Source: Tepidiforma thermophila
GTDB taxonomy: Bacteria > Chloroflexota > Dehalococcoidia > Tepidiformales > Tepidiformaceae
Assembly (NCBI RefSeq): GCF_002563855.1
Contig: NZ_PDJQ01000001.1
Location: forward strand, 124,001-188,000
Reading direction: 5' to 3'
Length of the DNA stretch: 64,000 bases
Position numbers and translations under genes: made by a program. Shown here piece after piece: positions 1 through 64,000 of the stretch (the stretch's first letter is position 1; each line of letters opens with the position of its first letter). The notes under the pieces are model-generated. The model was not told the DNA's origin. It was given only the letters and a program-made list of their open reading frames with translations, and did no database searches.

Positions 1-1
1 G

Positions 2-328
2 ATGGCCGATTTCCGGGCGGGCCGGCTGGAGTTCCTGGTGGCGACGAACGTTGCGGCGCGGGGGCTCGACATCCCGGACATTGAAGACGTGGTGAACTAC
101 GACGTGCCGCAGAACCCGGAGGAGTACATCCACCGGATCGGGCGGACGGCGCGGGCTGGCCGCCGGGGCTGCTCGTACACGTTCGTGAGCGAGTGGGACG
201 TCCCCGCGTGGGATGCGATCGTGCGCGAGGTGGGCGAGGGCGTGGTGCAGTACCTGCCGGTGCCGGCGCGCTGGGACATCGAGGAGCCGGTCGCGGCCGG
301 GTCGGGCGAGGCGGCGGGCGGGAGCTGA
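2..328 (+). CDS. DEAD-box ATP-dependent RNA helicase, C-terminal fragment
   Basis: This is the 3' end of a gene that begins before the window. The visible 108 residues are the end of helicase domain 2. Motif V ([12 protein letters not shown]) and motif VI ([10 protein letters not shown]) are intact, so the RNA- and ATP-contacting residues of this half are present. The usual long basic or Arg/Gly-rich tail of RhlE/CsdA-type enzymes is absent; the protein ends soon after the core with a short Gly/Ala/Glu-rich tail. Such enzymes unwind structured RNA in ribosome assembly or mRNA decay. The exact subfamily cannot be decided without the N-terminal half. Confidence 0.9.
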
Positions 329-387
329 GCTGCCCGGGTGCAGCCGGACGCGTTGCGGCGCAGCGCCGGCACCCCGAGAATGCGGGC

Positions 388-600
388 GTGTACCGGGCGC
401 TGTTCGAACGGTTCGGCGCGGAATGCGTGGCGAAGATCTGGCGCGGCGAACTCCTCACCGACGAGGAGCTCGCCGCGTTTCGCATGCTGCTCGATGCGCG
501 CGAGGCATCGGGGCGGCGTCTGCTCGGGAAATTCGCCGGGCCGGACCCGTGCTTCGACACGGTGACGGGGCGGTGCGGGGTGCGGCCGCTCTTCCGGTAG
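388..600 (+). CDS. small hypothetical protein (70 aa)
   Basis: A 70-codon frame begins at a GTG and ends 21 bases before the convergent stop of the next gene. The product has an amphipathic middle (KIWRGELLTDEELAAF) and a C-terminal part with two cysteines (CFDTVTGRC). I do not recognise a family. The 60-base gap after the helicase has no clear Shine-Dalgarno, so the start is uncertain. Amino-acid composition looks like a real soluble helical protein rather than the Arg/Ala/Gly mixture typical of shadow frames here. Confidence 0.45.
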   Translation: MYRALFERFGAECVAKIWRGELLTDEELAAFRMLLDAREASGRRLLGKFAGPDPCFDTVTGRCGVRPLFR

Positions 601-621
601 GCGCGACGGCCAGCGCCGGGG

Positions 622-3120
622 TCAGGCGGCGGGCGGCTCTTCGAGGATGGTGACGGTGCCGGCGATGCCGTCGATGGCGATGAGGTCGCCGGTGCGGATG
701 CGGGTGGTGCCCTGGCGGACGTTGACGACGGCGGGGAGGCCGTATTCGCGGGCGACGGTGCTGCCGTGGCTGAGGGCGCTGCCCATATCGACGACCAGCC
801 CTGCGGCGAGCGCGAAGAGCGGCGTCCAGCCGGCATCGGTGACGGGCGCGACGAGGATTTCGCCGGGCTGGAGCGGGCCATCGACCTGGGGGTCGAGGAT
901 GACGCGGGCACGCCCGGTGACGCGGCCGGGGCTGACGGGCGTGCCTTTCAGGACATCGCCGGCGTGGCCGGCTTCGGCGGGAGGCAGGGGCACCGGTCGG
1001 CCGCGGAACCGCTCGGGGAGGATGACGTGACGGTTGCGCTCGTATTCGCGGCGCCGGGCGAGGACGCGTGCGGAGAGGTCGACGCGGAGGCCGTTGGCGA
1101 GGACGTTTGAGAGCTCTTCGTGGGACAGGAAGAAGATGTCGTCGGGCTCGCGGATGACGCCGAGGTCGAGGAGGCGGGCCTGGATGGCGGCGAGGTGCCA
1201 GTCGCCGAGGCGTGCGGCGCGCACGAGGATGGACTTGGTTCGCTCGCGGAGGGCGACCCAGCCCTGTGCGCGGGGCAGGAGCCAGCGGAAGAGGCGGCGC
1301 CGGGCGAACCCAAGGCGGGCGTCGATTTCGCGGGTGAGGGCGAGGCGTTCGGCCTCCTGGCGGGCGAGGACGGCGGGCGGGGCGTGGCCGGGGTCGATGT
1401 CGAGGTAGGAGGCGACCATGTTGACGACGGGGGCGGGGTCCCACCGCCAGGTTTTCGCGGCGACCTCCATTTCGTGGAGACCGCGGTGGCCGTGGCGCTC
1501 GATGAAGGCGGTGAAGCGCTGCTGCCAGGGGGCCGGGAGGGCGGGGTCGCGGGGGTCGAAGCCGGGCTCACGGAGGCGGCCGGCGATGCCGGTCTCGATG
1601 GCGACGCGGGAGAGCTCCCAGAGGTCGAGGCTGATGCGGGCGCTTTCGACGCCGGGGAGGCCAGTGAAGAGGGTGGGCACGCGGCCTTCGGCTTCGTCGC
1701 CGAGGACGGGTCGGACGAGCGCGAGGACGTTGTCGTAGCCGGCGCCGGCGACGCCGGTGACGCGGAGATGGACGCGCGAGATGCGGGCGGCGAAGTCGAG
1801 GATCCGCTCGCGGTAGCGCTGGAGTTCGGCGGAGGAGAGGGCGTAGGGGTCGACGGCGCGGACCTTCTGTTCGGCGTCGAGGACGGCGCGCTCTGCGCGG
1901 TCGGCCTGTTTGTCGAGCGTGGCCATGAGGCGGAGCATGCGGGGCGCGGTGAGGAGGCGGCGGCGCCAGGTGGTGAAGCGCGGGAGGGGCGTCCGCCAGC
2001 CGTCTTCGATGGGGCCGCCGAGGTACTGCTGCTCGAGGGCGCCTTCGCGGAAGCCGAGGACGCGGGAGGCGACGAGGCGGGTGGCCTCCATATTGAGGAA
2101 GGCGCGGTTGTAGAAGCAGCCCATGAAGACGGGGTTTTCGTCGCGGGCGAGGAGGCCAAGCTCGTGGTAGTCCTCGGTATACGCGCGGGGGACGGTCTGG
2201 TTGAAGGTGGTGATGGTCAGCGGCGTGAGGAGCCCGGGGAGGATCTCCTGGACGTTGGCGCTGGTCCAGAGGTCGGCATCGGAGGTGGGGGTATCGAATT
2301 CGTTGTACCAGCCGCCGAGGCCATCGGGCTTCGGGGCCGTGGCAGCAGCGGTGGTGATGGGCCGGGACTGGAGGAGCCAGAGTTTCCCGCGGTCGTCGAG
2401 GGCGAATTCGATGTCCTGGGGGCCGCCGAAGAGGTCCTCGGCGCGGAGGGCGGCGCGGACGATGGCGGTGACCTGGTCGTCGCTGAGCACGGGGGCGTCG
2501 GCCGGGCGTTCGAGGATGGCGAGGGAATCCCGGTGGACGACGAACCGCTGGCCCTCGGCCTGGCCGGAGACGAGGGCATCGCCGAGGCCCCGGACGGCTT
2601 CGACGACGACATGGTCGCGGCTGCCGGTGACGGGGTCGATGGAAAAAGCGACGCCGGCGGCGACGGCGGGGACCATGCGCTGGACGACGACGGCCATCTG
2701 CGCTTCGGCGGCAGCCCCGGCGGCCTGGCGGTAGGCGCGGGCGGATTCGGAGTGGGCGGAGGCGAGACAGCGGGCGACGGCATCGAGGAAGGCATCGCCG
2801 CCGCGGACGCCGAGCACGGTTTCGTGCTGGCCGGCGAAGGAGGCAGCGGCGCCGTCTTCGTCCGGGGCGGAGGAGCGGACGGCGACGGGTTCGTAATCGG
2901 GGACGAGCGCTGCGAGGCGGGCGAGCAGCTCGCGCCGGAGCGCGGGCGGCCATTCCGCGGGGGCGCCCTGGAGCTGCCGGGCGACATCGACGGGGATGAT
3001 GAAGCCGTCGGGGACATCGAAGGAGGCGCGGACGAGTGCGGCGAGGCTGGCCCCCTTGCCGCCGTAGCGGGCGCGGTTTGCGGGGTCGGCGTCGCGGAGC
3101 CAGGGGAGGTGGAGGGTCAT
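622..3120 (-). CDS. PEP synthase-related phosphotransferase with rifampin phosphotransferase-like layout
   Basis: The 832-residue product has three parts. Residues 1 to about 320 are a PPDK-type ATP-grasp domain (GGKGASLAAL near the start, VRSSAPDEDG, and QDIEFALDDRGKLWLLQSRPIT at its end). Residues about 330-720 are a mainly helical middle domain unlike PEP synthase. The last about 90 residues are the swivelling phosphohistidine domain, with the catalytic His at about 785 in LSHGSTVAREYGLPAVVNV. In true PEP synthase a TIM-barrel follows the His domain; here the protein ends, which is the order found in rifampin phosphotransferases. It therefore probably moves a phosphate from ATP through the His to a small molecule that I cannot name. 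The gene is divergent from the SOS-controlled gene that follows. Confidence 0.75.
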   Translation of the reverse strand: MTLHLPWLRDADPANRARYGGKGASLAALVRASFDVPDGFIIPVDVARQLQGAPAEWPPALRRELLARLAALVPDYEPVAVRSSAPDEDGAAASFAGQHETVLGVRGGDAFLDAVARCLASAHSESARAYRQAAGAAAEAQMAVVVQRMVPAVAAGVAFSIDPVTGSRDHVVVEAVRGLGDALVSGQAEGQRFVVHRDSLAILERPADAPVLSDDQVTAIVRAALRAEDLFGGPQDIEFALDDRGKLWLLQSRPITTAAATAPKPDGLGGWYNEFDTPTSDADLWTSANVQEILPGLLTPLTITTFNQTVPRAYTEDYHELGLLARDENPVFMGCFYNRAFLNMEATRLVASRVLGFREGALEQQYLGGPIEDGWRTPLPRFTTWRRRLLTAPRMLRLMATLDKQADRAERAVLDAEQKVRAVDPYALSSAELQRYRERILDFAARISRVHLRVTGVAGAGYDNVLALVRPVLGDEAEGRVPTLFTGLPGVESARISLDLWELSRVAIETGIAGRLREPGFDPRDPALPAPWQQRFTAFIERHGHRGLHEMEVAAKTWRWDPAPVVNMVASYLDIDPGHAPPAVLARQEAERLALTREIDARLGFARRRLFRWLLPRAQGWVALRERTKSILVRAARLGDWHLAAIQARLLDLGVIREPDDIFFLSHEELSNVLANGLRVDLSARVLARRREYERNRHVILPERFRGRPVPLPPAEAGHAGDVLKGTPVSPGRVTGRARVILDPQVDGPLQPGEILVAPVTDAGWTPLFALAAGLVVDMGSALSHGSTVAREYGLPAVVNVRQGTTRIRTGDLIAIDGIAGTVTILEEPPAA

Positions 3121-3176
3121 GCGGGGATCGTAGCCGGTGGCGACCGGACGGTCAGCAAGATCGCCGGGTGAACGGG

Positions 3177-3206
3177 TTGCGCTGGAAAGAACATTTGTTC
3201 TATAGT
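3177..3206 (+). promoter_or_regulatory. promoter of the ImuB-like gene
   Basis: A -35 hexamer TTGCGC (3177-3182) and a -10 hexamer TATAGT (3201-3206) are separated by 18 bases. The spacer contains the LexA box. The start codon at 3240 is 33 bases downstream, with a weak GGAGGG at 3228-3233 as ribosome binding site. The same -35 sequence with an 18-base spacer is seen in front of dnaJ. Confidence 0.65.
3189..3200 (+). promoter_or_regulatory. LexA (SOS) operator
   Basis: The site GAACATTTGTTC matches exactly the GAAC-N4-GTTC core recognised by LexA/DinR in Bacillus, actinobacteria and related phyla, and the dyad extends by one base on each side. It lies wholly between the -35 and -10 of the promoter, where a bound repressor would block RNA polymerase. 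The downstream gene belongs to a DNA-damage family, which supports the call. Confidence 0.8.
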
Positions 3207-3239
3207 CCCGGCAGTTCTGGTGCCAGCGGAGGGTTGGCG

Positions 3240-4133
3240 ATGCGGATCCTGGTGATCGAGGCTCCCCGGCTTTCGGTGCAGCTGGCCCGGCGGGCGGAGC
3301 CGGGACTGCGGGGTAGGCCGGCGGCGACGGTGCAGGAGCCCGGGGGCGAGCCGCTGGTGGCGGCGGTCTCGCCCGAGGCAGAGGCGGCGGGCGTGCAGCC
3401 GGGGATGACCCTGGCGGAGGCGCGGAGCCGGTGCCCGGCGCTGGCCTGGGCGCCGGCGCGGCCCGGCGCCGAGCTCCATGCGCTCGAACGGCTGGCGGCA
3501 GTGTTGCGGAGGAAGGCGACACCCGCCGTCGCGGTGGTGTCGCGGGAGGCCGTGGCGGTCGACCTGGCGGGGCTGGAAGGCCGGTGTGCGGACGAGCGGG
3601 CCGCGGGGACGGCGCTGCTGGGGCTGGCGCGGGCGTGGCTGGGACTTGAGGTGCGCGGGGCGGTGGCGGACACGGTGGAGGAGGGGCTGGCGGCGGCGCG
3701 GGCGGCGCGGCGGTGCCTGGCGGTGTGCGAGGCGCGCGGGGCCCGGGGAACGCTGCCCCGGGCGGAGGGGCTGGCGGTGCGGCTCGCGGGCGGGGTGACG
3801 GCGGATCGGGCAGCGGCAGGGGCAGAGCGGCTGGGGCAGGTGCTGGCGGCGTGGGGGCTGAGCTGCCGGGGGCTGGATGTCACCGCCGAGGCCCAGGCCG
3901 GCGCCCGGCGGTGGCGGCTGCGGGCGGCGGGGCCGCTGCATTCCGGACGCGAGCTGGCGGCGCTGCTGCGGCCGCTCGCCGGGGAGCTTGACGGGTTGGC
4001 GGAGGTGACCATCGCGGCGGCGGGCGCGGGGCCGTCGTTCGAGGTGGCACCCTGGCGGCCGGCGGCGGCGCCGCGCGACCGGGCAGCCCTTCCGGCGAGG
4101 CCGGTGGAGCGGGGGCTGGCGCTGGCGAGCTGA
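3240..4133 (+). CDS. ImuB-like Y-family DNA polymerase relative, short and probably non-catalytic
   Basis: The 297-residue protein follows the palm/fingers order of Y-family polymerases: an N-terminal strand (MRILVIEAPRLSVQLARR), a GRPAATV strand, SPEAEAAGVQPGMTLAEA (the usual Ala/Gly-rich helix), and VSREAVAVDLAGLEG where active enzymes carry the DE of the active site. The first catalytic Asp is replaced by IEAP, and the second acidic pair is not clear, as in ImuB accessory proteins. It is much shorter than ImuB (about 500 residues), so the little finger and the clamp- and ImuA-binding tail seem reduced or missing. No imuA or dnaE2 lies beside it. The start is the only ATG after the SOS promoter. 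Confidence 0.6.
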   Translation: MRILVIEAPRLSVQLARRAEPGLRGRPAATVQEPGGEPLVAAVSPEAEAAGVQPGMTLAEARSRCPALAWAPARPGAELHALERLAAVLRRKATPAVAVVSREAVAVDLAGLEGRCADERAAGTALLGLARAWLGLEVRGAVADTVEEGLAAARAARRCLAVCEARGARGTLPRAEGLAVRLAGGVTADRAAAGAERLGQVLAAWGLSCRGLDVTAEAQAGARRWRLRAAGPLHSGRELAALLRPLAGELDGLAEVTIAAAGAGPSFEVAPWRPAAAPRDRAALPARPVERGLALAS

Positions 4134-4231
4134 TGGCCTGCGCCGCCGGCAGGGCCGGAACGGGGTGCCCTGCTACACTTGAGGGCCAGGGCGCTGTTGC
4201 GCCGCCCAGTTTCGCCGCCGGGGTTGCCTCG

Positions 4232-6949
4232 ATGACGACACAGACGCCGGGTCCCGTCCTGCCGCCTGCTTACGAGCCGGCGAACGTGGAAGAGCGGATC
4301 TACCGGATGTGGGAGGAGGCGGGCTACTTCAAGCCCCGGATCGACCCGAACCTGGAGCCGTACTGCATCATCATGCCGCCGCCGAATGTGACCGGTGAGC
4401 TGCACCTTGGGCACGGTCTGGAGGATGCGATCACGGATGCGCTGGTGCGGTGGCACCGGATGCAGGGCGAACCGACGCTCTGGCTGCCGGGTGAGGACCA
4501 TGCGGGCATCGCGACGCAGAACGTCATTGAGAAGGAGCTGGCGAAGGAGGGGCTGACCCGCCACGACCTGGGGCGGGAGCGGTTCATCGAGCGGACGTGG
4601 GAGTGGGTGCGGAAGTACCGGAGCCGCATTGCGGACCAGCATCGGAAGCTCGGGGCGAGCGCGGACTGGTCGCGCGACGTGTTCACGCTGGACCCGCAGA
4701 TCGTGAAGGCGGTGCGGACGACCTTCGTGAACCTGTACCGGGACGGGCTGATCTACCGCGGGCTGCGGATGATCAACTGGTGCCCGCGGTGCGAGACGGC
4801 GCTGAGCGACCTCGAAGTCGATTACCTCGAGGTGGCGTCGAAGCTGTACTACATCCGCTACCCGGTGGTGGGCGAAGGGGGGATGCCGCTGCCGGATTAC
4901 GTGGTGGTGGCGACCACGCGGCCGGAGACGATGGTGGGCGACACGGGCGTAGCGGTAAACCCGGCGGATGAGCGGTACGAGGAGAAGATCGGGCGGATGC
5001 TGCTCCTGCCGATCATCGGGCGGGAGATCCCGGTTGTGGCCGACGAGCACGTGAAGATGGAGTTCGGGACCGGGGCCGTAAAGGTGACGCCGGGGCATGA
5101 CCCGAACGACTGGGAGATCGGGCAGCGGCACGACCTGCCGGTGGTGGTGGCGATCGACCTGAAAGGGCGGATGAACGAGGAGGCGGGGCCGTACGCCGGG
5201 ATGACGGTGGAGGAGGCGCGGGCCGCGATCCTGCGGGACCTCGAAGACGAGGGATTCCTCGACCACGTGGAGGAGTACACCCACAGCGTGGGACACTGCA
5301 GCCGGTGCAAGACGGTGGTGCAGCCGCTGCCGAGCGAGCAATGGTTCGTGGCGGTGACGAGGGAGTATGAGCCGGGGCACTCGCTGGCGGGCGACGCGAT
5401 TGCGGCGGTGAAGGACGGGCGGATCCGGATGGTGCCGCAGCGGTTCGAGAAGGTGTACCTGAACTGGATGGAGAACATCCGGGACTGGTGCATCAGCCGG
5501 CAGCTCTGGTGGGGGCACCAGATCCCGGTGTGGTACTGCGAGAACGGCCACACCATCTGCCAGGTGGAGGACCCGGACGCCTGCCCGGAGTGCGGCGGTT
5601 CGCTGCGGCAGGACGAGGACGTGCTGGACACGTGGTTCAGCTCGGCGCTGGCGCCGCACGCGGACCTCGGCTGGCCGGATGACACCGAGGACCTGCGCTA
5701 CTTCTACCCGACGACCGACATGCAGATGGGCTACGACATCATGTTCTTCTGGTGCGCCCGGATGATCATGTTCGGTCTCTATAACATGCGGCACCGGGGG
5801 CCGGAGGAGGCGGTGCCGTTCCGGACGGTGCTGTTCCACGGGCTGATCCGGGACCAGCACGGCGAGAAGATGACGAAGTCGCGCGGGAACGTGGTGGACC
5901 CGCTGGTGGCGGCAAAGACGTACGGCGCGGATGCGTTCCGGTTTGCGATCGTGACCGGGGCGACGCTGGGGCAGGACCAGCGGTACAGCGACGAGCGGAT
6001 GGCGGCGGCGCGGAACTTCGCGAACAAGCTGTGGAACTCGGCGCGGTTTGTGCTGATGCGGGTGGGCGACCGGAAACTGAAGCGGCCGCACCCGCTGGAC
6101 CGCGACCTGTACGCGCTCGAGGACCGCTGGATCCTTTCGCGGCTGGAGCGGCTGGAGCGGGAGGCGGATTCGCTGCTGCGGGCGTACCAGCTGGGCGAAT
6201 GCGCGCGGCAAATCGAGGAGTTCCTCTGGGGCGAGTTCTGCGACTGGTACATCGAGATGGTGAAGCCGCGGCTGCAGGCGGGGGACGAGCGGCCGCTGAA
6301 GGTGCTGGTGCATGTGCTCGACCACGGGCTGCGGCTGCTGCACCCGTTCATGCCGTTTGTGACGGAGGAGCTGTGGCAGGCGCTGCGCGGGCACATCGAC
6401 GACGAGATGGCGCCGCAGCTGATCGTGGCGTGGTACCCGAAGAGCGGCGGGAACTGGGGCGACGACGCGGCGGAGGCCGCGATGGCGCACGTCATCGAGG
6501 TGAACCGGACGATCCGGAACATCCGGGCGGAGAAGCGGCTGGAGGCGGGCGCGCGGCCGCAGGTGGTGGTTCGGGCGGAGAGCTATGCGGCGGCGCTGCG
6601 TGAGACGGCGGCAGCGACGAACTTCACCTCGCGCGTGGAGCTGACGGTGCTGGGGCCGGAGGCGCCGCTGCCGGAGGGCGAGTGGGGATTCGGCCGGGTG
6701 GCGGATACCGAGGTCGCGGTGGCGCTTCCGCAGGTGGACGTTGCCGCCGAGCGCGCCCGGCTGGAGAAGGAGCTCGCCGAGGCGGAGGCGCACCTCGAGC
6801 GGCTGGAGCGGCAGCTCGGAAATGCCGCGTTCCGGGCGAAGGCGCCGGCGCACGTCGTGCAGGGGATGGAGCAGACCGCGGCCGAGACGCGGGAGCGCGT
6901 GGAAGGGCTGCGGGAGCGGCTGGCGGCACTGGGCGGCCGGGCGGGCTGA
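4232..6949 (+). CDS. valS: valine--tRNA ligase
   Basis: The 905-residue protein is a full-length class I synthetase that charges tRNA-Val. The HIGH signature is HLGH at residues 58-61 and the KMSKS signature is KMTKS at about 546-550. Between them is the CP1 editing domain (TTRPETMVGDTGVAVNP). The C-terminal 70 residues form the coiled-coil arm typical of ValRS (RLEKELAEAEAHLERLERQL). The ATG at 4232 puts MTTQTPGPVLPPAYEPANVE at the N-terminus, as in relatives; the open frame upstream is not conserved-looking. A TACACT hexamer about 60 bases upstream is a possible -10. No T-box leader is visible. Confidence 0.97.
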   Translation: MTTQTPGPVLPPAYEPANVEERIYRMWEEAGYFKPRIDPNLEPYCIIMPPPNVTGELHLGHGLEDAITDALVRWHRMQGEPTLWLPGEDHAGIATQNVIEKELAKEGLTRHDLGRERFIERTWEWVRKYRSRIADQHRKLGASADWSRDVFTLDPQIVKAVRTTFVNLYRDGLIYRGLRMINWCPRCETALSDLEVDYLEVASKLYYIRYPVVGEGGMPLPDYVVVATTRPETMVGDTGVAVNPADERYEEKIGRMLLLPIIGREIPVVADEHVKMEFGTGAVKVTPGHDPNDWEIGQRHDLPVVVAIDLKGRMNEEAGPYAGMTVEEARAAILRDLEDEGFLDHVEEYTHSVGHCSRCKTVVQPLPSEQWFVAVTREYEPGHSLAGDAIAAVKDGRIRMVPQRFEKVYLNWMENIRDWCISRQLWWGHQIPVWYCENGHTICQVEDPDACPECGGSLRQDEDVLDTWFSSALAPHADLGWPDDTEDLRYFYPTTDMQMGYDIMFFWCARMIMFGLYNMRHRGPEEAVPFRTVLFHGLIRDQHGEKMTKSRGNVVDPLVAAKTYGADAFRFAIVTGATLGQDQRYSDERMAAARNFANKLWNSARFVLMRVGDRKLKRPHPLDRDLYALEDRWILSRLERLEREADSLLRAYQLGECARQIEEFLWGEFCDWYIEMVKPRLQAGDERPLKVLVHVLDHGLRLLHPFMPFVTEELWQALRGHIDDEMAPQLIVAWYPKSGGNWGDDAAEAAMAHVIEVNRTIRNIRAEKRLEAGARPQVVVRAESYAAALRETAAATNFTSRVELTVLGPEAPLPEGEWGFGRVADTEVAVALPQVDVAAERARLEKELAEAEAHLERLERQLGNAAFRAKAPAHVVQGMEQTAAETRERVEGLRERLAALGGRAG

Positions 6950-6952
6950 AAA

Positions 6953-6971
6953 AATCCCCCGATGGGGGATT
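6953..6971. terminator. hairpin after valS
   Basis: AATCCCCC and GGGGGATT form a perfect 8-bp stem with a GAT loop, four bases after the valS stop. The A-run lies on its 5' side, so a U-run follows the stem only when read on the minus strand. As a rho-independent terminator it is better oriented for leftward transcripts; for valS it would act as a plain hairpin. Confidence 0.5.
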
Positions 6972-7138
6972 GCCGGCGGGGACCCACCCCGCTATCCTCG
7001 CCGCGAATACGTGCCGGCCGAGGGACCCGATATCTCCGATCGGGCGGCCTGGGCCGATGCGTACCGGCGGTCCGCTGGCGGCGGAAGACCTCCGGCAGCT
7101 GCCGCGGCAACTCCCGAACGAACGGAGCGGAGGTGCAT

Positions 7139-7828
7139 ATGAAGCTCTCAATCCCTGCAGGCGCGGCGATTCTCCTGGTGATCGCCGTCGGCGCGGCGGC
7201 CGGTATCGCGGCGCGTGCGGCATCGACCGATGCAGAGACGGCAGTCCAGGCGCCGGCTCCGGCGGCCGCCGCTGCCGTCCAGGCCGGGGCCGAAGCGGCG
7301 CCCGCTCCTGCGGCCGCGGCCCCTGCGGCCGAGCGGGCCGTCCCACCCGGGGCCCTCGAACGGCTGCGTGCGAGCGCCAGCCCGGACGAGTGGGCGCTCA
7401 TCGGCGACGGCGTGGTGACGCGCGAGGAGGTCGCAGCGGCGTATGCGGCGGCTGACGCCTGCACCCGGGCGGCGGCTGCAACGATCGGCGGCGTGGAGCT
7501 CGCGCCGGCGCCGGCGTTCGACCCTGACGGGCCGGTCAGCTTCGCCGGCGGACAGTCGGCGTCGAAGGAGGCGCTGGACCGGGTCGGCGAAGCGCACCTG
7601 GGGTGCGTGGCGCGGCACTTCGACGACGTGCTCGACGCGTGGGATGCGGCGCGGGCCGAGGCCGTGTACCGGCCGACGTGGGACCGGCTGGCGGCGTGCC
7701 TGGCCGGGCGCGGGTATGGGACGGCGCCGGGCATGGACCTTCGGCAGATTGTGACCACGGCCGGGACGGGAGCGCAGGCCCAGGCCGACCTCGCTGCCTG
7801 CGACGCCGAGGCCCGCCAGGGGAGCTGA
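7139..7828 (+). CDS. secreted or membrane-anchored hypothetical protein
   Basis: The 229-residue product begins with a signal or anchor segment (AILLVIAVGAAAGIAARA), then an Ala/Pro-rich linker to about residue 65, then a soluble domain of about 160 residues. The domain contains four cysteines spaced as if for two disulphides (in DACTRAA, HLGCVAR, RLAACLAG and LAACDAE). A good GGAGG at 7129-7133 sets the ATG start. I do not recognise the domain. A LuxR-type regulator follows after 12 bases and is probably cotranscribed. Confidence 0.8.
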   Translation: MKLSIPAGAAILLVIAVGAAAGIAARAASTDAETAVQAPAPAAAAAVQAGAEAAPAPAAAAPAAERAVPPGALERLRASASPDEWALIGDGVVTREEVAAAYAAADACTRAAAATIGGVELAPAPAFDPDGPVSFAGGQSASKEALDRVGEAHLGCVARHFDDVLDAWDAARAEAVYRPTWDRLAACLAGRGYGTAPGMDLRQIVTTAGTGAQAQADLAACDAEARQGS

Positions 7829-7840
7829 CCCGGCGACGGC

Positions 7841-8122
7841 ATGGGCGAGAGCGGACTGACGGCGCGCGAGCTGGAAGTCGCCCGGATGGTTGCCTGCGGC
7901 CTCTCGAACCGGGAGATAGCGGATGCGCTTGTCCTTTCGCCGGAGACAGTGAAGTCGCACGTGTCGCGCATCCTCCGGAAGCTCGGCCTGCGGAGCCGCC
8001 ACCAGGTTGCGGGGCGGCTCCCGGGCGTGACGGCGACGCAGCGGAAGGTCCGCCGTGGGCTCGGGCGTGGCGCCGGCGCCGCGCAGCCAGCCGGGGACGG
8101 CGCGGGGCGCACGGGGAGCTGA
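7841..8122 (+). CDS. LuxR-type helix-turn-helix regulator, stand-alone DNA-binding domain
   Basis: The 93-residue protein is little more than a GerE/Lux[44 protein letters not shown] occupies residues 6-45. Key features are the conserved E-L-E, the G-x-S/T-N-x-E-I-A turn and the V-K-x-H-V-S recognition helix. No receiver or sensor domain precedes it; the C-terminal 35 residues are low-complexity Gly/Arg/Ala. It probably binds DNA as a dimer without a phosphorylation input of its own. It follows the secreted protein closely, so the two may be one unit. A short GCAGGC/GCCTGC hairpin follows at 8125-8140. Confidence 0.85.
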
Positions 8123-8193
8123 CGGCAGGCGCCGGCCTGCGCCCGGGCGCGCGGGAGCGGTAGAATCCGGCCCAGTCTCCGCGGAGGTTCGAG

Positions 8194-9072
8194 ATGGCTG
8201 CATGGGCCGATGACGTGTACGTCGGGAAGTACCTCGGGCGGCACGAGTACGTCGCCGATGCGGAGATGATCGCGCGGTACATCGAAGCGACGCGGGATGC
8301 GAACCCGTGGTACACGGGGCCGTCGCCGCTGGGCGGGCCGGTGGCTCCGGCACTGCTGCTGCACAGCGAGCAGTACGCCTTCCGGCTGCGCGACTGGTAC
8401 CTGCCGAACCTGTACGGGAACCTGCACATCCGGCAGGAGTGGGAGCTGTTCCGGGCGGTGCCGGTGGGCACGCGGCTGTGGACGCACGGGATGGTGGTGG
8501 ACCGGTACGTCCGCAAGGACCGGGATGTGGTGGTGCTGGAGTTTTGCGTGTTCAACGGGGAGGACGTGATGGTGGCGCGGGGCCGGTGCCACCAGTCGTT
8601 CCTGCTGGACGTTCCGGAGGGGCGGGAGGTGGTCGGGCGGGACCAGGGCGCCCGGCGGAGTGCGCGCCGGGAGGAGCCTGCCGACGAGCCGCTGGAGGTG
8701 CTGGAGCCGGTGCGGAAGGTGGCCGACCTCGAGCTGTGCATGGCGTTCAGCGGGCCGAAGCGGAATTATCACAACGACCCGGAGGAGGCGCGCAAGCTTG
8801 GGTTCCCGGATGTGGTGGTGCAGGGCACGCTGAGCACGGTGTTCATTTCGGAGATGCTGACGAACCGGTTCGGGCTGGGGTGGCTGGCGGGCGGGCGGAT
8901 GTCGCTGAACCTGGTGAACGTCCTCTGGGGCGGGGAGGCGGTGACGGCGCGGGGCGTCATCCGGGCAGTCACGCCGGAGGGCCGGCGGCGCCGGGCCCAC
9001 CTCGACGTCTGGACGGAGAAGGACGACGGGACGAAGACGATCGCCGGGACGGCGAGTGCGCTGCTCGCCTGA
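8194..9072 (+). CDS. MaoC-like double hot-dog dehydratase
   Basis: The 292-residue protein has two hot-dog halves. The N-terminal half resembles FAS1-type dehydratase domains (YIEATRDANPWYTG). The C-terminal half carries the hydratase-2 style motif: YHNDPEEARKLGFPDVVVQG, where Asp in NDP and the usual His position (here Tyr-His-Asn) surround the active site. Members hydrate or dehydrate enoyl-CoA or enoyl-ACP in fatty-acid or degradation pathways. GGAGG at 8182-8186 supports the ATG. A TAGAAT at 8161-8166 is a likely -10. The substrate is not deducible, and neighbours give no pathway. Confidence 0.75.
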   Translation: MAAWADDVYVGKYLGRHEYVADAEMIARYIEATRDANPWYTGPSPLGGPVAPALLLHSEQYAFRLRDWYLPNLYGNLHIRQEWELFRAVPVGTRLWTHGMVVDRYVRKDRDVVVLEFCVFNGEDVMVARGRCHQSFLLDVPEGREVVGRDQGARRSARREEPADEPLEVLEPVRKVADLELCMAFSGPKRNYHNDPEEARKLGFPDVVVQGTLSTVFISEMLTNRFGLGWLAGGRMSLNLVNVLWGGEAVTARGVIRAVTPEGRRRRAHLDVWTEKDDGTKTIAGTASALLA

Positions 9073-9150
9073 TTGGCCGGGGCCTGGGCGGGACCCGGGT
9101 GAGGGGTCCGGGGGTTGATCGCCGGCCGGGGGATCGTGCCTACTGGAACA

Positions 9151-10620
9151 ATGACTGCCCGTGCCCAGCTGATCCTTGCGAACCGTGCATTTCTCGACCA
9201 CGAGGCGCCGCGGTGGGCCGATTCGCCTTCGACGGCCTCGAGCGGGGGGCTGCTGGCGGCCGTGCGGCCGGTTATCGCGCCCTGGGACGGGCGGACGGGG
9301 ACGACCTGGATCGGGGTGGGGATGGGCCGGTTCGACCGGGAGTGGGTCGACGAGCGGGGGTACGAGATTCTCGAGACGCCGCGGGGGCCGCTGCGGCACC
9401 GGAGGTTGTTCTTCGGTTCTGCGACGTGGCAGGGGCACTACGGCGAGGTTGCGAACAGCTTTACGTGGCCGCTCTTCCACCTGGTGCGGGTGGACCTCCC
9501 GAAGGCGACGCCGTACTACCCGGAGCCGCACCCGCCGTCGGAGGCGGGGTGGCAGTCGTTCGTGGTGGTGAACCAGGCGTTTGCGGCGGCGGCGTGCGAG
9601 GAGGACGGCGCACAGAGCTGCTGGGTGCAGGACTACCAGCTGGCGCTGGTGCCGGCGATGCTGCGGGAACGCGGCTACCGGGGGCCGATCGGGTTCTTCC
9701 TGCACATCCCGTTCCCGTCGATGGCGGTGATTCGGCCGTACCTGGCCGGGGAGGCGCGGGAACGGCTCAGGGCGATCGTGAGCGGCATCCTGGGGGCGGA
9801 CCTGGCGGGATTTCAAACGCGGGATGATGTGGCGCGATTCATCGATGCTGCGGGCGAGCTGTGCGGGGCGCGGCCGGCACCGGGCGGGGTGGAGGTCGAG
9901 GGGCGGCTGGTACGGCTGGGGGCGTACCCGGTGGGGATCGACCCGCAGGAGGTGTTGGATGCGGCGCGGCGGGCGCGGCCGGTGACACGGGTGCGGCTGG
10001 CGCGGGAGCTGGGGCTGCCGGTCGTAGTGGGGCTCGAACGGGGCGATTTCACGAAGGGGATCCCGGAGCGGCTGCGGGCGATTGCCGAGGCGTACCGGCG
10101 AGGGCACCGGTTCGCGTACATCGGGATTGCGTCGCCGACGCGCGAAGGGGTGGAGGTGTACGGCACACTGGAGGCGGCGATCGAGCGGGAGGCTGCGCGG
10201 GCGCGGGAGGCCGCTTACTGGGTGGGATGCCCGTTCACGCAGGTGCGGGCGAGCGTCGGCTGGGACGACGTGGTGGCGCTCCAGCGAGACGCTGACGTGG
10301 TGTTCACGTCGTCGCTGGCGGACGGGATGAACCTGGTACCGCTGCAGGCGGCGATTGCGCAGTCGCTGCGGCCGGCGGAGGAGCGGGCGGTGGTGCTGGC
10401 GGGGGTCGATGCCGGTGTTGCAAAGGTGTACGGCGGCGACGGACGTGAGGGGCTGCGGGCTGTGGACCCGCTGGACCAGGCGTCGCTGCTGGAGGGGCTG
10501 GTGGAGGGGCTGGCGGGGCGGCCGGCGCGGGTGAGCGATGCTTTTATTGCGAAGGTTCGGGAGCATGACGCGAAATCGTGGGGCGAGCGGTTCCTCGCGG
10601 ACCTGGAGGGGAGATGCTGA
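9151..10620 (+). CDS. otsA: trehalose-6-phosphate synthase (GT20)
   Basis: The enzyme joins UDP- or another NDP-glucose to glucose-6-phosphate, the first step of trehalose synthesis. GT20 landmarks are present in the 489 residues: an N-terminal NR and GGLLAAVRP loop, WVQDYQLALVPAMLR followed by GFFLHIPFPS, the phosphate-binding ERGDFTKGIPERL, and TSSLADGMNLVP near the C-terminus. In the ERGDFTKG motif the family's usual R-x-D-x-x-K-G is kept. The ATG at 9151 starts just before the first conserved strand; a TTG 36 bases upstream is possible. The stop overlaps the otsB start by seven bases, so translation is coupled. Confidence 0.93.
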   Translation: MTARAQLILANRAFLDHEAPRWADSPSTASSGGLLAAVRPVIAPWDGRTGTTWIGVGMGRFDREWVDERGYEILETPRGPLRHRRLFFGSATWQGHYGEVANSFTWPLFHLVRVDLPKATPYYPEPHPPSEAGWQSFVVVNQAFAAAACEEDGAQSCWVQDYQLALVPAMLRERGYRGPIGFFLHIPFPSMAVIRPYLAGEARERLRAIVSGILGADLAGFQTRDDVARFIDAAGELCGARPAPGGVEVEGRLVRLGAYPVGIDPQEVLDAARRARPVTRVRLARELGLPVVVGLERGDFTKGIPERLRAIAEAYRRGHRFAYIGIASPTREGVEVYGTLEAAIEREAARAREAAYWVGCPFTQVRASVGWDDVVALQRDADVVFTSSLADGMNLVPLQAAIAQSLRPAEERAVVLAGVDAGVAKVYGGDGREGLRAVDPLDQASLLEGLVEGLAGRPARVSDAFIAKVREHDAKSWGERFLADLEGRC

Positions 10621-11402
10621 CGATCGAGGCGATCGAACGGATTAAGGCGCTGGCGGCGGCCCGGGGGCCGCTGCTGGTGGCGTCGGACCTGGACGGGACG
10701 CTGGCGCCGATCGTGGCGAACGCATCGGAAGCGCGGGTGCCGCCGGGGACGCTGGCGGTGCTCGACCGGGTTGCGCAGAAGGCGAAGGTGGCCGTCATCA
10801 CGGGGCGGGACCTGAACACGGCGCGGCGGATGGTGCCGGTGGAGGGCGTGGACGTGGTGGGAAGTCACGGGCTGGAGGCGTCGTTTGATGACCCGCTCAT
10901 CCCCGGGGTGGACCGGGTGGCGCTGAGCGCGGCGCTGGAGCAGGTGGAGCAGCAGGTGATCACGGCGGTGCCGAGCTCGTTCCTGCACATCGAGCGGAAG
11001 GCGGTTTCGACGGCGTTCCACTTCCGGAAGGCTCCGGACCTCGAGGGTCCGCTGCGGCGCGCGCTGGCGACGCTGCCCGATGGGCTCCGGCTGCGCGAGG
11101 GGAAGATGGTGCTGGAGGTTCTGCCGAACGCGGACGCGGGGAAGGGGGTGGCGCTGACGGCGCTCATCCGGCGGTACCGGGCGAAGTCGATGCTGGTGCT
11201 GGGGGACGATGCGACGGACGTGGCGATGTTCGAGGCTGCGCTCGAGGCGTCGCGCAAGGATGGGCTGCATGTGCTGCTGGTTGGGGTTGCGGGCGGAAAG
11301 GAGACGCCGCCGCGGATCGTGGAGCTGGCGGACCTGGTGGTGAACTCGCCGGCCGAGGCGCTGGAGGTGCTGGAGACGCTGGCCCGGGCGCTGGGCGTCT
11401 AG
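10614..11402 (+). CDS. otsB: trehalose-6-phosphate phosphatase
   Basis: The 262-residue HAD-superfamily phosphatase removes the phosphate made by OtsA. The nucleophile motif is SDLDGTLAPI with Asp25 and the acid/base Asp27; motif II is in VAVITGRD, and the C-terminal motif IV is VLGDDATD. The cap region (HGLEASF onwards) matches the OtsB type. The ATG lies inside the end of otsA with GGAGGGG just upstream. Confidence 0.93.
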   Translation: MLTIEAIERIKALAAARGPLLVASDLDGTLAPIVANASEARVPPGTLAVLDRVAQKAKVAVITGRDLNTARRMVPVEGVDVVGSHGLEASFDDPLIPGVDRVALSAALEQVEQQVITAVPSSFLHIERKAVSTAFHFRKAPDLEGPLRRALATLPDGLRLREGKMVLEVLPNADAGKGVALTALIRRYRAKSMLVLGDDATDVAMFEAALEASRKDGLHVLLVGVAGGKETPPRIVELADLVVNSPAEALEVLETLARALGV

Positions 11403-11413
11403 GGGAAAACAAG

Positions 11414-11439
11414 CGGGGGAGGGCCGCGGCCCTCCCCCG
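11414..11439. terminator. bidirectional hairpin between otsB and the LLM gene
   Basis: CGGGGGAGGGC and GCCCTCCCCCG form an 11-bp perfect stem with a four-base loop between two convergent genes. No U-tract follows on either strand, which is the usual form of such hairpins in this window. Confidence 0.7.
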
Positions 11440-11468
11440 TGGTGTGGGGGCGGAACCTCCGGGGAATT

Positions 11469-12488
11469 TCAGGCGACGAGCGTGCCGAGGATGCGCTCGA
11501 CCTCGTTCAGAGTGCCCTGGGGCATGGTGATGACGGGGAGATCGACGCCGAGCTGGCGGCGCTCTTCGATGCCGGCGGCGACAGTTTCGAGGTCGCCGTA
11601 GACGGCGGTTTCGTCGAGCATCCGGTCGCCCATGGCGGCCATGATTTCGGGGGTTGTGCCGAAGGGCATGGGTTTGCTGGTTTCGGCGGCCTTGCGCATA
11701 GCGGCGACCTCTTCGGCGAAGCCGTTGCGGGCGAGCATTTCGTGGTAGAAGTCGCCCATGTTGGTGACGTACCAGGAGATGGGGCCGGCGGCCTGGACCT
11801 TCGCCTTTTCGATGTCGGGGTTGATGACGACGGTGAGCTGGGCGACGCATTCGACGGCGTCGGCGGGGCGGCCGGCGGCCACGGCGGCGCGGCTGATGAA
11901 CTCTTTCGCCTCGCGGTACTTCGACTTCGGCCAGTAGATGGGCATCCAGCCGTCGGCGCAGGTGGCGAGGGACTCCATGCTCTTGGGGGAGATGGAGGCG
12001 ACGTAGATGGGGATGTGCTTTCGTGGCGGTTCGAAGAGGAGTTTGAAGCCGCGCTGGAGTTTGAAGATTTCGCCGTCGTAGAAGAGCTTCTCGCCGCTGA
12101 TGATCATGTTGATGATTTCGACGTACTCTTTCGTGCGGCGAATCGGTTTGGAGAATTTTTCGCCGTGCCAGTGTTCGATGACGCGGTTGCCGGAGGTGCC
12201 GAGGCCGATAATGACGCGGCCGCCGGAGAGTTCATCGAGGGTGGCGAAGGTCATGGCGAGGACGGCGGGGGAGCGGCCGTAGACGGGCGCGATGCCGGTG
12301 CCGAGCTTGATTTTGCTGGTGTTGAGAGCGATCTGGGTGAGGAGGGAGAACTGGTCTCGGCCCCAGGTCTCGGCCGTGAAGACGGCTTCGACGCCGACTT
12401 CTTCAGCGACCTTGATTTTCTCGATGGTCTGGCGGTTTTGTTCGGGGCTGCCGGTGAATCCGACACCGACGGCCAGGCGCCTTGGCAT
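11469..12488 (-). CDS. LLM-class F420- or flavin-dependent oxidoreductase
   Basis: The 339-residue protein is a luciferase-like TIM-barrel enzyme of the TIGR03557-like group. Typical features are the N-terminal GVGFTG strand, TAETWGRDQF, the conserved GTGIAPVYGRSPAVLAM segment and the GGRVIIGLGTSG loop that contacts the cofactor phosphate. Such proteins transfer hydride between F420H2 (or FMNH2) and a small substrate. The substrate is unknown. The gene is alone on its strand, with the trehalose genes converging on it. The ATG at 12488 begins directly with the first strand. Confidence 0.85.
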   Translation of the reverse strand: MPRRLAVGVGFTGSPEQNRQTIEKIKVAEEVGVEAVFTAETWGRDQFSLLTQIALNTSKIKLGTGIAPVYGRSPAVLAMTFATLDELSGGRVIIGLGTSGNRVIEHWHGEKFSKPIRRTKEYVEIINMIISGEKLFYDGEIFKLQRGFKLLFEPPRKHIPIYVASISPKSMESLATCADGWMPIYWPKSKYREAKEFISRAAVAAGRPADAVECVAQLTVVINPDIEKAKVQAAGPISWYVTNMGDFYHEMLARNGFAEEVAAMRKAAETSKPMPFGTTPEIMAAMGDRMLDETAVYGDLETVAAGIEERRQLGVDLPVITMPQGTLNEVERILGTLVA

Positions 12489-12591
12489 GGGAACCTCGCA
12501 GGTAGGGGGACGTGTCCGTTGCGAAAAAGGACCGACGGCCAGTATGGCAAACGGGCACGGGGGCAGCAATGCGCGGTAGGCTAGGTGGGCG

Positions 12592-13311
12592 ATGGCGCAC
12601 GTTCCGCGGCTGTACATCCGGGGGAAGCTGGAGCCGGGCCGGCTGCTGCTGGAGGGCGAGGCGGCGACCCGGCTGGGCGCCGTGCTGCGGGCGCAGCCGG
12701 GGGACGAAGTGCGGCTGTTCGCGGGCGAAGGGCGGGAGTGGCGGGCGGAGGTGCGGGAGACGGCGAGGGGCCGGGTGGCGGTTGAGGTGCTGGGCGTCGT
12801 GCGGCAGGAGCCGCCGCCGGAGCCGGTGGTGGAGGCGTGGCTGCCGATCATCCGGGCGCAGCGATTCGAGTGGGCGCTGGAGAAGTGCACGGAGGCGGGG
12901 GCCGACATCATCCGGCCGGTAGCGACGGCGTTCGGGCAGCGCGGCGAGGCGCCCTCGGACGGAAAGCGGGAGCGGTGGGAGCGGATCGCCGTCGAGGCGA
13001 GCGAGCAGTGCGGGCGGCTGTACGTGCCGGTCATCGAACCGGCTGCCGGGCTGGAGGCGCTGCTGGGAGTGTTCCGGGGTGTGCTGGTTGCGCTCGAGCG
13101 GGACGGGCTGCGGCCGGCGGAGCTGGCGCCGCTCCTGCCCGGGCGGGGGCGGCTGGCGGTGGTGTGCGGGCCTGAAGGCGGGTTTTCGCCGGGGGAGCTG
13201 GCGCTGCTGCGGGCGAAGGGGGCACTCTTCGCGCGGGCGGGCCCGTATGTGCTGCGGGCGGAGACGGCTGCCGTGGCCGGGGTGGTGCTGGTGCGTTCGC
13301 TGGCCTGCTGA
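12592..13311 (+). CDS. rsmE: 16S rRNA (uracil-1498-N3)-methyltransferase
   Basis: The 239-residue protein is a SPOUT-class methyltransferase. The N-terminal PUA-like part (RLYIRGKLEPGRLLLEG) is followed by the catalytic knot with SEQCGR, the VCGPEGGFSPGEL SAM-binding loop and the C-terminal LRAETAAVAGV. These match RsmE. A TAGGCT hexamer ends nine bases before the ATG and there is no Shine-Dalgarno, so a leaderless transcript is likely. Ribosome modification is its expected role. Confidence 0.93.
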   Translation: MAHVPRLYIRGKLEPGRLLLEGEAATRLGAVLRAQPGDEVRLFAGEGREWRAEVRETARGRVAVEVLGVVRQEPPPEPVVEAWLPIIRAQRFEWALEKCTEAGADIIRPVATAFGQRGEAPSDGKRERWERIAVEASEQCGRLYVPVIEPAAGLEALLGVFRGVLVALERDGLRPAELAPLLPGRGRLAVVCGPEGGFSPGELALLRAKGALFARAGPYVLRAETAAVAGVVLVRSLAC

Positions 13312-13343
13312 GGGTGGCGCGGCCGGGTGGTATCCTCGGGACG

Positions 13344-13739
13344 ATGGCGTGGACGAAGCCGGTTATGGGGATTGGGGCGACGGGGCTGGCGTTTGCCGCG
13401 GCGTTCGCGCTGCACGTGGTGGCGGGGGCGCTCGACTGGGCGTGGCTGTTCGGCATTGCGGTGGCGCTGATCTACCTGCTGGCGGCGGGCTTCCCGGCGA
13501 TCGCGCTCTGGGCGGGCGGGATGCGCTACCGGGAGAGCCGGGAGGCGCGGGTGACGTACACGCTGGGGACGATCATCGGGATGGGGCTGACGCTGGGGGC
13601 GCTGTGGGCGACGAACGACCGTTCGTTTGGGGTGTGGACGTTCGTGCTGACGCCGGTGCTGGTGGCGGTAGTGAGCGCGCTGCTGCTGACGCTGCGGGCG
13701 TGGCGCGAGGGCGAGTTCGCGCGGGCACAGGCGCGGTAG
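13344..13739 (+). CDS. small four-helix membrane protein
   Basis: The 131 residues hold four hydrophobic segments at about 8-28, 33-53, 74-92 and 99-120, with a short basic tail. No family is recognised. The start ATG follows TATCCT by seven bases with no Shine-Dalgarno, which fits a leaderless mRNA. It follows rsmE by 32 bases and faces the ABC permease gene tail to tail, nine bases away. Confidence 0.7.
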   Translation: MAWTKPVMGIGATGLAFAAAFALHVVAGALDWAWLFGIAVALIYLLAAGFPAIALWAGGMRYRESREARVTYTLGTIIGMGLTLGALWATNDRSFGVWTFVLTPVLVAVVSALLLTLRAWREGEFARAQAR

Positions 13740-13747
13740 CTGGGCTT

Positions 13748-14641
13748 CTACCGGCGGAGGCGGGGGTCCCAGATGTCGCGGAGGGAGTCGCCGAGGAGGT
13801 TGGCGCCGAGGACGACGAGGCTGATGGCGATGCCGGGGAAGACGACGACGTGCCAGTAGCCGGTCCGGGCGATGGAGAGGTTCTGGCCGCTCATGTCGCG
13901 GCCCCATGAGACGACGTCGGGCCCGAGGCCGAGGAAGGAGAGAGCGGATTCGGCGAGGATGGCGCCGCCGAGGGCGCCGCTCATGATGACGATGACGAGC
14001 GGGAGCACGTTGGGGACGACGTGGCGGATGAAGATGCGCCATTCGGAGCAGCCGATGGCGCGGGCGGCTTCGACGTAGGTTTGGCGGGCTTCGATGATGG
14101 TGGCGGAGCGGAGGACGCGGTTGCCGCCGAAGAGGGCGCCGATGGCGATGGCGGCGATGATGGCTTCGATGCCGGGGCCGAGTGCGGCGCGGAGCATGAA
14201 GTAGAGGACGAGGGAGGGGAAGGCGGCGAAGGCTTCGCCGGAGCGCTGGATGAGGTAATCGAGCCAGCGGCCGTAGTAGCCGCCGAGGATGCCAAGGAAA
14301 GCGCCGGAGGCGGCGCCGATGAAGATGGCGGCGGAGGAGATGATGAGCGAGACGCGGGCGCCGGCGATGACGCGGCTGAGCATATCCTGGCCGTTCTGGT
14401 TGAGGCCGAAGGGATGCTGCCAGGAGGGGCCTTCGAGGGGGCGGCCGACGCTCAGTGCGTCGGGGTTGTAAGGGGCGAGCTCAGGCCCGAAGAGGCCGGC
14501 CAGGACGAAGAGGAGGAGCACGAAGAAGCCGAAGACGCCGGCGGGGTGCTGCTTTGCCGTGCGGCCGAGGCGGCGGAGGGCGCCGGGGCGGCGGTAGACG
14601 GGGGAGAAATCGAGCGGGGCGGCAACGGTGGTGGCAGCCAT
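13748..14641 (-). CDS. ABC transporter permease, DppC/OppC type
   Basis: The 297-residue protein has an N-terminal cytoplasmic stretch, one helix (VFGFFVLLLFVLAGLF), a periplasmic domain, then five more helices. The EAA-type loop that contacts the ATPase is EAARAIGCSEWRIFIRHVVPN. The first helix, the conserved HPFGLNQNGQDMLSRVIAGARVSL and the ending IWDPRLRR are typical of DppC. It is the distal gene of a three-gene transporter operon, and its start codon overlaps the stop of the DppB-type gene by one base. No ATPase gene is nearby, so the ATPases must be encoded elsewhere. Confidence 0.9.
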   Translation of the reverse strand: MAATTVAAPLDFSPVYRRPGALRRLGRTAKQHPAGVFGFFVLLLFVLAGLFGPELAPYNPDALSVGRPLEGPSWQHPFGLNQNGQDMLSRVIAGARVSLIISSAAIFIGAASGAFLGILGGYYGRWLDYLIQRSGEAFAAFPSLVLYFMLRAALGPGIEAIIAAIAIGALFGGNRVLRSATIIEARQTYVEAARAIGCSEWRIFIRHVVPNVLPLVIVIMSGALGGAILAESALSFLGLGPDVVSWGRDMSGQNLSIARTGYWHVVVFPGIAISLVVLGANLLGDSLRDIWDPRLRR

Positions 14642-15591
14642 CAGGTGTACTTCACGCGGGGGTCGATGAGGGCGTAGGAGATATCGACGAGCAGATTCAT
14701 GACCATGACGACGAAGGCGGTGTAGAGGACGAGGGTCTGGATGACCGGGAAATCGCCGGTGACGGAGGAGACGAGGAAGAACTGGCCGAGGCCGTTGATG
14801 GAGAAGACCTGTTCGAGGATGAGGGAGCCGAAGAAGAGGGCGGTGATTTGGCTGCCGATGAGGGTGACGATGGGGATGAGGGCGTTGCGGAGGCCGTGGC
14901 GGAGGACGACAGCGCTGCCGCCCAGGCCCTTGGCGCGGGCGGTGCGCATGTAATCCTGGCGGAAGACTTCGAGGAGGGAGGAGCGGGTGAGGCGCATCAT
15001 GGCGGCGGCGCCGCCGATACCGAGGAGGATGGTGGGGGGCAGGTAGAGGCGGAGGTTTTCGAGGGGGTCGCGGGTGATGGGGATGTGGCCGCCGACGGGC
15101 GGGGAGTAGTTCCACCAGATGGAGGGGAGGACGATCAGAAGGATGAGGAGGAAGAAGTCGGGAATGGATTGACCGAAGACGGCGAGGAAGCGGAAGGCGT
15201 AGTCGACGGGGGAGTTCTGCTTGACGGCAGTGATGACGCCGAAGGTGACGCCGAAGAGGGTGGAGAAGAAGATGGAAAAGACGAGGATCTGGAAGTTGAC
15301 GGGGAAGCGGCGGACGATTTCGTCCCAGACGGGCTGGCGGGAGCGGAAGGTTTCGCCGAGGTCGCCGCGGGCGACCTGGCCGAGCCAGATGAAGAACTGC
15401 TGGACGGCGGGCTTATCGAGGCCGAGCTCGCGGCGGATCTCCTGCTCCTGCTCGAGGGTGGTGTTCTGGTTGACGTAGAGGGTGACCGGGTCGACGGCCC
15501 AGGGCATGCGGAGCGTGAAGAACGCCAGCACCGAGACAATCGCCATGATGAGCGGCACGTAGGCGAGCCGCCGCAGGATGTACTGGCGCAT
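14641..15591 (-). CDS. ABC transporter permease, DppB/OppB type
   Basis: The 316-residue protein starts with MRQYILRRLAYVPLIMAIVS, the standard first helix of DppB-type permeases, and has six transmembrane segments. The coupling loop is TARAKGLGGSAVVLRHGLRNA, followed by the conserved GLGQF and the final YALIDPRVKY. It forms the inner-membrane channel with the DppC-type partner. The gene begins nine bases after the substrate-binding protein gene. Confidence 0.92.
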   Translation of the reverse strand: MRQYILRRLAYVPLIMAIVSVLAFFTLRMPWAVDPVTLYVNQNTTLEQEQEIRRELGLDKPAVQQFFIWLGQVARGDLGETFRSRQPVWDEIVRRFPVNFQILVFSIFFSTLFGVTFGVITAVKQNSPVDYAFRFLAVFGQSIPDFFLLILLIVLPSIWWNYSPPVGGHIPITRDPLENLRLYLPPTILLGIGGAAAMMRLTRSSLLEVFRQDYMRTARAKGLGGSAVVLRHGLRNALIPIVTLIGSQITALFFGSLILEQVFSINGLGQFFLVSSVTGDFPVIQTLVLYTAFVVMVMNLLVDISYALIDPRVKYT

Positions 15592-15600
15592 GCCGCTCCT

Positions 15601-17298
15601 CTATTTGTCGATCCAGATTTTTCCGTTGAAGAGGCCGTAGCTGCCGCGGCCGACGACGCGGCCTTTGACGAAGTTCCAGGTTGCGCTGTTGGTGATGGCG
15701 ATGAAGGTGGGGATGAAGGGTGCGCCCCGTTCCCAGGCCTTGCGCTGGATGTCCTGGACGGCGGCCCTGCGCTGGGCATCGTCGAGGATGGTTTTCTGTT
15801 TTTTGACGAGCTCGTCCATTTCGTCGTTGCTGTAGCCGGCCCAGTTGGGGCGGCCGCCGATCTGCCTGGCGTAACCGCCGATGTAGGAGCTGGGGTCGTC
15901 GTAGGCGAGGCTGGCGTAGACCATGAAGCCGTCGTACTGGGAGCCGTAGAGGGACTGCTGGAGCCAGCGGCCGAGGTCTTCGCCGACGAGCTTGATTTTG
16001 AGGCCGAGGTTTTTCTCGAGCTGGGAGCGAATGATCTGGGCGAACTGCTGGTTGCGGTCGCCGGGGGTGATGTACTTGAGTTCGTACTCTTTGGCGGTAT
16101 CGAAGGCGGTGGCGGCGAGGAGCTTCTTTGCCTCTGCTGGGTCGTATTTGCCCCAGGTGGCCTTGAGGTCGGCCTCGGGGAGGGCTTCACCGAAGGCTGG
16201 CGGGACGGGGCCGCTGATTTTGCCTTCGCCGAAGTTCATGAGGTTGATGAGTTCCTGGCGGTCGATGGCCATGGAGATGGCCTGGATGACGCGGGGGTCG
16301 GCCCACTGGCCATCGCCGCGGGGGAGGACGGTCCAGACGGAGCGGGAGTCCTCGGAGTCGATGACGATTTTGTCGCCGTGCTTTTTGACGAGGTCTTCGC
16401 GCTCGAGCTTGTTGTTGAGCCCCACGGTGTGGATTTCTTCGGCGGAGAAGGCGGCGAGGGCGGCGGCCTGTTCCTGGATGAGGCGGTATTCCTGTGCGGC
16501 GAGGTAGGGTTCGCCGGGGATGCGCCACTTTTCGAAGCGCTTGAGCTTGAAGTTGGCGCCGTTTTCGTGGCTGACGAACTCGAAGCGGCCGCTGCCGATG
16601 AGGTCCTTATCCATGAAGGAGGGCTCTTCGGCGATCTCCTCAGGGAGGATGGAGGAGCCGATGGGGCTGCCGCCGTTGGTGGAAGAGAAGGTCCAGGCGT
16701 CGACCTGCTTCAGGGTGAATTTGACGGTGGCGTCGTCGATGGCGACGACGTTATCGAGGACCTGGGTCCACCAGGAGGAGTTGGAGATGCGGGTTTGCTG
16801 GCGGGCGGACATGTAGGAGGCGGCGACGTCCTGGGCTTTGACGCGGCGGCCGTTGATGGGCGGTTTGTTGTGGAAGTAGGCCTCGCCGATTTTGACGGTG
16901 AACTGGAGCGGGTCGGGCTGTTCGATGCTGGTGGCGAGGAAGTTTTCGCGGATGCCGGTATCGAGGGGGGTGTACCAGAGGTGGTCGAAGATGGTGAAGC
17001 CCCAGAGGAGGCCGCTATCGAGGCCGCCGTAGGGGCTAATGGTGGCGAAGATGGCGCCCTGGCGGAGCTTGTAGGTGCCGCCCTTTTTGACGACTTCGCC
17101 CGGGGTGGTGGGCGTGGGCTGGGTTGGGGTGCCGGGGCGGACGCCGGCGGGCGTCGGCGTCGGTTTGCCGGCGCCGGAATCGTCGTCGTCGCCGCAGCCG
17201 GCGAGCGCCCAGGCGGTGGCGCCGAGGCCGGCGGCGGCGGTGGTGCCGAGGAAGCTGCGGCGGCGGAGTTTCCTGGTCCAGTAGTTGTCGCGGTGCAT
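15601..17298 (-). CDS. Tat-exported lipoprotein, family 5 substrate-binding protein of the ABC transporter
   Basis: The 565-residue protein is the solute receptor of the transporter. The N-terminus has a twin-arginine motif (RRRSFLG, 12-18) and a lipobox ending at Cys35 (ALAGC), so it is probably exported folded and anchored by lipid. A Pro/Thr linker (about 45-65) precedes the SBP_bac_5 fold (KKGGTYKL, then LAYDDPSSYIGGY and a C-terminal half typical for oligopeptide or nickel receptors). The ligand may be peptide, sugar or another solute. It is the first gene of the operon, with its own promoter and an overlapping inverted repeat. Confidence 0.88.
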   Translation of the reverse strand: MHRDNYWTRKLRRRSFLGTTAAAGLGATAWALAGCGDDDDSGAGKPTPTPAGVRPGTPTQPTPTTPGEVVKKGGTYKLRQGAIFATISPYGGLDSGLLWGFTIFDHLWYTPLDTGIRENFLATSIEQPDPLQFTVKIGEAYFHNKPPINGRRVKAQDVAASYMSARQQTRISNSSWWTQVLDNVVAIDDATVKFTLKQVDAWTFSSTNGGSPIGSSILPEEIAEEPSFMDKDLIGSGRFEFVSHENGANFKLKRFEKWRIPGEPYLAAQEYRLIQEQAAALAAFSAEEIHTVGLNNKLEREDLVKKHGDKIVIDSEDSRSVWTVLPRGDGQWADPRVIQAISMAIDRQELINLMNFGEGKISGPVPPAFGEALPEADLKATWGKYDPAEAKKLLAATAFDTAKEYELKYITPGDRNQQFAQIIRSQLEKNLGLKIKLVGEDLGRWLQQSLYGSQYDGFMVYASLAYDDPSSYIGGYARQIGGRPNWAGYSNDEMDELVKKQKTILDDAQRRAAVQDIQRKAWERGAPFIPTFIAITNSATWNFVKGRVVGRGSYGLFNGKIWIDK

Positions 17299-17352
17299 GG
17301 TGTCCCTTCCCCCGTGCGTGGCGCCGGCTGCGTCGGCCGGCTTGATGCGTGC

Positions 17353-17381
17353 CTTGTACTGCCCTTCATAGGCGCCGTCAA
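17353..17381 (-). promoter_or_regulatory. promoter of the ABC transporter operon
   Basis: On the minus strand a -35 TTGACG (17376-17381) and a -10 TACAAG (17353-17358) are 17 bases apart, about 60 bases upstream of the receptor gene. The -35 lies inside the inverted repeat at 17368-17391. Confidence 0.6.
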
Positions 17382-17391
17382 TAGCGCCTAT
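17368..17391. promoter_or_regulatory. perfect inverted repeat over the transporter -35, likely operator
   Basis: ATAGGCGC and GCGCCTAT are perfect 8-base arms with an 8-base spacer. The arms flank the -35 hexamer of the operon. A repressor bound here would block transcription; the TetR-family gene 256 bases away is the obvious candidate. Confidence 0.6.
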
Positions 17392-17468
17392 TTGCCAACG
17401 GTACGTGTTTGGGGGTGAGCGGGATTGCCGTCCGCTCGCCCGCGAGGGTGGTTCGGGGTGTTCCGGGG

Positions 17469-17501
17469 GGTGTGCAGGCGCCCCTACAAAGCCTGCACAC
17501 C
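17469..17501. promoter_or_regulatory. perfect 11-bp inverted repeat between TetR and transporter genes
   Basis: GGTGTGCAGGC and GCCTGCACACC are perfect arms with an 11-base loop, centre-to-centre 22 bases, i.e. two helical turns. It may be a second operator (on the TetR side) or an RNA hairpin in a long leader. There is no U-tract, and the nearest stop codon lies far away, so a terminator is less likely. Confidence 0.55.
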
Positions 17502-17646
17502 GCACCCGGGCCCGCTTCGGACCACGCGCCCAACCCGACAGCAAAGATTAGACGCGTGTGTTTATCCGAAGGCGCGCAAGATATCGCGGGAGTGGTAGAG
17601 TTGTCAACGGCCGCCGTGCGAGAATCTGGGCGACGCCGGGGACGTG

Positions 17647-18333
17647 ATGGGCGACGAGTTTGGACTGCGAGGTTACCGGGTGCAGGACCCGGCGCGAGCT
17701 GAGGCCCGCCGCCGCGAGATCATGCGGGCGATGGCGGAGGTCGTGCTGGAGAAGGGACTGCCGGATGCGACGCTGGAGGACGTGGCGGCGAAGATGGGGA
17801 CGAGCCGGGCCGTCATCTATTACCAGTTCCGGAGCAAGGAGGACCTCTGGGTGGAGGTGGCGGTGGAGGCGGTGCGGACCGCTGAGCGGCGGCTGCGGGC
17901 GATTATCGAGCGGGCGCCGGGGCCGGAAGCGGCGCTGTTCAATGCGCTGCGGGACCTGCTCATCATGGGCGAGCACCACACGATTGTGCGGGCGAGCTAC
18001 GTCGGGGGGCGCTCGCGGAATCTTTCGCCGGAGGGGCGCGAGCGGGTGCGGGAGGCGGACCGGGATTACGAGCACGCGCTGATGGACGTGGTGACGTGGG
18101 GCATCAACGAGGGGGTGTTCATTCCGCGTGACGCGCGGCTGGTGGCCTACACGCTGATGTTCGCGACGAACAACAATTTCAGCTGGCGGCGGCCGGGCGG
18201 GCCGCTGACGTTCGAGTACATCCTGGCGGAGCTGCCGCCGATGCTGCTGAATACGGTGCTGCGGGAGCCGCGGGTGTTCGAACCGCACGGGGCGCACCCG
18301 CTGCCGCCGATTATCGAGCTGGGGGAGCTGTAG
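17647..18333 (+). CDS. TetR-family transcriptional regulator
   Basis: The 228-residue protein has a TetR HTH at about residues 20-65 (IMRAMAEVVLEKGLPDAT, then VAAKMGTSRAVIYYQFRSKEDL). The C-terminal ligand-binding domain is all-helical and not assignable. A GTG three bases upstream is an alternative start. It is divergent from the peptide-type ABC operon and is the likely reader of the two inverted repeats between them. Its stop abuts the next convergent gene's stop without a gap. Confidence 0.9.
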   Translation: MGDEFGLRGYRVQDPARAEARRREIMRAMAEVVLEKGLPDATLEDVAAKMGTSRAVIYYQFRSKEDLWVEVAVEAVRTAERRLRAIIERAPGPEAALFNALRDLLIMGEHHTIVRASYVGGRSRNLSPEGRERVREADRDYEHALMDVVTWGINEGVFIPRDARLVAYTLMFATNNNFSWRRPGGPLTFEYILAELPPMLLNTVLREPRVFEPHGAHPLPPIIELGEL

Positions 18334-18768
18334 TCAGCGGCCGCGGGTTGCTTCTTCGAAGAGGAGGAGGCGGCTGCGGACGGCATCCTGGAGGCGGTCG
18401 AACTCGTCGCGGCCGAGTGCGAGGGCGGTTTCGCGGGCGGAGAGCCGCTCGAGGCGGGCGTACTGGAGGTCGCTCATCGCGGGCTCAGCCTCCCAGGCGC
18501 GCCAGTTGGAGCCGCGGACCTTGAGCCAGTCGTCGAGGAGCGGCTGGAGGCCTTTGAGGGCTTCGACGTAGCGGGCGCGGGCGTTGCGGGCGCCTTCGAG
18601 GACCTGGGGGTCAGCGGGGCTGGCGAAGGCGGCATCGATGGCGGCGAGGAGGTCGCGCATGAGGGGGATGAGCAGCTCTGCGGTGGATTCGAAGTACTCG
18701 AGCTCGCGGTCGTAGGCATCGAGCAGGGCGTCGATTTCGCGGGCGATGGCGTCGGCGGCCGGTTCCAC
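18334..18768 (-). CDS. hypothetical helical protein
   Basis: The 144 residues are predicted almost entirely helical with many Ala, Leu, Glu and Arg, including EIDALLDAYDRELEYFES and ARLERLSARETALAL. No membrane segment, cysteine or known motif is seen. It may be a coiled-coil or four-helix protein, and I can assign no function. It stands alone between the convergent TetR gene and the cvpA-like gene. Confidence 0.7.
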   Translation of the reverse strand: MEPAADAIAREIDALLDAYDRELEYFESTAELLIPLMRDLLAAIDAAFASPADPQVLEGARNARARYVEALKGLQPLLDDWLKVRGSNWRAWEAEPAMSDLQYARLERLSARETALALGRDEFDRLQDAVRSRLLLFEEATRGR

Positions 18769-18825
18769 GTTGACAGTATGGCAGAGGGGCTGGTGCCTGC
18801 GCTGCGAGGGCAGTCACCCGGGGGC

Positions 18826-19374
18826 TCAGGGGGCGGGGGCAGGGGTGGGGCCGGGGCGGTCGAGGGCGTCGGCGGCGTTGCGGAAGAGGTCGACGCCGGT
18901 TTCGAAGGTCTTCGGGAGGAAGGCGAGGGTCAGGGGGGCGCCGTCGAGCAGGGCGGTGGCCACGCGGGATTCCTGGATTTCGCTGCGGACGTCGGGGCTG
19001 GGGTAGCGGACGAGGACGATGAGGATGGCCTGGATGACGAGGGCGGCTTTGAGGAAGCCGAAAGCGGCGCCGGCGAGGCGGTCGAGGCCGCCGAGGTTGA
19101 GCATCTCGGCGGTGCGCCTGAGGAGATGGGCGACGACGTTCCCGCCTATGATGACGCCGGCCATGATGGAGAGGAAGGAGATGACGGCGGAGAGGTCTTC
19201 GTTATCGAGGATCGGGTCGACCTTGGGGAACATGCGGGAGTAGAGGGCGCCGGCGATGGGGATGGCGAGGATGACCGAGACGAGGACCACGAGTTCGCGG
19301 ATGAAGCCGCTGGCGTAGGCGCGCCAGGCGGAGATGCCGACGACGCCGAGAATGAGGAGGTCGAGCCAGTTCAC
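18826..19374 (-). CDS. CvpA-family membrane protein
   Basis: The 182-residue protein begins VNWLDLLILGVVGISAWRAYASGFIREL, the standard CvpA opening with the G-x-x-R-x-G-F-x-R-E pattern. Four hydrophobic segments follow (for example LVVLVSVILAIPIAGALY). The family is named for colicin V production in E. coli but its general role is unclear. The start is a GTG; no upstream ATG gives the conserved N-terminus. A Pro-rich tail ends the protein. Confidence 0.85.
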   Translation of the reverse strand: MNWLDLLILGVVGISAWRAYASGFIRELVVLVSVILAIPIAGALYSRMFPKVDPILDNEDLSAVISFLSIMAGVIIGGNVVAHLLRRTAEMLNLGGLDRLAGAAFGFLKAALVIQAILIVLVRYPSPDVRSEIQESRVATALLDGAPLTLAFLPKTFETGVDLFRNAADALDRPGPTPAPAP

Positions 19375-19446
19375 GGCGGGTATGGTGGGGGACTGCGGCG
19401 GAATGCGCCAAGGCGCACAGGGGCGTGCCGCGCTAGGATGATGGGG

Positions 19447-19635
19447 ATGGAACCGGTTCTGCTTGAGATTTTGTGCTGTCCGCTGTGCAAGGGGGAGCTC
19501 GAACTGCGCGATGCCGAGGAGCGGGAGGGGGAGGTCGTGGCGGGGGCGCTGATTTGCACGTCGTGCGGGGAACGCTACCCAATCGAGGACGGCATTCCGA
19601 ACATGCTTCCGCCGGATCAGCGGCATGGCGGCTGA
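19447..19635 (+). CDS. Trm112-family small zinc-binding protein
   Basis: The 62-residue protein has two CxxC pairs (Cys11/Cys14 and Cys37/Cys40) in the Trm112 pattern EILCCPLCKGELEL ... LICTSCGERYPIEDGIPNML. In eukaryotes Trm112 activates methyltransferases; bacterial forms are small zinc proteins of uncertain partner. Three in-frame ATGs are possible (19438, 19441, 19447). The third gives the family's usual start and sits seven bases after a TAGGAT hexamer. Confidence 0.88.
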   Translation: MEPVLLEILCCPLCKGELELRDAEEREGEVVAGALICTSCGERYPIEDGIPNMLPPDQRHGG

Positions 19636-19909
19636 CCTGCCGGCCGGGCCGGCTGCCGGGGCGACGGATACGCACGGGCACGAGCGTGAGCCGTGGTTGA
19701 CGCTGGGGCCGGCTCCGCTGCTCTGGCGGGGGGCCGGGCTGGCGCTGCTTGGCCTTGGCCTGGGGCTTGGTGCGGTGCAGCTCCTGCGCTGGTCGGTGCT
19801 GCTGCTGCCTGCGAGCCTTGTGCTCGGCGGGGGTGCGGTGCTGGCGGCGTGGGCGGCGGCGATCCACATCACGGGCGGCGAGCGGTTCGACGACGGCGGC
19901 TGTGACTGA
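19625..19909 (+). CDS. small two-helix membrane protein
   Basis: The 94-residue product has a polar N-terminus, then two hydrophobic helices (about 35-54 and 58-78). It overlaps the end of the Trm112-like gene by 11 bases, so the two are probably cotranslated. No family is recognised. Confidence 0.65.
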   Translation: MAADLPAGPAAGATDTHGHEREPWLTLGPAPLLWRGAGLALLGLGLGLGAVQLLRWSVLLLPASLVLGGGAVLAAWAAAIHITGGERFDDGGCD

Positions 19910-19925
19910 CCAGGCGGAGGAATAG

Positions 19926-19957
19926 CAGCGGCCCCGGTCAGGTAACCGGGGCCGCTG
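19926..19957. terminator. strong bidirectional hairpin
   Basis: CAGCGGCCCCGGT and ACCGGGGCCGCTG form a perfect 13-bp stem with a 6-base loop between the convergent membrane-protein gene and hsp20. No U-run follows. Confidence 0.8.
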
Positions 19958-19984
19958 TGCTGGTTCCCCTCGAATCGCTGGCGG

Positions 19985-20476
19985 TCAGTTGTTGGAGACC
20001 GTCTGCCCTTCGACGACGCCCTGCGGGGTGATCTTGATCGAGCGAGCGCGGGCTTCAGGCTTCTTCGGGAGCACGAGGCGGAGCATGCCGTGCTCGAAGG
20101 AGGCGGAGGCCTTCTCGGCATCGACCGTGGGCGGGAGGCGGAGCTGCCGCTGGAAGCTGCCGTAGCGGATCTCGCGGCGGAGGTAATTCTCCTCGTTGGC
20201 CTCTTCCTTGTGGCTGAACTCGCCCTTGATGGTGAGGACGTCGTCCTCAACGGAGATGTCGACGTCCTTGGGGTCGACGCCGGGGATAGCGGCCTTGATG
20301 ACGTAGCTATCGGGCTGCTCGATCACGTCGAGGGCGAGGGTGATGGGGCCGAGGTCTTCACTGCCGTTGCGGAAGGCCGGGAAGCGGCCGAAGGACTGCT
20401 CGAAGAGGCGGTCCATGAGGTTCCGCATGGCAGCGATTTCCGCGGCGGGGTCCCAGCGAGTGAGTGCGTTAGCCAT
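19985..20476 (-). CDS. small heat-shock protein, Hsp20/alpha-crystallin
   Basis: The 163-residue chaperone binds unfolding proteins without ATP. The alpha-crystallin domain runs from about 48 to 145 ([21 protein letters not shown] ... [27 protein letters not shown]). The C-terminal IXI element appears as SIKITP. The N-terminus ([23 protein letters not shown]) is the standard class A2-like helix. It is divergent from dnaJ-hspR-clpC with a shared regulatory region, so it is expected to be heat-induced through HspR. Confidence 0.95.
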
Positions 20477-20533
20477 CGGTGCACCTCCCTGGCTGTGGTG
20501 GTTTCGGCCTCATTGTGGCGAGGGCGCGAGACG

Positions 20534-20552
20534 TTGTCAAGTGGTCTGACAA
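20534..20552. promoter_or_regulatory. HAIR-like HspR operator
   Basis: TTGTCA-N7-TGACAA is a perfect inverted repeat. Its geometry (two arms, 7-base spacer) matches the HspR-associated inverted repeat CTTGAGT-N7-ACTCAAG, with different arm bases. It lies midway between hsp20 and dnaJ, and an hspR-like gene is two genes away. Binding here could control both directions. Confidence 0.6.
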
Positions 20553-20580
20553 TGTCTTTGTAAGAATCTTCGCAAAGATG

Positions 20581-20610
20581 TTGCGCAGGGAAGTGCCGCC
20601 GGGGTATGCT
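20581..20610 (+). promoter_or_regulatory. promoter of dnaJ-hspR
   Basis: TTGCGC (20581-20586) and TATGCT (20605-20610) are 18 bases apart. The dnaJ ATG follows the -10 by six bases with no Shine-Dalgarno, so the transcript is probably leaderless. The HAIR-like site is 28 bases upstream of the -35. Confidence 0.55.
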
Positions 20611-20616
20611 ACGGGC

Positions 20617-21630
20617 ATGGCAAAGGACTTCTACGAGGTGCTTGGCGTCAGCCGGACGGCCAGCGAGAAGGAGATCAAGGCGGCCTACCGGAAGCTTGCC
20701 CGGAAGTACCACCCGGACGTGAACCCGGGCGACAAGGCGGCGGAGGCGCGCTTCAAGGAGATCAACCAGGCGTACGAGGTCCTTTCCGACCCGGAGAAGC
20801 GGAAGAAGTACGACCGCTGGGGCGACCAGTGGGAGCTGGCCGACCAGTTCGAGGCGGCGGGGGCGCGGCCGGGCGGGGGGAATCCCTTCGCGCGGGGCGG
20901 GAGCCCATTCGGCCGGGAGGACGGTGCTGGGGACCCGTTCAGCGATTTCGGGTCGATTTTCGAGACGCTGTTCCGGCGGGAGCGCGGTGGTCCGCGCGGG
21001 ATGGGCGGGAGCCGCCGCGGACAGGATGTGGAAACCCCGGTGGAGATCACCCTCGAGGAGGCGTTCCACGGGACGACCCGGACGCTGAACCTGCAGACGC
21101 CGGACGTGTGCCGCACCTGCGGCGGCACCGGCGAGATTGCGGGTGCGCTCTGCCATGCCTGCGAGGGCATGGGCACGACGATGAAGGTGCGGCGGCTGGA
21201 GGTGCGGATTCCGCCGGGCGTGAAGACGGGGTCGCGGGTGCGGATTGCCGGCGAGGGCCGGCCCGGCATTGGGAATGGCGCGCCGGGCGACCTCTACCTG
21301 CTGGTGACCGTGCTGCCGCATGCGCGCTTCGAACGGAAGGGCGATGACCTGGTGACCGAGGTCGACGTGCCGGTGGTCGATGCGGTGCTCGGCGGCGAAG
21401 TGATGGTCCAGACGATCGACGGCCGGGTGGCGCTGCGCATTCCTGAGCTGACGCAGAACGGGCGGCAGTTCCGCCTTTCGGGAAAAGGGATGCCGGTGCT
21501 CGGGCAGGCGGGCAAACGGGGCGACCTGTACGTGAAGGTGCGGGTTCTGCTGCCGGACCACCTGACGGCCGAGGAGCGGAAGCACTGGGAGGCGCTCCGC
21601 GAGCTGCGCGGGGCGGCGGCCCGGCGCTGA
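20617..21630 (+). CDS. dnaJ: DnaJ-type co-chaperone with half zinc finger
   Basis: The 337-residue Hsp40 protein stimulates DnaK. The J domain has HPD at 32-34. A Gly/Phe-rich linker (75-120) follows. The zinc region is reduced: only two CxxC pairs (Cys165/168 and Cys179/182) remain, where full DnaJ has four CxxCxGxG repeats. The two beta-barrel substrate domains and C-terminus are present. It resembles a form between DnaJ and CbpA. The gene is first in a heat-shock operon with hspR and clpC. Confidence 0.9.
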
Positions 21631-21646
21631 GGAAAGGAGGTGACGG

Positions 21647-22027
21647 ATGGCACAGTACGACGAGATGGACGGCCGGAATGCCCCGCTGGACGTCGATGAC
21701 GACGAGCCGATGTACGTCATCTCCATCGCGGCGCGGCTGGTGGGAATGCACCAGCAGACGCTGCGGTATTACGAGAAGGTGGGGCTCATCCGTCCGAAGC
21801 GGACGGAGGGGAACATCCGCATGTATTCGAATGCCGACATCCAGCGGATCAAGACGGCGCAGCGGCTGATCGATGAGCTGGGCGTCAACCTTGCGGGGGT
21901 CGACATCATTTTGCGGATGAATGAGCAGATCCGGCGGCTGCAGGCGGAGCTGGAGGCGACACGGGCGGAGCTGAACCGCCTCCGGGCGACGCGGCTGCCG
22001 GCACCGTACCAGGGCGGCGGGATGTAA
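21647..22027 (+). CDS. hspR: MerR-family heat-shock repressor HspR
   Basis: The 126-residue regulator has a MerR HTH (MYVISIAARLVGMHQQTLRYYEKVGLIRPKRTEGN, about 24-60) and the HspR signature of IRMYSNADIQRI. A C-terminal coiled coil (EQIRRLQAELEATRAELNRL) allows dimerisation. HspR binds HAIR inverted repeats with DnaK as corepressor. It follows dnaJ by 16 bases with a perfect GGAAAGGAGGTGA ribosome binding site. Confidence 0.9.
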   Translation: MAQYDEMDGRNAPLDVDDDEPMYVISIAARLVGMHQQTLRYYEKVGLIRPKRTEGNIRMYSNADIQRIKTAQRLIDELGVNLAGVDIILRMNEQIRRLQAELEATRAELNRLRATRLPAPYQGGGM

Positions 22028-22126
22028 CCGCCGTCGCAGGCATCGGCGGACGTGGGACCAGGGAACACGAACGAGCGGCGCCCCGGCACCCTGGGAATTC
22101 GAGCGAAACGTAAGGAGTAAGGAACG

Positions 22127-24622
<2,496 letters not shown>

Positions 24623-24648
24623 GCGCCGCGACACACAGCGCAACCTTA

Positions 24649-24683
24649 AGGGCGGGGGTTCCCTTACCGGGAGCCCCCGCCCT
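24649..24683. terminator. strong hairpin between clpC and the lipoprotein gene
   Basis: AGGGCGGGGGTTCCC and GGGAGCCCCCGCCCT pair over 15 positions with one G-U wobble and a five-base loop. It separates convergent genes and has no U-tract. Confidence 0.8.
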
Positions 24684-24710
24684 GTGCTGCCGGTGCCAGC
24701 CCGGCCGGGC

Positions 24711-25436
24711 CTACTGGACGGGGAAGGGCGGCTCGAAGAGCTTGCTGTCGACCCTGCCGGAGTAGTCGGTGAGCGTGAATGACAGCCCGCTCGACGATTC
24801 TTCGAGCAGGGTCATCACCTTTTCTTTCTTGGCGATGCACAGCGTTACTGCGGTGCTGGCGTCGCTGGACTGCCAGCAGGAGGAGTCGAGACCGGCGATC
24901 TTGCGGTCGTCGAGCTTTTTGAAGCTGACGCTGTCCTCGGCCCCGAGGTCATCGAGGCGGCCGCGGAAGTCGAAATCGGCGAGGGAAGGGTCGGGCGCCT
25001 GGCGCTGGCAGAAGCCGGTCTGGCCGACCTTGAAGCAGGTGAAGCTGTCTTTCTCGGTGTTGATGATGATGAACTCGCCTTCGGCGGAGTTGAGGGCGAT
25101 CCGGCTGTTCTTGCCATCCTGGGCGAGGGAGAACGTCCCCTTGATGCCGGGCTGGGCCAGTTCGTAGGTGGCGGTGAAGGTAGCCTTTGCGGCGTCGGCG
25201 GCGAGTTTCGCGAGGTCATCGGGGATGGCGCCGGAGGAGCCGGACGCGCTGGTAGGGGAGGCCGAGCCCCCGGGGGTCGCTGCGGGCGATGCCGCCGGCG
25301 AGCCGGCGGTTTCGGTGGGGGAGCCGGAGGAGGCTCCGGAGCCGGCGTCGCTGTCGGAGTCATTGCCGCCACAGGCCGCAAGGATTGCCCCGGCCGCAAG
25401 ACCTGCGGCGGCCAGGAGGATGAGGCGCCTGTTCAT
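24711..25436 (-). CDS. lipoprotein of unknown function
   Basis: The 241-residue protein starts with a type II signal peptide (MNRRLILLAAAGLAAGAILAAC, lipid Cys at 22). A Ser/Ala/Pro/Thr linker to about 75 follows. The C-terminal globular domain has beta-rich character and four cysteines, probably two disulphides (FTCFKVGQTGFC, then DSSCWQ and TLCIA). It resembles extracytoplasmic lipoproteins that bind lipids or small molecules, but the assignment is only by general shape. The ATG follows a purine-rich region and is the only one giving the signal peptide. Confidence 0.85.
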   Translation of the reverse strand: MNRRLILLAAAGLAAGAILAACGGNDSDSDAGSGASSGSPTETAGSPAASPAATPGGSASPTSASGSSGAIPDDLAKLAADAAKATFTATYELAQPGIKGTFSLAQDGKNSRIALNSAEGEFIIINTEKDSFTCFKVGQTGFCQRQAPDPSLADFDFRGRLDDLGAEDSVSFKKLDDRKIAGLDSSCWQSSDASTAVTLCIAKKEKVMTLLEESSSGLSFTLTDYSGRVDSKLFEPPFPVQ

Positions 25437-25629
25437 GTTGGTGTCCCTGCCGGGCGGCGTGGATTGCGCTGGCGCGGAGCCGCCAGGGGCATTGTCGCGC
25501 GGGGCACGTAATGAGAAAGTTGGCACGGTGCAAACCTGCTGTTTTGGGCTGGTCGGTTGCGCCGTGGCAGTTTCGAAGCGCGTTCGCGGGGCGTAGAGTT
25601 CGCAGCATCGACTGACTCTGGAGACGGGA

Positions 25630-26802
25630 ATGAACGAGGAGTTGAACGAGAAAGTCCGGGGGCTGCTGCTGGACCAGATTGCGCGGGGGACGCAGCTGGG
25701 GACGCAGGTCTGCGCGTACCTTGGCGGGGAGAAGATCGTGGATACGTGGGCGGGGCAGATGGGCCCGAACGACCCGCGGCCGGTGGGGCCAGACACGCTG
25801 TTCAGCAGCTTTTCGACGACGAAGGGGGTGGCGGCGACGGCGCTCCACATCCTCGCGGACCGGGGGATCATCGAGTACGAGCAGCCGGTCGCGCGCTACT
25901 GGGAGGAGTTCGGGCAGAAGGGGAAGGCGCGGGTGACGGTGGCGCAGGCGATGAGCCACCACGCCGGGCTGCACGCGATGCCGATGGACCCCGCAGCGGC
26001 CGCACCGCTGCTGGAATGGGAGAACGGGCTGCGCTACATCGCGGAGGGGGAACCGGCGTGGGAGCCGGGCACGGAGACGGGCTACCACGCGATTACGTTC
26101 AGCTGGATTGCGGGCGGGATCATCCAGCACGCGGACGGGCGGCACATCCAGCAGGTGCTGGAAGAGGAGATCGTGCGGCCGCTCGGGCTCGAGGGGGAGA
26201 TGTACATCGGCATCCCGGAGGGTGTGGAAGAGCGGCTGGCGACGCTCCAGACGGCGCAGGAGCAGGCGGCGGAGCAGGGCCAGCGGGCGCAGACGCGGGC
26301 GGCGATGTTCCAGCTTCCGCCGGACCATGATTTCTTCAAGGCGATGCCGCCGAACCTGGGCTGGAACTTCAACGACATGCGGGTGCGGCGGGCCTGCCTG
26401 CCGGCGGCGAACGGGCATTTCACGGCGCGGGCGCTGGCGAAGATGTATGCGGCGCTGGCGAACGGCGGGGCAGTGGATGGGGTGCGGCTGGTTTCGAAGG
26501 AGCGGATCGGCCTGATGAGCGCGATCCAGACGGAAGCGCCGGACCGGGTGCTGGTGATGCCGATGGTGAAGAGCATCGGCTTCTTCAACGGGGGCGTGCT
26601 GATGGGCCAGCACGGTGCGATGGGGCCGCGGAAGACGGCGTTCGGGCACCCGGGCGCGGGCGGTTCGATTGCGTTTGCGGACCCGGAGGTTGGGCTGGCC
26701 GTTGCGGTCACGATCAACAAGATGCAGACGACGCTGCAGGCGGAGGGGCCGACGTTCGAGATCTGCGAGCTGATCCGCACGGAGCTGGGGCTCAACCGCT
26801 GA
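25630..26802 (+). CDS. beta-lactamase-fold serine hydrolase (EstB/class C-like)
   Basis: The 390-residue protein has the SxxK catalytic motif as FSTTKG (Ser62, Lys65), a Tyr motif as GYHAIT at about 150, and the H-x-G motif as FGHPGAGG at about 337. This set is typical of esterases and beta-lactamase-related hydrolases such as EstB. No signal peptide is visible, so it is probably cytoplasmic. The gene follows a TAGAGT hexamer and a 5' leader with GGAGACGG as ribosome binding site. The natural substrate is unknown. Confidence 0.9.
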   Translation: MNEELNEKVRGLLLDQIARGTQLGTQVCAYLGGEKIVDTWAGQMGPNDPRPVGPDTLFSSFSTTKGVAATALHILADRGIIEYEQPVARYWEEFGQKGKARVTVAQAMSHHAGLHAMPMDPAAAAPLLEWENGLRYIAEGEPAWEPGTETGYHAITFSWIAGGIIQHADGRHIQQVLEEEIVRPLGLEGEMYIGIPEGVEERLATLQTAQEQAAEQGQRAQTRAAMFQLPPDHDFFKAMPPNLGWNFNDMRVRRACLPAANGHFTARALAKMYAALANGGAVDGVRLVSKERIGLMSAIQTEAPDRVLVMPMVKSIGFFNGGVLMGQHGAMGPRKTAFGHPGAGGSIAFADPEVGLAVAVTINKMQTTLQAEGPTFEICELIRTELGLNR

Positions 26803-26830
26803 GGGGCAGCCGGGGAGCGGAGCTTCGTCG

Positions 26831-27283
26831 ATGGGCACGCGGGCGCTGACGCCGGACGAGGTGGTGCTGGTGCTCGAGAAGGAGCGGGTCATCCGCGTGG
26901 CCTTCTTCGGGCAGGACGGGCACTTCCTGGTGCCGATGTTCTATGCGTGGCGGGACGGGGCCTTCTGCGGGCTGACGACCCCGGGCCGGAAGGTGGAGAT
27001 GGCGCGGGCGAACGACCGGGTGGCGTTCCAGGTGGACAGCACGGCGACGACCGGGCCGTGGGAGTGGGCCTCGGTCTCGGGGCACGGGCGGTGGGTGGAA
27101 GTGCCCGACCCGCTAGAGTTCGGGGAGTTCGCGGGCCTGTTCTACCGGCGGCTGGCCGATGCCCCGGCGTGGGCGCTGGCGGCGCTGGAGGCGCGGTTCG
27201 GGGAGCGGGGCGTGGTGGGCTGGCGGCTCGAGCCGGAGGAGCTGAGCGGCCGGGCGCACGGGCCGGACGAGCCGGACGAGTGA
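26831..27283 (+). CDS. PPOX-class (flavin/F420) split-barrel protein
   Basis: The 150-residue protein has the pyridoxamine-5'-phosphate-oxidase-like split barrel: MGTRALTPDEVVLVLEKERVIRVAFF, VPMFYAWRDGAF and KVEMARANDRVAFQVD. The family binds FMN, F420 or heme and takes part in small-molecule reduction. The cofactor is undecided; the relative scarcity of Arg around the usual FMN phosphate site does not settle it. It lies 28 bases behind the serine hydrolase. Confidence 0.8.
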   Translation: MGTRALTPDEVVLVLEKERVIRVAFFGQDGHFLVPMFYAWRDGAFCGLTTPGRKVEMARANDRVAFQVDSTATTGPWEWASVSGHGRWVEVPDPLEFGEFAGLFYRRLADAPAWALAALEARFGERGVVGWRLEPEELSGRAHGPDEPDE

Positions 27284-27296
27284 CGCTGCCGGCGGG

Positions 27297-28337
27297 TCAG
27301 ACGGGGAGCCAGTAGAGCTTCCCGCTGCGCATGACCTTGGCGACGCGGCCGAGTTCGAAGAGGTATTCGAGGTGGGCGAGGGTCTCGCCGACGGCGGCGC
27401 GCTGCATCCAGGGCTCGAAGTCTTCGAGTTTGCCAGTGGCCCACTTCACCCGCCCGGCGACTTCCCAGGCGGTGGAGCCGCCGCGGTCGACGCAGGCGAG
27501 CATCTCCTCGAGGCGGAGTTCGTGGTGGTCTTTGATTTCGCGGATGCGCTTCTTGAGGTCGGTGATCTCGAACTCGTGGGCAGGGAGCACGAGCCGGACA
27601 TCGAGGTCGACGAGGGCTTCGAGGGAGCGCATGTAGTCGCCGAGGGGGCTGCCGTGGGTCTGGGCGTGGATGGAGACGTTGGGGGTGATGGTGGGCAGGA
27701 TGTGGTCGCCGGTGAGGAGGATTTTGCGGTTGGGCTCGTAGAGGCAGATGTGGCCGGGGGAGTGGCCGGGCGTCCAGATGACTTCGAAGTCGAAGTCGCC
27801 GACCTTGAAGGCTTCGCCACCCTTGAGCTCGGTATCGGGCGGGACAGCGGCGACGTTGCTGAGCATGCCGATGGAGCCCTGGGACATCTGGGGGGTTGAG
27901 GAGGGCGGGACGCCGTTCAGCTCCATGAAGCGCTGCATTTCTTCGGTGAGGGCGCGCGGGGCGAAGTAGCGGGTGGCGATGACTTCGGCGTCCTTTTCGT
28001 GGACGGCGACGTCGCAGGAGGAGAGCTGTTTGAGGCGGCCGGCCATGCCGTAGTGGTCGGGGTGGATGTGGGTGATGATGAGCCGCTGGATTTCGGAGGG
28101 GTGGGAGCCGTGCTCGCGCATGCCCTCTTCGAGGGCGCGGTAGGCGGAGTCGGTGTTCCAGCCGCAGTCGACGAGGACGACGTCACCGCCGTCTTTGATG
28201 AGGTAGGGAAGGACGTAGGGGAGGCCCTTGGTGACGCGGGGGTGCTCCTGGAGTTCGCGGCGAAGGGCTTTGGCGTCTTCGATGGTGAACTGGGGGAAGG
28301 GCGTGAGCAGCTGGTAGATGCCGTCGATGATGCGCAT
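27297..28337 (-). CDS. metallo-beta-lactamase-fold hydrolase
   Basis: The 346-residue enzyme carries the HxHxDH zinc motif as THIHPDHYG (His90, His92, Asp94, His95). Further metal ligands are expected in TPGHSPGH and TGDHILP. The N-terminal segment (RIIDGIYQLLTPFPQFTIED) and the C-terminal helical extension are like thiolesterase or lactonase relatives. The substrate is not deducible. The gene is isolated. Confidence 0.85.
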   Translation of the reverse strand: MRIIDGIYQLLTPFPQFTIEDAKALRRELQEHPRVTKGLPYVLPYLIKDGGDVVLVDCGWNTDSAYRALEEGMREHGSHPSEIQRLIITHIHPDHYGMAGRLKQLSSCDVAVHEKDAEVIATRYFAPRALTEEMQRFMELNGVPPSSTPQMSQGSIGMLSNVAAVPPDTELKGGEAFKVGDFDFEVIWTPGHSPGHICLYEPNRKILLTGDHILPTITPNVSIHAQTHGSPLGDYMRSLEALVDLDVRLVLPAHEFEITDLKKRIREIKDHHELRLEEMLACVDRGGSTAWEVAGRVKWATGKLEDFEPWMQRAAVGETLAHLEYLFELGRVAKVMRSGKLYWLPV

Positions 28338-28430
28338 GGCGTGGTCCCGTGGGTGCTCGCCGCCCGGCGGGTCGGCGGCGAGGTCATCCTACGCAGATGG
28401 TTCACGGGAGGCAAAGGAACGGGGGCCGGG

Positions 28431-28871
28431 TCAGTCGAAGCGGCGTGCGAGGCGGCCGGGGTTGATGAAGCGGGTCAGGAGGAAGCTGACCAGGGAGATG
28501 AGGATGGCGCCGAAGAAGGCGCTCCAGAAGCCATCGATGGAGAAGGCGATGCCATCGAACTTGCCGGCGATCCAGGCGGCGAGGGCGAGGAGGGCGGTGT
28601 TGATGAGGATGAGGAGGAGGCCGAGGGAGAGGATGATGCCGGGAAATGCGCTGATGATGAGGAGGGGCTTCAGGTAGGCGTTGAGGAGGCCGAGGATGAG
28701 GGCGACGGCGAGCGTGCTGCCGAAGCCGTCGAGGTGGATGCCGGGGACGAGCGCCGCGGCGACCCAGACGGCCACGGCGGTGACGAGCCAGCGGATGACG
28801 AAGGCCGCGAGGCGGCCGGCGGTGGAGGGTTCGCGTTCGAAGCGGCCGACGATGACGGAGTAACCGGGCAT
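28431..28871 (-). CDS. phage-holin-4-like membrane protein
   Basis: The 146-residue protein has four hydrophobic segments: IRWLVTAVAVWVAAALV, STLAVALILGLLNAYL, IILSLGLLLILINTALLALAAW and AFFGAILISLVSFLL. This matches the Phage_holin_4_2 (PF04020) family of bacterial membrane proteins, which are not true holins in most genomes. The conserved G-L-L-N-A-x-L-K-P motif is present. The C-terminus is basic. Function is unknown. Confidence 0.8.
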   Translation of the reverse strand: MPGYSVIVGRFEREPSTAGRLAAFVIRWLVTAVAVWVAAALVPGIHLDGFGSTLAVALILGLLNAYLKPLLIISAFPGIILSLGLLLILINTALLALAAWIAGKFDGIAFSIDGFWSAFFGAILISLVSFLLTRFINPGRLARRFD

Positions 28872-28967
28872 GGTGCCCAGTGTGGCACAAACCGGCGATG
28901 ACGTGACACTTTTGGCGGCCTGCTACCGATGTACGATGCGGGCCGGGGTCCGGCCCGCAGGGAGAGC

Positions 28968-29887
28968 ATGCCGATGCAGCGAGGGATGGACGAGGCGATC
29001 CGGCTGGCCGAAGAGGTCGAGGCGGCGCTGGCCGGCGGCGGGGGAGCCCGGAGGCGGCGGCGCTGGCGCGGATTGCGCGCGGGGTAGCGGGGCTGCGGGT
29101 GCCGGGACCCGATGCAGCGGCATCGGCGCGGATGCGCGCGCGGTTTGCGGCGTACATGGAGGGTGAAGGGCGGAGCTGGCGGCCGTGGCTGCTCGGCTGG
29201 TTCGGGCTGGGGAGCGAGCGCCGGCCGCTGGCGCAGCGGCTTGCAGCGGGCGCGGTGCTGCTCGCGGCGGCCGCGGGCGGCGCACAGGCGACTGGGGCGG
29301 TGGATGCCGTTGGGGTCGTACGGTCGACGGGGGAGTTCGCCATCAATGCGGTGCGGAACCTGGACCCGGGCCGGGAGCGGGGAGGCGAGCCGCAATCGAG
29401 CGCGACACCTGGCGCTGCGGCGCCGGGAGGCGGCACGGCGACCGCGGAGCCCGGGGCGACGGCCAGCCCGACGCCGATCGGCACGAGCGGCGCCGGTGAG
29501 GGTGCCGGGACCCCGCCGGGAGCCGGGGAGACGCCAGGTGCCCCGACGCCGACACCTCCGACGAGGACGCCGGTCCCGGTGAACCCAGCGGTCCCGCCTG
29601 CTACGGCGACACCGGCGCCGGTTCCGCCCGGGGCGCCTTCACCGACAGCGACGCCATCGCCGGGGCTGGCACCGACGAACCCGGCAGGACCGCCGCCGAT
29701 TGCGACACCGACAGCACCCTCGACCCCGCGGCCTGTCCCGACCGACCCGGGGACGCCGACGGCGACGCCGACGCCAGCACCGATGCCGACGAGCCCGCCC
29801 GGGCCGACACCAACGCCGACGCCGAACCCAGGGCTCGTTCCGGGAGCGGGCGGCACACCGGGGGCCTCCGCAGGCGCGGGCGGGTAA
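28968..29887 (+). CDS. sigma-factor-linked membrane protein, broken by an apparent frameshift
   Basis: From the ATG at 28968 the frame reads MDEAIRLAEEVEAALAGG and runs into a premature stop. In the -1 frame the same protein continues, GSPEAAALARIARGVAGL, and then joins the frame that stays open to 29887. The join is in the G5 run at 29040-29044; one more G would restore a single protein of about 306 residues. Its first half resembles DUF5667/anti-sigma-associated proteins, with one transmembrane helix (LAAGAVLLAAAAGGAQATGA). The last half is a Pro/Thr/Ala-rich extracellular tail. GGGAG at 28960-28964 precedes the ATG. If the shift is real, a shorter protein may start at 29099 or 29132. Confidence 0.6.
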
Positions 29888-29899
29888 AGGAGGCGCGGG

Positions 29900-30526
29900 G
29901 TGGCGGGCCTGGCGTGGCCGATGGGAGCGATCGCACTGGCGCTGGCCGCCGACTTCGGGGGGATTGAGGCGGCGGACGGGCCGGGGAGGGCAGAACCAGG
30001 GCTGATCGAGCGGCTGCGGCGACGGGAGCCCGGCGCATGGCGCGAACTGTTCGAGCGGGAGATGCCGGCGATCTACCGGTACGCGTACTCGCGGGTAGCC
30101 TCGGCGAGCGACGCGGAGGACCTGGCAGCGCTGGTGTTCGAGCAGGCGTGGCGGAGTGCTGAGCACCTGCAGGACCGGGGGCTGCCGGCACGGGCGTGGC
30201 TGTTCGGGATTGCGCGGCATGTGGTGACGGAGCACCGGCGGCGGCTGTTCCGGGCTCCGCCGGTGGTTGCGCTGGAGGCGTTTGATGGGGCAGACCCCGG
30301 GCTGGAGGGGCATGACGAGCAGGTCGCGCTGGCGAAGGCGGTTGCGAGCCTGCCGCGGGCCGATGCGGAGGTGGTGACGCTGCGATTCCTCCACGGGCTT
30401 TCGCTGGCGGAAACGGCGGAGGCGATGGGGGCGACGGTCGACGCCGTGAAGTCGCGGCAGACGCGGGCGCTGCGGAAGCTGCGGGAGCTGCTGGGCGACC
30501 CTGGTGGCCGGCGGCAGGCGTGCTAG
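29900..30526 (+). CDS. ECF-type RNA polymerase sigma factor
   Basis: The 208-residue factor has a sigma-2 region (LFEREMPAIYRYAYSRVASASDAEDLAALVFEQAW) and a sigma-4 HTH (VVTLRFLHGLSLAETAEAMGATVDAVKSRQTRALRKLREL). An about 45-residue N-terminal extension precedes the sigma-2 region. The GTG start has AAAGGAGG seven bases upstream, overlapping the end of the previous gene, so the two are coupled; the preceding membrane protein is likely its regulator. Its target promoters are not known. The 3' end overlaps the convergent DUF4388 gene by four bases. Confidence 0.85.
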   Translation: MAGLAWPMGAIALALAADFGGIEAADGPGRAEPGLIERLRRREPGAWRELFEREMPAIYRYAYSRVASASDAEDLAALVFEQAWRSAEHLQDRGLPARAWLFGIARHVVTEHRRRLFRAPPVVALEAFDGADPGLEGHDEQVALAKAVASLPRADAEVVTLRFLHGLSLAETAEAMGATVDAVKSRQTRALRKLRELLGDPGGRRQAC

Positions 30527-31329
30527 GCTGCCTGCTGGCCGCGGATCAGCGCGAGCATCGTCTGCTGGAATTTGACGCGCTTTTCGGGGTCGGTGATTTC
30601 GTTGCTGATCGCCTCAGCGAGGCGGGCGATGCCGTCGCGGGGGAAGTCCTGGCGGGTGTGGCCCATGGCGTCGAGGCAGTCGTCGATGATGATCTCGGCG
30701 AGGGGGCCGACGGCGGCGGCGACGGCGGTGTGGAGCGCCTGGAAGAAGGCCGGGCCGGCGAGCGCCCTGGCGGCGGGGGCGAGCTGCTGGGGCTTTTCGA
30801 ATTCCACGAGACCGGCGAGCTTCAGGCGATAGATGCGGCGCATGGCTTCGAAGTCGTCGAGGCCGAGTTCGGCGGCGAGCGAGGCAGCGGTGCGGGAACC
30901 GTCGAGGAGGGTGATGAGCTCCCAGTCGGCGGCGTCGATGGTCAGCTGGGGACGGGGGGCCTTCCGGGCGAGGCGGGGGACGATGTCCATGGAGGGGACG
31001 ACGCGGCGGATGGCCTCGCGTTCGGAGGCGATCCGGGCAGCCTCGGCGAGGAGCTGGTCGAGCGGCCTGGCGATGGTGCGCTCGGGGGGTTCTTCGCCGG
31101 GGATGAAGCGGAACTGGCCGTTGGGCCAGGTGACGAGGCGGGCGAAGGCGGCCTCGCCCCAGTCGCCGGATGCCTCGGCGTGGACGAGCTGGCCCCGGTG
31201 GAGGTAGAGGTCGCCGAGGTCGAGGCCTGAGGAGAGTTCGAGGCGGCCGGATTGCGCGCCGGCGGCGAGCATTTTCAGGAGGTCGATAAGGGGGAGCTGG
31301 GCGAGGCTGCCGGTGAGTCCTTCGGGCAT
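30523..31329 (-). CDS. DUF4388 (PATAN-like) domain protein
   Basis: The 268-residue protein starts with a DUF4388-type domain: LTGSLAQLPLIDLLKMLAAGAQSGRLELSS, then LYLHRGQLVHAEASG. These domains occur in gliding and signalling proteins such as FrzS relatives. A winged helix-like segment (DWELITLLDGSRTAASLAAELGLDDFEAMRRIYRL) follows, and a helical C-terminal domain (GPLAEIIIDDCLDAMGH) ends it. It is the last gene of the five-gene HAMP/roadblock cassette. Its role is inferred only from the neighbours. Confidence 0.75.
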   Translation of the reverse strand: MPEGLTGSLAQLPLIDLLKMLAAGAQSGRLELSSGLDLGDLYLHRGQLVHAEASGDWGEAAFARLVTWPNGQFRFIPGEEPPERTIARPLDQLLAEAARIASEREAIRRVVPSMDIVPRLARKAPRPQLTIDAADWELITLLDGSRTAASLAAELGLDDFEAMRRIYRLKLAGLVEFEKPQQLAPAARALAGPAFFQALHTAVAAAVGPLAEIIIDDCLDAMGHTRQDFPRDGIARLAEAISNEITDPEKRVKFQQTMLALIRGQQAA

Positions 31330-31365
31330 TGGTGTCCTCCCTGGGGCGAAGGTGCGGTGGGCGCG

Positions 31366-31815
31366 CTAGCTGCCGCGCTGGGCGATGACGTTCCAGGAGA
31401 GCCAGGAACCGGGGTCGAGGGCGGTGCGATTGACGAGCTGGGCGCGCTCGGAGCGGTGCTTCTGGAGCCGTTTCCGGGCGGCCGGGTCTTTCTGCCAGGC
31501 AGCGACGACGACATCGGCGGTGAGGCGGACCATGGCCATATCGACGGCAGGCTGGGCGATGACGAAGAGGAGGGCATCGCCGAGGTCCTGTGCGAGGAGG
31601 CGCCAGGAATCGTAGGTGAGGTCGATGCGGTTGGCGGGGAAGCCGGCGGCCTGGAGGGCGACGAAGGCGCGGCCGATTTCGCGGCCGATGGTGTTCATGG
31701 TGACGGTCGCGAGGACTGCGGGGTCGGAGCTCACGATGACGTCGCCGCGGTTATCGCAGAGGAAGGCGCCTTCGACGGCGGGGAGCCGGGTGAGTTGCTC
31801 GATTTCGCGCTCCAT
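31366..31815 (-). CDS. roadblock/LC7-type protein
   Basis: The 149-residue protein has the roadblock pattern: EIEQLTRLPAVEGAFLCDNRGDVIVSS at the start, then FVALQAAGFPANRIDLTYDSW, and the DALLFVIAQPAVDMAMVRL strand. A basic C-terminal helix (KDPAARKRLQKHR) extends past the fold. In other bacteria roadblock proteins act as regulators of small Ras-like GTPases (MglB to MglA). No GTPase gene is near, so the partner may be elsewhere or may be another protein in the cassette. Confidence 0.7.
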   Translation of the reverse strand: MEREIEQLTRLPAVEGAFLCDNRGDVIVSSDPAVLATVTMNTIGREIGRAFVALQAAGFPANRIDLTYDSWRLLAQDLGDALLFVIAQPAVDMAMVRLTADVVVAAWQKDPAARKRLQKHRSERAQLVNRTALDPGSWLSWNVIAQRGS

Positions 31816-31838
31816 GGCTGCACCCCTGGTGGTGCCTG

Positions 31839-32858
31839 TCAGGCAACGAACTCCTGGAATTCTTCGCGGAGACCGAACCGGTCGACGACGGCTGCGTGGC
31901 GTTCGCTGACGCCTTCGAGGGCGGCGCGGATGCGGGTCTCGAGGTCGGCGCGCTTGAGCTGGAAGGCGAGGCGGGAGATGGTATCGCCGAGGCAGTCTCC
32001 GAGGGCTTTGCTGAAATCGTCGGGCAGGGGCCCGTGGAATTCGATGGCGCCGTTGGTGTACGAGAACTCGGCGGCGAAGGGGTCGAGGAACGGGTAGGTG
32101 GCGGCGCGGTTGACGAGGACTTCTCGGAAGGCGAGGGCGAAGCGGCCGGGCTTGGAGACGCCATCGACGTACTGTTCGACGCGCTGGAGGACGTCGGCCC
32201 AGAAGGCGAGGAGGTCCTGCCGGTAGGATTCGGCCTGGGGCGCCTGGCGGGGGAGGCCGATGGCGGAGGGGGCGTTTGCTTCGATGAAGACGTTAAAGGT
32301 GCCGCCGGCGGCGTTGACGGCGGCGACGATGGCGTTGAGGGCGTCCTGGCCGGACATCATGGGGACGCGGGGTGCGGCGAAGACGGATTCGATCGGCTCG
32401 CCGTCCTGGAGGTAGATGACGCCGACGCCGGCATCGCCGGTGACCTGGACTTCTACGTAACCGGTGATGGCATCGGAGCGGAGCTTGGCGATGAGGCGGT
32501 CGAGGCTGGTGAAGGCGCTGGTGAGGTCTTTATAGAGGGGGCGGCTCTCGGTGAGGCGGTGGACGAGCAGGACGACATCGGGGAAGGCGGTGGAGACGGA
32601 GATGGTGCCGTCTTTCTGGGCTGCGCGCTCGGCGATGGCGCGGATGGCGGAGGGGCCGGTGACGTGGTCGGGGCCGGCTTCGACGACGCCGTTGAGGATT
32701 TCGCCTTCGGAGAGGATGAGGGTGCCAGTCCAGCCGGGGAAGGCGACCTCGATGTAGCCGGTGAGCCTGCGGCCGCGGCAATCGTCGACGAGCGCGTCGA
32801 AGGAGGTGAAGGAGGTGTTGAGGTTGGCGTAGAGGGTTCGGTCCTTGGGGAACATCAT
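31839..32858 (-). CDS. duplicated DUF4388-like domain protein
   Basis: The 339-residue protein holds two related segments: TSFTSFDALVDDCRGRRLTG followed by IEVAFPGWTGTLILSEGEIL, and SAFTSLDRLIAKLRSDAITG followed by VEVQVTGDAGVGVIYLQDGE. They are about 100 residues apart and look like an internal duplication of a DUF4388-like unit. The last 130 residues are helical (VLQRVEQYVDGVSKPGRFAL). The ATG at 32858 has GAGGAG nine bases upstream; a TTG at 32867 in the same frame is less likely. It starts five bases after the preceding gene's stop. Confidence 0.7.
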   Translation of the reverse strand: MMFPKDRTLYANLNTSFTSFDALVDDCRGRRLTGYIEVAFPGWTGTLILSEGEILNGVVEAGPDHVTGPSAIRAIAERAAQKDGTISVSTAFPDVVLLVHRLTESRPLYKDLTSAFTSLDRLIAKLRSDAITGYVEVQVTGDAGVGVIYLQDGEPIESVFAAPRVPMMSGQDALNAIVAAVNAAGGTFNVFIEANAPSAIGLPRQAPQAESYRQDLLAFWADVLQRVEQYVDGVSKPGRFALAFREVLVNRAATYPFLDPFAAEFSYTNGAIEFHGPLPDDFSKALGDCLGDTISRLAFQLKRADLETRIRAALEGVSERHAAVVDRFGLREEFQEFVA

Positions 32859-32863
32859 GGCGG

Positions 32864-33268
32864 TCAACTCCTCGCGGGCGGGGTGGCGCCGAACCGGCGG
32901 GCGATGGGCTGGAGGCCGGCGGCGATCGCCTGGGCGCGGCCAGGCGCGTGGGTGATGCAGAGGCAGGCGCCCTGGAGGGGGAGCAGGGTGGCCTCGACGG
33001 GGCCGCCGCTGATGGCGGCCTGCAGGAAGCGGCTGCCGGCGAGCTGTTTGCCCATGCCGCGGAGGTCGCCGTCAGTTGGGAGGGCTTCGGCACGGAGGGC
33101 AAGGAAGCTGGCGAGGGCGGCAGCACGGGCCGGGTCGGGCTCGTTGACGGCGGCGAGGGGCTGGCCTTCGGGCCCGCAGACGACGACGGAGCGGACGCCT
33201 TCGAGGTTACGCACGGCGCTGGCGATGCGGCTGGCGAGTTCGCGGCTCATCGGCTCGGCTGGCTGCAT
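32864..33268 (-). CDS. roadblock/LC7-type protein
   Basis: The 134-residue product has the roadblock fold pattern: ELASRIASAVRNLEGVRSVVVCGPEGQPLAAVNE, then a helix (ALASFLALRAEAL) and the strands ATLLPLQGACLCITH and QAIAAGLQPIARRF. It is second in the cassette and lies five bases before the duplicated DUF4388-like gene. The ATG at 33268 has GGAGGAG upstream; an inner ATG at 33250 is possible. Confidence 0.7.
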   Translation of the reverse strand: MQPAEPMSRELASRIASAVRNLEGVRSVVVCGPEGQPLAAVNEPDPARAAALASFLALRAEALPTDGDLRGMGKQLAGSRFLQAAISGGPVEATLLPLQGACLCITHAPGRAQAIAAGLQPIARRFGATPPARS

Positions 33269-33306
33269 GGCCTGCTCTCCTCCGGCTGGTCAGGTGCGGG
33301 CGGCCG

Positions 33307-34539
33307 TCAGGCGGCCTGCTGGCGGCGCTGGCGCAGGCGTTCGATTGCGGCGCGCAGGCTGGTCTGCATACGGCGGAGCGATTCGGCGAGGCGGCCGATT
33401 TCGTCGTTGGACTCGACGTCGATCCGGGCGTCGAGTTCGCCGAGGCTGATGCGGTCGGCGACTTCGGCGAGGTGGCGGACCGGGCGGGTGATGCTGAGGG
33501 AGATGACGATGGCGAGGAGCAGGGCGAGCGCGACGCCACCGACGGCTGCGCCGCCGAAGAGGTAGAACTGCTGGCGGGCATCGGCTGCGCGCTGGTCGAA
33601 GGCGGCGTTGAGGGTCTCCTGTGCGGCGGCCAGGAGCTGGTTCGAGGTATCGATCGCGCTGCCGCCCATGTAGAAGAAGCCTTCGGCCGCGGTGCCGGAG
33701 AGGTTGCCGCTGACCAGGACCTGGCCGCGGGTCATGTCGAAGAAGGTGGTGCGGGTGGTTGCGGCGCGGCGGACGGCCGGGTCGAGGGTGGCGGCGAAAT
33801 CGCTATTCTCGGCGATGGCGACCTGGAGCTGGCGGTCGAGGGCGGCAGCGTGCTCGGAAGCGATGGCGAGCTGGGCCGCGAGGAACGCCTTCTGCTGGTC
33901 GGTTGCGGTGAGGTTGGCCCGGGTGATCAGGGTTTCGGTGCCGGTGGCGCGGATGAGGGAGAGCGATTCGGTGAGGCGGGGGAGTGATTCGGTGAGGGCG
34001 GCGATGACGTTGCGGGTATCAAGGTCGGGGTCGAGGACGAGTTCGGAGCGGAGGGCGACGGTGGAGAGGAGGGGGAAGATGCCGTCCTGGATGAGGCGGG
34101 TGTGGGCAGCGTTGGCAGTCTCGGGGCTGCCGGTGGAGTTCTTGACGTTCGCCCACTCCTGGTTGAGGAAGGCGACGAGGTCGCGGGTGCCGAAGCGGCT
34201 GCCGTAGCGGGCATCCATCTCGTTGATGGCGGCGAGCGCGTTGTCGGCTGCGCGGGCGGACTGGTTCATCGTTTCGACGGAGTTGGCGTCGCCGGCGAGG
34301 ACGCGGAGGACGAGGCCGCGGTGGAGCTGGACTTCGCGGAGGAAGGGGATGACGGTGGAGACGTATTCGAGGCCATCGCGCTCTTTGGCGGCCTGTTCCT
34401 GGGTGGCGCGCTGGTCGAGGAACTGGACGACGAGCAGGGCGACGATTGGGACCGCCATGACGGCCACGATGAGGCCGAGTTTGTTGGCGATGTTCAGGTT
34501 GCTGATGGCCGAGAGGCCGGGCAGGTGACGACGACGCAT
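33307..34539 (-). CDS. membrane receptor with HAMP domain and no output domain
   Basis: The protein (about 410 residues) has a first transmembrane helix (LGLIVAVMAVPIVALLVVQFL), a large helical periplasmic sensor of about 290 residues similar in layout to nitrate/nitrite (NIT) sensing domains (FLREVQLHRGLVLRVLAGD), a second helix (GGAAVGGVALALLLAIVIS), and a HAMP domain (SITRPVRHLAEVADRISLGELDARID). It ends within 35 residues of the HAMP: no methyl-accepting, kinase or cyclase domain follows. Start codons at 34539 (GGAG at proper distance) and 34551 are both possible. It is the first gene of the cassette, so its signal is probably passed to the roadblock/DUF4388 proteins. Confidence 0.8.
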   Translation of the reverse strand: MRRRHLPGLSAISNLNIANKLGLIVAVMAVPIVALLVVQFLDQRATQEQAAKERDGLEYVSTVIPFLREVQLHRGLVLRVLAGDANSVETMNQSARAADNALAAINEMDARYGSRFGTRDLVAFLNQEWANVKNSTGSPETANAAHTRLIQDGIFPLLSTVALRSELVLDPDLDTRNVIAALTESLPRLTESLSLIRATGTETLITRANLTATDQQKAFLAAQLAIASEHAAALDRQLQVAIAENSDFAATLDPAVRRAATTRTTFFDMTRGQVLVSGNLSGTAAEGFFYMGGSAIDTSNQLLAAAQETLNAAFDQRAADARQQFYLFGGAAVGGVALALLLAIVISLSITRPVRHLAEVADRISLGELDARIDVESNDEIGRLAESLRRMQTSLRAAIERLRQRRQQAA

Positions 34540-34790
34540 CGTGCTCTCCATCGGACCCCAACCCTGGGGGCGTGCTTGGGAAGTGCGATCGGGGAGACGG
34601 CCGCTCGCAGGGATGCGGCGATCCCTTCTCGTTTCCAATTTCGACCCGATGCGTCCACGGCAAAGGGGGCTGAGGTGACGCGGGCGTGGAAATCTGCAGA
34701 GGAATTCGGCGGAGGCTGCCCGAGGGCCCCGCACCGGCGCGTGCGCTACACTCCGGTGACACAGGACCGGGAGGGCTGCAGGAGGCGACG

Positions 34791-35969
34791 ATGGAGTTCC
34801 GGCTTTCCCCGGAGACGGAGGCCTGGCGCCAGGAGCTGCGGGCGTTCCTCAAGGCCGAGCTGCCGCCGGAGTTCGAAGGCGACGACGACTTTTTCGATGC
34901 GAAGGAGCGGGTGCCGTTCGCCCGGGAGTTCATGCGGAAGCTGGGGGCGCGGCGGTGGCTGGCGCCGGCCTGGCCGGAGCAGTACGGCGGGATGGGGAAG
35001 ACGGCGATCGAGCAGTTTATCCTGAACGAGGAGCTTGCCTACCACCGTGCGCCCTCGGGCGGGCGGCTGTTCACCATCGGAATCACGGGGCCGACGGTGC
35101 TGGTCCACGGGACGGAGGAGCAGAAGGCGCGCTATCTGCCGAAGATGGCCTCGGGCGAGGAGTGGTACTGCCAGGGCTTCAGCGAGCCGGGGAGCGGGTC
35201 GGACCTGGCGAGCATGCAGACGCGGGCGGTGCGGGACGGGGATGAGTACATCATCAACGGTCAGAAAATCTGGACCTCGAACGGGCACGTGGCGGACCGG
35301 ATGATGCTCCTGGCGCGGACGGACCCGGACCGGCCGAAGCACAAGGGGATCAGCGCCTTCATTGTGGACATGCGGTCGCCGGGGATTACGGTGCAGCCGA
35401 TTGAGAACCTCGCATACCGGCACGACTTCAACCAGGTGTTCTTCGAGGACGTCCGGGTGCCGGCGCGCGACCTGCTGGGCGGGGAGAATAACGGCTGGTA
35501 CGTGGCGACGACGACGCTCGACTTCGAGCGGTCGAACATTGCGGCGATTTCCGGTGCGCGGCGGACGGTGCACGACCTGATCCGGTGGGCGAAGGAGCGG
35601 CACCCGGGCGGGCGGCCATGGGATAAGCCGGAGGTGCGGCTGAAGCTGGCGGACCTGGCGATCAAGGCGGAGGTGGGGCGGCTGGTGGCGTTCCGGACGG
35701 CATGGCTGCAGGCGAAGGGGGAGGTGCCGAACTACGAGGCGAGTATCGGCAAGGTGTGGATGGCGATGCTCGGCATCGAGGTGGCGAATGCCGGGGTGAA
35801 CCTGCTGGGGCCGTACGGGGCGCTGCAGCCGGGTTCGAAATGGGCGCAGCTGCGGGGGCGTGTCCTGACGAGCTACCTGCTGTCGGTCTCCGGCCCGATC
35901 GGCGGCGGCACGAGCGAAATCCAGAAGAACATCATCGCGCAGCGCGGGCTGGGGCTGCCCCGGGGGTAG
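34791..35969 (+). CDS. acyl-CoA dehydrogenase
   Basis: The 392-residue flavoenzyme oxidises an acyl-CoA to enoyl-CoA. The FAD- and substrate-binding signature is QGFSEPGSGSDLASMQTRA, followed by INGQKIWTSNGHVAD. The C-terminal four-helix bundle ends with GPIGGGTSEIQKNIIAQRGLGLP. The catalytic base is probably in the bundle but I cannot fix its position. Such genes act in fatty-acid, branched-chain or sterol breakdown. GGAGG at 34781-34785 sets the start. A TACACT hexamer at 34747-34752 may be its -10. Confidence 0.93.
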   Translation: MEFRLSPETEAWRQELRAFLKAELPPEFEGDDDFFDAKERVPFAREFMRKLGARRWLAPAWPEQYGGMGKTAIEQFILNEELAYHRAPSGGRLFTIGITGPTVLVHGTEEQKARYLPKMASGEEWYCQGFSEPGSGSDLASMQTRAVRDGDEYIINGQKIWTSNGHVADRMMLLARTDPDRPKHKGISAFIVDMRSPGITVQPIENLAYRHDFNQVFFEDVRVPARDLLGGENNGWYVATTTLDFERSNIAAISGARRTVHDLIRWAKERHPGGRPWDKPEVRLKLADLAIKAEVGRLVAFRTAWLQAKGEVPNYEASIGKVWMAMLGIEVANAGVNLLGPYGALQPGSKWAQLRGRVLTSYLLSVSGPIGGGTSEIQKNIIAQRGLGLPRG

Positions 35970-36038
35970 GGAGCGGGGAACGGGGAGCCGGGAACGGGGA
36001 GCTGGGAGCTTGGAGTTGGGAGCTGGGAGCTGGGAGTA
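35968..36038. repeat. short G-rich tandem array
   Basis: Seven imperfect copies of GGGAGC/GGGAAC-type units, ending with three copies of GGGAGCT, directly follow the acyl-CoA dehydrogenase stop. It resembles the purine-rich part of the 48-bp arrays at 50.2 and 56.3 kb. Confidence 0.7.
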
Positions 36039-36069
36039 CTGTGGGCGAGTAGCAGAGGAGGGATGAGGT

Positions 36070-36567
36070 ATGGCTCGCGTGCGGCGGTTGAATCATGCGG
36101 TGCTGTTCGTCCGCGACGCGGAGCGGGCGGCGGCGTTTTACGAGCGCGCGTTCGGGTTCGAGGTGATTGCGAACATGGGCGGCCGGGCCGTCTTTCTGCG
36201 GGCGGCGGGTTCGGACAACCACCACGACCTCGGGCTGTTTGCGCTGGGCGAGGGAGCGCCCGGGCCGTTCACCGGGCAGGCGGTGGGGCTGTACCACCTC
36301 GCGTGGCAGGTGGACACGATCGAGGAGCTGGCGGAGATGCGACGGGTGCTGGCGGAGCTTGGGGCGCTTACGGGGCAATCCGACCACGGTGCGACGAAGT
36401 CGCTCTACGGGCAGGACCCGGACGGCAACGAGTTCGAGGTGATGTGGCTGGTGCCGCGGGAGGCGTGGGGGCCGTATGACCGGGAAGCGGTGACGCGGCC
36501 GCTGAACCTCGCGCGGGAGCTGGAGCGGTTCGGGCGGAAGGGTGAGGCCGGCTCGCCGGATTGTTAA
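36070..36567 (+). CDS. VOC-family (glyoxalase/dioxygenase fold) protein
   Basis: The 165-residue protein has the paired beta-alpha-beta-beta-beta units: LNHAVLFVRDAERAAAFYERAFGFEV, then a second His in LYHLAWQVD, and an acidic ligand in NEFEVMWL. His-His-Glu is the typical metal triad of glyoxalase I or extradiol dioxygenase folds. The substrate is unknown. It is close to the acyl-CoA dehydrogenase and an MFS carrier but I cannot link them to one pathway. Confidence 0.85.
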   Translation: MARVRRLNHAVLFVRDAERAAAFYERAFGFEVIANMGGRAVFLRAAGSDNHHDLGLFALGEGAPGPFTGQAVGLYHLAWQVDTIEELAEMRRVLAELGALTGQSDHGATKSLYGQDPDGNEFEVMWLVPREAWGPYDREAVTRPLNLARELERFGRKGEAGSPDC

Positions 36568-36588
36568 CAGGGGCGTAGAGTTCGCCCG

Positions 36589-37818
36589 ATGTCGGCGAAC
36601 GCCCTCGAGTCGCGGGATTTCCGGCTGCTGTTCGCGGGGTCGGTGCTCGTCAGCTTCGTGATGCCGATGCAGTTCCTGACGCAAGTCTTCTGGGTGCAGG
36701 AGCGGTACCCGGAGCGTGAGGTGCTGTTCATTGGGCTGCTTGGGGCGTCGCGGGGCTCGGCGATGATCCTGTTCGGGCTGGTCGGGGGTGCGCTGGCGGA
36801 CCGGATGGAGCGGCGGCGGCTGCTGATTGCGACACAGCTGGCGGCGCTGGCGATCAACGGGGCGATTGCGGCGCTGATGCTGGCGGAGCCGTTCGGCGCG
36901 GCGAACGTGGCGGTGCTGCTGGCACTGACGTTCGCGGCGGCGGCGAACATGGCGGTCGACCAGCCGGCACGGCAGGCGGCGACGCCGGCGATTGTGGGGA
37001 TGGCGGCCGTGCCCTCGGCGATTGCGCTGCAGATGGTGGCGCAGCAGGTGACGTTCCCGCTGGCGCTGCCGCTGGTGGGCTTCCTGAATGGACGGCTGGA
37101 GGCCGGGCAGGTGTACGCGATGACGCTTTTGGCGTGGGCTGGGGTGCTGCCGCTGCTGTTCGCGCTGCGGTTCCGGTCGCGGGGGCAGGGGGCGGCGGGC
37201 GCGGGGGTGGTGCGGAACACCTGGGAGGGGCTGCGCTATACGCGGGGCGAGCCGACGATCTTCGCGGTCATTGTGCTGGTGCTGGCGATTCAGCTGCTGG
37301 GGATGCCGGGGCCGGCGTCGCTTGGTCCTTCGTGGATGCGGAATGTGCTGGGCCTTTCGGAGACGCAGTTCGGTTTTATGGCGATGACCTGGGGGTTGGG
37401 CACGATGGCGGCGTCGCTGGTTTTTTGGAAGCGGAGCGACCTGCCGGGGCGGGGGCTGACGCTTTGGGCGGGGGGCGCCGGGTTCGGGCTGTGCGCGCTG
37501 GTCTTCGCCTATTCGCGGCTGGTGCCGCTGACGGCGCTGGCGAACTTCGGGCTCGGGTTCATGCTCGTGACGACGATGGTGTCGTCGACGACGATTGCGC
37601 AGCAGCGGGTGGAGGAAGCGATGCGCGGGAGGGTGATGGGGCTGTTCCCGCTTGCGATGGGGCTGGCGATGCTGGCGGCGTTCCCCGTGGGGGCGGCGGC
37701 CCAGGCGACGAGCATGGAGGCGGTGTTCCCGGCGATGGCCTGGGCGACGCTGGCGGCGGTGGCCGGGGCGATCGCGCTCCAGCCCGGGCTGCGGCGTGAG
37801 GCGCCGCGGACGGCGTAA
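36589..37818 (+). CDS. MFS transporter
   Basis: The 409-residue carrier has about 11-12 hydrophobic segments and the first-loop signature GALADRMERRRLLIATQL. It belongs to the MFS_3/EntS-like exporter type by length and motif. A TAGAGT hexamer seven bases before the ATG and no Shine-Dalgarno fit a leaderless mRNA. Its cargo is unknown. Confidence 0.85.
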   Translation: MSANALESRDFRLLFAGSVLVSFVMPMQFLTQVFWVQERYPEREVLFIGLLGASRGSAMILFGLVGGALADRMERRRLLIATQLAALAINGAIAALMLAEPFGAANVAVLLALTFAAAANMAVDQPARQAATPAIVGMAAVPSAIALQMVAQQVTFPLALPLVGFLNGRLEAGQVYAMTLLAWAGVLPLLFALRFRSRGQGAAGAGVVRNTWEGLRYTRGEPTIFAVIVLVLAIQLLGMPGPASLGPSWMRNVLGLSETQFGFMAMTWGLGTMAASLVFWKRSDLPGRGLTLWAGGAGFGLCALVFAYSRLVPLTALANFGLGFMLVTTMVSSTTIAQQRVEEAMRGRVMGLFPLAMGLAMLAAFPVGAAAQATSMEAVFPAMAWATLAAVAGAIALQPGLRREAPRTA

Positions 37819-37861
37819 GGCGGCGCTTTCGCGTTCGGGCCGGGCGCGGTCTACTTGTGGC

Positions 37862-38971
37862 GTGCGTTACCGGCGGATTGTGGCGAAGTTCGGGACGAGC
37901 CTGCTGACGGCGGGTTCGGACCGGCTCGACCTGGAGGCGATGTCGCGGCTGGTGGGGCAGGTGGTGCGGCTCCGGCAGGCGGGGTGCCAGGTGGCGGTGG
38001 TCTCATCGGGGGCGCAGGCTGCAGGGCGGCACCGGCTGCGGGGACGGGCTGCGACGATGCGGGCGCTGAGCCGGCAGGCGATTGCGTCGGTGGGGCAGAG
38101 CCACCTGATGCAAAGCTGGGATGAGCTGTTTGACTGGCACGATACGGTGGTGGCGCAGGTGCTGCTGACGCGGCGCGACCTTTCGGACCGGCTGGCCTAC
38201 CTGAACGCACGAAACACCCTGCGCGACCTGCTCGATGCGGGGACGGTGCCGATCATCAACGAGAACGATGCGGTGGCGCTCGACGAGGTGCTGGCAACGC
38301 GGATTGGGGAGAACGACAGCCTCTCGGCGTATGTGGCGAACCTCGTCGATGCGGACCTGCTGGTGATCCTGACGGACGTGGCAGGCCTGTACGATGCGGA
38401 CCCGAGGACGAACCCGGGCGCGCAGCTGATCCGGCGGGTGGAGCGGATCGATGCGCGGATCGAGGCGCTGGGCGGGGGAGCGCACGGGCCTGGGACGGGC
38501 GGGATGGCGACGAAGCTGCGGGCGGCGCATATCGCGACGCAGGCCGGGGTCGATGTGGTGATCTGCTCGGGGCGGGAGCCGGAGGCGCTCATTGCGGCAG
38601 CGCGGGGCGAGACGACGGGGACCTACTTCCCGGCGCCGGGGGACCGGCTGGAGAGCCGGAAGCGGTGGATCCTGGGGAACATCACGCGGGGCGGGTGGAT
38701 TACGGTTGATGCGGGCGCGGCGGAGGCGCTGCGGGCGCGGGGCCGGAGCCTGCTGCCGGCGGGGGTTGCTGCGGTCTCGGGGAGCTTCCAGCGGGGCGAT
38801 TCGGTGGAAGTGCGCGACCTTGAGGGGAACCGGGTGGCGGCCGGGCTCGTGAACTATTCGTCGGAGGAGCTGGAGCGGATCCGCGGGGTGCGGTCGGACC
38901 GGATTGCGGAGGTGCTGGGGTACAGCTACGGGGAGGAAGTGGTGCACCGCGACAACCTGGTGCTGCTGTGA
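37862..38971 (+). CDS. proB: glutamate 5-kinase with PUA domain
   Basis: The 369-residue enzyme phosphorylates glutamate in the first step of proline synthesis. The amino-acid kinase domain has VAKFGTSLLTAGS, VVSSGAQAAGRHRL, NENDAV and TDVAGLYDADP. The C-terminal PUA domain starts near 280 (GWITVDAGAAEAL). The start is a GTG six bases after a TCTACT hexamer. No proA is adjacent. Confidence 0.95.
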   Translation: MRYRRIVAKFGTSLLTAGSDRLDLEAMSRLVGQVVRLRQAGCQVAVVSSGAQAAGRHRLRGRAATMRALSRQAIASVGQSHLMQSWDELFDWHDTVVAQVLLTRRDLSDRLAYLNARNTLRDLLDAGTVPIINENDAVALDEVLATRIGENDSLSAYVANLVDADLLVILTDVAGLYDADPRTNPGAQLIRRVERIDARIEALGGGAHGPGTGGMATKLRAAHIATQAGVDVVICSGREPEALIAAARGETTGTYFPAPGDRLESRKRWILGNITRGGWITVDAGAAEALRARGRSLLPAGVAAVSGSFQRGDSVEVRDLEGNRVAAGLVNYSSEELERIRGVRSDRIAEVLGYSYGEEVVHRDNLVLL

Positions 38972-39016
38972 GAGGCGCTGACCGGCTGTAGCAGGAGGCC
39001 GTGCTACGCTCGAACC

Positions 39017-39409
39017 GTGAGCCACCGGAGGCACCTGCTCCCGCTTCGGTCGCCGGCCGTGCTGGTGCTCTGGGCGAATGCCGTGCTGGCGGGCGCTGCG
39101 GCGACGGCCTGGCTGGCGGCTGGAGAGAGCCTCGCGGGCTGGTTCGACGTGCCGCGGTGGGCGGCGTGGGCGGCGGGCGGGGTGCTGGCGGCGGCTGCGG
39201 CGGCGCTGGCGGTGCTGGCGTGGCAGCGCCGGATCGGCTGGCTGCCGCGGATTGCGGCGATCAATGCGGCACTCGGGGGGATGCTGTGGGCGGCGGCGGT
39301 GCTCGCGTGGGACGGGTTTACGGCTGAGGGACGGTGGCTCGCCCCGGCTGCGGCGAATGCCTGCCTGCTGCTGGCAGCGGCGCAGTGGCTGGCGTGGCGG
39401 CGGCCGTAG
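39017..39409 (+). CDS. small four-helix membrane protein
   Basis: The 130-residue product starts at a GTG six bases after TACGCT. It has four hydrophobic segments: VLVLWANAVLAGAAATAWLAA, AAWAAGGVLAAAAAALAVLAW, IAAINAALGGMLWAAAVLAW and AAANACLLLAAAQWLAW. No family is recognised. It is convergent with the next lipoprotein gene, eight bases away. Confidence 0.7.
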   Translation: MSHRRHLLPLRSPAVLVLWANAVLAGAAATAWLAAGESLAGWFDVPRWAAWAAGGVLAAAAAALAVLAWQRRIGWLPRIAAINAALGGMLWAAAVLAWDGFTAEGRWLAPAAANACLLLAAAQWLAWRRP

Positions 39410-39416
39410 CGCTGGT

Positions 39417-39998
39417 TCAGGACCCCTTCGGGCAGGCCAGGGCTTCGCGGTAGACGGGGCTGTTCGGGGCGGGAACGGTGCCTTCGAGCCGGGGGGCGTT
39501 GCCGGTGACGCGGGCTTCACGGGCTGCGATTACCTGGCCGCCGAATTCGCGGAAGACGACGATGGCACGGTGCTCGCCGGAGCCGAGCGGCACGGCTTCG
39601 CCGTCGCGTGCGAGTTCGAGCTGGAAGCAGACGGTGCCGACGTAGCTGGTGGTGGCCCCGGCCGACCAGCGGGCGACCGCCTGGCCGGCTTCGTCGAGGA
39701 GCCAGAATTCGAAGCCTGCGCCCGGGTGGGTGCGGACCTGAAGGACGACCTGGAGGCTGGGCTGTTCGTTTTCGAGGCGGGAGAAGGTTGCCAGCGAGAA
39801 GTGCAGCTCCCAGTCGGCGGGCGGGGCGACCGGGGCGGGCGGGGGCTCAGGCGGGCGGAAGGCGACGTTGCCGGTGGTGGTGCCGATGAGTGCACGGAGC
39901 GAGGGGGAGGTGGCGTAGGACTTGTCCTTGAGGCCGCAGGCGGAGAGGAGCAGGAGCGCCAGGAGGCTCATCGCGGCGAGGCTGGTGAACTGTTTCAC
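39417..39998 (-). CDS. lipoprotein with beta-rich domain
   Basis: The 193-residue product begins with a type II signal (SLLALLLLSAC, lipid Cys at 21). After a Pro-rich linker it forms a probable immunoglobulin- or BsuPI-like domain: WELHFSLATFSRLENEQPSLQVVLQV, then WLLDEAGQAVARWS. The intracellular BsuPI inhibitor has similar strands, but I claim only a likeness. The start is a GTG with no better upstream start. Confidence 0.8.
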   Translation of the reverse strand: MKQFTSLAAMSLLALLLLSACGLKDKSYATSPSLRALIGTTTGNVAFRPPEPPPAPVAPPADWELHFSLATFSRLENEQPSLQVVLQVRTHPGAGFEFWLLDEAGQAVARWSAGATTSYVGTVCFQLELARDGEAVPLGSGEHRAIVVFREFGGQVIAAREARVTGNAPRLEGTVPAPNSPVYREALACPKGS

Positions 39999-40022
39999 GA
40001 ACGTATTGTGGCGCGGTGAGCG

Positions 40023-41282
40023 CTAGCGCGCTGCGGGCGCGGCGGAGGGCGCTGTGCTGGCGGCGGGAGCCGGGTCGCGGAGGAGGACCATGCAGGCGAC
40101 GGCGACGCCATTGAGCAGGATGCCGAGGGTGATGGGGAGCGCGTAGCTTTCGCGGGCATCGTAGAGGGCGCCGGCGAGGGTGGGGCCGACGAGCGCGCCA
40201 ACGGCGGCGCTGGTGTAGATGAGGCCGAGGACGGTGGAGAAGCGGCGGCCGGCGAAGTAGTCGGCGGCGAGGGCCGGCATGAGAGCGACGAACCCGCCGT
40301 AGGAGGCGCCGAAGGCCACGGCGAAGAGCACGAGGGCCCAGGCTTCGGTGGCGATCAGCCACCAGGCGAGGCAGATGGCCATCGCGGTGAAGGTGCCGGC
40401 GAGGGAGCGGCGGCGGCCGAGGCGGTCGGCGGAGCTGCCGAGGACGAGCCGGCCGGCGATCGAGCCGACGCCGATGAGCCCGACGAGGAGGGCGCCGAAG
40501 GCATCGGAGTAGCCGTGGTCGCGGGCGTAGGGGGTGAGGTGGGCGAAGGGGATGAAGATGCCGAGGCTGGTGGAGAGGCCGGCACCGAACATGAGCCAGA
40601 AGGCGCGGGTGCGGAGCACCTGGGCGACGGTGGGGCCGCCCGCGGGGCCGACCGCCGGGGGCGGAAAGCGGTCGCCGTCGGGGTAGAGGCCGCGGTCGGC
40701 GGGGTTGGGGACGATGGCGAGGACGGAGGGGATGCCGATGGCGAGGGCGACGACCGCGAGGAGGACGAACGAGGGGCGCCAGCCGAGGGTTTCAATGGCG
40801 GCTGCGGCGACGAGCGGCATGACAAGGGTGCCGGCGCCGATGCCGGCCACGGCGAAGCCGGAGGCCATGCCGCGCCGGCGGATGAACCAGCGCTGGACGA
40901 CTCCGACGGCCGGGACGTAGGCCAGCCCGACGCCGAGGCCGACGCCGAGGGAGTAGGTGAGGTAGACCTGCCAGACAGCCTGGGCGAAAGCCGCGGCGGC
41001 CATGCCGGCTGCGATGCAGAGGATGCCGGCGCCGATGACCCGGCGGGGGCCGAGGCGGTCGGCGAGGAGGCCGGTGACGGCGCCGAGGCCGAAATAGAGG
41101 AACCCGGCCAGGGCGAAGACGAGGGAGATATCGCCGCGGGTGGCGCCGAAGTCGTCGCGGAGGGCGTTGAAGAAGGCTGCGAAGGAGTAGGCGGCGCCGA
41201 AGGCGACGAAGAGGATGCCGAAGACGGCGCCGACGACGACCCAGCCGTAGAACCGCGGCGCCCGGGAGGGGGATTCCAGCAT
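40023..41282 (-). CDS. MFS transporter, monocarboxylate-like
   Basis: The 419-residue carrier has twelve hydrophobic segments. The N-terminus (RFYGWVVVGAVFGILFVAFGAAYSFAAFF) and GLLADRLGPRRVIGAG loop are typical of the MCT/oxalate-formate exchanger branch. It probably moves a small organic acid with protons. The start ATG lies 46 bases from leuA's stop on the same strand, and it may be cotranscribed with leuA. Confidence 0.88.
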   Translation of the reverse strand: MLESPSRAPRFYGWVVVGAVFGILFVAFGAAYSFAAFFNALRDDFGATRGDISLVFALAGFLYFGLGAVTGLLADRLGPRRVIGAGILCIAAGMAAAAFAQAVWQVYLTYSLGVGLGVGLAYVPAVGVVQRWFIRRRGMASGFAVAGIGAGTLVMPLVAAAAIETLGWRPSFVLLAVVALAIGIPSVLAIVPNPADRGLYPDGDRFPPPAVGPAGGPTVAQVLRTRAFWLMFGAGLSTSLGIFIPFAHLTPYARDHGYSDAFGALLVGLIGVGSIAGRLVLGSSADRLGRRRSLAGTFTAMAICLAWWLIATEAWALVLFAVAFGASYGGFVALMPALAADYFAGRRFSTVLGLIYTSAAVGALVGPTLAGALYDARESYALPITLGILLNGVAVACMVLLRDPAPAASTAPSAAPAAR

Positions 41283-41328
41283 GGCCGGTAATTGTACCCT
41301 CCCGGGCGCGGGTGTACGGGGCGGGGGG

Positions 41329-42879
41329 CTAGGGGTTGGCGCGGACCTCGGCGTTGCGCGCCTGGACGGAGAGCATCCGGTTGAGGGCGTTCATGTAGGC
41401 CCGGGCGCTGGCGACGATGATGTCGGTATCGGCGGCGCGGCCGGTGTAGGTGCGGCCTTTGTCGTCTTCGATGCGGATGGTGACTTCGCCCTGGGCGTCG
41501 ATGCCTTCGGTCACGCTCTTGACGGAGAACTCCGTGAGACGCGGGGCGAGGCCGGTAATCCGGTTCATGGCGCGGTAGACGGCGTCGACGGGGCCGGTGC
41601 CGACGGCGGCATCGACCTTGATGTTGCCTTCGGGGTCGACGAGGCGGAGGGTGGCCGTCGGGGTGGCGTGGTCGCCTGCGGAGACCTGGACGAGGTCGAG
41701 CCGCCAGCCGGCGGTATCCATGGCGCGGACGTTTTCGTTGACGAGCGCCTCGAGGTCGCGGTCGTCGACTTCGATTTTCTTATCGGCGAGCTCTTTGAAG
41801 GCGGCGAAGACGCGGTTCAGTTCTTCGTCGGTGAGTTCGTAGCCGAGTTCGAGCATGTGCTCTTTGAAGGCGTGGCGGCCGGAGAGCTTGCCGAGGACGA
41901 GCTGGGTGCCCTGGGGGATGCCGATTTCGGCGGGGTCCATGATTTCCCAGGTTTCGCGGAGCTTGAGGATGCCGTCCTGGTGGATGCCGGAGCCGTGGCG
42001 GAAGGCGTTCTTGCCGACGATGGCCTTGTTCCACTGGACGGGCATGCCGGAGTAGCGTTCGACGAGCTTGGAGGTGCGGTAGATCTCGCGGGTGTTGATG
42101 TCGGTGTAGAAGGGGAGGAAGTCGCTGCGGGTCTTAATGGCCATGACGACTTCTTCGAGGGAGGTATTGCCGGCGCGTTCGCCGATGCCGTTGATGGTGA
42201 CTTCGACCTGGCGGGCGCCGTTCTGGATGGCGGTGAGGGTGTTGGCGGTGCAGAGGCCGAGGTCGTTTTGGCCGTGGAAGGAGACGCGGGCCTTGTGGAT
42301 GTTGGGGACGTTTTCGAAGAGAGCGCGGAAGAAGGCGCCGAGCTCTTCGGGGATGGCGTAGCCGACGGAGTCGGGGATGTTGATGGTGGTGGCGCCGGCA
42401 TCGATGCAGCGGCGGACGATTTCGAAGATGAAGTGGGGGTCGGCCCGGGTGGCGTCCATCGGGCTGAATTCGACGTTGCTGGTGTAGCGGGCGGCGTGCT
42501 TCACCATCTCCTCGGCCTGGATGAGCACCTGCTCGCGGTCTTTGCGGAGCTGGTGGGCCATCTGGATGTCGCTGGAGTTGATGAAGACGTGGATGCGGGG
42601 CTCGGAGGCTTCTTTGACGGCCTCCCAGGCGGTATCGATGTCGGCGGGGACGGCGCGGGCGAGGGCGCAGATGGTCGGCGTGCGGACCTCGCGGGCGATG
42701 GTGCGGACGGCTTCGAGGTCGCCCGGCGTGGAACAGGGGAAACCGGCTTCGATGATGTCGACGCCGAGCTTTTCGAGCTGGCGGGCGATTTCGAGCTTTT
42801 CGCCGGGGGTGAAGGCGACGCCTGCGGACTGTTCGCCGTCACGGAGGGTGGTATCGAAGATGTAGATTTTTTCGGGCAT
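41329..42879 (-). CDS. leuA: 2-isopropylmalate synthase
   Basis: The 516-residue enzyme condenses acetyl-CoA with 2-ketoisovalerate, the first step of leucine synthesis. The catalytic start IFDTTLRDGEQSAGVAFTPGEK, the metal-binding region HFIFEIVRRCIDAGATTINI with SFHGQNDLG, and HGSGIHQDGILK are all present. The C-terminal LeuA allosteric domain is intact (VSAGDHATPTATLRLVDPEGN), so leucine feedback is expected. Two further regulatory features lie upstream: a short ORF with promoter (43.06-43.17 kb) and tandem TTC-N4-GAA boxes. Confidence 0.97.
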   Translation of the reverse strand: MPEKIYIFDTTLRDGEQSAGVAFTPGEKLEIARQLEKLGVDIIEAGFPCSTPGDLEAVRTIAREVRTPTICALARAVPADIDTAWEAVKEASEPRIHVFINSSDIQMAHQLRKDREQVLIQAEEMVKHAARYTSNVEFSPMDATRADPHFIFEIVRRCIDAGATTINIPDSVGYAIPEELGAFFRALFENVPNIHKARVSFHGQNDLGLCTANTLTAIQNGARQVEVTINGIGERAGNTSLEEVVMAIKTRSDFLPFYTDINTREIYRTSKLVERYSGMPVQWNKAIVGKNAFRHGSGIHQDGILKLRETWEIMDPAEIGIPQGTQLVLGKLSGRHAFKEHMLELGYELTDEELNRVFAAFKELADKKIEVDDRDLEALVNENVRAMDTAGWRLDLVQVSAGDHATPTATLRLVDPEGNIKVDAAVGTGPVDAVYRAMNRITGLAPRLTEFSVKSVTEGIDAQGEVTIRIEDDKGRTYTGRAADTDIIVASARAYMNALNRMLSVQARNAEVRANP

Positions 42880-42939
42880 TGGGGCAGCACTCCTGCGGGG
42901 ATGGTGATAGCGGGGCCGGCGCAGCCGGCGCCGGGGTCG

Positions 42940-42960
42940 TTCTTACGAAATTCTTATGAA
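42940..42960. promoter_or_regulatory. two tandem TTC-N4-GAA boxes
   Basis: TTCTTACGAA (42940-42949) and TTCTTATGAA (42951-42960) are near-identical direct repeats with 11-base period, i.e. one helical turn. They lie 61 bases upstream of leuA in its leader. They could be a regulator binding site; the binding protein is unknown. Confidence 0.4.
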
Positions 42961-43060
42961 GAGTTTCGACGGCGCGCTGGGGGAGAACCAGAGGGGGCGT
43001 GAGGGCCGGGCTGCCGGCCGTGCGAGTCGCCCTGGTGGGCCGCGGTCCGCCGACGCGGCG

Positions 43061-43129
43061 CTAAAGCACGCGCCCCGGTGAGTCCGGGGCGTTCACAACC
43101 TCGCGAGGCAGTGCGTCGAACTGGCGCAT
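43061..43129 (-). CDS. candidate leaderless upstream ORF (22 aa) in front of leuA
   Basis: The frame MRQFDALPRE... of 22 codons ends in a TAG and starts eight bases after the -10 TATCCT, so it would be translated from a leaderless transcript. Its 3' part overlaps an 8-bp hairpin (CGCCCCGG/CCGGGGCG, 43071-43091). Only two Leu codons occur, so a classical leucine attenuator is not supported. The ORF lies 181 bases before leuA. It may control leuA by translation-coupled folding, or it may be chance. Confidence 0.4.
   Translation of the reverse strand: MRQFDALPREVVNAPDSPGRVL
43071..43091 (-). promoter_or_regulatory. hairpin overlapping the upstream ORF
   Basis: CGCCCCGG and CCGGGGCG form a perfect 8-bp stem with loop TGAGT. 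A short T-rich stretch (GCTTTAG) follows on the minus strand. It is terminator-like but weak, and its position inside the small ORF allows a ribosome to disrupt it. Confidence 0.45.
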
Positions 43130-43137
43130 CGGGAGTA

Positions 43138-43165
43138 AGGATAGCAGAACGGAGGCGGCTGCCAA
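43138..43165 (-). promoter_or_regulatory. promoter of the leuA leader
   Basis: TTGGCA (43160-43165) and TATCCT (43138-43143) are 16 bases apart. This is among the best promoter matches in the window. The short ORF starts eight bases downstream. Confidence 0.65.
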
Positions 43166-43229
43166 GGCGGGGGCGCCGGGGCGAGGGCCGGCGAAGATTT
43201 CGCGTGCAGCGAACGTTCTATCCGTGCGA

Positions 43230-43235
43230 TATACT
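43230..43235 (+). promoter_or_regulatory. -10 element of the diiron-protein gene
   Basis: TATACT lies 31 bases before the ATG at 43266. A short palindrome GAACGTTC sits at 43211-43218, overlapping where a -35 would be. No good -35 is seen, which suggests activator dependence. Confidence 0.45.
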
Positions 43236-43265
43236 CCGCCAATCAAGGGTCCTGGAGGTGCCCCG

Positions 43266-44321
43266 ATGACGTCGCCTTCGTTTGTGGACGTTCCCGGGCT
43301 GAATTTCGACTGGTTGAACCTCGACACGGAGACCGGCGCGCGGCTGCAGGCGACGCGGCGCGGGCTGACGCTGGAGCAGATCAACACCCTGACGCGGTAC
43401 GGGGTGGTGGACCTCGACGAGGCGGGCGCACCGGTGTTCAAGCCGCGCGGTGCCCTGGCCGACCCGCGGTCGCCGCGGCATGCGCGGCAGTACCGTTCGA
43501 AGGCGGACGTCTGGTCGGAGAGCGCGATGCTGCTCTACGAAGAGGCGAACCAGCGGCAGTGGTCGAGCGCGGTGGATATCCCGTGGGAGACGATCCAGCC
43601 GCTGCCGGATGACCTCGAATGGGCGATGTGCACGCTGTGCACGTTCCTGACGCAGGTGGAGTTCATTGCGGGCGACCTGCCGGGGCGGTTCATGGAGCAG
43701 GTGCACCCGGACCACTTCGAGTCGCAGCTGTTCCTGGGCACGCAGATTATGGACGAGAGCCGGCACCTCGACGTGTTCCGGAAGCGCGCGCTGGTCAACG
43801 GCGGCGGGATGGTGGATGCCGGGTTCGGCGCCATCAACCTGCTGTCGGTGGATGACTTCACCGAGATGACGGCGCTGCTGCACCTGGTGGGCGAGGGGTT
43901 CGTGCAGACGCTCTTCCGGATGGGCGAGCTGATTGCGCAGAACGAGGCGGAGAAGAAGATTTTCCGGCTTTCGGCGCAGGACGAGAGCCGCCACCTGGCG
44001 TTCGGTGTGACGCACATGAAGTACGTGATGGACACCGAACCGTGGCGGAAGGAAGAGATGCACCACTACCTGGACATCCAGGAGGGGGCGCTGGCGCAGA
44101 GCCAGCAGGCGAGCCTGACGACCAACCCGACGACGGGGGAGGCGCTGGCGATTCTTGCCGGCGGCGGCATCGAGCATATCGACGAGGGGTACGCGAAGCT
44201 GCTGCTGATGCGGAAGCGGCAGGTGAACGAGTACATGCACCGGCTCGAGGTCATCGGGCTGGGCGACCGGCGGGAGCGGATGGCGCCGGGCCTGCGCGAA
44301 TTCCTCGACCCGGTGAACTGA
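43266..44321 (+). CDS. R2/ferritin-like diiron carboxylate protein
   Basis: The 351-residue protein has a complete set of diiron ligands with the spacing of ribonucleotide-reductase R2 and R2lox proteins: Glu132, Glu164-x-x-His167 (DESRH), Glu210 (GEGF), and Glu240-x-x-His243 (DESRH). Helices are predicted around each. No radical-site Tyr of R2 can be fixed from the sequence. Possible roles are an R2lox-like oxidase, an N-oxygenase of the AurF type or another oxidase; I cannot choose. GGAGGTG at 43254-43260 fits the ATG. A paralog without metal ligands follows after 46 bases, so the two may form a heteromer. Confidence 0.75.
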   Translation: MTSPSFVDVPGLNFDWLNLDTETGARLQATRRGLTLEQINTLTRYGVVDLDEAGAPVFKPRGALADPRSPRHARQYRSKADVWSESAMLLYEEANQRQWSSAVDIPWETIQPLPDDLEWAMCTLCTFLTQVEFIAGDLPGRFMEQVHPDHFESQLFLGTQIMDESRHLDVFRKRALVNGGGMVDAGFGAINLLSVDDFTEMTALLHLVGEGFVQTLFRMGELIAQNEAEKKIFRLSAQDESRHLAFGVTHMKYVMDTEPWRKEEMHHYLDIQEGALAQSQQASLTTNPTTGEALAILAGGGIEHIDEGYAKLLLMRKRQVNEYMHRLEVIGLGDRRERMAPGLREFLDPVN

Positions 44322-44367
44322 CTGGCGGCACCCCCACCAGCGACCTCGCAGCCGAAAGGATGGACCG

Positions 44368-45576
44368 ATGCAGCTGAGCACCGCGACGAAGACACGCGCC
44401 CGCGAACTGGGCTGGAGCGAGGAGACGATCGCCCGCATCGAGGCGTCGCCGCTCAAAGACGTGACGGTGGCGAACATCGCGATGATGCGCATCCCGGAGG
44501 AGCGGGTGCGCGGCTTTCTCGACCTGGTGGACCGGGACCCGGAGCGGATACCGAACGTGACCTTCAACTTCATCCGGACCCGTTCGGAGCGCGGGGTGCG
44601 CGCGAAGCCGAGCGAGCGCGGGTTGCTGCTGAAGGACATCAACATCGGAACGTACGGGCAGGTGCCGGACCACTGGCCGTACGAGAACGACACGCCGCGG
44701 GGCGCGCACCCGTCGCCGGACAACTACGCGCCCGGGAGCTACTACATCTACGACAAGGTGGAAGTCTGGGCTGAGGGTGTCGACGAGCTGTACGAGGATG
44801 CCATCCGCGACCGGTGGGTGCCGGCGACGGACCTGGACTGGAACGAGGGGCTGGCGGAGCTGCCGGCGGAGATCGAAAAGGCGGTGTGCCAGCTGGCGAC
44901 GCTCTACAGCGGGCACGGGCTGGTGGAGCAGAAGATCCTCGCGAAGTGGCTGGAGCCGATCAGCTACGGCTTCCACGACGTGAAGCTGTTCCTTGGGACG
45001 CAGATTTACGACGCCGGGCACAAGGTGGAGGCGCTCCGCAAGCGGGCGCTGGCGAACGGCGGCGGGCTGGGGCAGGCGCCGCTGGGTGCGCTCTACCGGG
45101 CGTGGTACGGGGCGCTGAAGTTCACCGAGATGATCACGGCGGTAGATGTGGTCTACAAGTCCTACGAGCTGACGCTCTTCGAGGCGTACGGCGACTTTGC
45201 GAAGACCGAGGTGGAGCGGAAGCTGTTCTCGCTGCTGGCGCGGGATTCGCGGCGGCACCTGGAGTACGGCAAGCGGCACCTGCTGTGGTACATCCAGCAC
45301 CACCCGCGCGGGCGGGAGAACGTGCGGTTCTGGCTGGGCCGGGCGGAGGCGGCGCTGAGCATCGAGCTGCGCTACAGCCATGCCGAGCGCGAGGCGCTGG
45401 CGCTGCTGTTTGCGGGGGACATGGAGCGCCTCCAGGCGGGCATCGAACGGCTCGGGAAGCTGCGGGAGAAGCAGCTGCACGACTACCTCGGGGTGCTCGA
45501 TGCGGTGGGGATTGACCGGCTGCCGCAGGTGAGCCCGCACCTGGTGGCGATCGCGGAGGACCCACTGGCGGTGTAG
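44368..45576 (+). CDS. paralog of the diiron protein with degenerate metal site
   Basis: The 402-residue protein aligns with its upstream neighbour through LYEDAIRDRWVPATDLDW, KLFLGTQIYDAGHK, ALRKRALANGGG and ARDSRRHLEYG. At the six ligand positions it has Gly, Ala, Lys, Lys, Ser and His, so five of six ligands are lost. An extra N-terminal segment of about 90 residues is new. It probably cannot bind a diiron centre and may be a structural or regulatory partner. GAAAGGA lies 12 bases before the ATG. The two genes are almost certainly one operon. Confidence 0.75.
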   Translation: MQLSTATKTRARELGWSEETIARIEASPLKDVTVANIAMMRIPEERVRGFLDLVDRDPERIPNVTFNFIRTRSERGVRAKPSERGLLLKDINIGTYGQVPDHWPYENDTPRGAHPSPDNYAPGSYYIYDKVEVWAEGVDELYEDAIRDRWVPATDLDWNEGLAELPAEIEKAVCQLATLYSGHGLVEQKILAKWLEPISYGFHDVKLFLGTQIYDAGHKVEALRKRALANGGGLGQAPLGALYRAWYGALKFTEMITAVDVVYKSYELTLFEAYGDFAKTEVERKLFSLLARDSRRHLEYGKRHLLWYIQHHPRGRENVRFWLGRAEAALSIELRYSHAEREALALLFAGDMERLQAGIERLGKLREKQLHDYLGVLDAVGIDRLPQVSPHLVAIAEDPLAV

Positions 45577-45636
45577 GCTCGGCCTGCGGCGGCTGCCGTG
45601 GGATTGAGCGGAGGTGCGGGTTCGAGCCGGTCCGAG

Positions 45637-45677
45637 CCCGGGCGCGCGGGGTGTCTGCCGGGGGCGGCGCGCCCGGG
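45637..45677. repeat. 11-bp perfect inverted repeat in a gene-poor gap
   Basis: CCCGGGCGCGC and GCGCGCCCGGG are perfect arms with a 19-base loop, in the 176-base gap between two convergent genes. It may serve as the terminator of both. No other feature is seen in this gap. Confidence 0.5.
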
Positions 45678-45752
45678 ACAGCCACCACCGCCCCAGCGCC
45701 GGGCGCGAACGCGCGGACCGGATGCGGCGGGAGCGGGGCAGCGCCGGGCGGG

Positions 45753-46226
45753 TCAGGCGCCGGGCTTGGCGATCATGAGCCAGAGGAAGACGAGCCAGAT
45801 GAGGACAAGGACGATGCCAGTCAGGCGGGCGATGCCGTCGTTCAGTTTGTCGCGGAGCTCGACCGTGACAGGGCCGTTGCCGAGCGAAACCGCGATGTCG
45901 CGGGCAGCTTTGACTCTGCGCAGGTAGACGCCGTGGTCGAGGGCGAGGGCGATGATGATGAGGGTGTAGGCGGTGGAGATCCAGGCGTCGCCGAAGGAGT
46001 AGCCGGCTTCGTTGACGAGGAGCGAGCCGAAGACGATGGCGAGGATGGCGCCGATGGAGGTGACGATGCGCTCGGAGCGGAGCTGGAGGTCGATGAGGGT
46101 GACGACGGTGTTGGCGGCGGCGGCGCGGCCTGCGGCGATGGCGGCGCCGGTCGTGAGCCCGGTGGCGGCGAGCAGGAAGAAGACGCCGAGCAGGTGACCG
46201 AAGAGATACCACTCCTGGGTGGACAC
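45753..46226 (-). CDS. DUF2269-like integral membrane protein
   Basis: The 157-residue protein has four hydrophobic segments, beginning with WYLFGHLLGVFFLLAATGLTTG, then IGAILAIVFGSLLV, STAYTLIIIALALDHGVYL and GIVLVLIWLVFLWLM. The pattern fits predicted integral-membrane DUF2269 proteins. The start is a GTG. No role is known. Confidence 0.7.
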   Translation of the reverse strand: MSTQEWYLFGHLLGVFFLLAATGLTTGAAIAAGRAAAANTVVTLIDLQLRSERIVTSIGAILAIVFGSLLVNEAGYSFGDAWISTAYTLIIIALALDHGVYLRRVKAARDIAVSLGNGPVTVELRDKLNDGIARLTGIVLVLIWLVFLWLMIAKPGA

Positions 46227-46312
46227 ACGTGCCTCCTCGTGGGGTTCCGGGCGAACGGTACCGCCTCGGGCGGGCAGTTGTCACGATCGCGGGGGCTGGT
46301 AGGCTGATCGGC

Positions 46313-47140
46313 GTGCGCATCCAGTTCCTCGGCAGCGGGGCAGGGACCGATACGCCGCACCGGGCGGGGTCGTCGATCCTGCTGACGGGCGGGGGCGAAT
46401 CGGTGCTGCTCGACTGCGGGCCGCGGGCGTACGACCGGCTGGTGATGGCGGGGATTTCGCCGGCGAGCATCAGCCGGATCTTTCTCAGCCACCTGCACCC
46501 GGACCACGTGCTGGGGCTGGCGACGTTCATCCAGGCGATGACCTTCCCGTACGGGAAGCTCCCGCTCGAGATCCAGGGTCCGCCGGGGACGGCGGCGTAC
46601 GCGCAGCAGGCGGTCGGAACAGCGGCGCTGGTGACGGGGATGCCGGGCCGGGCGTGGGGCGAGCCGCTCGAGGTGCCGGTGGTGGAAGTGATGCCGGGCG
46701 ATGTGCGGGAGGCGGGGCCGTTTGTCGTGCGGACCGAGCAGGTGCCGCACGCGCCGAACCTCGTGTGCGAGGCGCGGCGGTTCGAGGCCGAGGGGAAGGC
46801 GGTGGTGTACAGCGGCGATACAACGGAGGCGGCGGAGGTGATGGTGCCGCTGGCGGAGGGCGCGGCGGCGCTCATTCACGAGTGCTACTCGCTGGCGGGA
46901 CTGTCGCGCTGGGCGGCGGGTTTCGATGAGCGGCGGGCGGCGGCGATTCGGCGGGCGTTCGAACAGACGCATGCGGAGATTGCGTACGTGGCGCGGGTGG
47001 CGAAGGAGGCCGGCGCGAAGCTGCTGGTGTTGACGCACCTGAACCCGGGGGAGCGGGCGGAGGAGCTCTTGGATACGGCGGCGGCGTACTACGGCGGGCC
47101 GGTGGTGATTGCGAGCGACGGGCTGAGCCTTGCGGTTTAG
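46313..47140 (+). CDS. ribonuclease Z-like metallo-beta-lactamase-fold protein
   Basis: The 275-residue protein starts VRIQFLGSGAGTDTPHRAGSSILLT, the common RNase Z opening. The metal motif is LSHLHPDHVLGLATF, followed by YSGDTTEA and a C-terminal LTHLNPG. Length and lack of the long arm suggest a short RNase Z or related phosphodiesterase (AtsA-like) rather than true tRNase Z. The GTG start follows TAGGCT by seven bases, and TTGTCA 16 bases upstream of that completes a promoter. It overlaps the convergent nitroreductase gene by four bases. Confidence 0.8.
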   Translation: MRIQFLGSGAGTDTPHRAGSSILLTGGGESVLLDCGPRAYDRLVMAGISPASISRIFLSHLHPDHVLGLATFIQAMTFPYGKLPLEIQGPPGTAAYAQQAVGTAALVTGMPGRAWGEPLEVPVVEVMPGDVREAGPFVVRTEQVPHAPNLVCEARRFEAEGKAVVYSGDTTEAAEVMVPLAEGAAALIHECYSLAGLSRWAAGFDERRAAAIRRAFEQTHAEIAYVARVAKEAGAKLLVLTHLNPGERAEELLDTAAAYYGGPVVIASDGLSLAV

Positions 47141-47652
47141 CCGCCCTCGGGGCGGTGGGCGCCCCAGCGCTCCCACGAGACGAGTTCATCGAGGGGGAGC
47201 CGCTGGCGTCCCTGGCTGAGCGGGTGTTTGAGGTCGGGGTAGCCCATGGCGAGGACGGTGGCGATTGTGTGCTCGGGCGGGATGCCAAGGACGTTGCGGG
47301 CACACTCCTGGCGGTGCATGGCGATGGGGCAGCTGGTGATGCCGTCGGCCCAGGCCGCGACCATGAGGTTCTGGGCGGCGCGGCCGGCATCGAAGTGGCC
47401 GCCGCCGGGGAGGAGGACGACGGCGATTGCGAGGGGCGCCGACTTGAGGTGCTCGGCGTAGTCGCCGCAGGCGGCGAGGGCGGCGCGGCGTCCGGGGTCC
47501 TGCACGACGACCATGCGGACAGGCTGGCTGTTCTTGGAGCTGCCGGCCATGCGCCCGGCCTGGAGGATGCGCGTGAGGACGTCCGGCGGGATGGGGTCGG
47601 GGAGGAAGTGGCGGGTATCGCGCTTGGTGATGATGGCGCGGTAGGCGTCCAC
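47137..47652 (-). CDS. nitroreductase-family flavoprotein
   Basis: The 171-residue protein matches the nitroreductase fold: VDAYRAIITKRDTRHFLPDPIPPDVLTRILQAGRMAGSSKNSQPVR holds the FMN-binding Arg and Ser region, and the family's C-terminal part appears in QNLMVAAWADGITSC and LAMGYPDLKHP. Substrates range from nitro-compounds to flavins and are not deducible. The start is a GTG. Confidence 0.85.
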   Translation of the reverse strand: MDAYRAIITKRDTRHFLPDPIPPDVLTRILQAGRMAGSSKNSQPVRMVVVQDPGRRAALAACGDYAEHLKSAPLAIAVVLLPGGGHFDAGRAAQNLMVAAWADGITSCPIAMHRQECARNVLGIPPEHTIATVLAMGYPDLKHPLSQGRQRLPLDELVSWERWGAHRPEGG

Positions 47653-47734
47653 AGGCGGCCTCCGGCGGCGGGATGCGTCGAGGTGCGCGGATCCTACCCG
47701 ATCGGGAGATGGGGTGCAGTGAACGCCGGGGTGC

Positions 47735-48316
47735 TCAGCGGGCGGTGCAGGGGCGTTCGACGGCCTCGTCGGCGCCGCTGCGGGCGGTGCAGGTGCGCCG
47801 GCTGGTATCGACGACGAGGTAGCCGTCCGCGTCGATCGAGGTGGGGTAGCGGTCGAGGTTGGGACCATCGGCATCGATGCGGATGCCGGTGAAGTCGTAG
47901 AGTGCGCCGTAGCAGTCTTCGCGGAAGAGGAGGGTGGAGCCGCGGGCTTCGGTGCTCAGGCGGCCGCGGTAACGGTCGAGGAGGGCAGGGAGGGCGGGGT
48001 CGGCGGCGGGGATGGGGTAGACGCGGCAGCGGCGGGCCGGGTTGGCGCGGTTGGCGGCGTCGAGGTCGGCGAGGGCGAGGAAGGCGCCGCCGGGCAGCCG
48101 CGCGATGTAGAGATTGTGGGCGCCGACGAACTGGACGGTGCCAGGTCCGTAGGCTTCGGCGAGTTCGAGGCGGACTTTCCCGGTATCGGCGCCGGATTCC
48201 CAGTAGACGACGAGGCAGGAGCCGACGCCGAAGAGGAAGACGAGGACGGCGAGGGCAGTGAAGCAGCCGAGGAAGACCGGCGGACGCGGTGAAGGGAGGT
48301 CGTCGTGCTCGATCAC
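47735..48316 (-). CDS. membrane-anchored Rieske-like protein without iron-sulphur ligands
   Basis: The 193-residue protein has one N-terminal transmembrane segment (VFLGCFTALAVLVFLFGVGSCL), then a domain that tracks a Rieske fold: FLALADLDAANRANP, a Cys loop (RRCRVYP), EDCYGALYDFTG, and RYPTSIDADGYLVVD. A true Rieske centre needs Cys-x-His and Cys-x-x-His; here no histidines are at those places, only a Cys in each loop, which may form a disulphide. The cluster is therefore unlikely. I infer a redox-inactive or repurposed fold. It starts at GTG 48316, next to the enoyl-CoA hydratase gene on the same strand. Confidence 0.6.
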   Translation of the reverse strand: MIEHDDLPSPRPPVFLGCFTALAVLVFLFGVGSCLVVYWESGADTGKVRLELAEAYGPGTVQFVGAHNLYIARLPGGAFLALADLDAANRANPARRCRVYPIPAADPALPALLDRYRGRLSTEARGSTLLFREDCYGALYDFTGIRIDADGPNLDRYPTSIDADGYLVVDTSRRTCTARSGADEAVERPCTAR

Positions 48317-48321
48317 GGTGT

Positions 48322-49002
48322 TTAGGGTAGCGGCGGGCCGGCTTCGGCGGTGTCGGCGACGCCGAGGAGGCGGAGGCGGCGGGCGCGGGCGGCGGCCGGG
48401 TCGGCGAGGGCCGCGGCGAGGGCGGCTTCGACGGCGGCATCGAGGTCGCCGGGCGGGACGACGCGGTCAACGATGCCCCAGCGGAGGGCGGTCTCGGCAT
48501 CGATCGGCTCGCCGGTGAGGATGAGGTGGGCGGCGACGCCGGGCGGTGCGATGCGGGGGAGCATCTGGGTGCCGCCGGCGGAAGGGATGTAGGCGAGGGA
48601 GACCTCGGGGAGGGCGAGGCGGGCGTCGGCGCTGGCGATGCGGAGGTCGCAGAAGAGGGGGAGTTCGAGGCCGGCGCCGTAGCAGTAGCCGTGCATGCGG
48701 GCGATGGTGACGCAGCGGTGAGTGAGGAGCTGCCACCAGATATCGCGGTCGTGGCGGGCGCGGCGTGCGGCCATGATGGAGGGCGCGGTGCCGAACTCGG
48801 AGATATCGGCGCCGGCGCTGAACGTGCGGCCTTCGCCGCGGAAGAGTATGGCGCGGACTTCGGGGATGGCGGCGGCGGCGGCGAGGTACTCCCAGAGGAG
48901 GTCGCGCATGCGGAGGTTGATGGCGTTCAGCCGTTCGGGGCGGTCGAGGGTGATGGTGGCGATGCCGCGGGGGTCGATCTCGAAGCGGACCGGGTCGGTC
49001 AC
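48322..49002 (-). CDS. enoyl-CoA hydratase/isomerase family protein
   Basis: The 226-residue crotonase-fold protein has ITLDRPERLNAINLRMRD, the oxyanion-hole segments SAGADISEF and GYCYGAGLELPLFCDLRIAS, and ARLALPEVSLAYIPSAGGTQ. The first catalytic Glu of hydratases would be in LELPLFCDLR; the second is less clear. It is about 30 residues shorter than typical ECHs because the C-terminal helical lid is reduced. The start is a GTG. It lies in a minus-strand run of five genes. Confidence 0.85.
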   Translation of the reverse strand: MTDPVRFEIDPRGIATITLDRPERLNAINLRMRDLLWEYLAAAAAIPEVRAILFRGEGRTFSAGADISEFGTAPSIMAARRARHDRDIWWQLLTHRCVTIARMHGYCYGAGLELPLFCDLRIASADARLALPEVSLAYIPSAGGTQMLPRIAPPGVAAHLILTGEPIDAETALRWGIVDRVVPPGDLDAAVEAALAAALADPAAARARRLRLLGVADTAEAGPPLP

Positions 49003-49015
49003 GGGCGGGCGGGGG

Positions 49016-49258
49016 TTATTCGAGCCAGTCGGGCTTGCGAATCTGGCTGCGCTGGCGGCGGGCCATCTGCTGGGCGAAGTCTTCGTTGACCTTCTGGACG
49101 AGCTCTGTCATGTCGTCGCGGCCGGGGCGCATCTGTTTGGAGCGCCAGTTCTTGAGCATGGCGCGGTCGCGGTCGGAGAGGCCGGCTTCGTCGGCGATGC
49201 GGTTGACGATGACGGTGAGGAGCTCGTTGACCTCGTCTTCGTTGAATTTGATATCCAT
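49016..49258 (-). CDS. small hypothetical protein, paralog of its neighbour
   Basis: The 80-residue protein has a central motif IADEAGLSDRDRAMLKNWRS and ends in RKPDWLE. It aligns with the next upstream small protein (VAVDNADLSDEGKEAIRRWRS, ending KGWYET) across its whole length; both keep the LSD...WRS core, a Leu-rich second helix with Asn, and a terminal Lys-x-x-Trp-like patch. I know no family. It lies five bases from its paralog, so they are cotranslated. GGAGG precedes the ATG. Confidence 0.75.
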   Translation of the reverse strand: MDIKFNEDEVNELLTVIVNRIADEAGLSDRDRAMLKNWRSKQMRPGRDDMTELVQKVNEDFAQQMARRQRSQIRKPDWLE

Positions 49259-49263
49259 GGAGG

Positions 49264-49515
49264 TTACCTCCGCACCGTTTCGTACCAGCCTTTGTTCTTG
49301 ACGCGGCGGGTGAACTGGGCATCGATGTAGGCGTTGAGGGCCCGGTTGAGTTCCTCGGTGAGGTCGGCTAGGAGCGGTGAGCCTTCGCCGCGCTCGGAGC
49401 GCCAGCGGCGGATGGCCTCCTTGCCTTCGTCGGAGAGGTCGGCGTTATCGACCGCGACGGCGCTGATGAGCATCATGAGGGACCAGGCTTCGGGCTCGTC
49501 GAGCAACACGATCAT
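49264..49515 (-). CDS. small hypothetical protein, paralog of its neighbour
   Basis: The 83-residue protein begins MIVLLDEPEAWSLMMLISAV and holds the LSDEGKEAIRRWRSER core shared with the downstream paralog. It stands between two enoyl-CoA hydratase family genes and three bases from the upstream one. Because both paralogs are retained in a compact operon they may form a heterodimer, but no function can be given. Confidence 0.75.
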   Translation of the reverse strand: MIVLLDEPEAWSLMMLISAVAVDNADLSDEGKEAIRRWRSERGEGSPLLADLTEELNRALNAYIDAQFTRRVKNKGWYETVRR

Positions 49516-49518
49516 CGG

Positions 49519-50151
49519 TCATTCACCTGTGAAGGCTGGCGGGCGTTTTTCGAGGAAGGCGCGGACACCTTCTGCCCGATCTTTGGTGGTTTGGAGGAGC
49601 ATGGTCAAATCGGTCTCGAACCGCAAGGCCTGTTCGAGTGGCTGGGGGAGACCGCGCCAGATGGCCTCCTTTGCGAGTTCGAGGGCGATGGGCCCGCGGG
49701 AGGCGACGACGGCGGCGAGCCGCCCGGCTTCGGCGGCGGCGCCGCCTGCCGGGAGGAGCGCGGAAACGAGGCCTGCGGCGTAGAGGTCGGGGGCGGCGAG
49801 GGTTTCGCCGCGGGCGAGCCGATCGGCGGCGGCCGGCGCGAGGAGTCGAAGGCGGCCGGGCCATCCGGAGGGGCCGGATATGGCCGCGGCGGCGCCGCAG
49901 ATGCGGATGTCGGCGGCGAGGGCGAGATCGAGGGCTGCGCCGGCGAGGGTGCCTTCGAACCAGGCGATGACGGGGACGCGGCCGAGGACGAGGCGGAGGA
50001 GTTCCGCGCGGGACGGCGCGGGTGCTGCGGCGAGGGCATCGGCATCGACGAGGAGGCAGCGGGCGTCCTCAGGGAGGGCGTCGAGGGCGTCGGCGAGCCA
50101 GCCAGGCGGAGCACCGGGCGGGGGGAGGGGGAGCCGGGCGATGGCAGGCAT
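49519..50151 (-). CDS. divergent enoyl-CoA hydratase/isomerase family protein
   Basis: The 210-residue product keeps the oxyanion-hole turn as FEGTLAGAALDLALAADIRICG and the family C-terminus (AKEAIWRGLPQPLEQALRFETDL, then EGVRAFLEKRPPAFTGE). The N-terminal part is much altered, and no Glu is at the usual active-site positions: AALDLALA replaces the hydratase Glu region. It may be inactive or perform another reaction. It is first in a run with the two tiny paralogs, the typical ECH and the Rieske-like gene. The ATG at 50151 is the first in frame outside the repeat array. Confidence 0.7.
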   Translation of the reverse strand: MPAIARLPLPPPGAPPGWLADALDALPEDARCLLVDADALAAAPAPSRAELLRLVLGRVPVIAWFEGTLAGAALDLALAADIRICGAAAAISGPSGWPGRLRLLAPAAADRLARGETLAAPDLYAAGLVSALLPAGGAAAEAGRLAAVVASRGPIALELAKEAIWRGLPQPLEQALRFETDLTMLLQTTKDRAEGVRAFLEKRPPAFTGE

Positions 50152-50159
50152 GCAGGAAG

Positions 50160-50560
50160 TGTAGGGGAGGGGAGGAGGGAGAGGGAGGAGGGAGCCCCGC
50201 CCCGGCCGCACCCGCCCCGCCGAGGGAGGAGGGAGGAGGGAGGAGGGAGCCCCGCCCCGGCCGCACCGGCCCCACCGAGGGAGGAGGGAGGAGGGAGGAG
50301 GGAGCCCCGCCCCGGCCGTACCGGCCCCGCCGAGGGAGCAGGGAGGAGGGAGCCCCGCCCCGGCCGCACCGGCCCCGCCGAGGGAGCAGGGAGGAGGGAG
50401 CCCCGCCCCGGCCGCACCGGCCCCGCCGAGGGAGCAGGGAGGAGGGAGCCCCGCCCCGGCCGTACCGGCCCCGCCGAGGGAGGAGGGAGGAGGGAGCCCC
50501 GCCCCGGCCGCACCGGCCCCGCCGAGGGAGCAGGGAGCAGGGAGCGGGGAGCAGGGAGGG
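50160..50560. repeat. 48-bp GC-rich minisatellite, seven copies
   Basis: Seven copies of a unit with core AGCCCCGCCCCGGCCG start at 50193, 50248, 50303, 50351, 50399, 50447 and 50495; periods are 55, 55, then 48 four times. The copies differ by a few bases and by the number of GGAGGGA elements. The array fills the divergent gap between the ECH-like gene and ferritin. The frames through it are open on both strands but are only the result of the 48-base (16-codon) period. Confidence 0.9.
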
Positions 50561-50591
50561 GGCTCACGTGGGGCGGGGTGCGGATTGCAGG

Positions 50592-50619
50592 TAGACTGGA
50601 GGGGGGCCCGGACTTCGGG
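50592..50619 (+). promoter_or_regulatory. ferritin -10 and leader hairpin
   Basis: TAGACT (50592-50597) is a likely -10, and a GCCCG-GACTT-CGGGC hairpin follows (50605-50619) just before the GGAGG ribosome binding site. The hairpin could affect translation of ferritin. I see no iron-regulator (Fur/DtxR) box. Confidence 0.4.
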
Positions 50620-50636
50620 CGCAGGAGGTTTTTGCG

Positions 50637-51176
50637 GTGCAGCTTTCTGAATCGCTGACGCGCGCGTACAACGCGCAGATCAAGCTAGAGTTTGAATCGT
50701 CGTTCGTGTACCTGCAGATGGGTGCGGACTTCGAGCTGCGAAGCCTGCCGGGGTTCAGCCACTGGATGCGGCTGCAGTCGTCGGAGGAGTACACGCACGC
50801 GATGAAGTTCATCAACTTCGTGCTGGAGCGCGGGGGGAAGCTGGAGCTGCTGGCGCTGGACAAGCCGGCGCCGACGCCGGGGACGGTGGTGGAGGCGTTC
50901 GAGGCGGCACTCCGGCATGAGCAGCGGGTGACGAAGGCGATCCACGACCTGTATGCGCAGGCGCTGGAGGAGCGGGATTATGCGTCGCTGCCGTTGCTGC
51001 AGTGGTTCGTGAACGAGCAGACGGAGGAGGAGGCGACGGTGAGCACGATCCTCGAGCGGCTGCGGATGGTCGGCGATGACCGGACGGGCATCCTTTTCAT
51101 GGACCGGGAGCTCGGGCAGCGCGCGGCGGGCGCGGCCGCGGCCTCCCAGGCGAAGGCCGAGGAGGGCGCCGAGTAA
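50637..51176 (+). CDS. ferritin
   Basis: The 179-residue protein stores iron in a 24-subunit shell. Helix A has LEFESSFVYLQM with the ferroxidase Glu, helix B has EEYTHAMKFINFV with Glu-x-x-His, and the later helices carry LRHEQRVTKAIHDL and NEQTEEEATVSTI. This is the FtnA-type pattern. An Ala-rich tail (QRAAGAAAASQAKAEE) extends beyond the fold. The GTG start follows GGAGG at a good distance. It lies directly behind the minisatellite array. Confidence 0.93.
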   Translation: MQLSESLTRAYNAQIKLEFESSFVYLQMGADFELRSLPGFSHWMRLQSSEEYTHAMKFINFVLERGGKLELLALDKPAPTPGTVVEAFEAALRHEQRVTKAIHDLYAQALEERDYASLPLLQWFVNEQTEEEATVSTILERLRMVGDDRTGILFMDRELGQRAAGAAAASQAKAEEGAE

Positions 51177-51202
51177 GCGCTGTCCGGGGAGCGCAAGAAG
51201 CG

Positions 51203-51226
51203 GGGGCCGGCAGCTATCCCGGCCCC
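51203..51226. terminator. hairpin between ferritin and DUF4328 genes
   Basis: GGGGCCGG and CCGGCCCC pair over 8 bp, with three more imperfect pairs, around an 8-base loop. It lies between convergent genes. Confidence 0.7.
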
Positions 51227-51252
51227 TGCCGGCGTCCGGGCGGGGACGCGCC

Positions 51253-52167
51253 TCAGCCGCCGGCGCGCTGGATGGGGCCGACGGGTGTCACCGCGGGGGC
51301 CACGAGCGGAAGGTACTGGCGGGCGTAGGCGTCCTGGCGGGCGGTGAGGTTCCGGACGACCATGATGAGGAGCACCTGGCTGACGGTGACGAGGGTGCCG
51401 CCGATGAACCCGGCGTAGCCGCTGGCGGTGGAGGTATCGCTTTCGGAGGGGACGCCGACAGTTGCGAGGACGACGCCGATGTGGAAGGTCACCCAGGCGA
51501 GGATGTGGGTCACCGGCACGGGGAGGCCCTTCCACTGCCAGCCGATGGGAGGGGCGATGGTGGGGGTGGTGGCGCGCCAGGCCTGGTTCCAGATGCGGAG
51601 CGGGAACCAGTAGTTGATGATGGGGACGAACCAGCTGCCGACGGCCCAGCCGGTGCCGAGTTCGAGGACTGGCTGGAATGGGAGGAGGTTCCCGGTGATC
51701 CGGCGGGTCCAGACGATGAGCAGGATGAAGAGTACGAGGAGCGCCAGGGCACCGAACCCGATGAACCCGCCGGAGACATCCAGTGTCTCCCAGTCGGCGG
51801 CGAGGGCGCCGGCAAGGCCGAGCGCGGCGCCGATGCCGTAGAGCACAGCGGTGATTGCGGCAAAGACGGTGATGGCGGTGGCCAGCCCGGAGGCGGAGAG
51901 GTAGAACCAGTTTCCCGGCAGGGCCCCGGCGGGCGGCGGGTAGGAGGCGTAGGGGGCTTGGGGCCAGGCCGGCGGCGGTGGGGGCGCCTGTTGCGGCCAG
52001 GGGCCGGCTGCGGGGGGTGTCCCCGGGGAGCTCGCAGCCGCGGGGGACGGGCCGGGGGAGGCAGGCCCGGCAGCAGGGGCGGGGGGCTGCTGGGTCAGTG
52101 CTCCGCCGCACTTCCAGCAGAAAGCGGCGCCCTGTGCCGACCAGGCACCGCAGCGGGGGCAGTACAT
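51253..52167 (-). CDS. zinc-ribbon DUF4328 membrane protein
   Basis: The 304-residue protein starts with a zinc ribbon (CPRCGAW at Cys3/Cys6 and CWKCGG at about Cys17/Cys20), then a long Pro/Ala-rich linker, then a DUF4328 domain: TRRITGNLLPFQ, GWAVGSWFVPIINYWFPLRIWNQAW. Transmembrane segments are at about 95-130, 140-160, 215-235 and 250-275. The family is common in actinobacteria and Chloroflexota. Function unknown. Confidence 0.85.
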   Translation of the reverse strand: MYCPRCGAWSAQGAAFCWKCGGALTQQPPAPAAGPASPGPSPAAASSPGTPPAAGPWPQQAPPPPPAWPQAPYASYPPPAGALPGNWFYLSASGLATAITVFAAITAVLYGIGAALGLAGALAADWETLDVSGGFIGFGALALLVLFILLIVWTRRITGNLLPFQPVLELGTGWAVGSWFVPIINYWFPLRIWNQAWRATTPTIAPPIGWQWKGLPVPVTHILAWVTFHIGVVLATVGVPSESDTSTASGYAGFIGGTLVTVSQVLLIMVVRNLTARQDAYARQYLPLVAPAVTPVGPIQRAGG

Positions 52168-52339
52168 GGGCGGAATCCTCCTTTCTTCCGGGGCAAGCGT
52201 AGCTGCCGCGCGCGGCAGCGGTCAGGGGGGTGCCCGGGTTGGCCGTCCGAGGGGCCCCGATCGACCCACGAGAACGCCCCGGGGGAGGGTAACCGGGGGA
52301 GGCGTCAAAGGGTGTCGCGGAGGGGGGCGCCGGCGGGGG

Positions 52340-53284
52340 CTACCACCAGATTTTGCTTTCGATGTCCTCGGGGAGGTCTTCCCAGTCGGTGGTCCAGAGG
52401 TTGGAGGAAAGGTACTTCCAGCCGCCGTCGGCGAGGAGGCAGACGATGTGCTGTTCGCCTTCGAGCCGCTCGGCGGCCTTGAGCGCGGCCTTCACGACGG
52501 CCCCGCAGCTGATGCCGACGAAGAGGCCCTCTTTCTGGGTGATCTCCTTGGCCATGGCGAAGCTGGAGCGGCTGTCGACGACGATTTTTCCGTCGAGGAC
52601 GGTTTCGTCGAAGACGGGCGGGATGAAGCCTTCTTCGAGGGCGCGGAGGCCCTGGACGAGGTCGCCGGGGTGGGGCGCGGCGGCGATGACTTTGACGCCG
52701 GGCTTGTGCTCTTTGAGGAAGCGGCCGGTGCCGGTGAGGGTGCCGCCGGTGCCGAGGCCGGCGACGAAGACGGTGACCTCGGGGAGGTCGCGCAGGATCT
52801 CCGGGCCGGTGGTTTCGTAGTGGGCGCGGGGGTTGGCTTCGTTGCCGTACTGGTAGGGGAAGTAGTACTTGCCGGGGTTCGCCTCGACGATCTCTTTCGC
52901 CTTTGCGATGGCGCCGTTGGAGCCAAGTTCGCCGGGGGTGTAGATGATTTCGGCGCCGTAAGCGCGGAGGAGGAAGGTGCGCTCCTCGCTGACGCTTTCG
53001 GGCATGACGCAGACGACGCGGTAGCCCTTGACGCGGCCGATCATGGCGAGGCCGATGCCGGTGTTGCCGGACGTGGGTTCGAGGATGGTATCGCCGGGTT
53101 TGAGTTCGCCGCGGGCCTCGGCGGCCTCGATCATGTACTTGGCGATGCGGTCTTTAACGGAGCCGGTGGGGTTTTGGCCCTCGAGCTTGGCGTAGAGGTG
53201 GATGCCCGGCCGCGGCGAGAGCTTCTGCATCTCGACGAGCGGGGTGTTGCCGATGAGGTCGAGGACGGAGCGGTAGAGGGCCAT
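52340..53284 (-). CDS. cysM: CysM-type O-phosphoserine sulfhydrylase
   Basis: The 314-residue PLP enzyme makes cysteine from phosphoserine and a thiocarboxylated carrier. The PLP lysine is in NPTGSVKDR, and [12 protein letters not shown] and GLGTGGTLTGTGRFL bind the phosphate and substrate. The C-terminus (LLADGGWKYLSSNLW) matches the mycobacterial CysM style, which accepts sulphur from CysO-thiocarboxylate rather than free sulphide. It is the last gene of the cysteine operon and 11 bases behind cysO. Confidence 0.9.
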   Translation of the reverse strand: MALYRSVLDLIGNTPLVEMQKLSPRPGIHLYAKLEGQNPTGSVKDRIAKYMIEAAEARGELKPGDTILEPTSGNTGIGLAMIGRVKGYRVVCVMPESVSEERTFLLRAYGAEIIYTPGELGSNGAIAKAKEIVEANPGKYYFPYQYGNEANPRAHYETTGPEILRDLPEVTVFVAGLGTGGTLTGTGRFLKEHKPGVKVIAAAPHPGDLVQGLRALEEGFIPPVFDETVLDGKIVVDSRSSFAMAKEITQKEGLFVGISCGAVVKAALKAAERLEGEQHIVCLLADGGWKYLSSNLWTTDWEDLPEDIESKIWW

Positions 53285-53295
53285 CGGGGCTGGGG

Positions 53296-53592
53296 CTACT
53301 GGCCGCCGGCGAGCGCGGGGAGGATATCGAGGACATCGCCGGGCTTGAGGGCGGTATCGATGCCGCCGGTGTAGCGGATGTCCTCGTCGTTCAGGTAGAT
53401 GTTGACGAAGCGGTGGGGCTTGCCGTCGGGTCCGTAGACCTGGGCTTTGAAGCCGGGGTAGCGGGCTTCGATGTCGTCGAAGACTTCGGCGACGGTGCGG
53501 CCGGAGGCTTCGATGGTCTTCTGGCCGCCGGTGAGCTTCTGGAGGACGGCGGTGAGGCGGACGCTGACGGTAGGCGTGGCCGTGCTGGTCAT
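53296..53592 (-). CDS. cysO: CysO-like ubiquitin-fold sulphur carrier
   Basis: The 98-residue protein has the MoaD/ThiS fold. It ends PALAGGQ: the usual Gly-Gly that becomes a thiocarboxylate is followed by one extra Gln. In related systems a JAMM protease (Mec) trims or removes such residues; no such gene lies in the window. It is next to cysM, as in mycobacteria. Its closest visible relative is the N-terminal domain of the following fused gene. Confidence 0.85.
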   Translation of the reverse strand: MTSTATPTVSVRLTAVLQKLTGGQKTIEASGRTVAEVFDDIEARYPGFKAQVYGPDGKPHRFVNIYLNDEDIRYTGGIDTALKPGDVLDILPALAGGQ

Positions 53593-53629
53593 GTCGGGTG
53601 GTTCTCCGGGAGGTGGGGTATACGGCGGG

Positions 53630-54736
53630 CTAGCCGCCGAACGGCGCGGCGGCGTGGGGGATGGGCGCACCGCAGAAGGCTTCGTAGTCGATCAGCTCGT
53701 GGATGGTGGGGTTGTCGCCGCAGAGCGGGCAGTTGGGGTCGCGGCGGATTTTGACGATGCGGAACTCGAGGGTGAGGGCATCGTAGAGGAGGAGGCGGTT
53801 CACGAGGGGTTCGCCGATTTCGAGGATGAGCTTGAGGACTTCGGTGGCCTGGATGCTGCCGATGGTGGCGCACATGGCGCCGAGGACGCCGGCTTCGGCG
53901 CAGCTGGGGACCATGCCGGGCGGCGGCGGGGCCGGGTAGAGGCAGCGGTAGCATCCCTTGCCGGGGAGGTAGGTGGTGGCCTGCCCGTCGAACATGAGGA
54001 TGGAGCCATCGACGAGCGGCTTCTTGAGCAGGTAGCAGGCATCGTTGACGAGGTAGCGGGTGGCGAAGTTGTCGGCGCCGTTCACCACGATGTCGTACTG
54101 GCTGATGATCTCCATGGCGTTGTCGCTGGTGATCGGCGTTTCGTGGGTGACGACCTCGATGTTCGGGTTGTGGGCGAGGAGGGTTTCGCGGGCCGACTGG
54201 ACTTTCGGCTTCCCGATGTCGTCGGTCTGGTGGAGGATTTGGCGCTGGAGGTTGGAGCGGTCGACGACGTCAAAGTCGACGATGCCGATGGTGCCGACGC
54301 CGGCGAGGGCGAGGTAGAGGGCGACGGGGGAGCCGAGGCCGCCGGCGCCGATGATGAGGACCCGCGACTCGATGATTTTGCGCTGACCGGCGCTGCCGAC
54401 CTGGGGCATGATGATGTGGCGGCTGTACCGCTCGACCATCTCGGGGGTGAGGGCGGTGGGTGCGCCGCCGGCAAGGGCGGGGATGACGGCGACCTCATCG
54501 CCTTCATGGAGCTCGGTGGCTTCGTCGGCGAGGTTTTCGATTTCGACCTGGTTGACGTAGATGTTGATGTGGCGGGCGCGCTTGCCGGAGCTATCGACGA
54601 GCTGGGCGCGGAAGCCGGGGTACTGGCGGTCGAGGTCGTCGATGATGTCGCGGACGGTGACGCCGGTAGCACGCACGTTCGCGCGGTTGCCGACGAGGTG
54701 GCGAAACGGCGTGGGGATGTAGACGTTGACTGACAC
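53630..54736 (-). CDS. MoaD-ThiF/MoeB fusion: sulphur carrier joined to E1-like adenylyltransferase
   Basis: The 368-residue protein has an N-terminal ubiquitin-fold domain of about 91 residues ending in PALAGG, then an E1-like domain. The E1 part has the nucleotide loop IIGAGGLGSPVALYLALAGVG, the DxDxVxxSNLxRQ motif (DFDVVDRSNLQRQILH) and zinc pairs in CYRC and CPLC. There is no rhodanese domain, unlike MoeZ. The E1 presumably adenylates either its own carrier or CysO at the Gly-Gly end. The protein also ends in Gly-Gly. The GTG start gives the carrier's first strand. Confidence 0.85.
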   Translation of the reverse strand: MSVNVYIPTPFRHLVGNRANVRATGVTVRDIIDDLDRQYPGFRAQLVDSSGKRARHINIYVNQVEIENLADEATELHEGDEVAVIPALAGGAPTALTPEMVERYSRHIIMPQVGSAGQRKIIESRVLIIGAGGLGSPVALYLALAGVGTIGIVDFDVVDRSNLQRQILHQTDDIGKPKVQSARETLLAHNPNIEVVTHETPITSDNAMEIISQYDIVVNGADNFATRYLVNDACYLLKKPLVDGSILMFDGQATTYLPGKGCYRCLYPAPPPPGMVPSCAEAGVLGAMCATIGSIQATEVLKLILEIGEPLVNRLLLYDALTLEFRIVKIRRDPNCPLCGDNPTIHELIDYEAFCGAPIPHAAAPFGG

Positions 54737-54821
54737 GGGGGTCCTCCTTCGGCTGCGGTCGGCTGGATTATCGTTGCACATTGCAACTCTCCCTGCGCGT
54801 GGGCGCGGGCGGCGGCTGGGG

Positions 54822-55753
<932 letters not shown>

Positions 55754-55757
<4 letters not shown>

Positions 55758-56191
55758 ATCACCCATCTCCCGGCGACAGCGGTGGGCTCGCGTTCGAGCA
55801 GGTCGGCGACGGTGTAGGCGGAGAGGATCTCCTCAGTGGCTTTGCGGATGCGCTCCCAGATTTCGCGCTGGCCGCACTGGTGGGGGTGGTCGGTCATTTC
55901 GGGGGGTTCATCGAGCCAGGCGACGGGGGAGAGGGAGCCTTCGAGGGCCTCGATGACTTCCTTGACGGTAATCTGGTCGGGCGGGCGGACGAGTTCGTGG
56001 CCGCCGGAGGGCCCGCGGACGCTGCGGATGAAGCCGGCCTTGCGGAGGGTGGCGAGGAGCTGGTCGAGGTACTGCTCAGGGATGTGGCGGCGGAGGGCGA
56101 TTTCGGAGGACTGGAGTGGGCCGCCGCCGTAGTTGGCGGCGAGTTCGATGAGGGCGCGGAGCCCGTAATCGCCGCGGGTGGAGACGCGCAT
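55754..56191 (-). CDS. Rrf2-family regulator, CymR-like
   Basis: The 145-residue regulator has a winged helix: [20 protein letters not shown], then [34 protein letters not shown]. Only one cysteine (Cys106, HQCGQ) is present; iron-sulphur IscR needs three, so this is a CymR- or Cys-sensing type rather than an FeS sensor. Being first in the operon with cysK, it is likely to control cysteine genes, including itself. Confidence 0.88.
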
Positions 56192-56209
56192 GGGGCGGGT
56201 GGGGTTCCT

Positions 56210-56237
56210 CTCGTCAAAAGTCGAGTGATTTGCTCAA
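56210..56237. promoter_or_regulatory. candidate operator before rrf2
   Basis: CTCGTCAAAAGTCGAG (56210-56225) is an imperfect dyad, with arms CTCGxC and GxCGAG around TTTT, and it overlaps a second dyad TCGAGTGATTTGCTCAA (56221-56237). It lies 19-46 bases before the rrf2 start, so self-repression is plausible. Confidence 0.45.
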
Positions 56238-56267
56238 CAATGGTACGAGGTAGCGGAGGGGAATGCA

Positions 56268-56482
56268 AGGGAGGAGGGAGCCCAACCGCCGGTGCCGCCG
56301 CCCCGCCGAGGGAGGAGGGAGGAGGGAGCCCCGCCGCCCGCGCCGCTGCCCCGCCGGGGGAGGAGGGAGGAGGGAACCCCGCCGCCCGCGCCGCTGCCCC
56401 GCCGGGGGAGGAGGGAGGAGGGAGCCCCGCCACGCCCGCCCCGGCCCCGCCGGGGGAGGAGGGAGGAGGGAGGTGGGAGGTG
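56268..56482. repeat. second 48-bp minisatellite, four copies
   Basis: Four copies of a 48-bp unit start near 56278, 56327, 56374 and 56423. The unit shares AGCCCCGCC, CCCCGCCG and GGGAGGAGGGAGG with the array at 50.2 kb but differs in the middle. Both arrays are in divergent intergenic regions, here between rrf2 and the protease gene. Confidence 0.85.
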
Positions 56483-56500
56483 GGAGCTGAGAGAGCATCT

Positions 56501-56680
56501 CATCCCTCATCCCTCATCCCTCATCCCTCATCCCTCATCCCTCATCCCTCATCCCTCATCCCTCATCCCTCATCCCTCATCCCTCATCCCTCATCCCTCA
56601 TCCCTCATCCCTCATCCCTCATCCCTCATCCCTCATCCCTCATCCCTCATCCCTCATCCCTCATCCCTCATCCCTCATCC
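56501..56680. repeat. heptanucleotide microsatellite, about 26 copies
   Basis: The unit CATCCCT repeats with no visible error over 180 bases, i.e. 25.7 copies. The minus strand reads (AGGGATG)n with a G-triplet every seven bases, which could form G-quadruplexes. It directly follows the second 48-bp array. Confidence 0.95.
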
Positions 56681-56694
56681 GATCGGTGTTCTCT

Positions 56695-56721
56695 TTGGGT
56701 GCGGGGGCGGTCTGCTAGGCT
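56695..56721 (+). promoter_or_regulatory. possible promoter of the protease gene
   Basis: TTGGGT (56695-56700) and TAGGCT (56716-56721) are 15 bases apart, a short spacer. The start codon at 56767 is 45 bases downstream, after GGAGGG. The microsatellite ends 14 bases upstream of the -35, so repeat length could alter promoter strength. Confidence 0.4.
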
Positions 56722-56766
56722 GTGGGTGCCCGCGCTGGCAAGGCGTTGCGGGCGGAGGGTTCGAGC

Positions 56767-58034
56767 ATGGGTGATGAATCGACGATGGGGACGCCCGGTA
56801 GCGCCGGGGCGCCGGGGGCTCCCGGGGGCCGGGGCCGCAGCCCCAGGAGGCGCGGCCGCAGGCGGGGACGCCCGTCGTGGGCTACGGGCCGGGGCTGCAG
56901 GCCTGGTACAGCGGGCCGTATCCGCCGCCGGGGGCGCGCGAGGGGACCTGGACGATGATCTGGCGGACCGGCGTGAAGGCGGTCGTGGCGGCGGGGTGCT
57001 TCGGCGTGACGCTGGGGTTTGCGTTCTTCCTGCCGGTCATCATCCTCGCGGTCATCATCGCTGCGGTCTCGGATTCGGGCGGGAACGGCGAGGATGTGGT
57101 GTACGGCGAGGCCGATGCCCCGGGGAAACTGCTCTCCATCCCGGTGACGGGGGTGATCCTCGGGGAGGAGCTGGAGCCTTCGGGGTTTTTCGGGCTGCCG
57201 GGCGTGGTGTACGGGTATGAGGTGCGTGAGAAGCTGCGGAAGGCGGCCGAGGACAAGGACGTCGCCGGGGTGATTCTCGAGTTCGAAACGCCGGGCGGGA
57301 CGATCTTCGGGGCGCGGGCGATTGCGGCCGGGATCGAGGAGTACCGGTCGAAGACCGGGAAGCCGGTAGTGGCGTTCGTGGCGGGGCTGAGCGCCTCGGG
57401 CGGGATGTACGCGATGGCGCCGGCGGACCTGATCGTGGCGGACTACGGCAGCCTCGTCGGGAGCATCGGGGTGACGATGGGAGCGGTGGAGTACTGGGAC
57501 GGGATCTTCGCGACCGAGGGCGGCATTTTCGGCGGCGGGGTGACCACGCGGAACGGCATTATCTTCCAGCCGATCACGGCGGGCCGTTCGAAGGACGTGG
57601 GGGCGCCGTACCGGCCGCTGACGGAGCAGGAGAAGGCCGAGCTGCAGCGGGGCGTGGACAACGAGTACGCGGAGTTCGTGCGGTATGTGGCGGCCAAGCG
57701 GGAGATCCCGGAGGCGACGATCCGGGACCGGATCGGGGCGATGGTGTACGACAACCGGACAGCGGAGGAGCTCGGGCTGATCGACGGGACGGCGGACCGG
57801 CCTGAGGCGTACGCGCGGGCCGCGGCGCTGGCGGGGCTGGAGGCCGGGAAGTTCCGGGTGGTGCGGGAGTCCGGGGGGGTGTCGTTCTGGTCGGGCGTGC
57901 TGGGGAGGCTCGGGCTGCGCAGGGAGGATCGTTCGCCGGCAGCGGCTGAGGGGCCGACGCGCATCTGCTTCCCGGCGCACGCGATCCTGGCCTACTACGG
58001 TGACCCGGTGGCGCTCTGCGCGCGGGGGCGATAG
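56767..58034 (+). CDS. SppA-like S49 signal-peptide peptidase, with frameshift near its start
   Basis: The peptidase is membrane-anchored (AVVAAGCFGVTLGFAFFLPVIILAVIIAAV). The catalytic Ser is in SASGGMYAMAPADLIVADYGSLVGSIGV and the Lys in GRSKDVGAPYR, which form the Ser-Lys pair of S49. The ATG at 56767 reads MGDESTMGTPGSAGAPGAPGG and then leaves the main frame in a G5 run (about 56824-56828). In the -1 frame the natural Pro/Gln-rich linker GPGPQPQEARPQAG continues into the peptidase. One added G would join both into a protein of about 422 residues. Without it translation may start at 56877. Confidence 0.8.
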
Positions 58035-58068
58035 CGGGCGCGCCGGGGGGCGCATGCCGGACAACGCG

Positions 58069-58097
58069 GACGGGGGCCGGAGTACCCGGCCCCCGTC
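58069..58097. terminator. strong hairpin between protease and P450 genes
   Basis: GACGGGGGCCGG and CCGGCCCCCGTC form a perfect 12-bp stem with a five-base loop, between convergent genes. Confidence 0.8.
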
Positions 58098-58129
58098 GCA
58101 CGAGGGGAAAAGACAGGAGGAGCGCCCGG

Positions 58130-59410
58130 CTACTTTTCGGGCGTGAACTTCACCGGCAGATGCTTGATGCCGCCGATGAAGGTGGAGCGGAGGCGCTGGG
58201 GCGGCCCGGCGAGGTCGATGTCGGGGAAGCGGCGGAAGAGCTCCTGGAAGAGGACCTTGAGCTCGAGGCGGGCGAAGCCGGCGCCGAGGCAGAAGTGCTC
58301 GCCGATGCCGAAGGCGAGGTGGTCGTTCGGGGTGCGGGTGATATCGAAGACGTCGGCGTTCGGGAAGACGTCTTCGTCGCGGTTGACGGAGGGGTACCAC
58401 ATGACGACGCGCTCACCGGCCTTAATCGGCTGGTGGCGGATAGCGGTGTCCTCCTTCGCGACGCGGGCCATGTGGGTGACCGGCGAGACCCAGCGGAGGA
58501 TCTCCTCAACGGCGGAGTCGATGAGCGACATGTCGTTGAGGAGCTTCTTCTTCTGGTCGGGGTGTTCGCAGAGGGCGAGGAGGCCGCCGGACATGGCATT
58601 CCGGGTGGTTTCGTTGCCGGCGAGGATGAGGAGGAAGCAGAACCAGAGGATGTCCTCATCGGTGAGCTTTTCGCCGTCGACTTCGGAGTCGATGAGGAGG
58701 GAGATGATGTCCTCGGTGCGGGCGGTCTTGCGCTGCATGAGGGCCTGGGCGAAGTAGCCGAACATCTGCATGGTGCCCATGTTGCCCGTGATGCGGGCGG
58801 CCTCGGGGGTGCCGCGCTGGTCCTCGGGGACGTCGGTCTGGTATTCGGGGTCGCCGGAGCCGAGGACCTTGTTGGTGAGGGCGAACATCAGCTCCCAGTC
58901 TTTTTCGGGGACGCCGAGCATCTGGCAGATGACGGCGAGGGGGATGTTGCAGGCGACGTCGAGGACGAAGTCGGACTCGCCCTTCTTGGCGATGCGGTCG
59001 AGGAGGATGTTGGTGGTTTCGCGGATTTTGGGTTCCCAGAGGGCGACGGCGCGTGGGGTGAAGCCCTTGTTGACGAGGCGCCGCATTTTGACGTGGCGCG
59101 GCGGGTCCATCGTGATGATCATCTTGCCGTTGCCCTGGGCGGCGAGGAGGGCCTCGCTCTCATCGATGGGCTCGTACTCGGTGATGCCTTTTTCGGAGCT
59201 GAAGATCTCCGGGTGGCGGGAGACGAAGAGGACGTCCTCGTATTTGACGAGGTTCCAGTGGCCCTTGACGTCCTGGGTCGGGGGCGTCCAGGAGATTGGG
59301 TCCTCTTTGCGGAGGAGCTTGAACGCCTGGTGGGAGAGGCCCTGCTCGAAGAGGAGGCCATCGTTGAGGTCGATATCGGCGAGGGTGAGGGTCTGGGCTT
59401 CGGTGGTCAC
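58130..59410 (-). CDS. cytochrome P450
   Basis: The 426-residue monooxygenase has the heme loop FGIGEHFCLG with the thiolate Cys374, the I-helix oxygen-binding segment LILAGNETTRNA, and the K-helix E-x-x-R in VEEILRW. It resembles CYP125/CYP142/CYP124-type sterol and lipid hydroxylases by motif style, without proof. The start is a GTG. It is a tandem paralog of the upstream P450 and follows the ferredoxin gene's cluster. Confidence 0.93.
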   Translation of the reverse strand: MTTEAQTLTLADIDLNDGLLFEQGLSHQAFKLLRKEDPISWTPPTQDVKGHWNLVKYEDVLFVSRHPEIFSSEKGITEYEPIDESEALLAAQGNGKMIITMDPPRHVKMRRLVNKGFTPRAVALWEPKIRETTNILLDRIAKKGESDFVLDVACNIPLAVICQMLGVPEKDWELMFALTNKVLGSGDPEYQTDVPEDQRGTPEAARITGNMGTMQMFGYFAQALMQRKTARTEDIISLLIDSEVDGEKLTDEDILWFCFLLILAGNETTRNAMSGGLLALCEHPDQKKKLLNDMSLIDSAVEEILRWVSPVTHMARVAKEDTAIRHQPIKAGERVVMWYPSVNRDEDVFPNADVFDITRTPNDHLAFGIGEHFCLGAGFARLELKVLFQELFRRFPDIDLAGPPQRLRSTFIGGIKHLPVKFTPEK

Positions 59411-59455
59411 GTTGTGCTCCGCTGTGCTGTCTGGCTGGGTTCTGTCCCGGGTGAT

Positions 59456-59469
59456 TTACCGTCCGGTCG
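59456..59469. promoter_or_regulatory. TTACC-N4-GGT box before the P450
   Basis: TTACC-GTCC-GGTCG lies 46 bases before the P450 start. It shares the half-sites of the perfect box TTACC-AATC-GGTAA at 61193-61206. TetR-family repressors often use such dyads. Confidence 0.45.
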
Positions 59470-59526
59470 ATAGGGTACGACACTGGCGCCCGGGCCGGAA
59501 GACGTGGGGGGCGCCAGGCCGCGGGG

Positions 59527-60822
59527 TCAGCGTTCCGGGGTAAACCGGACGGGCATGTGCTTGATGCCGTTGATGAAGGTGGAGCGGAGGCGCTCCGGGG
59601 GGCCGACGACTTCGATATCGGGGAAGCGGCGGAAGAGTTCTTCGAACATGACCTTCAGCTCTTTGCGGGCGAAGCCGGCGCCGAGGCAGAAGTGCTCGCC
59701 GATGCCGAAGGCGAGGTGGTCGTTCGGGGTGCGGCGGATGTCGAAGCGGTAGGGGTCTTCGAAGATGTCTTCGTCGCGGTTGGCGGAGGGGTACCACATG
59801 AGGATGCGGTCACCGGCCCGGATCTGCTTGCCGCGGAGTTCGACGTCGACGGTGGCGGTGCGGGCCATGTGGTGGAGGGGGGAGGTCCAGCGGAGGATCT
59901 CCTCGACGGCGGAGTCCATTAGGGAGGGGTCCTCGATGAGCTGGCGCTTCTGGTCGGGGTGCTGGCAGAGGACCTGGAGGCCGCCGGAGATGGCGTTCCG
60001 GGTGGTTTCGTTGCCGGCGACGATGAGGAGGAAGCAGAACTGGAGGATGTCGCCTTCCGTCAGCTTTTCGCCGTCGACCTCGGCTTCGAGGAGGATGGTG
60101 ACGAGGTCGTTTTGGCGGGGGCGCTGGCGGCGGTCTTCGAGGACGCCGCGGAAGTATTCGAGCATGGTCTGGAGGCCCTTGAGGGCGGTGGCGCGGGCGG
60201 CGGCGCCGGTGCCGCGCTCTTCTTCGGGGACATCGGTCTGGTACTCGGGGTCGCCGGAGCCGAGGACCTTGTTGGTGAGCTCAAACATGAGGGGCCAGTC
60301 TTTCTGCTCGACGCCCATCATGCCGCAGATGACGGCGAGGGGGAGCTGGCTGGCGACCTCGAGGACGAAGTCGCATTCGCCCTTGTGGGCGACGCGGTCG
60401 AGGATTTCGTTGGTGATGCGGCGGATTTCGGGCTCCATGGCGTTGACGGCGCGGGGGGTGAAGCCCTTGTTGACGAGGCGCCGCATCTTGACGTGGCGGG
60501 GCGGGTCCATCGTGATGATGGAGGCGTTGCCGCCGGCGTTCTGCTGCTGGGCGGCGAAGTCGAGCTCGGCGAGCTTTTCGGGCTTGATGCCGGGGCCGGC
60601 GATGCCCTTGCTGGAGATGAAGCGCTCCGGGTTGCGGGAGATGAAGAGGATGTCTTCGTACTTGGTGATGGACCAGAAGCCGTTGGAGACTTCGCCCGGC
60701 GGGTTCCAGTGGACCGGGTCGTGCTGGCGGAGGATGCGGAGGAGTTCGTGGAACTCCCCGCTCTGGAAGCGCTCAGGGTCGTTGAGGTTGATGTCTGAGG
60801 GTTGGATGGCAGGTGCGGTCAA
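59527..60822 (-). CDS. cytochrome P450
   Basis: The 431-residue paralog of the downstream P450 has FGIGEHFCLG with Cys379, LIVAGNETTRNA in the I-helix and VEEILRW in the K-helix. The two proteins share most of their C-terminal half, so they arose by duplication. The start is TTG with GGAGGAG just upstream; no ATG is in frame near it. The two genes plus ferredoxin make a possible monooxygenase operon. Confidence 0.93.
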   Translation of the reverse strand: MTAPAIQPSDINLNDPERFQSGEFHELLRILRQHDPVHWNPPGEVSNGFWSITKYEDILFISRNPERFISSKGIAGPGIKPEKLAELDFAAQQQNAGGNASIITMDPPRHVKMRRLVNKGFTPRAVNAMEPEIRRITNEILDRVAHKGECDFVLEVASQLPLAVICGMMGVEQKDWPLMFELTNKVLGSGDPEYQTDVPEEERGTGAAARATALKGLQTMLEYFRGVLEDRRQRPRQNDLVTILLEAEVDGEKLTEGDILQFCFLLIVAGNETTRNAISGGLQVLCQHPDQKRQLIEDPSLMDSAVEEILRWTSPLHHMARTATVDVELRGKQIRAGDRILMWYPSANRDEDIFEDPYRFDIRRTPNDHLAFGIGEHFCLGAGFARKELKVMFEELFRRFPDIEVVGPPERLRSTFINGIKHMPVRFTPER

Positions 60823-60932
60823 CTGGCTCCTCCGGGGGCATGGCCCGGGTCTATGGGGGATATTGGTGGCGCGATGGTACCGTATGGGCGCCCGAAAGTG
60901 AACCGGCGTTTACGTTTCGGGGCAGGCCGGTG

Positions 60933-61127
60933 CTAGGGGAGGAGTTCGATCGCCTGGCGGGGGCAGAGGCGGTAGGCGCGCTCGGCCTTTTCCTCGAGCT
61001 CCTTCGGGATGTCGCCTTCGATGAGGACGATGGAGACGTCGTCGTCGCCGACCTTGAAGAGTTCGGGGGCGGCTTTTTCGCACTTGCCGTGGCCTTCGCA
61101 CATGTCCGTCTTGACGCGTACTTTCAC
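60933..61127 (-). CDS. 3Fe-4S ferredoxin
   Basis: The 64-residue electron carrier has three Cys ligands (Cys10, Cys16 in CEGHGKC, and Cys55 in YRLCPRQAI), a hallmark of [3Fe-4S] ferredoxins that serve P450s. The GTG start has GGAG nine bases upstream. It lies 110 bases upstream of the first P450 on the same strand. A reductase is not visible. Confidence 0.92.
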   Translation of the reverse strand: MKVRVKTDMCEGHGKCEKAAPELFKVGDDDVSIVLIEGDIPKELEEKAERAYRLCPRQAIELLP

Positions 61128-61192
61128 GTTCGGGTTCTCCAGGGCTGGGTTTGGGTGGCGGCGATGGCCGCCTGTGGGCGAAGCATAGCGGT

Positions 61193-61206
61193 TTACCAAT
61201 CGGTAA
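61193..61206. promoter_or_regulatory. perfect TTACC-N4-GGTAA operator
   Basis: TTACCAATCGGTAA is a 14-base dyad with perfect 5-base arms, 66 bases before the ferredoxin start. With the related box at 59456 it suggests joint control of the P450 cluster by a TetR-type repressor. Confidence 0.6.
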
Positions 61207-61255
61207 GCTACGGCGGCGGGGGAACATTTGGGGGGAGGCCAGCGTCTTCAGTGGC

Positions 61256-61690
61256 ATGAAGACGTTTGTGCATCGGTTTCTGCTGGTCCTGGCGGCTATG
61301 CCGGTTCTCGCCGTTGCGGCGGCGTGCATTGACGATGATGGTTCGACCGGGTCGCGGCCGAACGAGAGCTACCCGACGAAGGTGGTCGATGCGCCGATCG
61401 ATGCGATTGACATCGTCGTCCGGGAGACGATGCCGCCGCAGTACGCGGTGGTGATCACGAGCGGGCTGCCGAACGGGTGTGCGCGGTTCGCGGGGTGGGA
61501 GATGGTGGCGCGGACCGAGGCGGAGATTGTCATCCGGGTCACGAACCGGGTGCCGGACAGCGACGAGGTGGCGTGCACGATGGTGTACGGCACGCACGAG
61601 TCGACGGTGGAGCTGGGGTCGGACTTTGTGAGCGGCCGGGAGTACACGGTGGTGGTGAACGGCGTACGGAAGACGTTCACGGCGCAGTAG
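61256..61690 (+). CDS. lipoprotein of unknown function
   Basis: The 144-residue product has a type II signal (FLLVLAAMPVLAVAAACID, lipid Cys at about 24). The mature domain is beta-rich (DAIDIVVRETMPPQYAVVITS, then TEAEIVIRVTNRVPD) with two Cys that may form a disulphide (GCARF and ACTMV). The ending (REYTVVVNGVRKTFTA) resembles a small Ig-like fold. Partner unknown. Confidence 0.8.
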   Translation: MKTFVHRFLLVLAAMPVLAVAAACIDDDGSTGSRPNESYPTKVVDAPIDAIDIVVRETMPPQYAVVITSGLPNGCARFAGWEMVARTEAEIVIRVTNRVPDSDEVACTMVYGTHESTVELGSDFVSGREYTVVVNGVRKTFTAQ

Positions 61691-61744
61691 GCGGCAGCAT
61701 CCCGGGCGACAGGCGGTGTCGGCGCTCCCTGCGACAATGAGCAG

Positions 61745-62383
61745 GTGAGCGCCGATTTCGCGATCGATGCGTGGCTGGCCGAGGAGGGGCTGGTGGATGC
61801 TGCCGGGCTGGCGGCGGCGCGGGGGGTGCTGGTGGCGGCCGGGCTGACGAACGGGAAGAAGGCGCGGATGGCGGTGACGAAGAAGGAGCGGGCGCGGGAG
61901 GCGCTCTGGGCGGGCGTTGCGGGGTGGTGCGGAGCGGCGGCGTGTGAGGCTGCGGCGCGGGGGACGGGCCGGGCGGTGGTGCGGACCACGCGGGAGCGGT
62001 GCGCCGGGTGCGGGGGATCGAACTCGCTGCAGGCGGCGCGGCTGGCGGCGGAGGCGTGCCGGGCGGCAGGAGTGCGCGAGGTGCTGGTGCTGGGCGGCGC
62101 GCCGCCGGCGCGGCAGGAGGCGGCGCGGCTGATGCGGGAAGCGGGCGGACCGCGGCTGCAGTTCGTAGAGGGGGATGTGCGGGTGACGGAGCAGGATGCG
62201 AGGGCGGACAAAGCGCGGGCGGATGTGGTGCTGGCGTGGGCAGGGACGCCGCTGCCGCACAAGGTGAGCGACCTCTACCGGCGGCGGGAGGCGGGTGATC
62301 CGCCGTTCATCACGGTGCCGACGACGGGGGTGGCGGCCCTCTTCGCGGCGCTGGCCGAACACGCGCGGAACCGCCGCCCGTAG
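61745..62383 (+). CDS. hypothetical protein, DUF2325-like C-terminal part
   Basis: The 212-residue protein has a CxxCGG motif ([10 protein letters not shown]) and a Rossmann-like second half: [58 protein letters not shown]. This is similar in layout to DUF2325 proteins, but I did not confirm it. The GTG start is six bases after ACAAT. It lies next to purE but a link to purine synthesis is unproven. Confidence 0.65.
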
Positions 62384-62408
62384 CGCCGGGCGGCCGTACA
62401 ATGCGGGC

Positions 62409-62900
62409 ATGGCCGGGGAGGCGCCGCTGGTGGGCATCATCATGGGGAGTTCGAGCGACTGGCCGACGATGCGGCTGGCGGCGGAGGTGCTCGAGCGGTT
62501 CGGGGTGCCCTACGAGGCGCGGGTCGTTTCGGCGCACCGGACGCCCGGGCTGGTGACGGAGTACGCCTCGACGGCGGCGGCGCGCGGGCTGAAGGTGATC
62601 ATCGCGGGGGCCGGGGGCGCGGCTCATCTGCCGGGGATGACCGCGGCGCAGACCCCGCTCCCCGTCATCGGCGTGCCGATCCAGACGAAGGCGCTTCAGG
62701 GGCTCGACTCGCTGCTCTCGATTGTTCAGATGCCGCGCGGCACGCCGGTGGCGACGATGGCGATCGGCGAGGCGGGTGCGGTGAACGCGGCGCATTTCGC
62801 GGTGCGGCTGCTCGGCGCGGAGGACGCCGCGCTCCGGGAGCGGGTGGCGGCGTTCATGGCGGAGGAGCGGGACCGCGTGCTGGGCGAACAGCTGGCATGA
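62409..62900 (+). CDS. purE: 5-(carboxyamino)imidazole ribonucleotide mutase
   Basis: The 163-residue class I PurE converts N5-CAIR to CAIR. The [13 protein letters not shown] motif binds phosphate, and VVSAHRTPG holds the catalytic His. The [24 protein letters not shown] segment is typical. A TACAAT hexamer lies six bases before the ATG, and there is no Shine-Dalgarno. It overlaps purK by four bases. Confidence 0.97.
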
Positions 62901-64000
62901 CGGCGCTGCCCCCGGGTTCGACCATCGGCGTCATCGGCGGGGGGCAGCTCGGGCTGATGCTGACCGAGGCGGCGCACGCGCTGGGTTACCGGGTGGCGGC
63001 CTTCACCGACACGGCTGATTGCCCGGCCGCCGCGGTGGCCGACGAGCTGGTCGTCGGGGGGTATACGGACGGGGCGGCGATTGCGCGGTTTGCGGAGCTG
63101 GCGGCAGTCGCAACGGTGGAGACGGAGACGCTGCCGGCAGCGACGCTGACGGCGGTGGGGGAGCGGATGGAGCTGCTGCCGCGGGCGGAGATCATCCTGA
63201 CGACGCAGGACCGGGCGAAGCAGCGGACGTTCACGGCCGGGCTGGGCATCGCGGTGCCGCGGCACCGGATCGTGGCGAGTGCGGCGGAGGCGGAGGCGGC
63301 GGGGCGGGAGCTGGCGATGCCGGCGGTCGTCAAGCGGGCGACGGGCGGCTACGACGGCCGGGGGCAGGCATGGGTGACGGCACCGGGCGAACTGGGGGAG
63401 GCGTGGGCGTCGCTCGGGGGCGGCACGTGCGTGGTCGAGGAGCGGGTGCCGTTCGCGGCGGAGTTCTCGGTCATCGTCTGCCGGAGCCGGGCGGGTGAGC
63501 TGGCGTTCTTCGACCCGATCCGGAACGTGCACCGGGGCGGGATTCTGCGGATTTCGCGCGCGCCGGCGGAAATCCCGGAGGCGTCGGCGGCGACGGCGCG
63601 GGAGTTCGCGCGGCGGTTCGCGGAGGGCGCCGGGCTCGTTGGCATTGCGTGCCTCGAGTGCTACCTGCTGCCGGACGGCGGGGTGCTGGTGAACGAGGTG
63701 GCGGCCCGGCCGCACAACTCGGGGCACCTGACGATCGAGGCGTGCGCGACGAGCCAGTTCGCGCAGCTGGTGCGGATCGTGGCGGGGCTGCCGCCCGGGG
63801 ACACGACGCTGCGGGAGCCGGCGACGATGCTCAACCTGATCGGCGACATCGACGAGGAGGCGCTGGCAGCGCTGGAGGCGGCGTACCCGGGGCGGACGTT
63901 CGTGCACCGGTACGGGAAGGCGCCGCGCCCGGGGCGGAAGCTGGGCCATGTGACGGTGCTTGGTTCGAACGCGGTTGTTCCGCCGGCTGCTCGACCGGGG
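62897..64000 (+). CDS. purK: 5-(carboxyamino)imidazole ribonucleotide synthase, partial
   Basis: This ATP-grasp enzyme makes N5-CAIR from AIR, bicarbonate and ATP and feeds PurE. The 368 visible residues have the N-terminal [13 protein letters not shown], the ATP-binding [14 protein letters not shown], the [16 protein letters not shown] strand, and [18 protein letters not shown]. The gene runs off the window end without a stop; probably only a few residues are missing. It overlaps purE by four bases. Confidence 0.95.

Follow-up and report, generated by a model that had tools for sequence, protein, structure and literature searches.

A putative dinuclear metal protein of Chloroflexota and its metal-site-less paralog as probable subunits of one oxygenase or oxidase

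The window analyzed here is a stretch of 64,000 nucleotides from the 2.74-Mb genome of Tepidiforma thermophila (G000), and it contains two neighboring genes on the forward strand, referred to here as A and B. Gene A (positions 43266 to 44321, with its ATG at 43266 and its stop codon ending at 44321) encodes a ferritin-like protein of 351 amino acids that resembles R2 and R2lox, and gene B (44368 to 45576, ATG at 44368, stop codon ending at 45576) encodes a paralog of 402 amino acids. Both frames are complete and are separated by 46 bases, and these coordinates and start and stop codons confirm the pair of open reading frames that a sequence-only reading of the window had described. A search with A in its own genome identified the two proteins as true paralogs (E = 3.7e-46, 33% identity), and the good alignment noted in that reading is thus no product of chance.

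Alignments give A all six ligands of a predicted dinuclear metal site (E132, E164, H167, E210, E240, and H243, all within 43266 to 44321), of which Glu132, the ligand on the first helix, is encoded at 43659 to 43661. The six ligands sit in predicted helices spanning residues 115-145, 148-177, 198-223, and 227-257. Opposite them, B has G184, A216, K219, K264, S294, and H297. The ligands of A are present as the sequence-only reading had claimed, and the A/B alignment gives exactly the Gly, Ala, Lys, Lys, Ser, and His that it had listed for B. Separately computed MAFFT alignments, with 71 to about 143 rows each, recovered the same columns; none of them restored the ligands of B, and a ligand-bearing B was rejected.

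We compared the pair with a sequence set made up of A and B proteins from relatives, 80 named loci, 400 genomes sampled from the phylum, and the genomes of A loci without an adjacent B. The named loci came from a scan in which each bacterial and archaeal species was represented by one genome, and all belong to Chloroflexota or to unnamed bacteria, although the scan relied on two short peptide patterns and might have overlooked distant relatives outside Chloroflexota. In the resulting rows, which include near-copies and so do not represent independent events, the six ligands were invariant in 114/114 A rows from Chloroflexota. A thus has the pattern of R2-like dinuclear metal proteins (E, ExxH, E, ExxH) in all 114 rows and in the predicted helices; B has a ferritin-like fold in its predicted structure but lacks the ligands. 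Among 83 B rows, none of the ligands was retained in 6, one in 55, and two in 22, and never more than two. The replacements differ between B clades: G-A-K-K-S-H in the clade of the window, A-L-H-D-R-M in a second type of pair, and Q-Q-H-x-L-H in a third clade, with A-A-H-N-T-Q and A-D-A-D-K-H also seen. The ligand-adjacent residues D163, D239, and R242 of A remain in B and probably support the fold. His206 of A (43881 to 43883), one turn before E210, behaves differently: it is invariant in 114/114 A rows and kept in only 9/84 B rows, and its conservation in A and frequent loss from B indicate that it is probably part of the active site of A, possibly as a seventh ligand or a second-sphere residue. 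The extra histidine of AurF/CmlI-type proteins, four residues before E240, is absent from A, in which this column holds Ser, Ala, or Cys.

Loss of the metal site has not relaxed selection on B to the level of a decaying gene. Against four relatives, the dN/dS of B was 0.056 to 0.177 versus 0.027 to 0.100 for A, and the B protein evolves faster than A. Its frames are full-length across many families of the class. In the window clade (n = 33), the residues at the former ligand positions are fixed or nearly so (G184, K219, K264, and H297 in 33/33, S294 in 32/33, and A216 in 30/33). Because dN/dS is low and the replaced positions are almost fixed, B is, as judged by selection on its sequence, functional and under purifying selection.

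The phylogenetic profile also connects the two genes. Among 60 distinct genomes with A (36 from relatives, 9 more in the phylum sample, and 15 more reached from the loci, solitary outgroup proteins being excluded from the A count), 59 also have B, and B without A was found in none. The exception, G460, has A only and may be incomplete. In 61/80 named loci, the gene immediately downstream of A is B; contig ends truncate another 2, and the remaining 17 have no adjacent B. When we looked in the genomes reached from these A loci without an adjacent B and from two intermediate loci, B was present somewhere in 16/17, and several genomes (among them G449, G458, G459, and G464) have a single A and a single B that lie on separate contigs. 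The sequence-only reading would have been undermined by frequent occurrence of either gene alone, and this is not what the genomes show, although 17/80 individual A loci lack a neighboring B. Copy numbers of A and B are equal in many genomes, but A outnumbers B in some (3/2 in G052 and 4/2 in G451), and there may thus be A proteins that work without B or that have one B in common. A subtypes 1, 2, and 3 accompany B subtypes 1, 2, and 3 and never mix. The genome of the window itself has a second pair (G000:C1, 2383-2385 kb), the A protein of which is 58% and the B protein 40% identical to that of the window pair. Linkage and co-occurrence are, of course, partly confounded by common descent. Two irregular gene copies were seen: the second A gene of another Tepidiforma genome (G001:C1, 301911-302922) is spread over three overlapping frames and is thus frameshifted, by assembly error or because the gene is broken, and one B (L079, 1099-2284) is split across four frames in a metagenome-assembled genome, probably through sequencing errors.

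No neighbors of the window-type pair are conserved beyond close relatives, and we saw no reductase or conserved pathway gene beside the window pair. An ORF about 5 kb downstream (50637-51176) resembles an ordinary ferritin. Several B genes in other genomes are followed by a member of a conserved, unassigned protein family of about 150 amino acids (L105, 8722-9177; L133, 5154-5609; L142, 7393-7839, and L149, 5689-6195, the latter two on the minus strand), which also adjoins solitary A-like proteins (L144, 7734-8186; L145, 7965-8426) and has one unlinked copy in the genome of the window (G000:C1, 751682-752104). This family had no Pfam or PDB match, and an SCP2-like identity was dropped for that reason. 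At 13 loci, namely, the second pair of G000 (L141, 12418-13179) and 12 related loci, the second pair type has a nearby gene for an iron-dependent DtxR-type repressor that carries a FeoA domain.

With regard to family, neither A nor B matched a Pfam family above threshold, and a literature search found no paper naming the A/B family. A profile of A searched against the PDB gave R2lox and VlmB as the best relatives (E about 1e-4), a VlmB homolog (6d9f) being second best (E = 2e-4). In R2lox, a Tyr162-Val72 ether cross-link forms near the metal site (PMC6060897). The corresponding column 205 of A, five residues before E210, holds Leu in 58, Met in 54, and Val in 2 of the 114 rows and never Tyr, and around Val72 the register of the A/R2lox alignment could be off by one residue. 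Lacking the cross-linking Tyr and scoring 33.4 bits against NCBIfam NF006200 (R2lox; cut-off, 194), A was not accepted as a member of R2lox. The radical Tyr of R2 lies four residues after the helix-2 His, and here A has Phe171 in 114/114 rows. Class Ic ribonucleotide reductases also have Phe at this position, so the replacement is not decisive alone; with a score of 15.9 bits against Pfam Ribonuc_red_sm PF00268 (gathering score, 33.6), it led us to reject A as a class I ribonucleotide reductase small subunit. The first-helix ligand is Glu in R2c and R2lox and Asp in classical R2 (PMC3824934), and the Glu of A, together with Phe171 in place of the radical Tyr, means that the metal of A could be either Fe/Fe or Mn/Fe.

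The predicted structure of B (pLDDT 73) is a ferritin-like bundle that matches VlmB, aldehyde-deformylating oxygenase, R2lox, and the alpha and beta chains of methane monooxygenase hydroxylase with Z scores of about 21 to 24; VlmB is nominally the best (Z = 23.6), matches within 1 of each other being tied. The AlphaFold model of A (pLDDT 51) is too poor to rank families by fold search, and its best matches (VlmB, aldehyde-deformylating oxygenase, PaaA-like proteins, desaturases, and R2lox) all had E values above 0.01.

The history of the pair can be read from five solitary proteins that have all six ligands and branch outside both A and B. In a midpoint-rooted tree that includes such relatives, B forms one clade (100/100) and A forms another (83/91), a topology for which a single duplication accounts. 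B has an N-terminal helical domain (residues 1-60, 44368 to 44547; pLDDT about 90 in the predicted structure), and a sequence search of the PDB with this domain returned nothing below E = 0.3. By counts that include repeats, the domain is present in 69/95 B frames, 0/132 A frames, and 3/4 solitary relatives tested. The functions of the ancestor thus look divided: on the simplest reading, it would have combined the metal site and the N-terminal domain in a single protein, and after duplication the site stayed with A and the domain with B, some B proteins losing the domain later. A 4Fe-4S ferredoxin gene occurs near three of the solitary ligand-keeping relatives (L143; L144, 8183-8479; and L146); it fits an enzyme in need of electrons and plausibly encodes their electron donor.

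Taken together, these observations suggest that A and B are probably subunits of one heteromeric oxygenase or oxidase in the R2/R2lox/VlmB superfamily, A being the catalytic subunit and B a metal-free structural or docking subunit. The lines of evidence that lead to this proposal are the invariance of the ligands in A, the selection on B, the co-occurrence of the genes, the cognate subtypes, the single duplication, the distribution of the N-terminal domain, the fold of B, and the precedents discussed below. The sequence-only reading had favored a heteromer, in which the second subunit might bind substrate or a partner, as the explanation for a retained paralog without a metal site, and the profile, linkage, subtypes, and selection, all drawn from sequence, lend it further weight. 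We infer from this evidence the physical A/B complex, the metal content and O2 chemistry of A, and the docking role of B. In the proposed mechanism, A would carry a dinuclear site (Fe/Fe or Mn/Fe) and activate O2 in a soluble, non-haem enzyme; B, the duplicate that lost its site, would now serve as a structural subunit pairing with A, and its N-terminal domain would probably dock a further component or a substrate carrier. More tentatively, the pair may represent the first heteromeric branch of R2lox/VlmB-like oxygenases, an undescribed Chloroflexota system in which an ancestral two-domain enzyme was split into a catalytic subunit and a metal-free one of independent origin and the vacated site of B, with its two invariant lysines in the window clade, became a subtype-specific binding or docking site; we regard this as possible rather than probable.

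Other roles for B would also explain its retention. It might be a maturation factor or chaperone that assists A in metal loading or solubility and is not a fixed-ratio subunit of the working enzyme. The same role has been proposed for Rnr4 (PMC3824934), the excess of A over B in some genomes fits a shared helper, and the repressor near the second pair type hints that metal status may matter. The presence of a particular B subtype for each A subtype and the equal numbers in many genomes fit a stoichiometric partner better, however, and we consider a maturation role unlikely. B could alternatively be a ligand-binding or sensor protein with a separate function, linked to A by a common pathway; its conserved, clade-specific residues could form a ligand pocket in the vacated site, and not all A and B genes are linked. 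Yet B was never found without A in the genomes seen, and the subtypes match and the trees mirror each other, which makes a separate function rather more doubtful than a helper role.

It is also conceivable that A is an independent homodimeric oxidase and that the pair is the leftover of an old tandem duplication, as the solitary ligand-keeping relatives with their nearby ferredoxin gene and the 17 A loci without an adjacent B might suggest. Given that nearly all the genomes reached from such loci do encode B elsewhere, independence of A seems very improbable. Least credible of all is the chance retention of B as a decaying duplicate: its faster protein evolution is what one would expect, but a dN/dS well below 1, full-length frames in many families of the class, and fixed replacement residues leave this idea with almost no plausibility.

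If the heteromer proposed here is real, it would add one more example, apparently of independent origin, to the dinuclear-metal enzymes that have converted a duplicate into a metal-free subunit, and its surviving solitary relatives would illustrate how the protein probably looked before it was duplicated. A comparison of A, B in several of its subtypes, and the solitary protein then makes it possible to test why enzymes of this kind retain an inactive copy. Moreover, because A and B lack a Pfam family above threshold, a whole Chloroflexota branch would possess an oxygenase system that currently has no name.

The layout itself has precedents, contrary to the sequence-only reading, which knew of no described pair of this type. 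Catalytic PaaA and structural PaaC share one fold at 17% identity and form a heterodimer (PMC4498308), and yeast Rnr4, which lacks the diiron residues, pairs with Rnr2 as a heterodimer (PMC3824934). A and B resemble the PaaA/PaaC pair of the phenylacetyl-CoA epoxidase PaaABCE in combining a catalytic ferritin-like subunit with a structural paralog of the same fold encoded in one operon, and the predicted site of A (E, E/H, E, E/H) is close to that of PaaA (E, E/H, D, E/H). They differ in that A is closer in sequence to R2lox and VlmB, the A/B duplication arose inside its own family, no paaB- or paaE-like neighbor was noticed beside A/B, and the PaaA/PaaC Pfam family was matched neither by A and B (Pfam-A up to E = 1) nor by members of their family (up to E = 0.1). 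With Rnr2/Rnr4 they share an R2-like active subunit and a paralog without diiron residues, but in A the radical Tyr is replaced by Phe171, and Glu132 stands where classical R2 has Asp.

Methane, phenol, and toluene monooxygenase hydroxylases likewise combine a diiron alpha chain and a metal-free beta chain of one fold, and the H and L chains of ferritin are another active/inactive pair on the ferritin-like fold. The model of B can be aligned to alpha as well as beta chains (Z about 21), but the alpha chains are far longer than A, which matches no Pfam family, and no effector or reductase gene was noticed beside A/B. R2lox, characterized by a Mn/Fe cofactor and a bound fatty acid, includes the best PDB sequence relatives of A and shares its first-ligand Glu; it differs in its cross-linking Tyr and is, to our knowledge, not known as an active/inactive pair. 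Similarly, the VlmB/aldehyde-deformylating oxygenase group, which supplies the second-best match to A and the best fold match to B, is only about 12 to 20% identical, and we know of no metal-free partner subunit in it. The gene layout found here is PaaA/PaaC-like or BMM-like, a predicted catalytic subunit and a metal-free paralog of the same fold being encoded together. In sum, the layout of an active/inactive pair on the ferritin-like fold was already known, though not described for the A/B family; what is new is this family, its restriction to one phylum as far as the scans reach, its apparently independent duplication, and the preservation of its solitary relatives.
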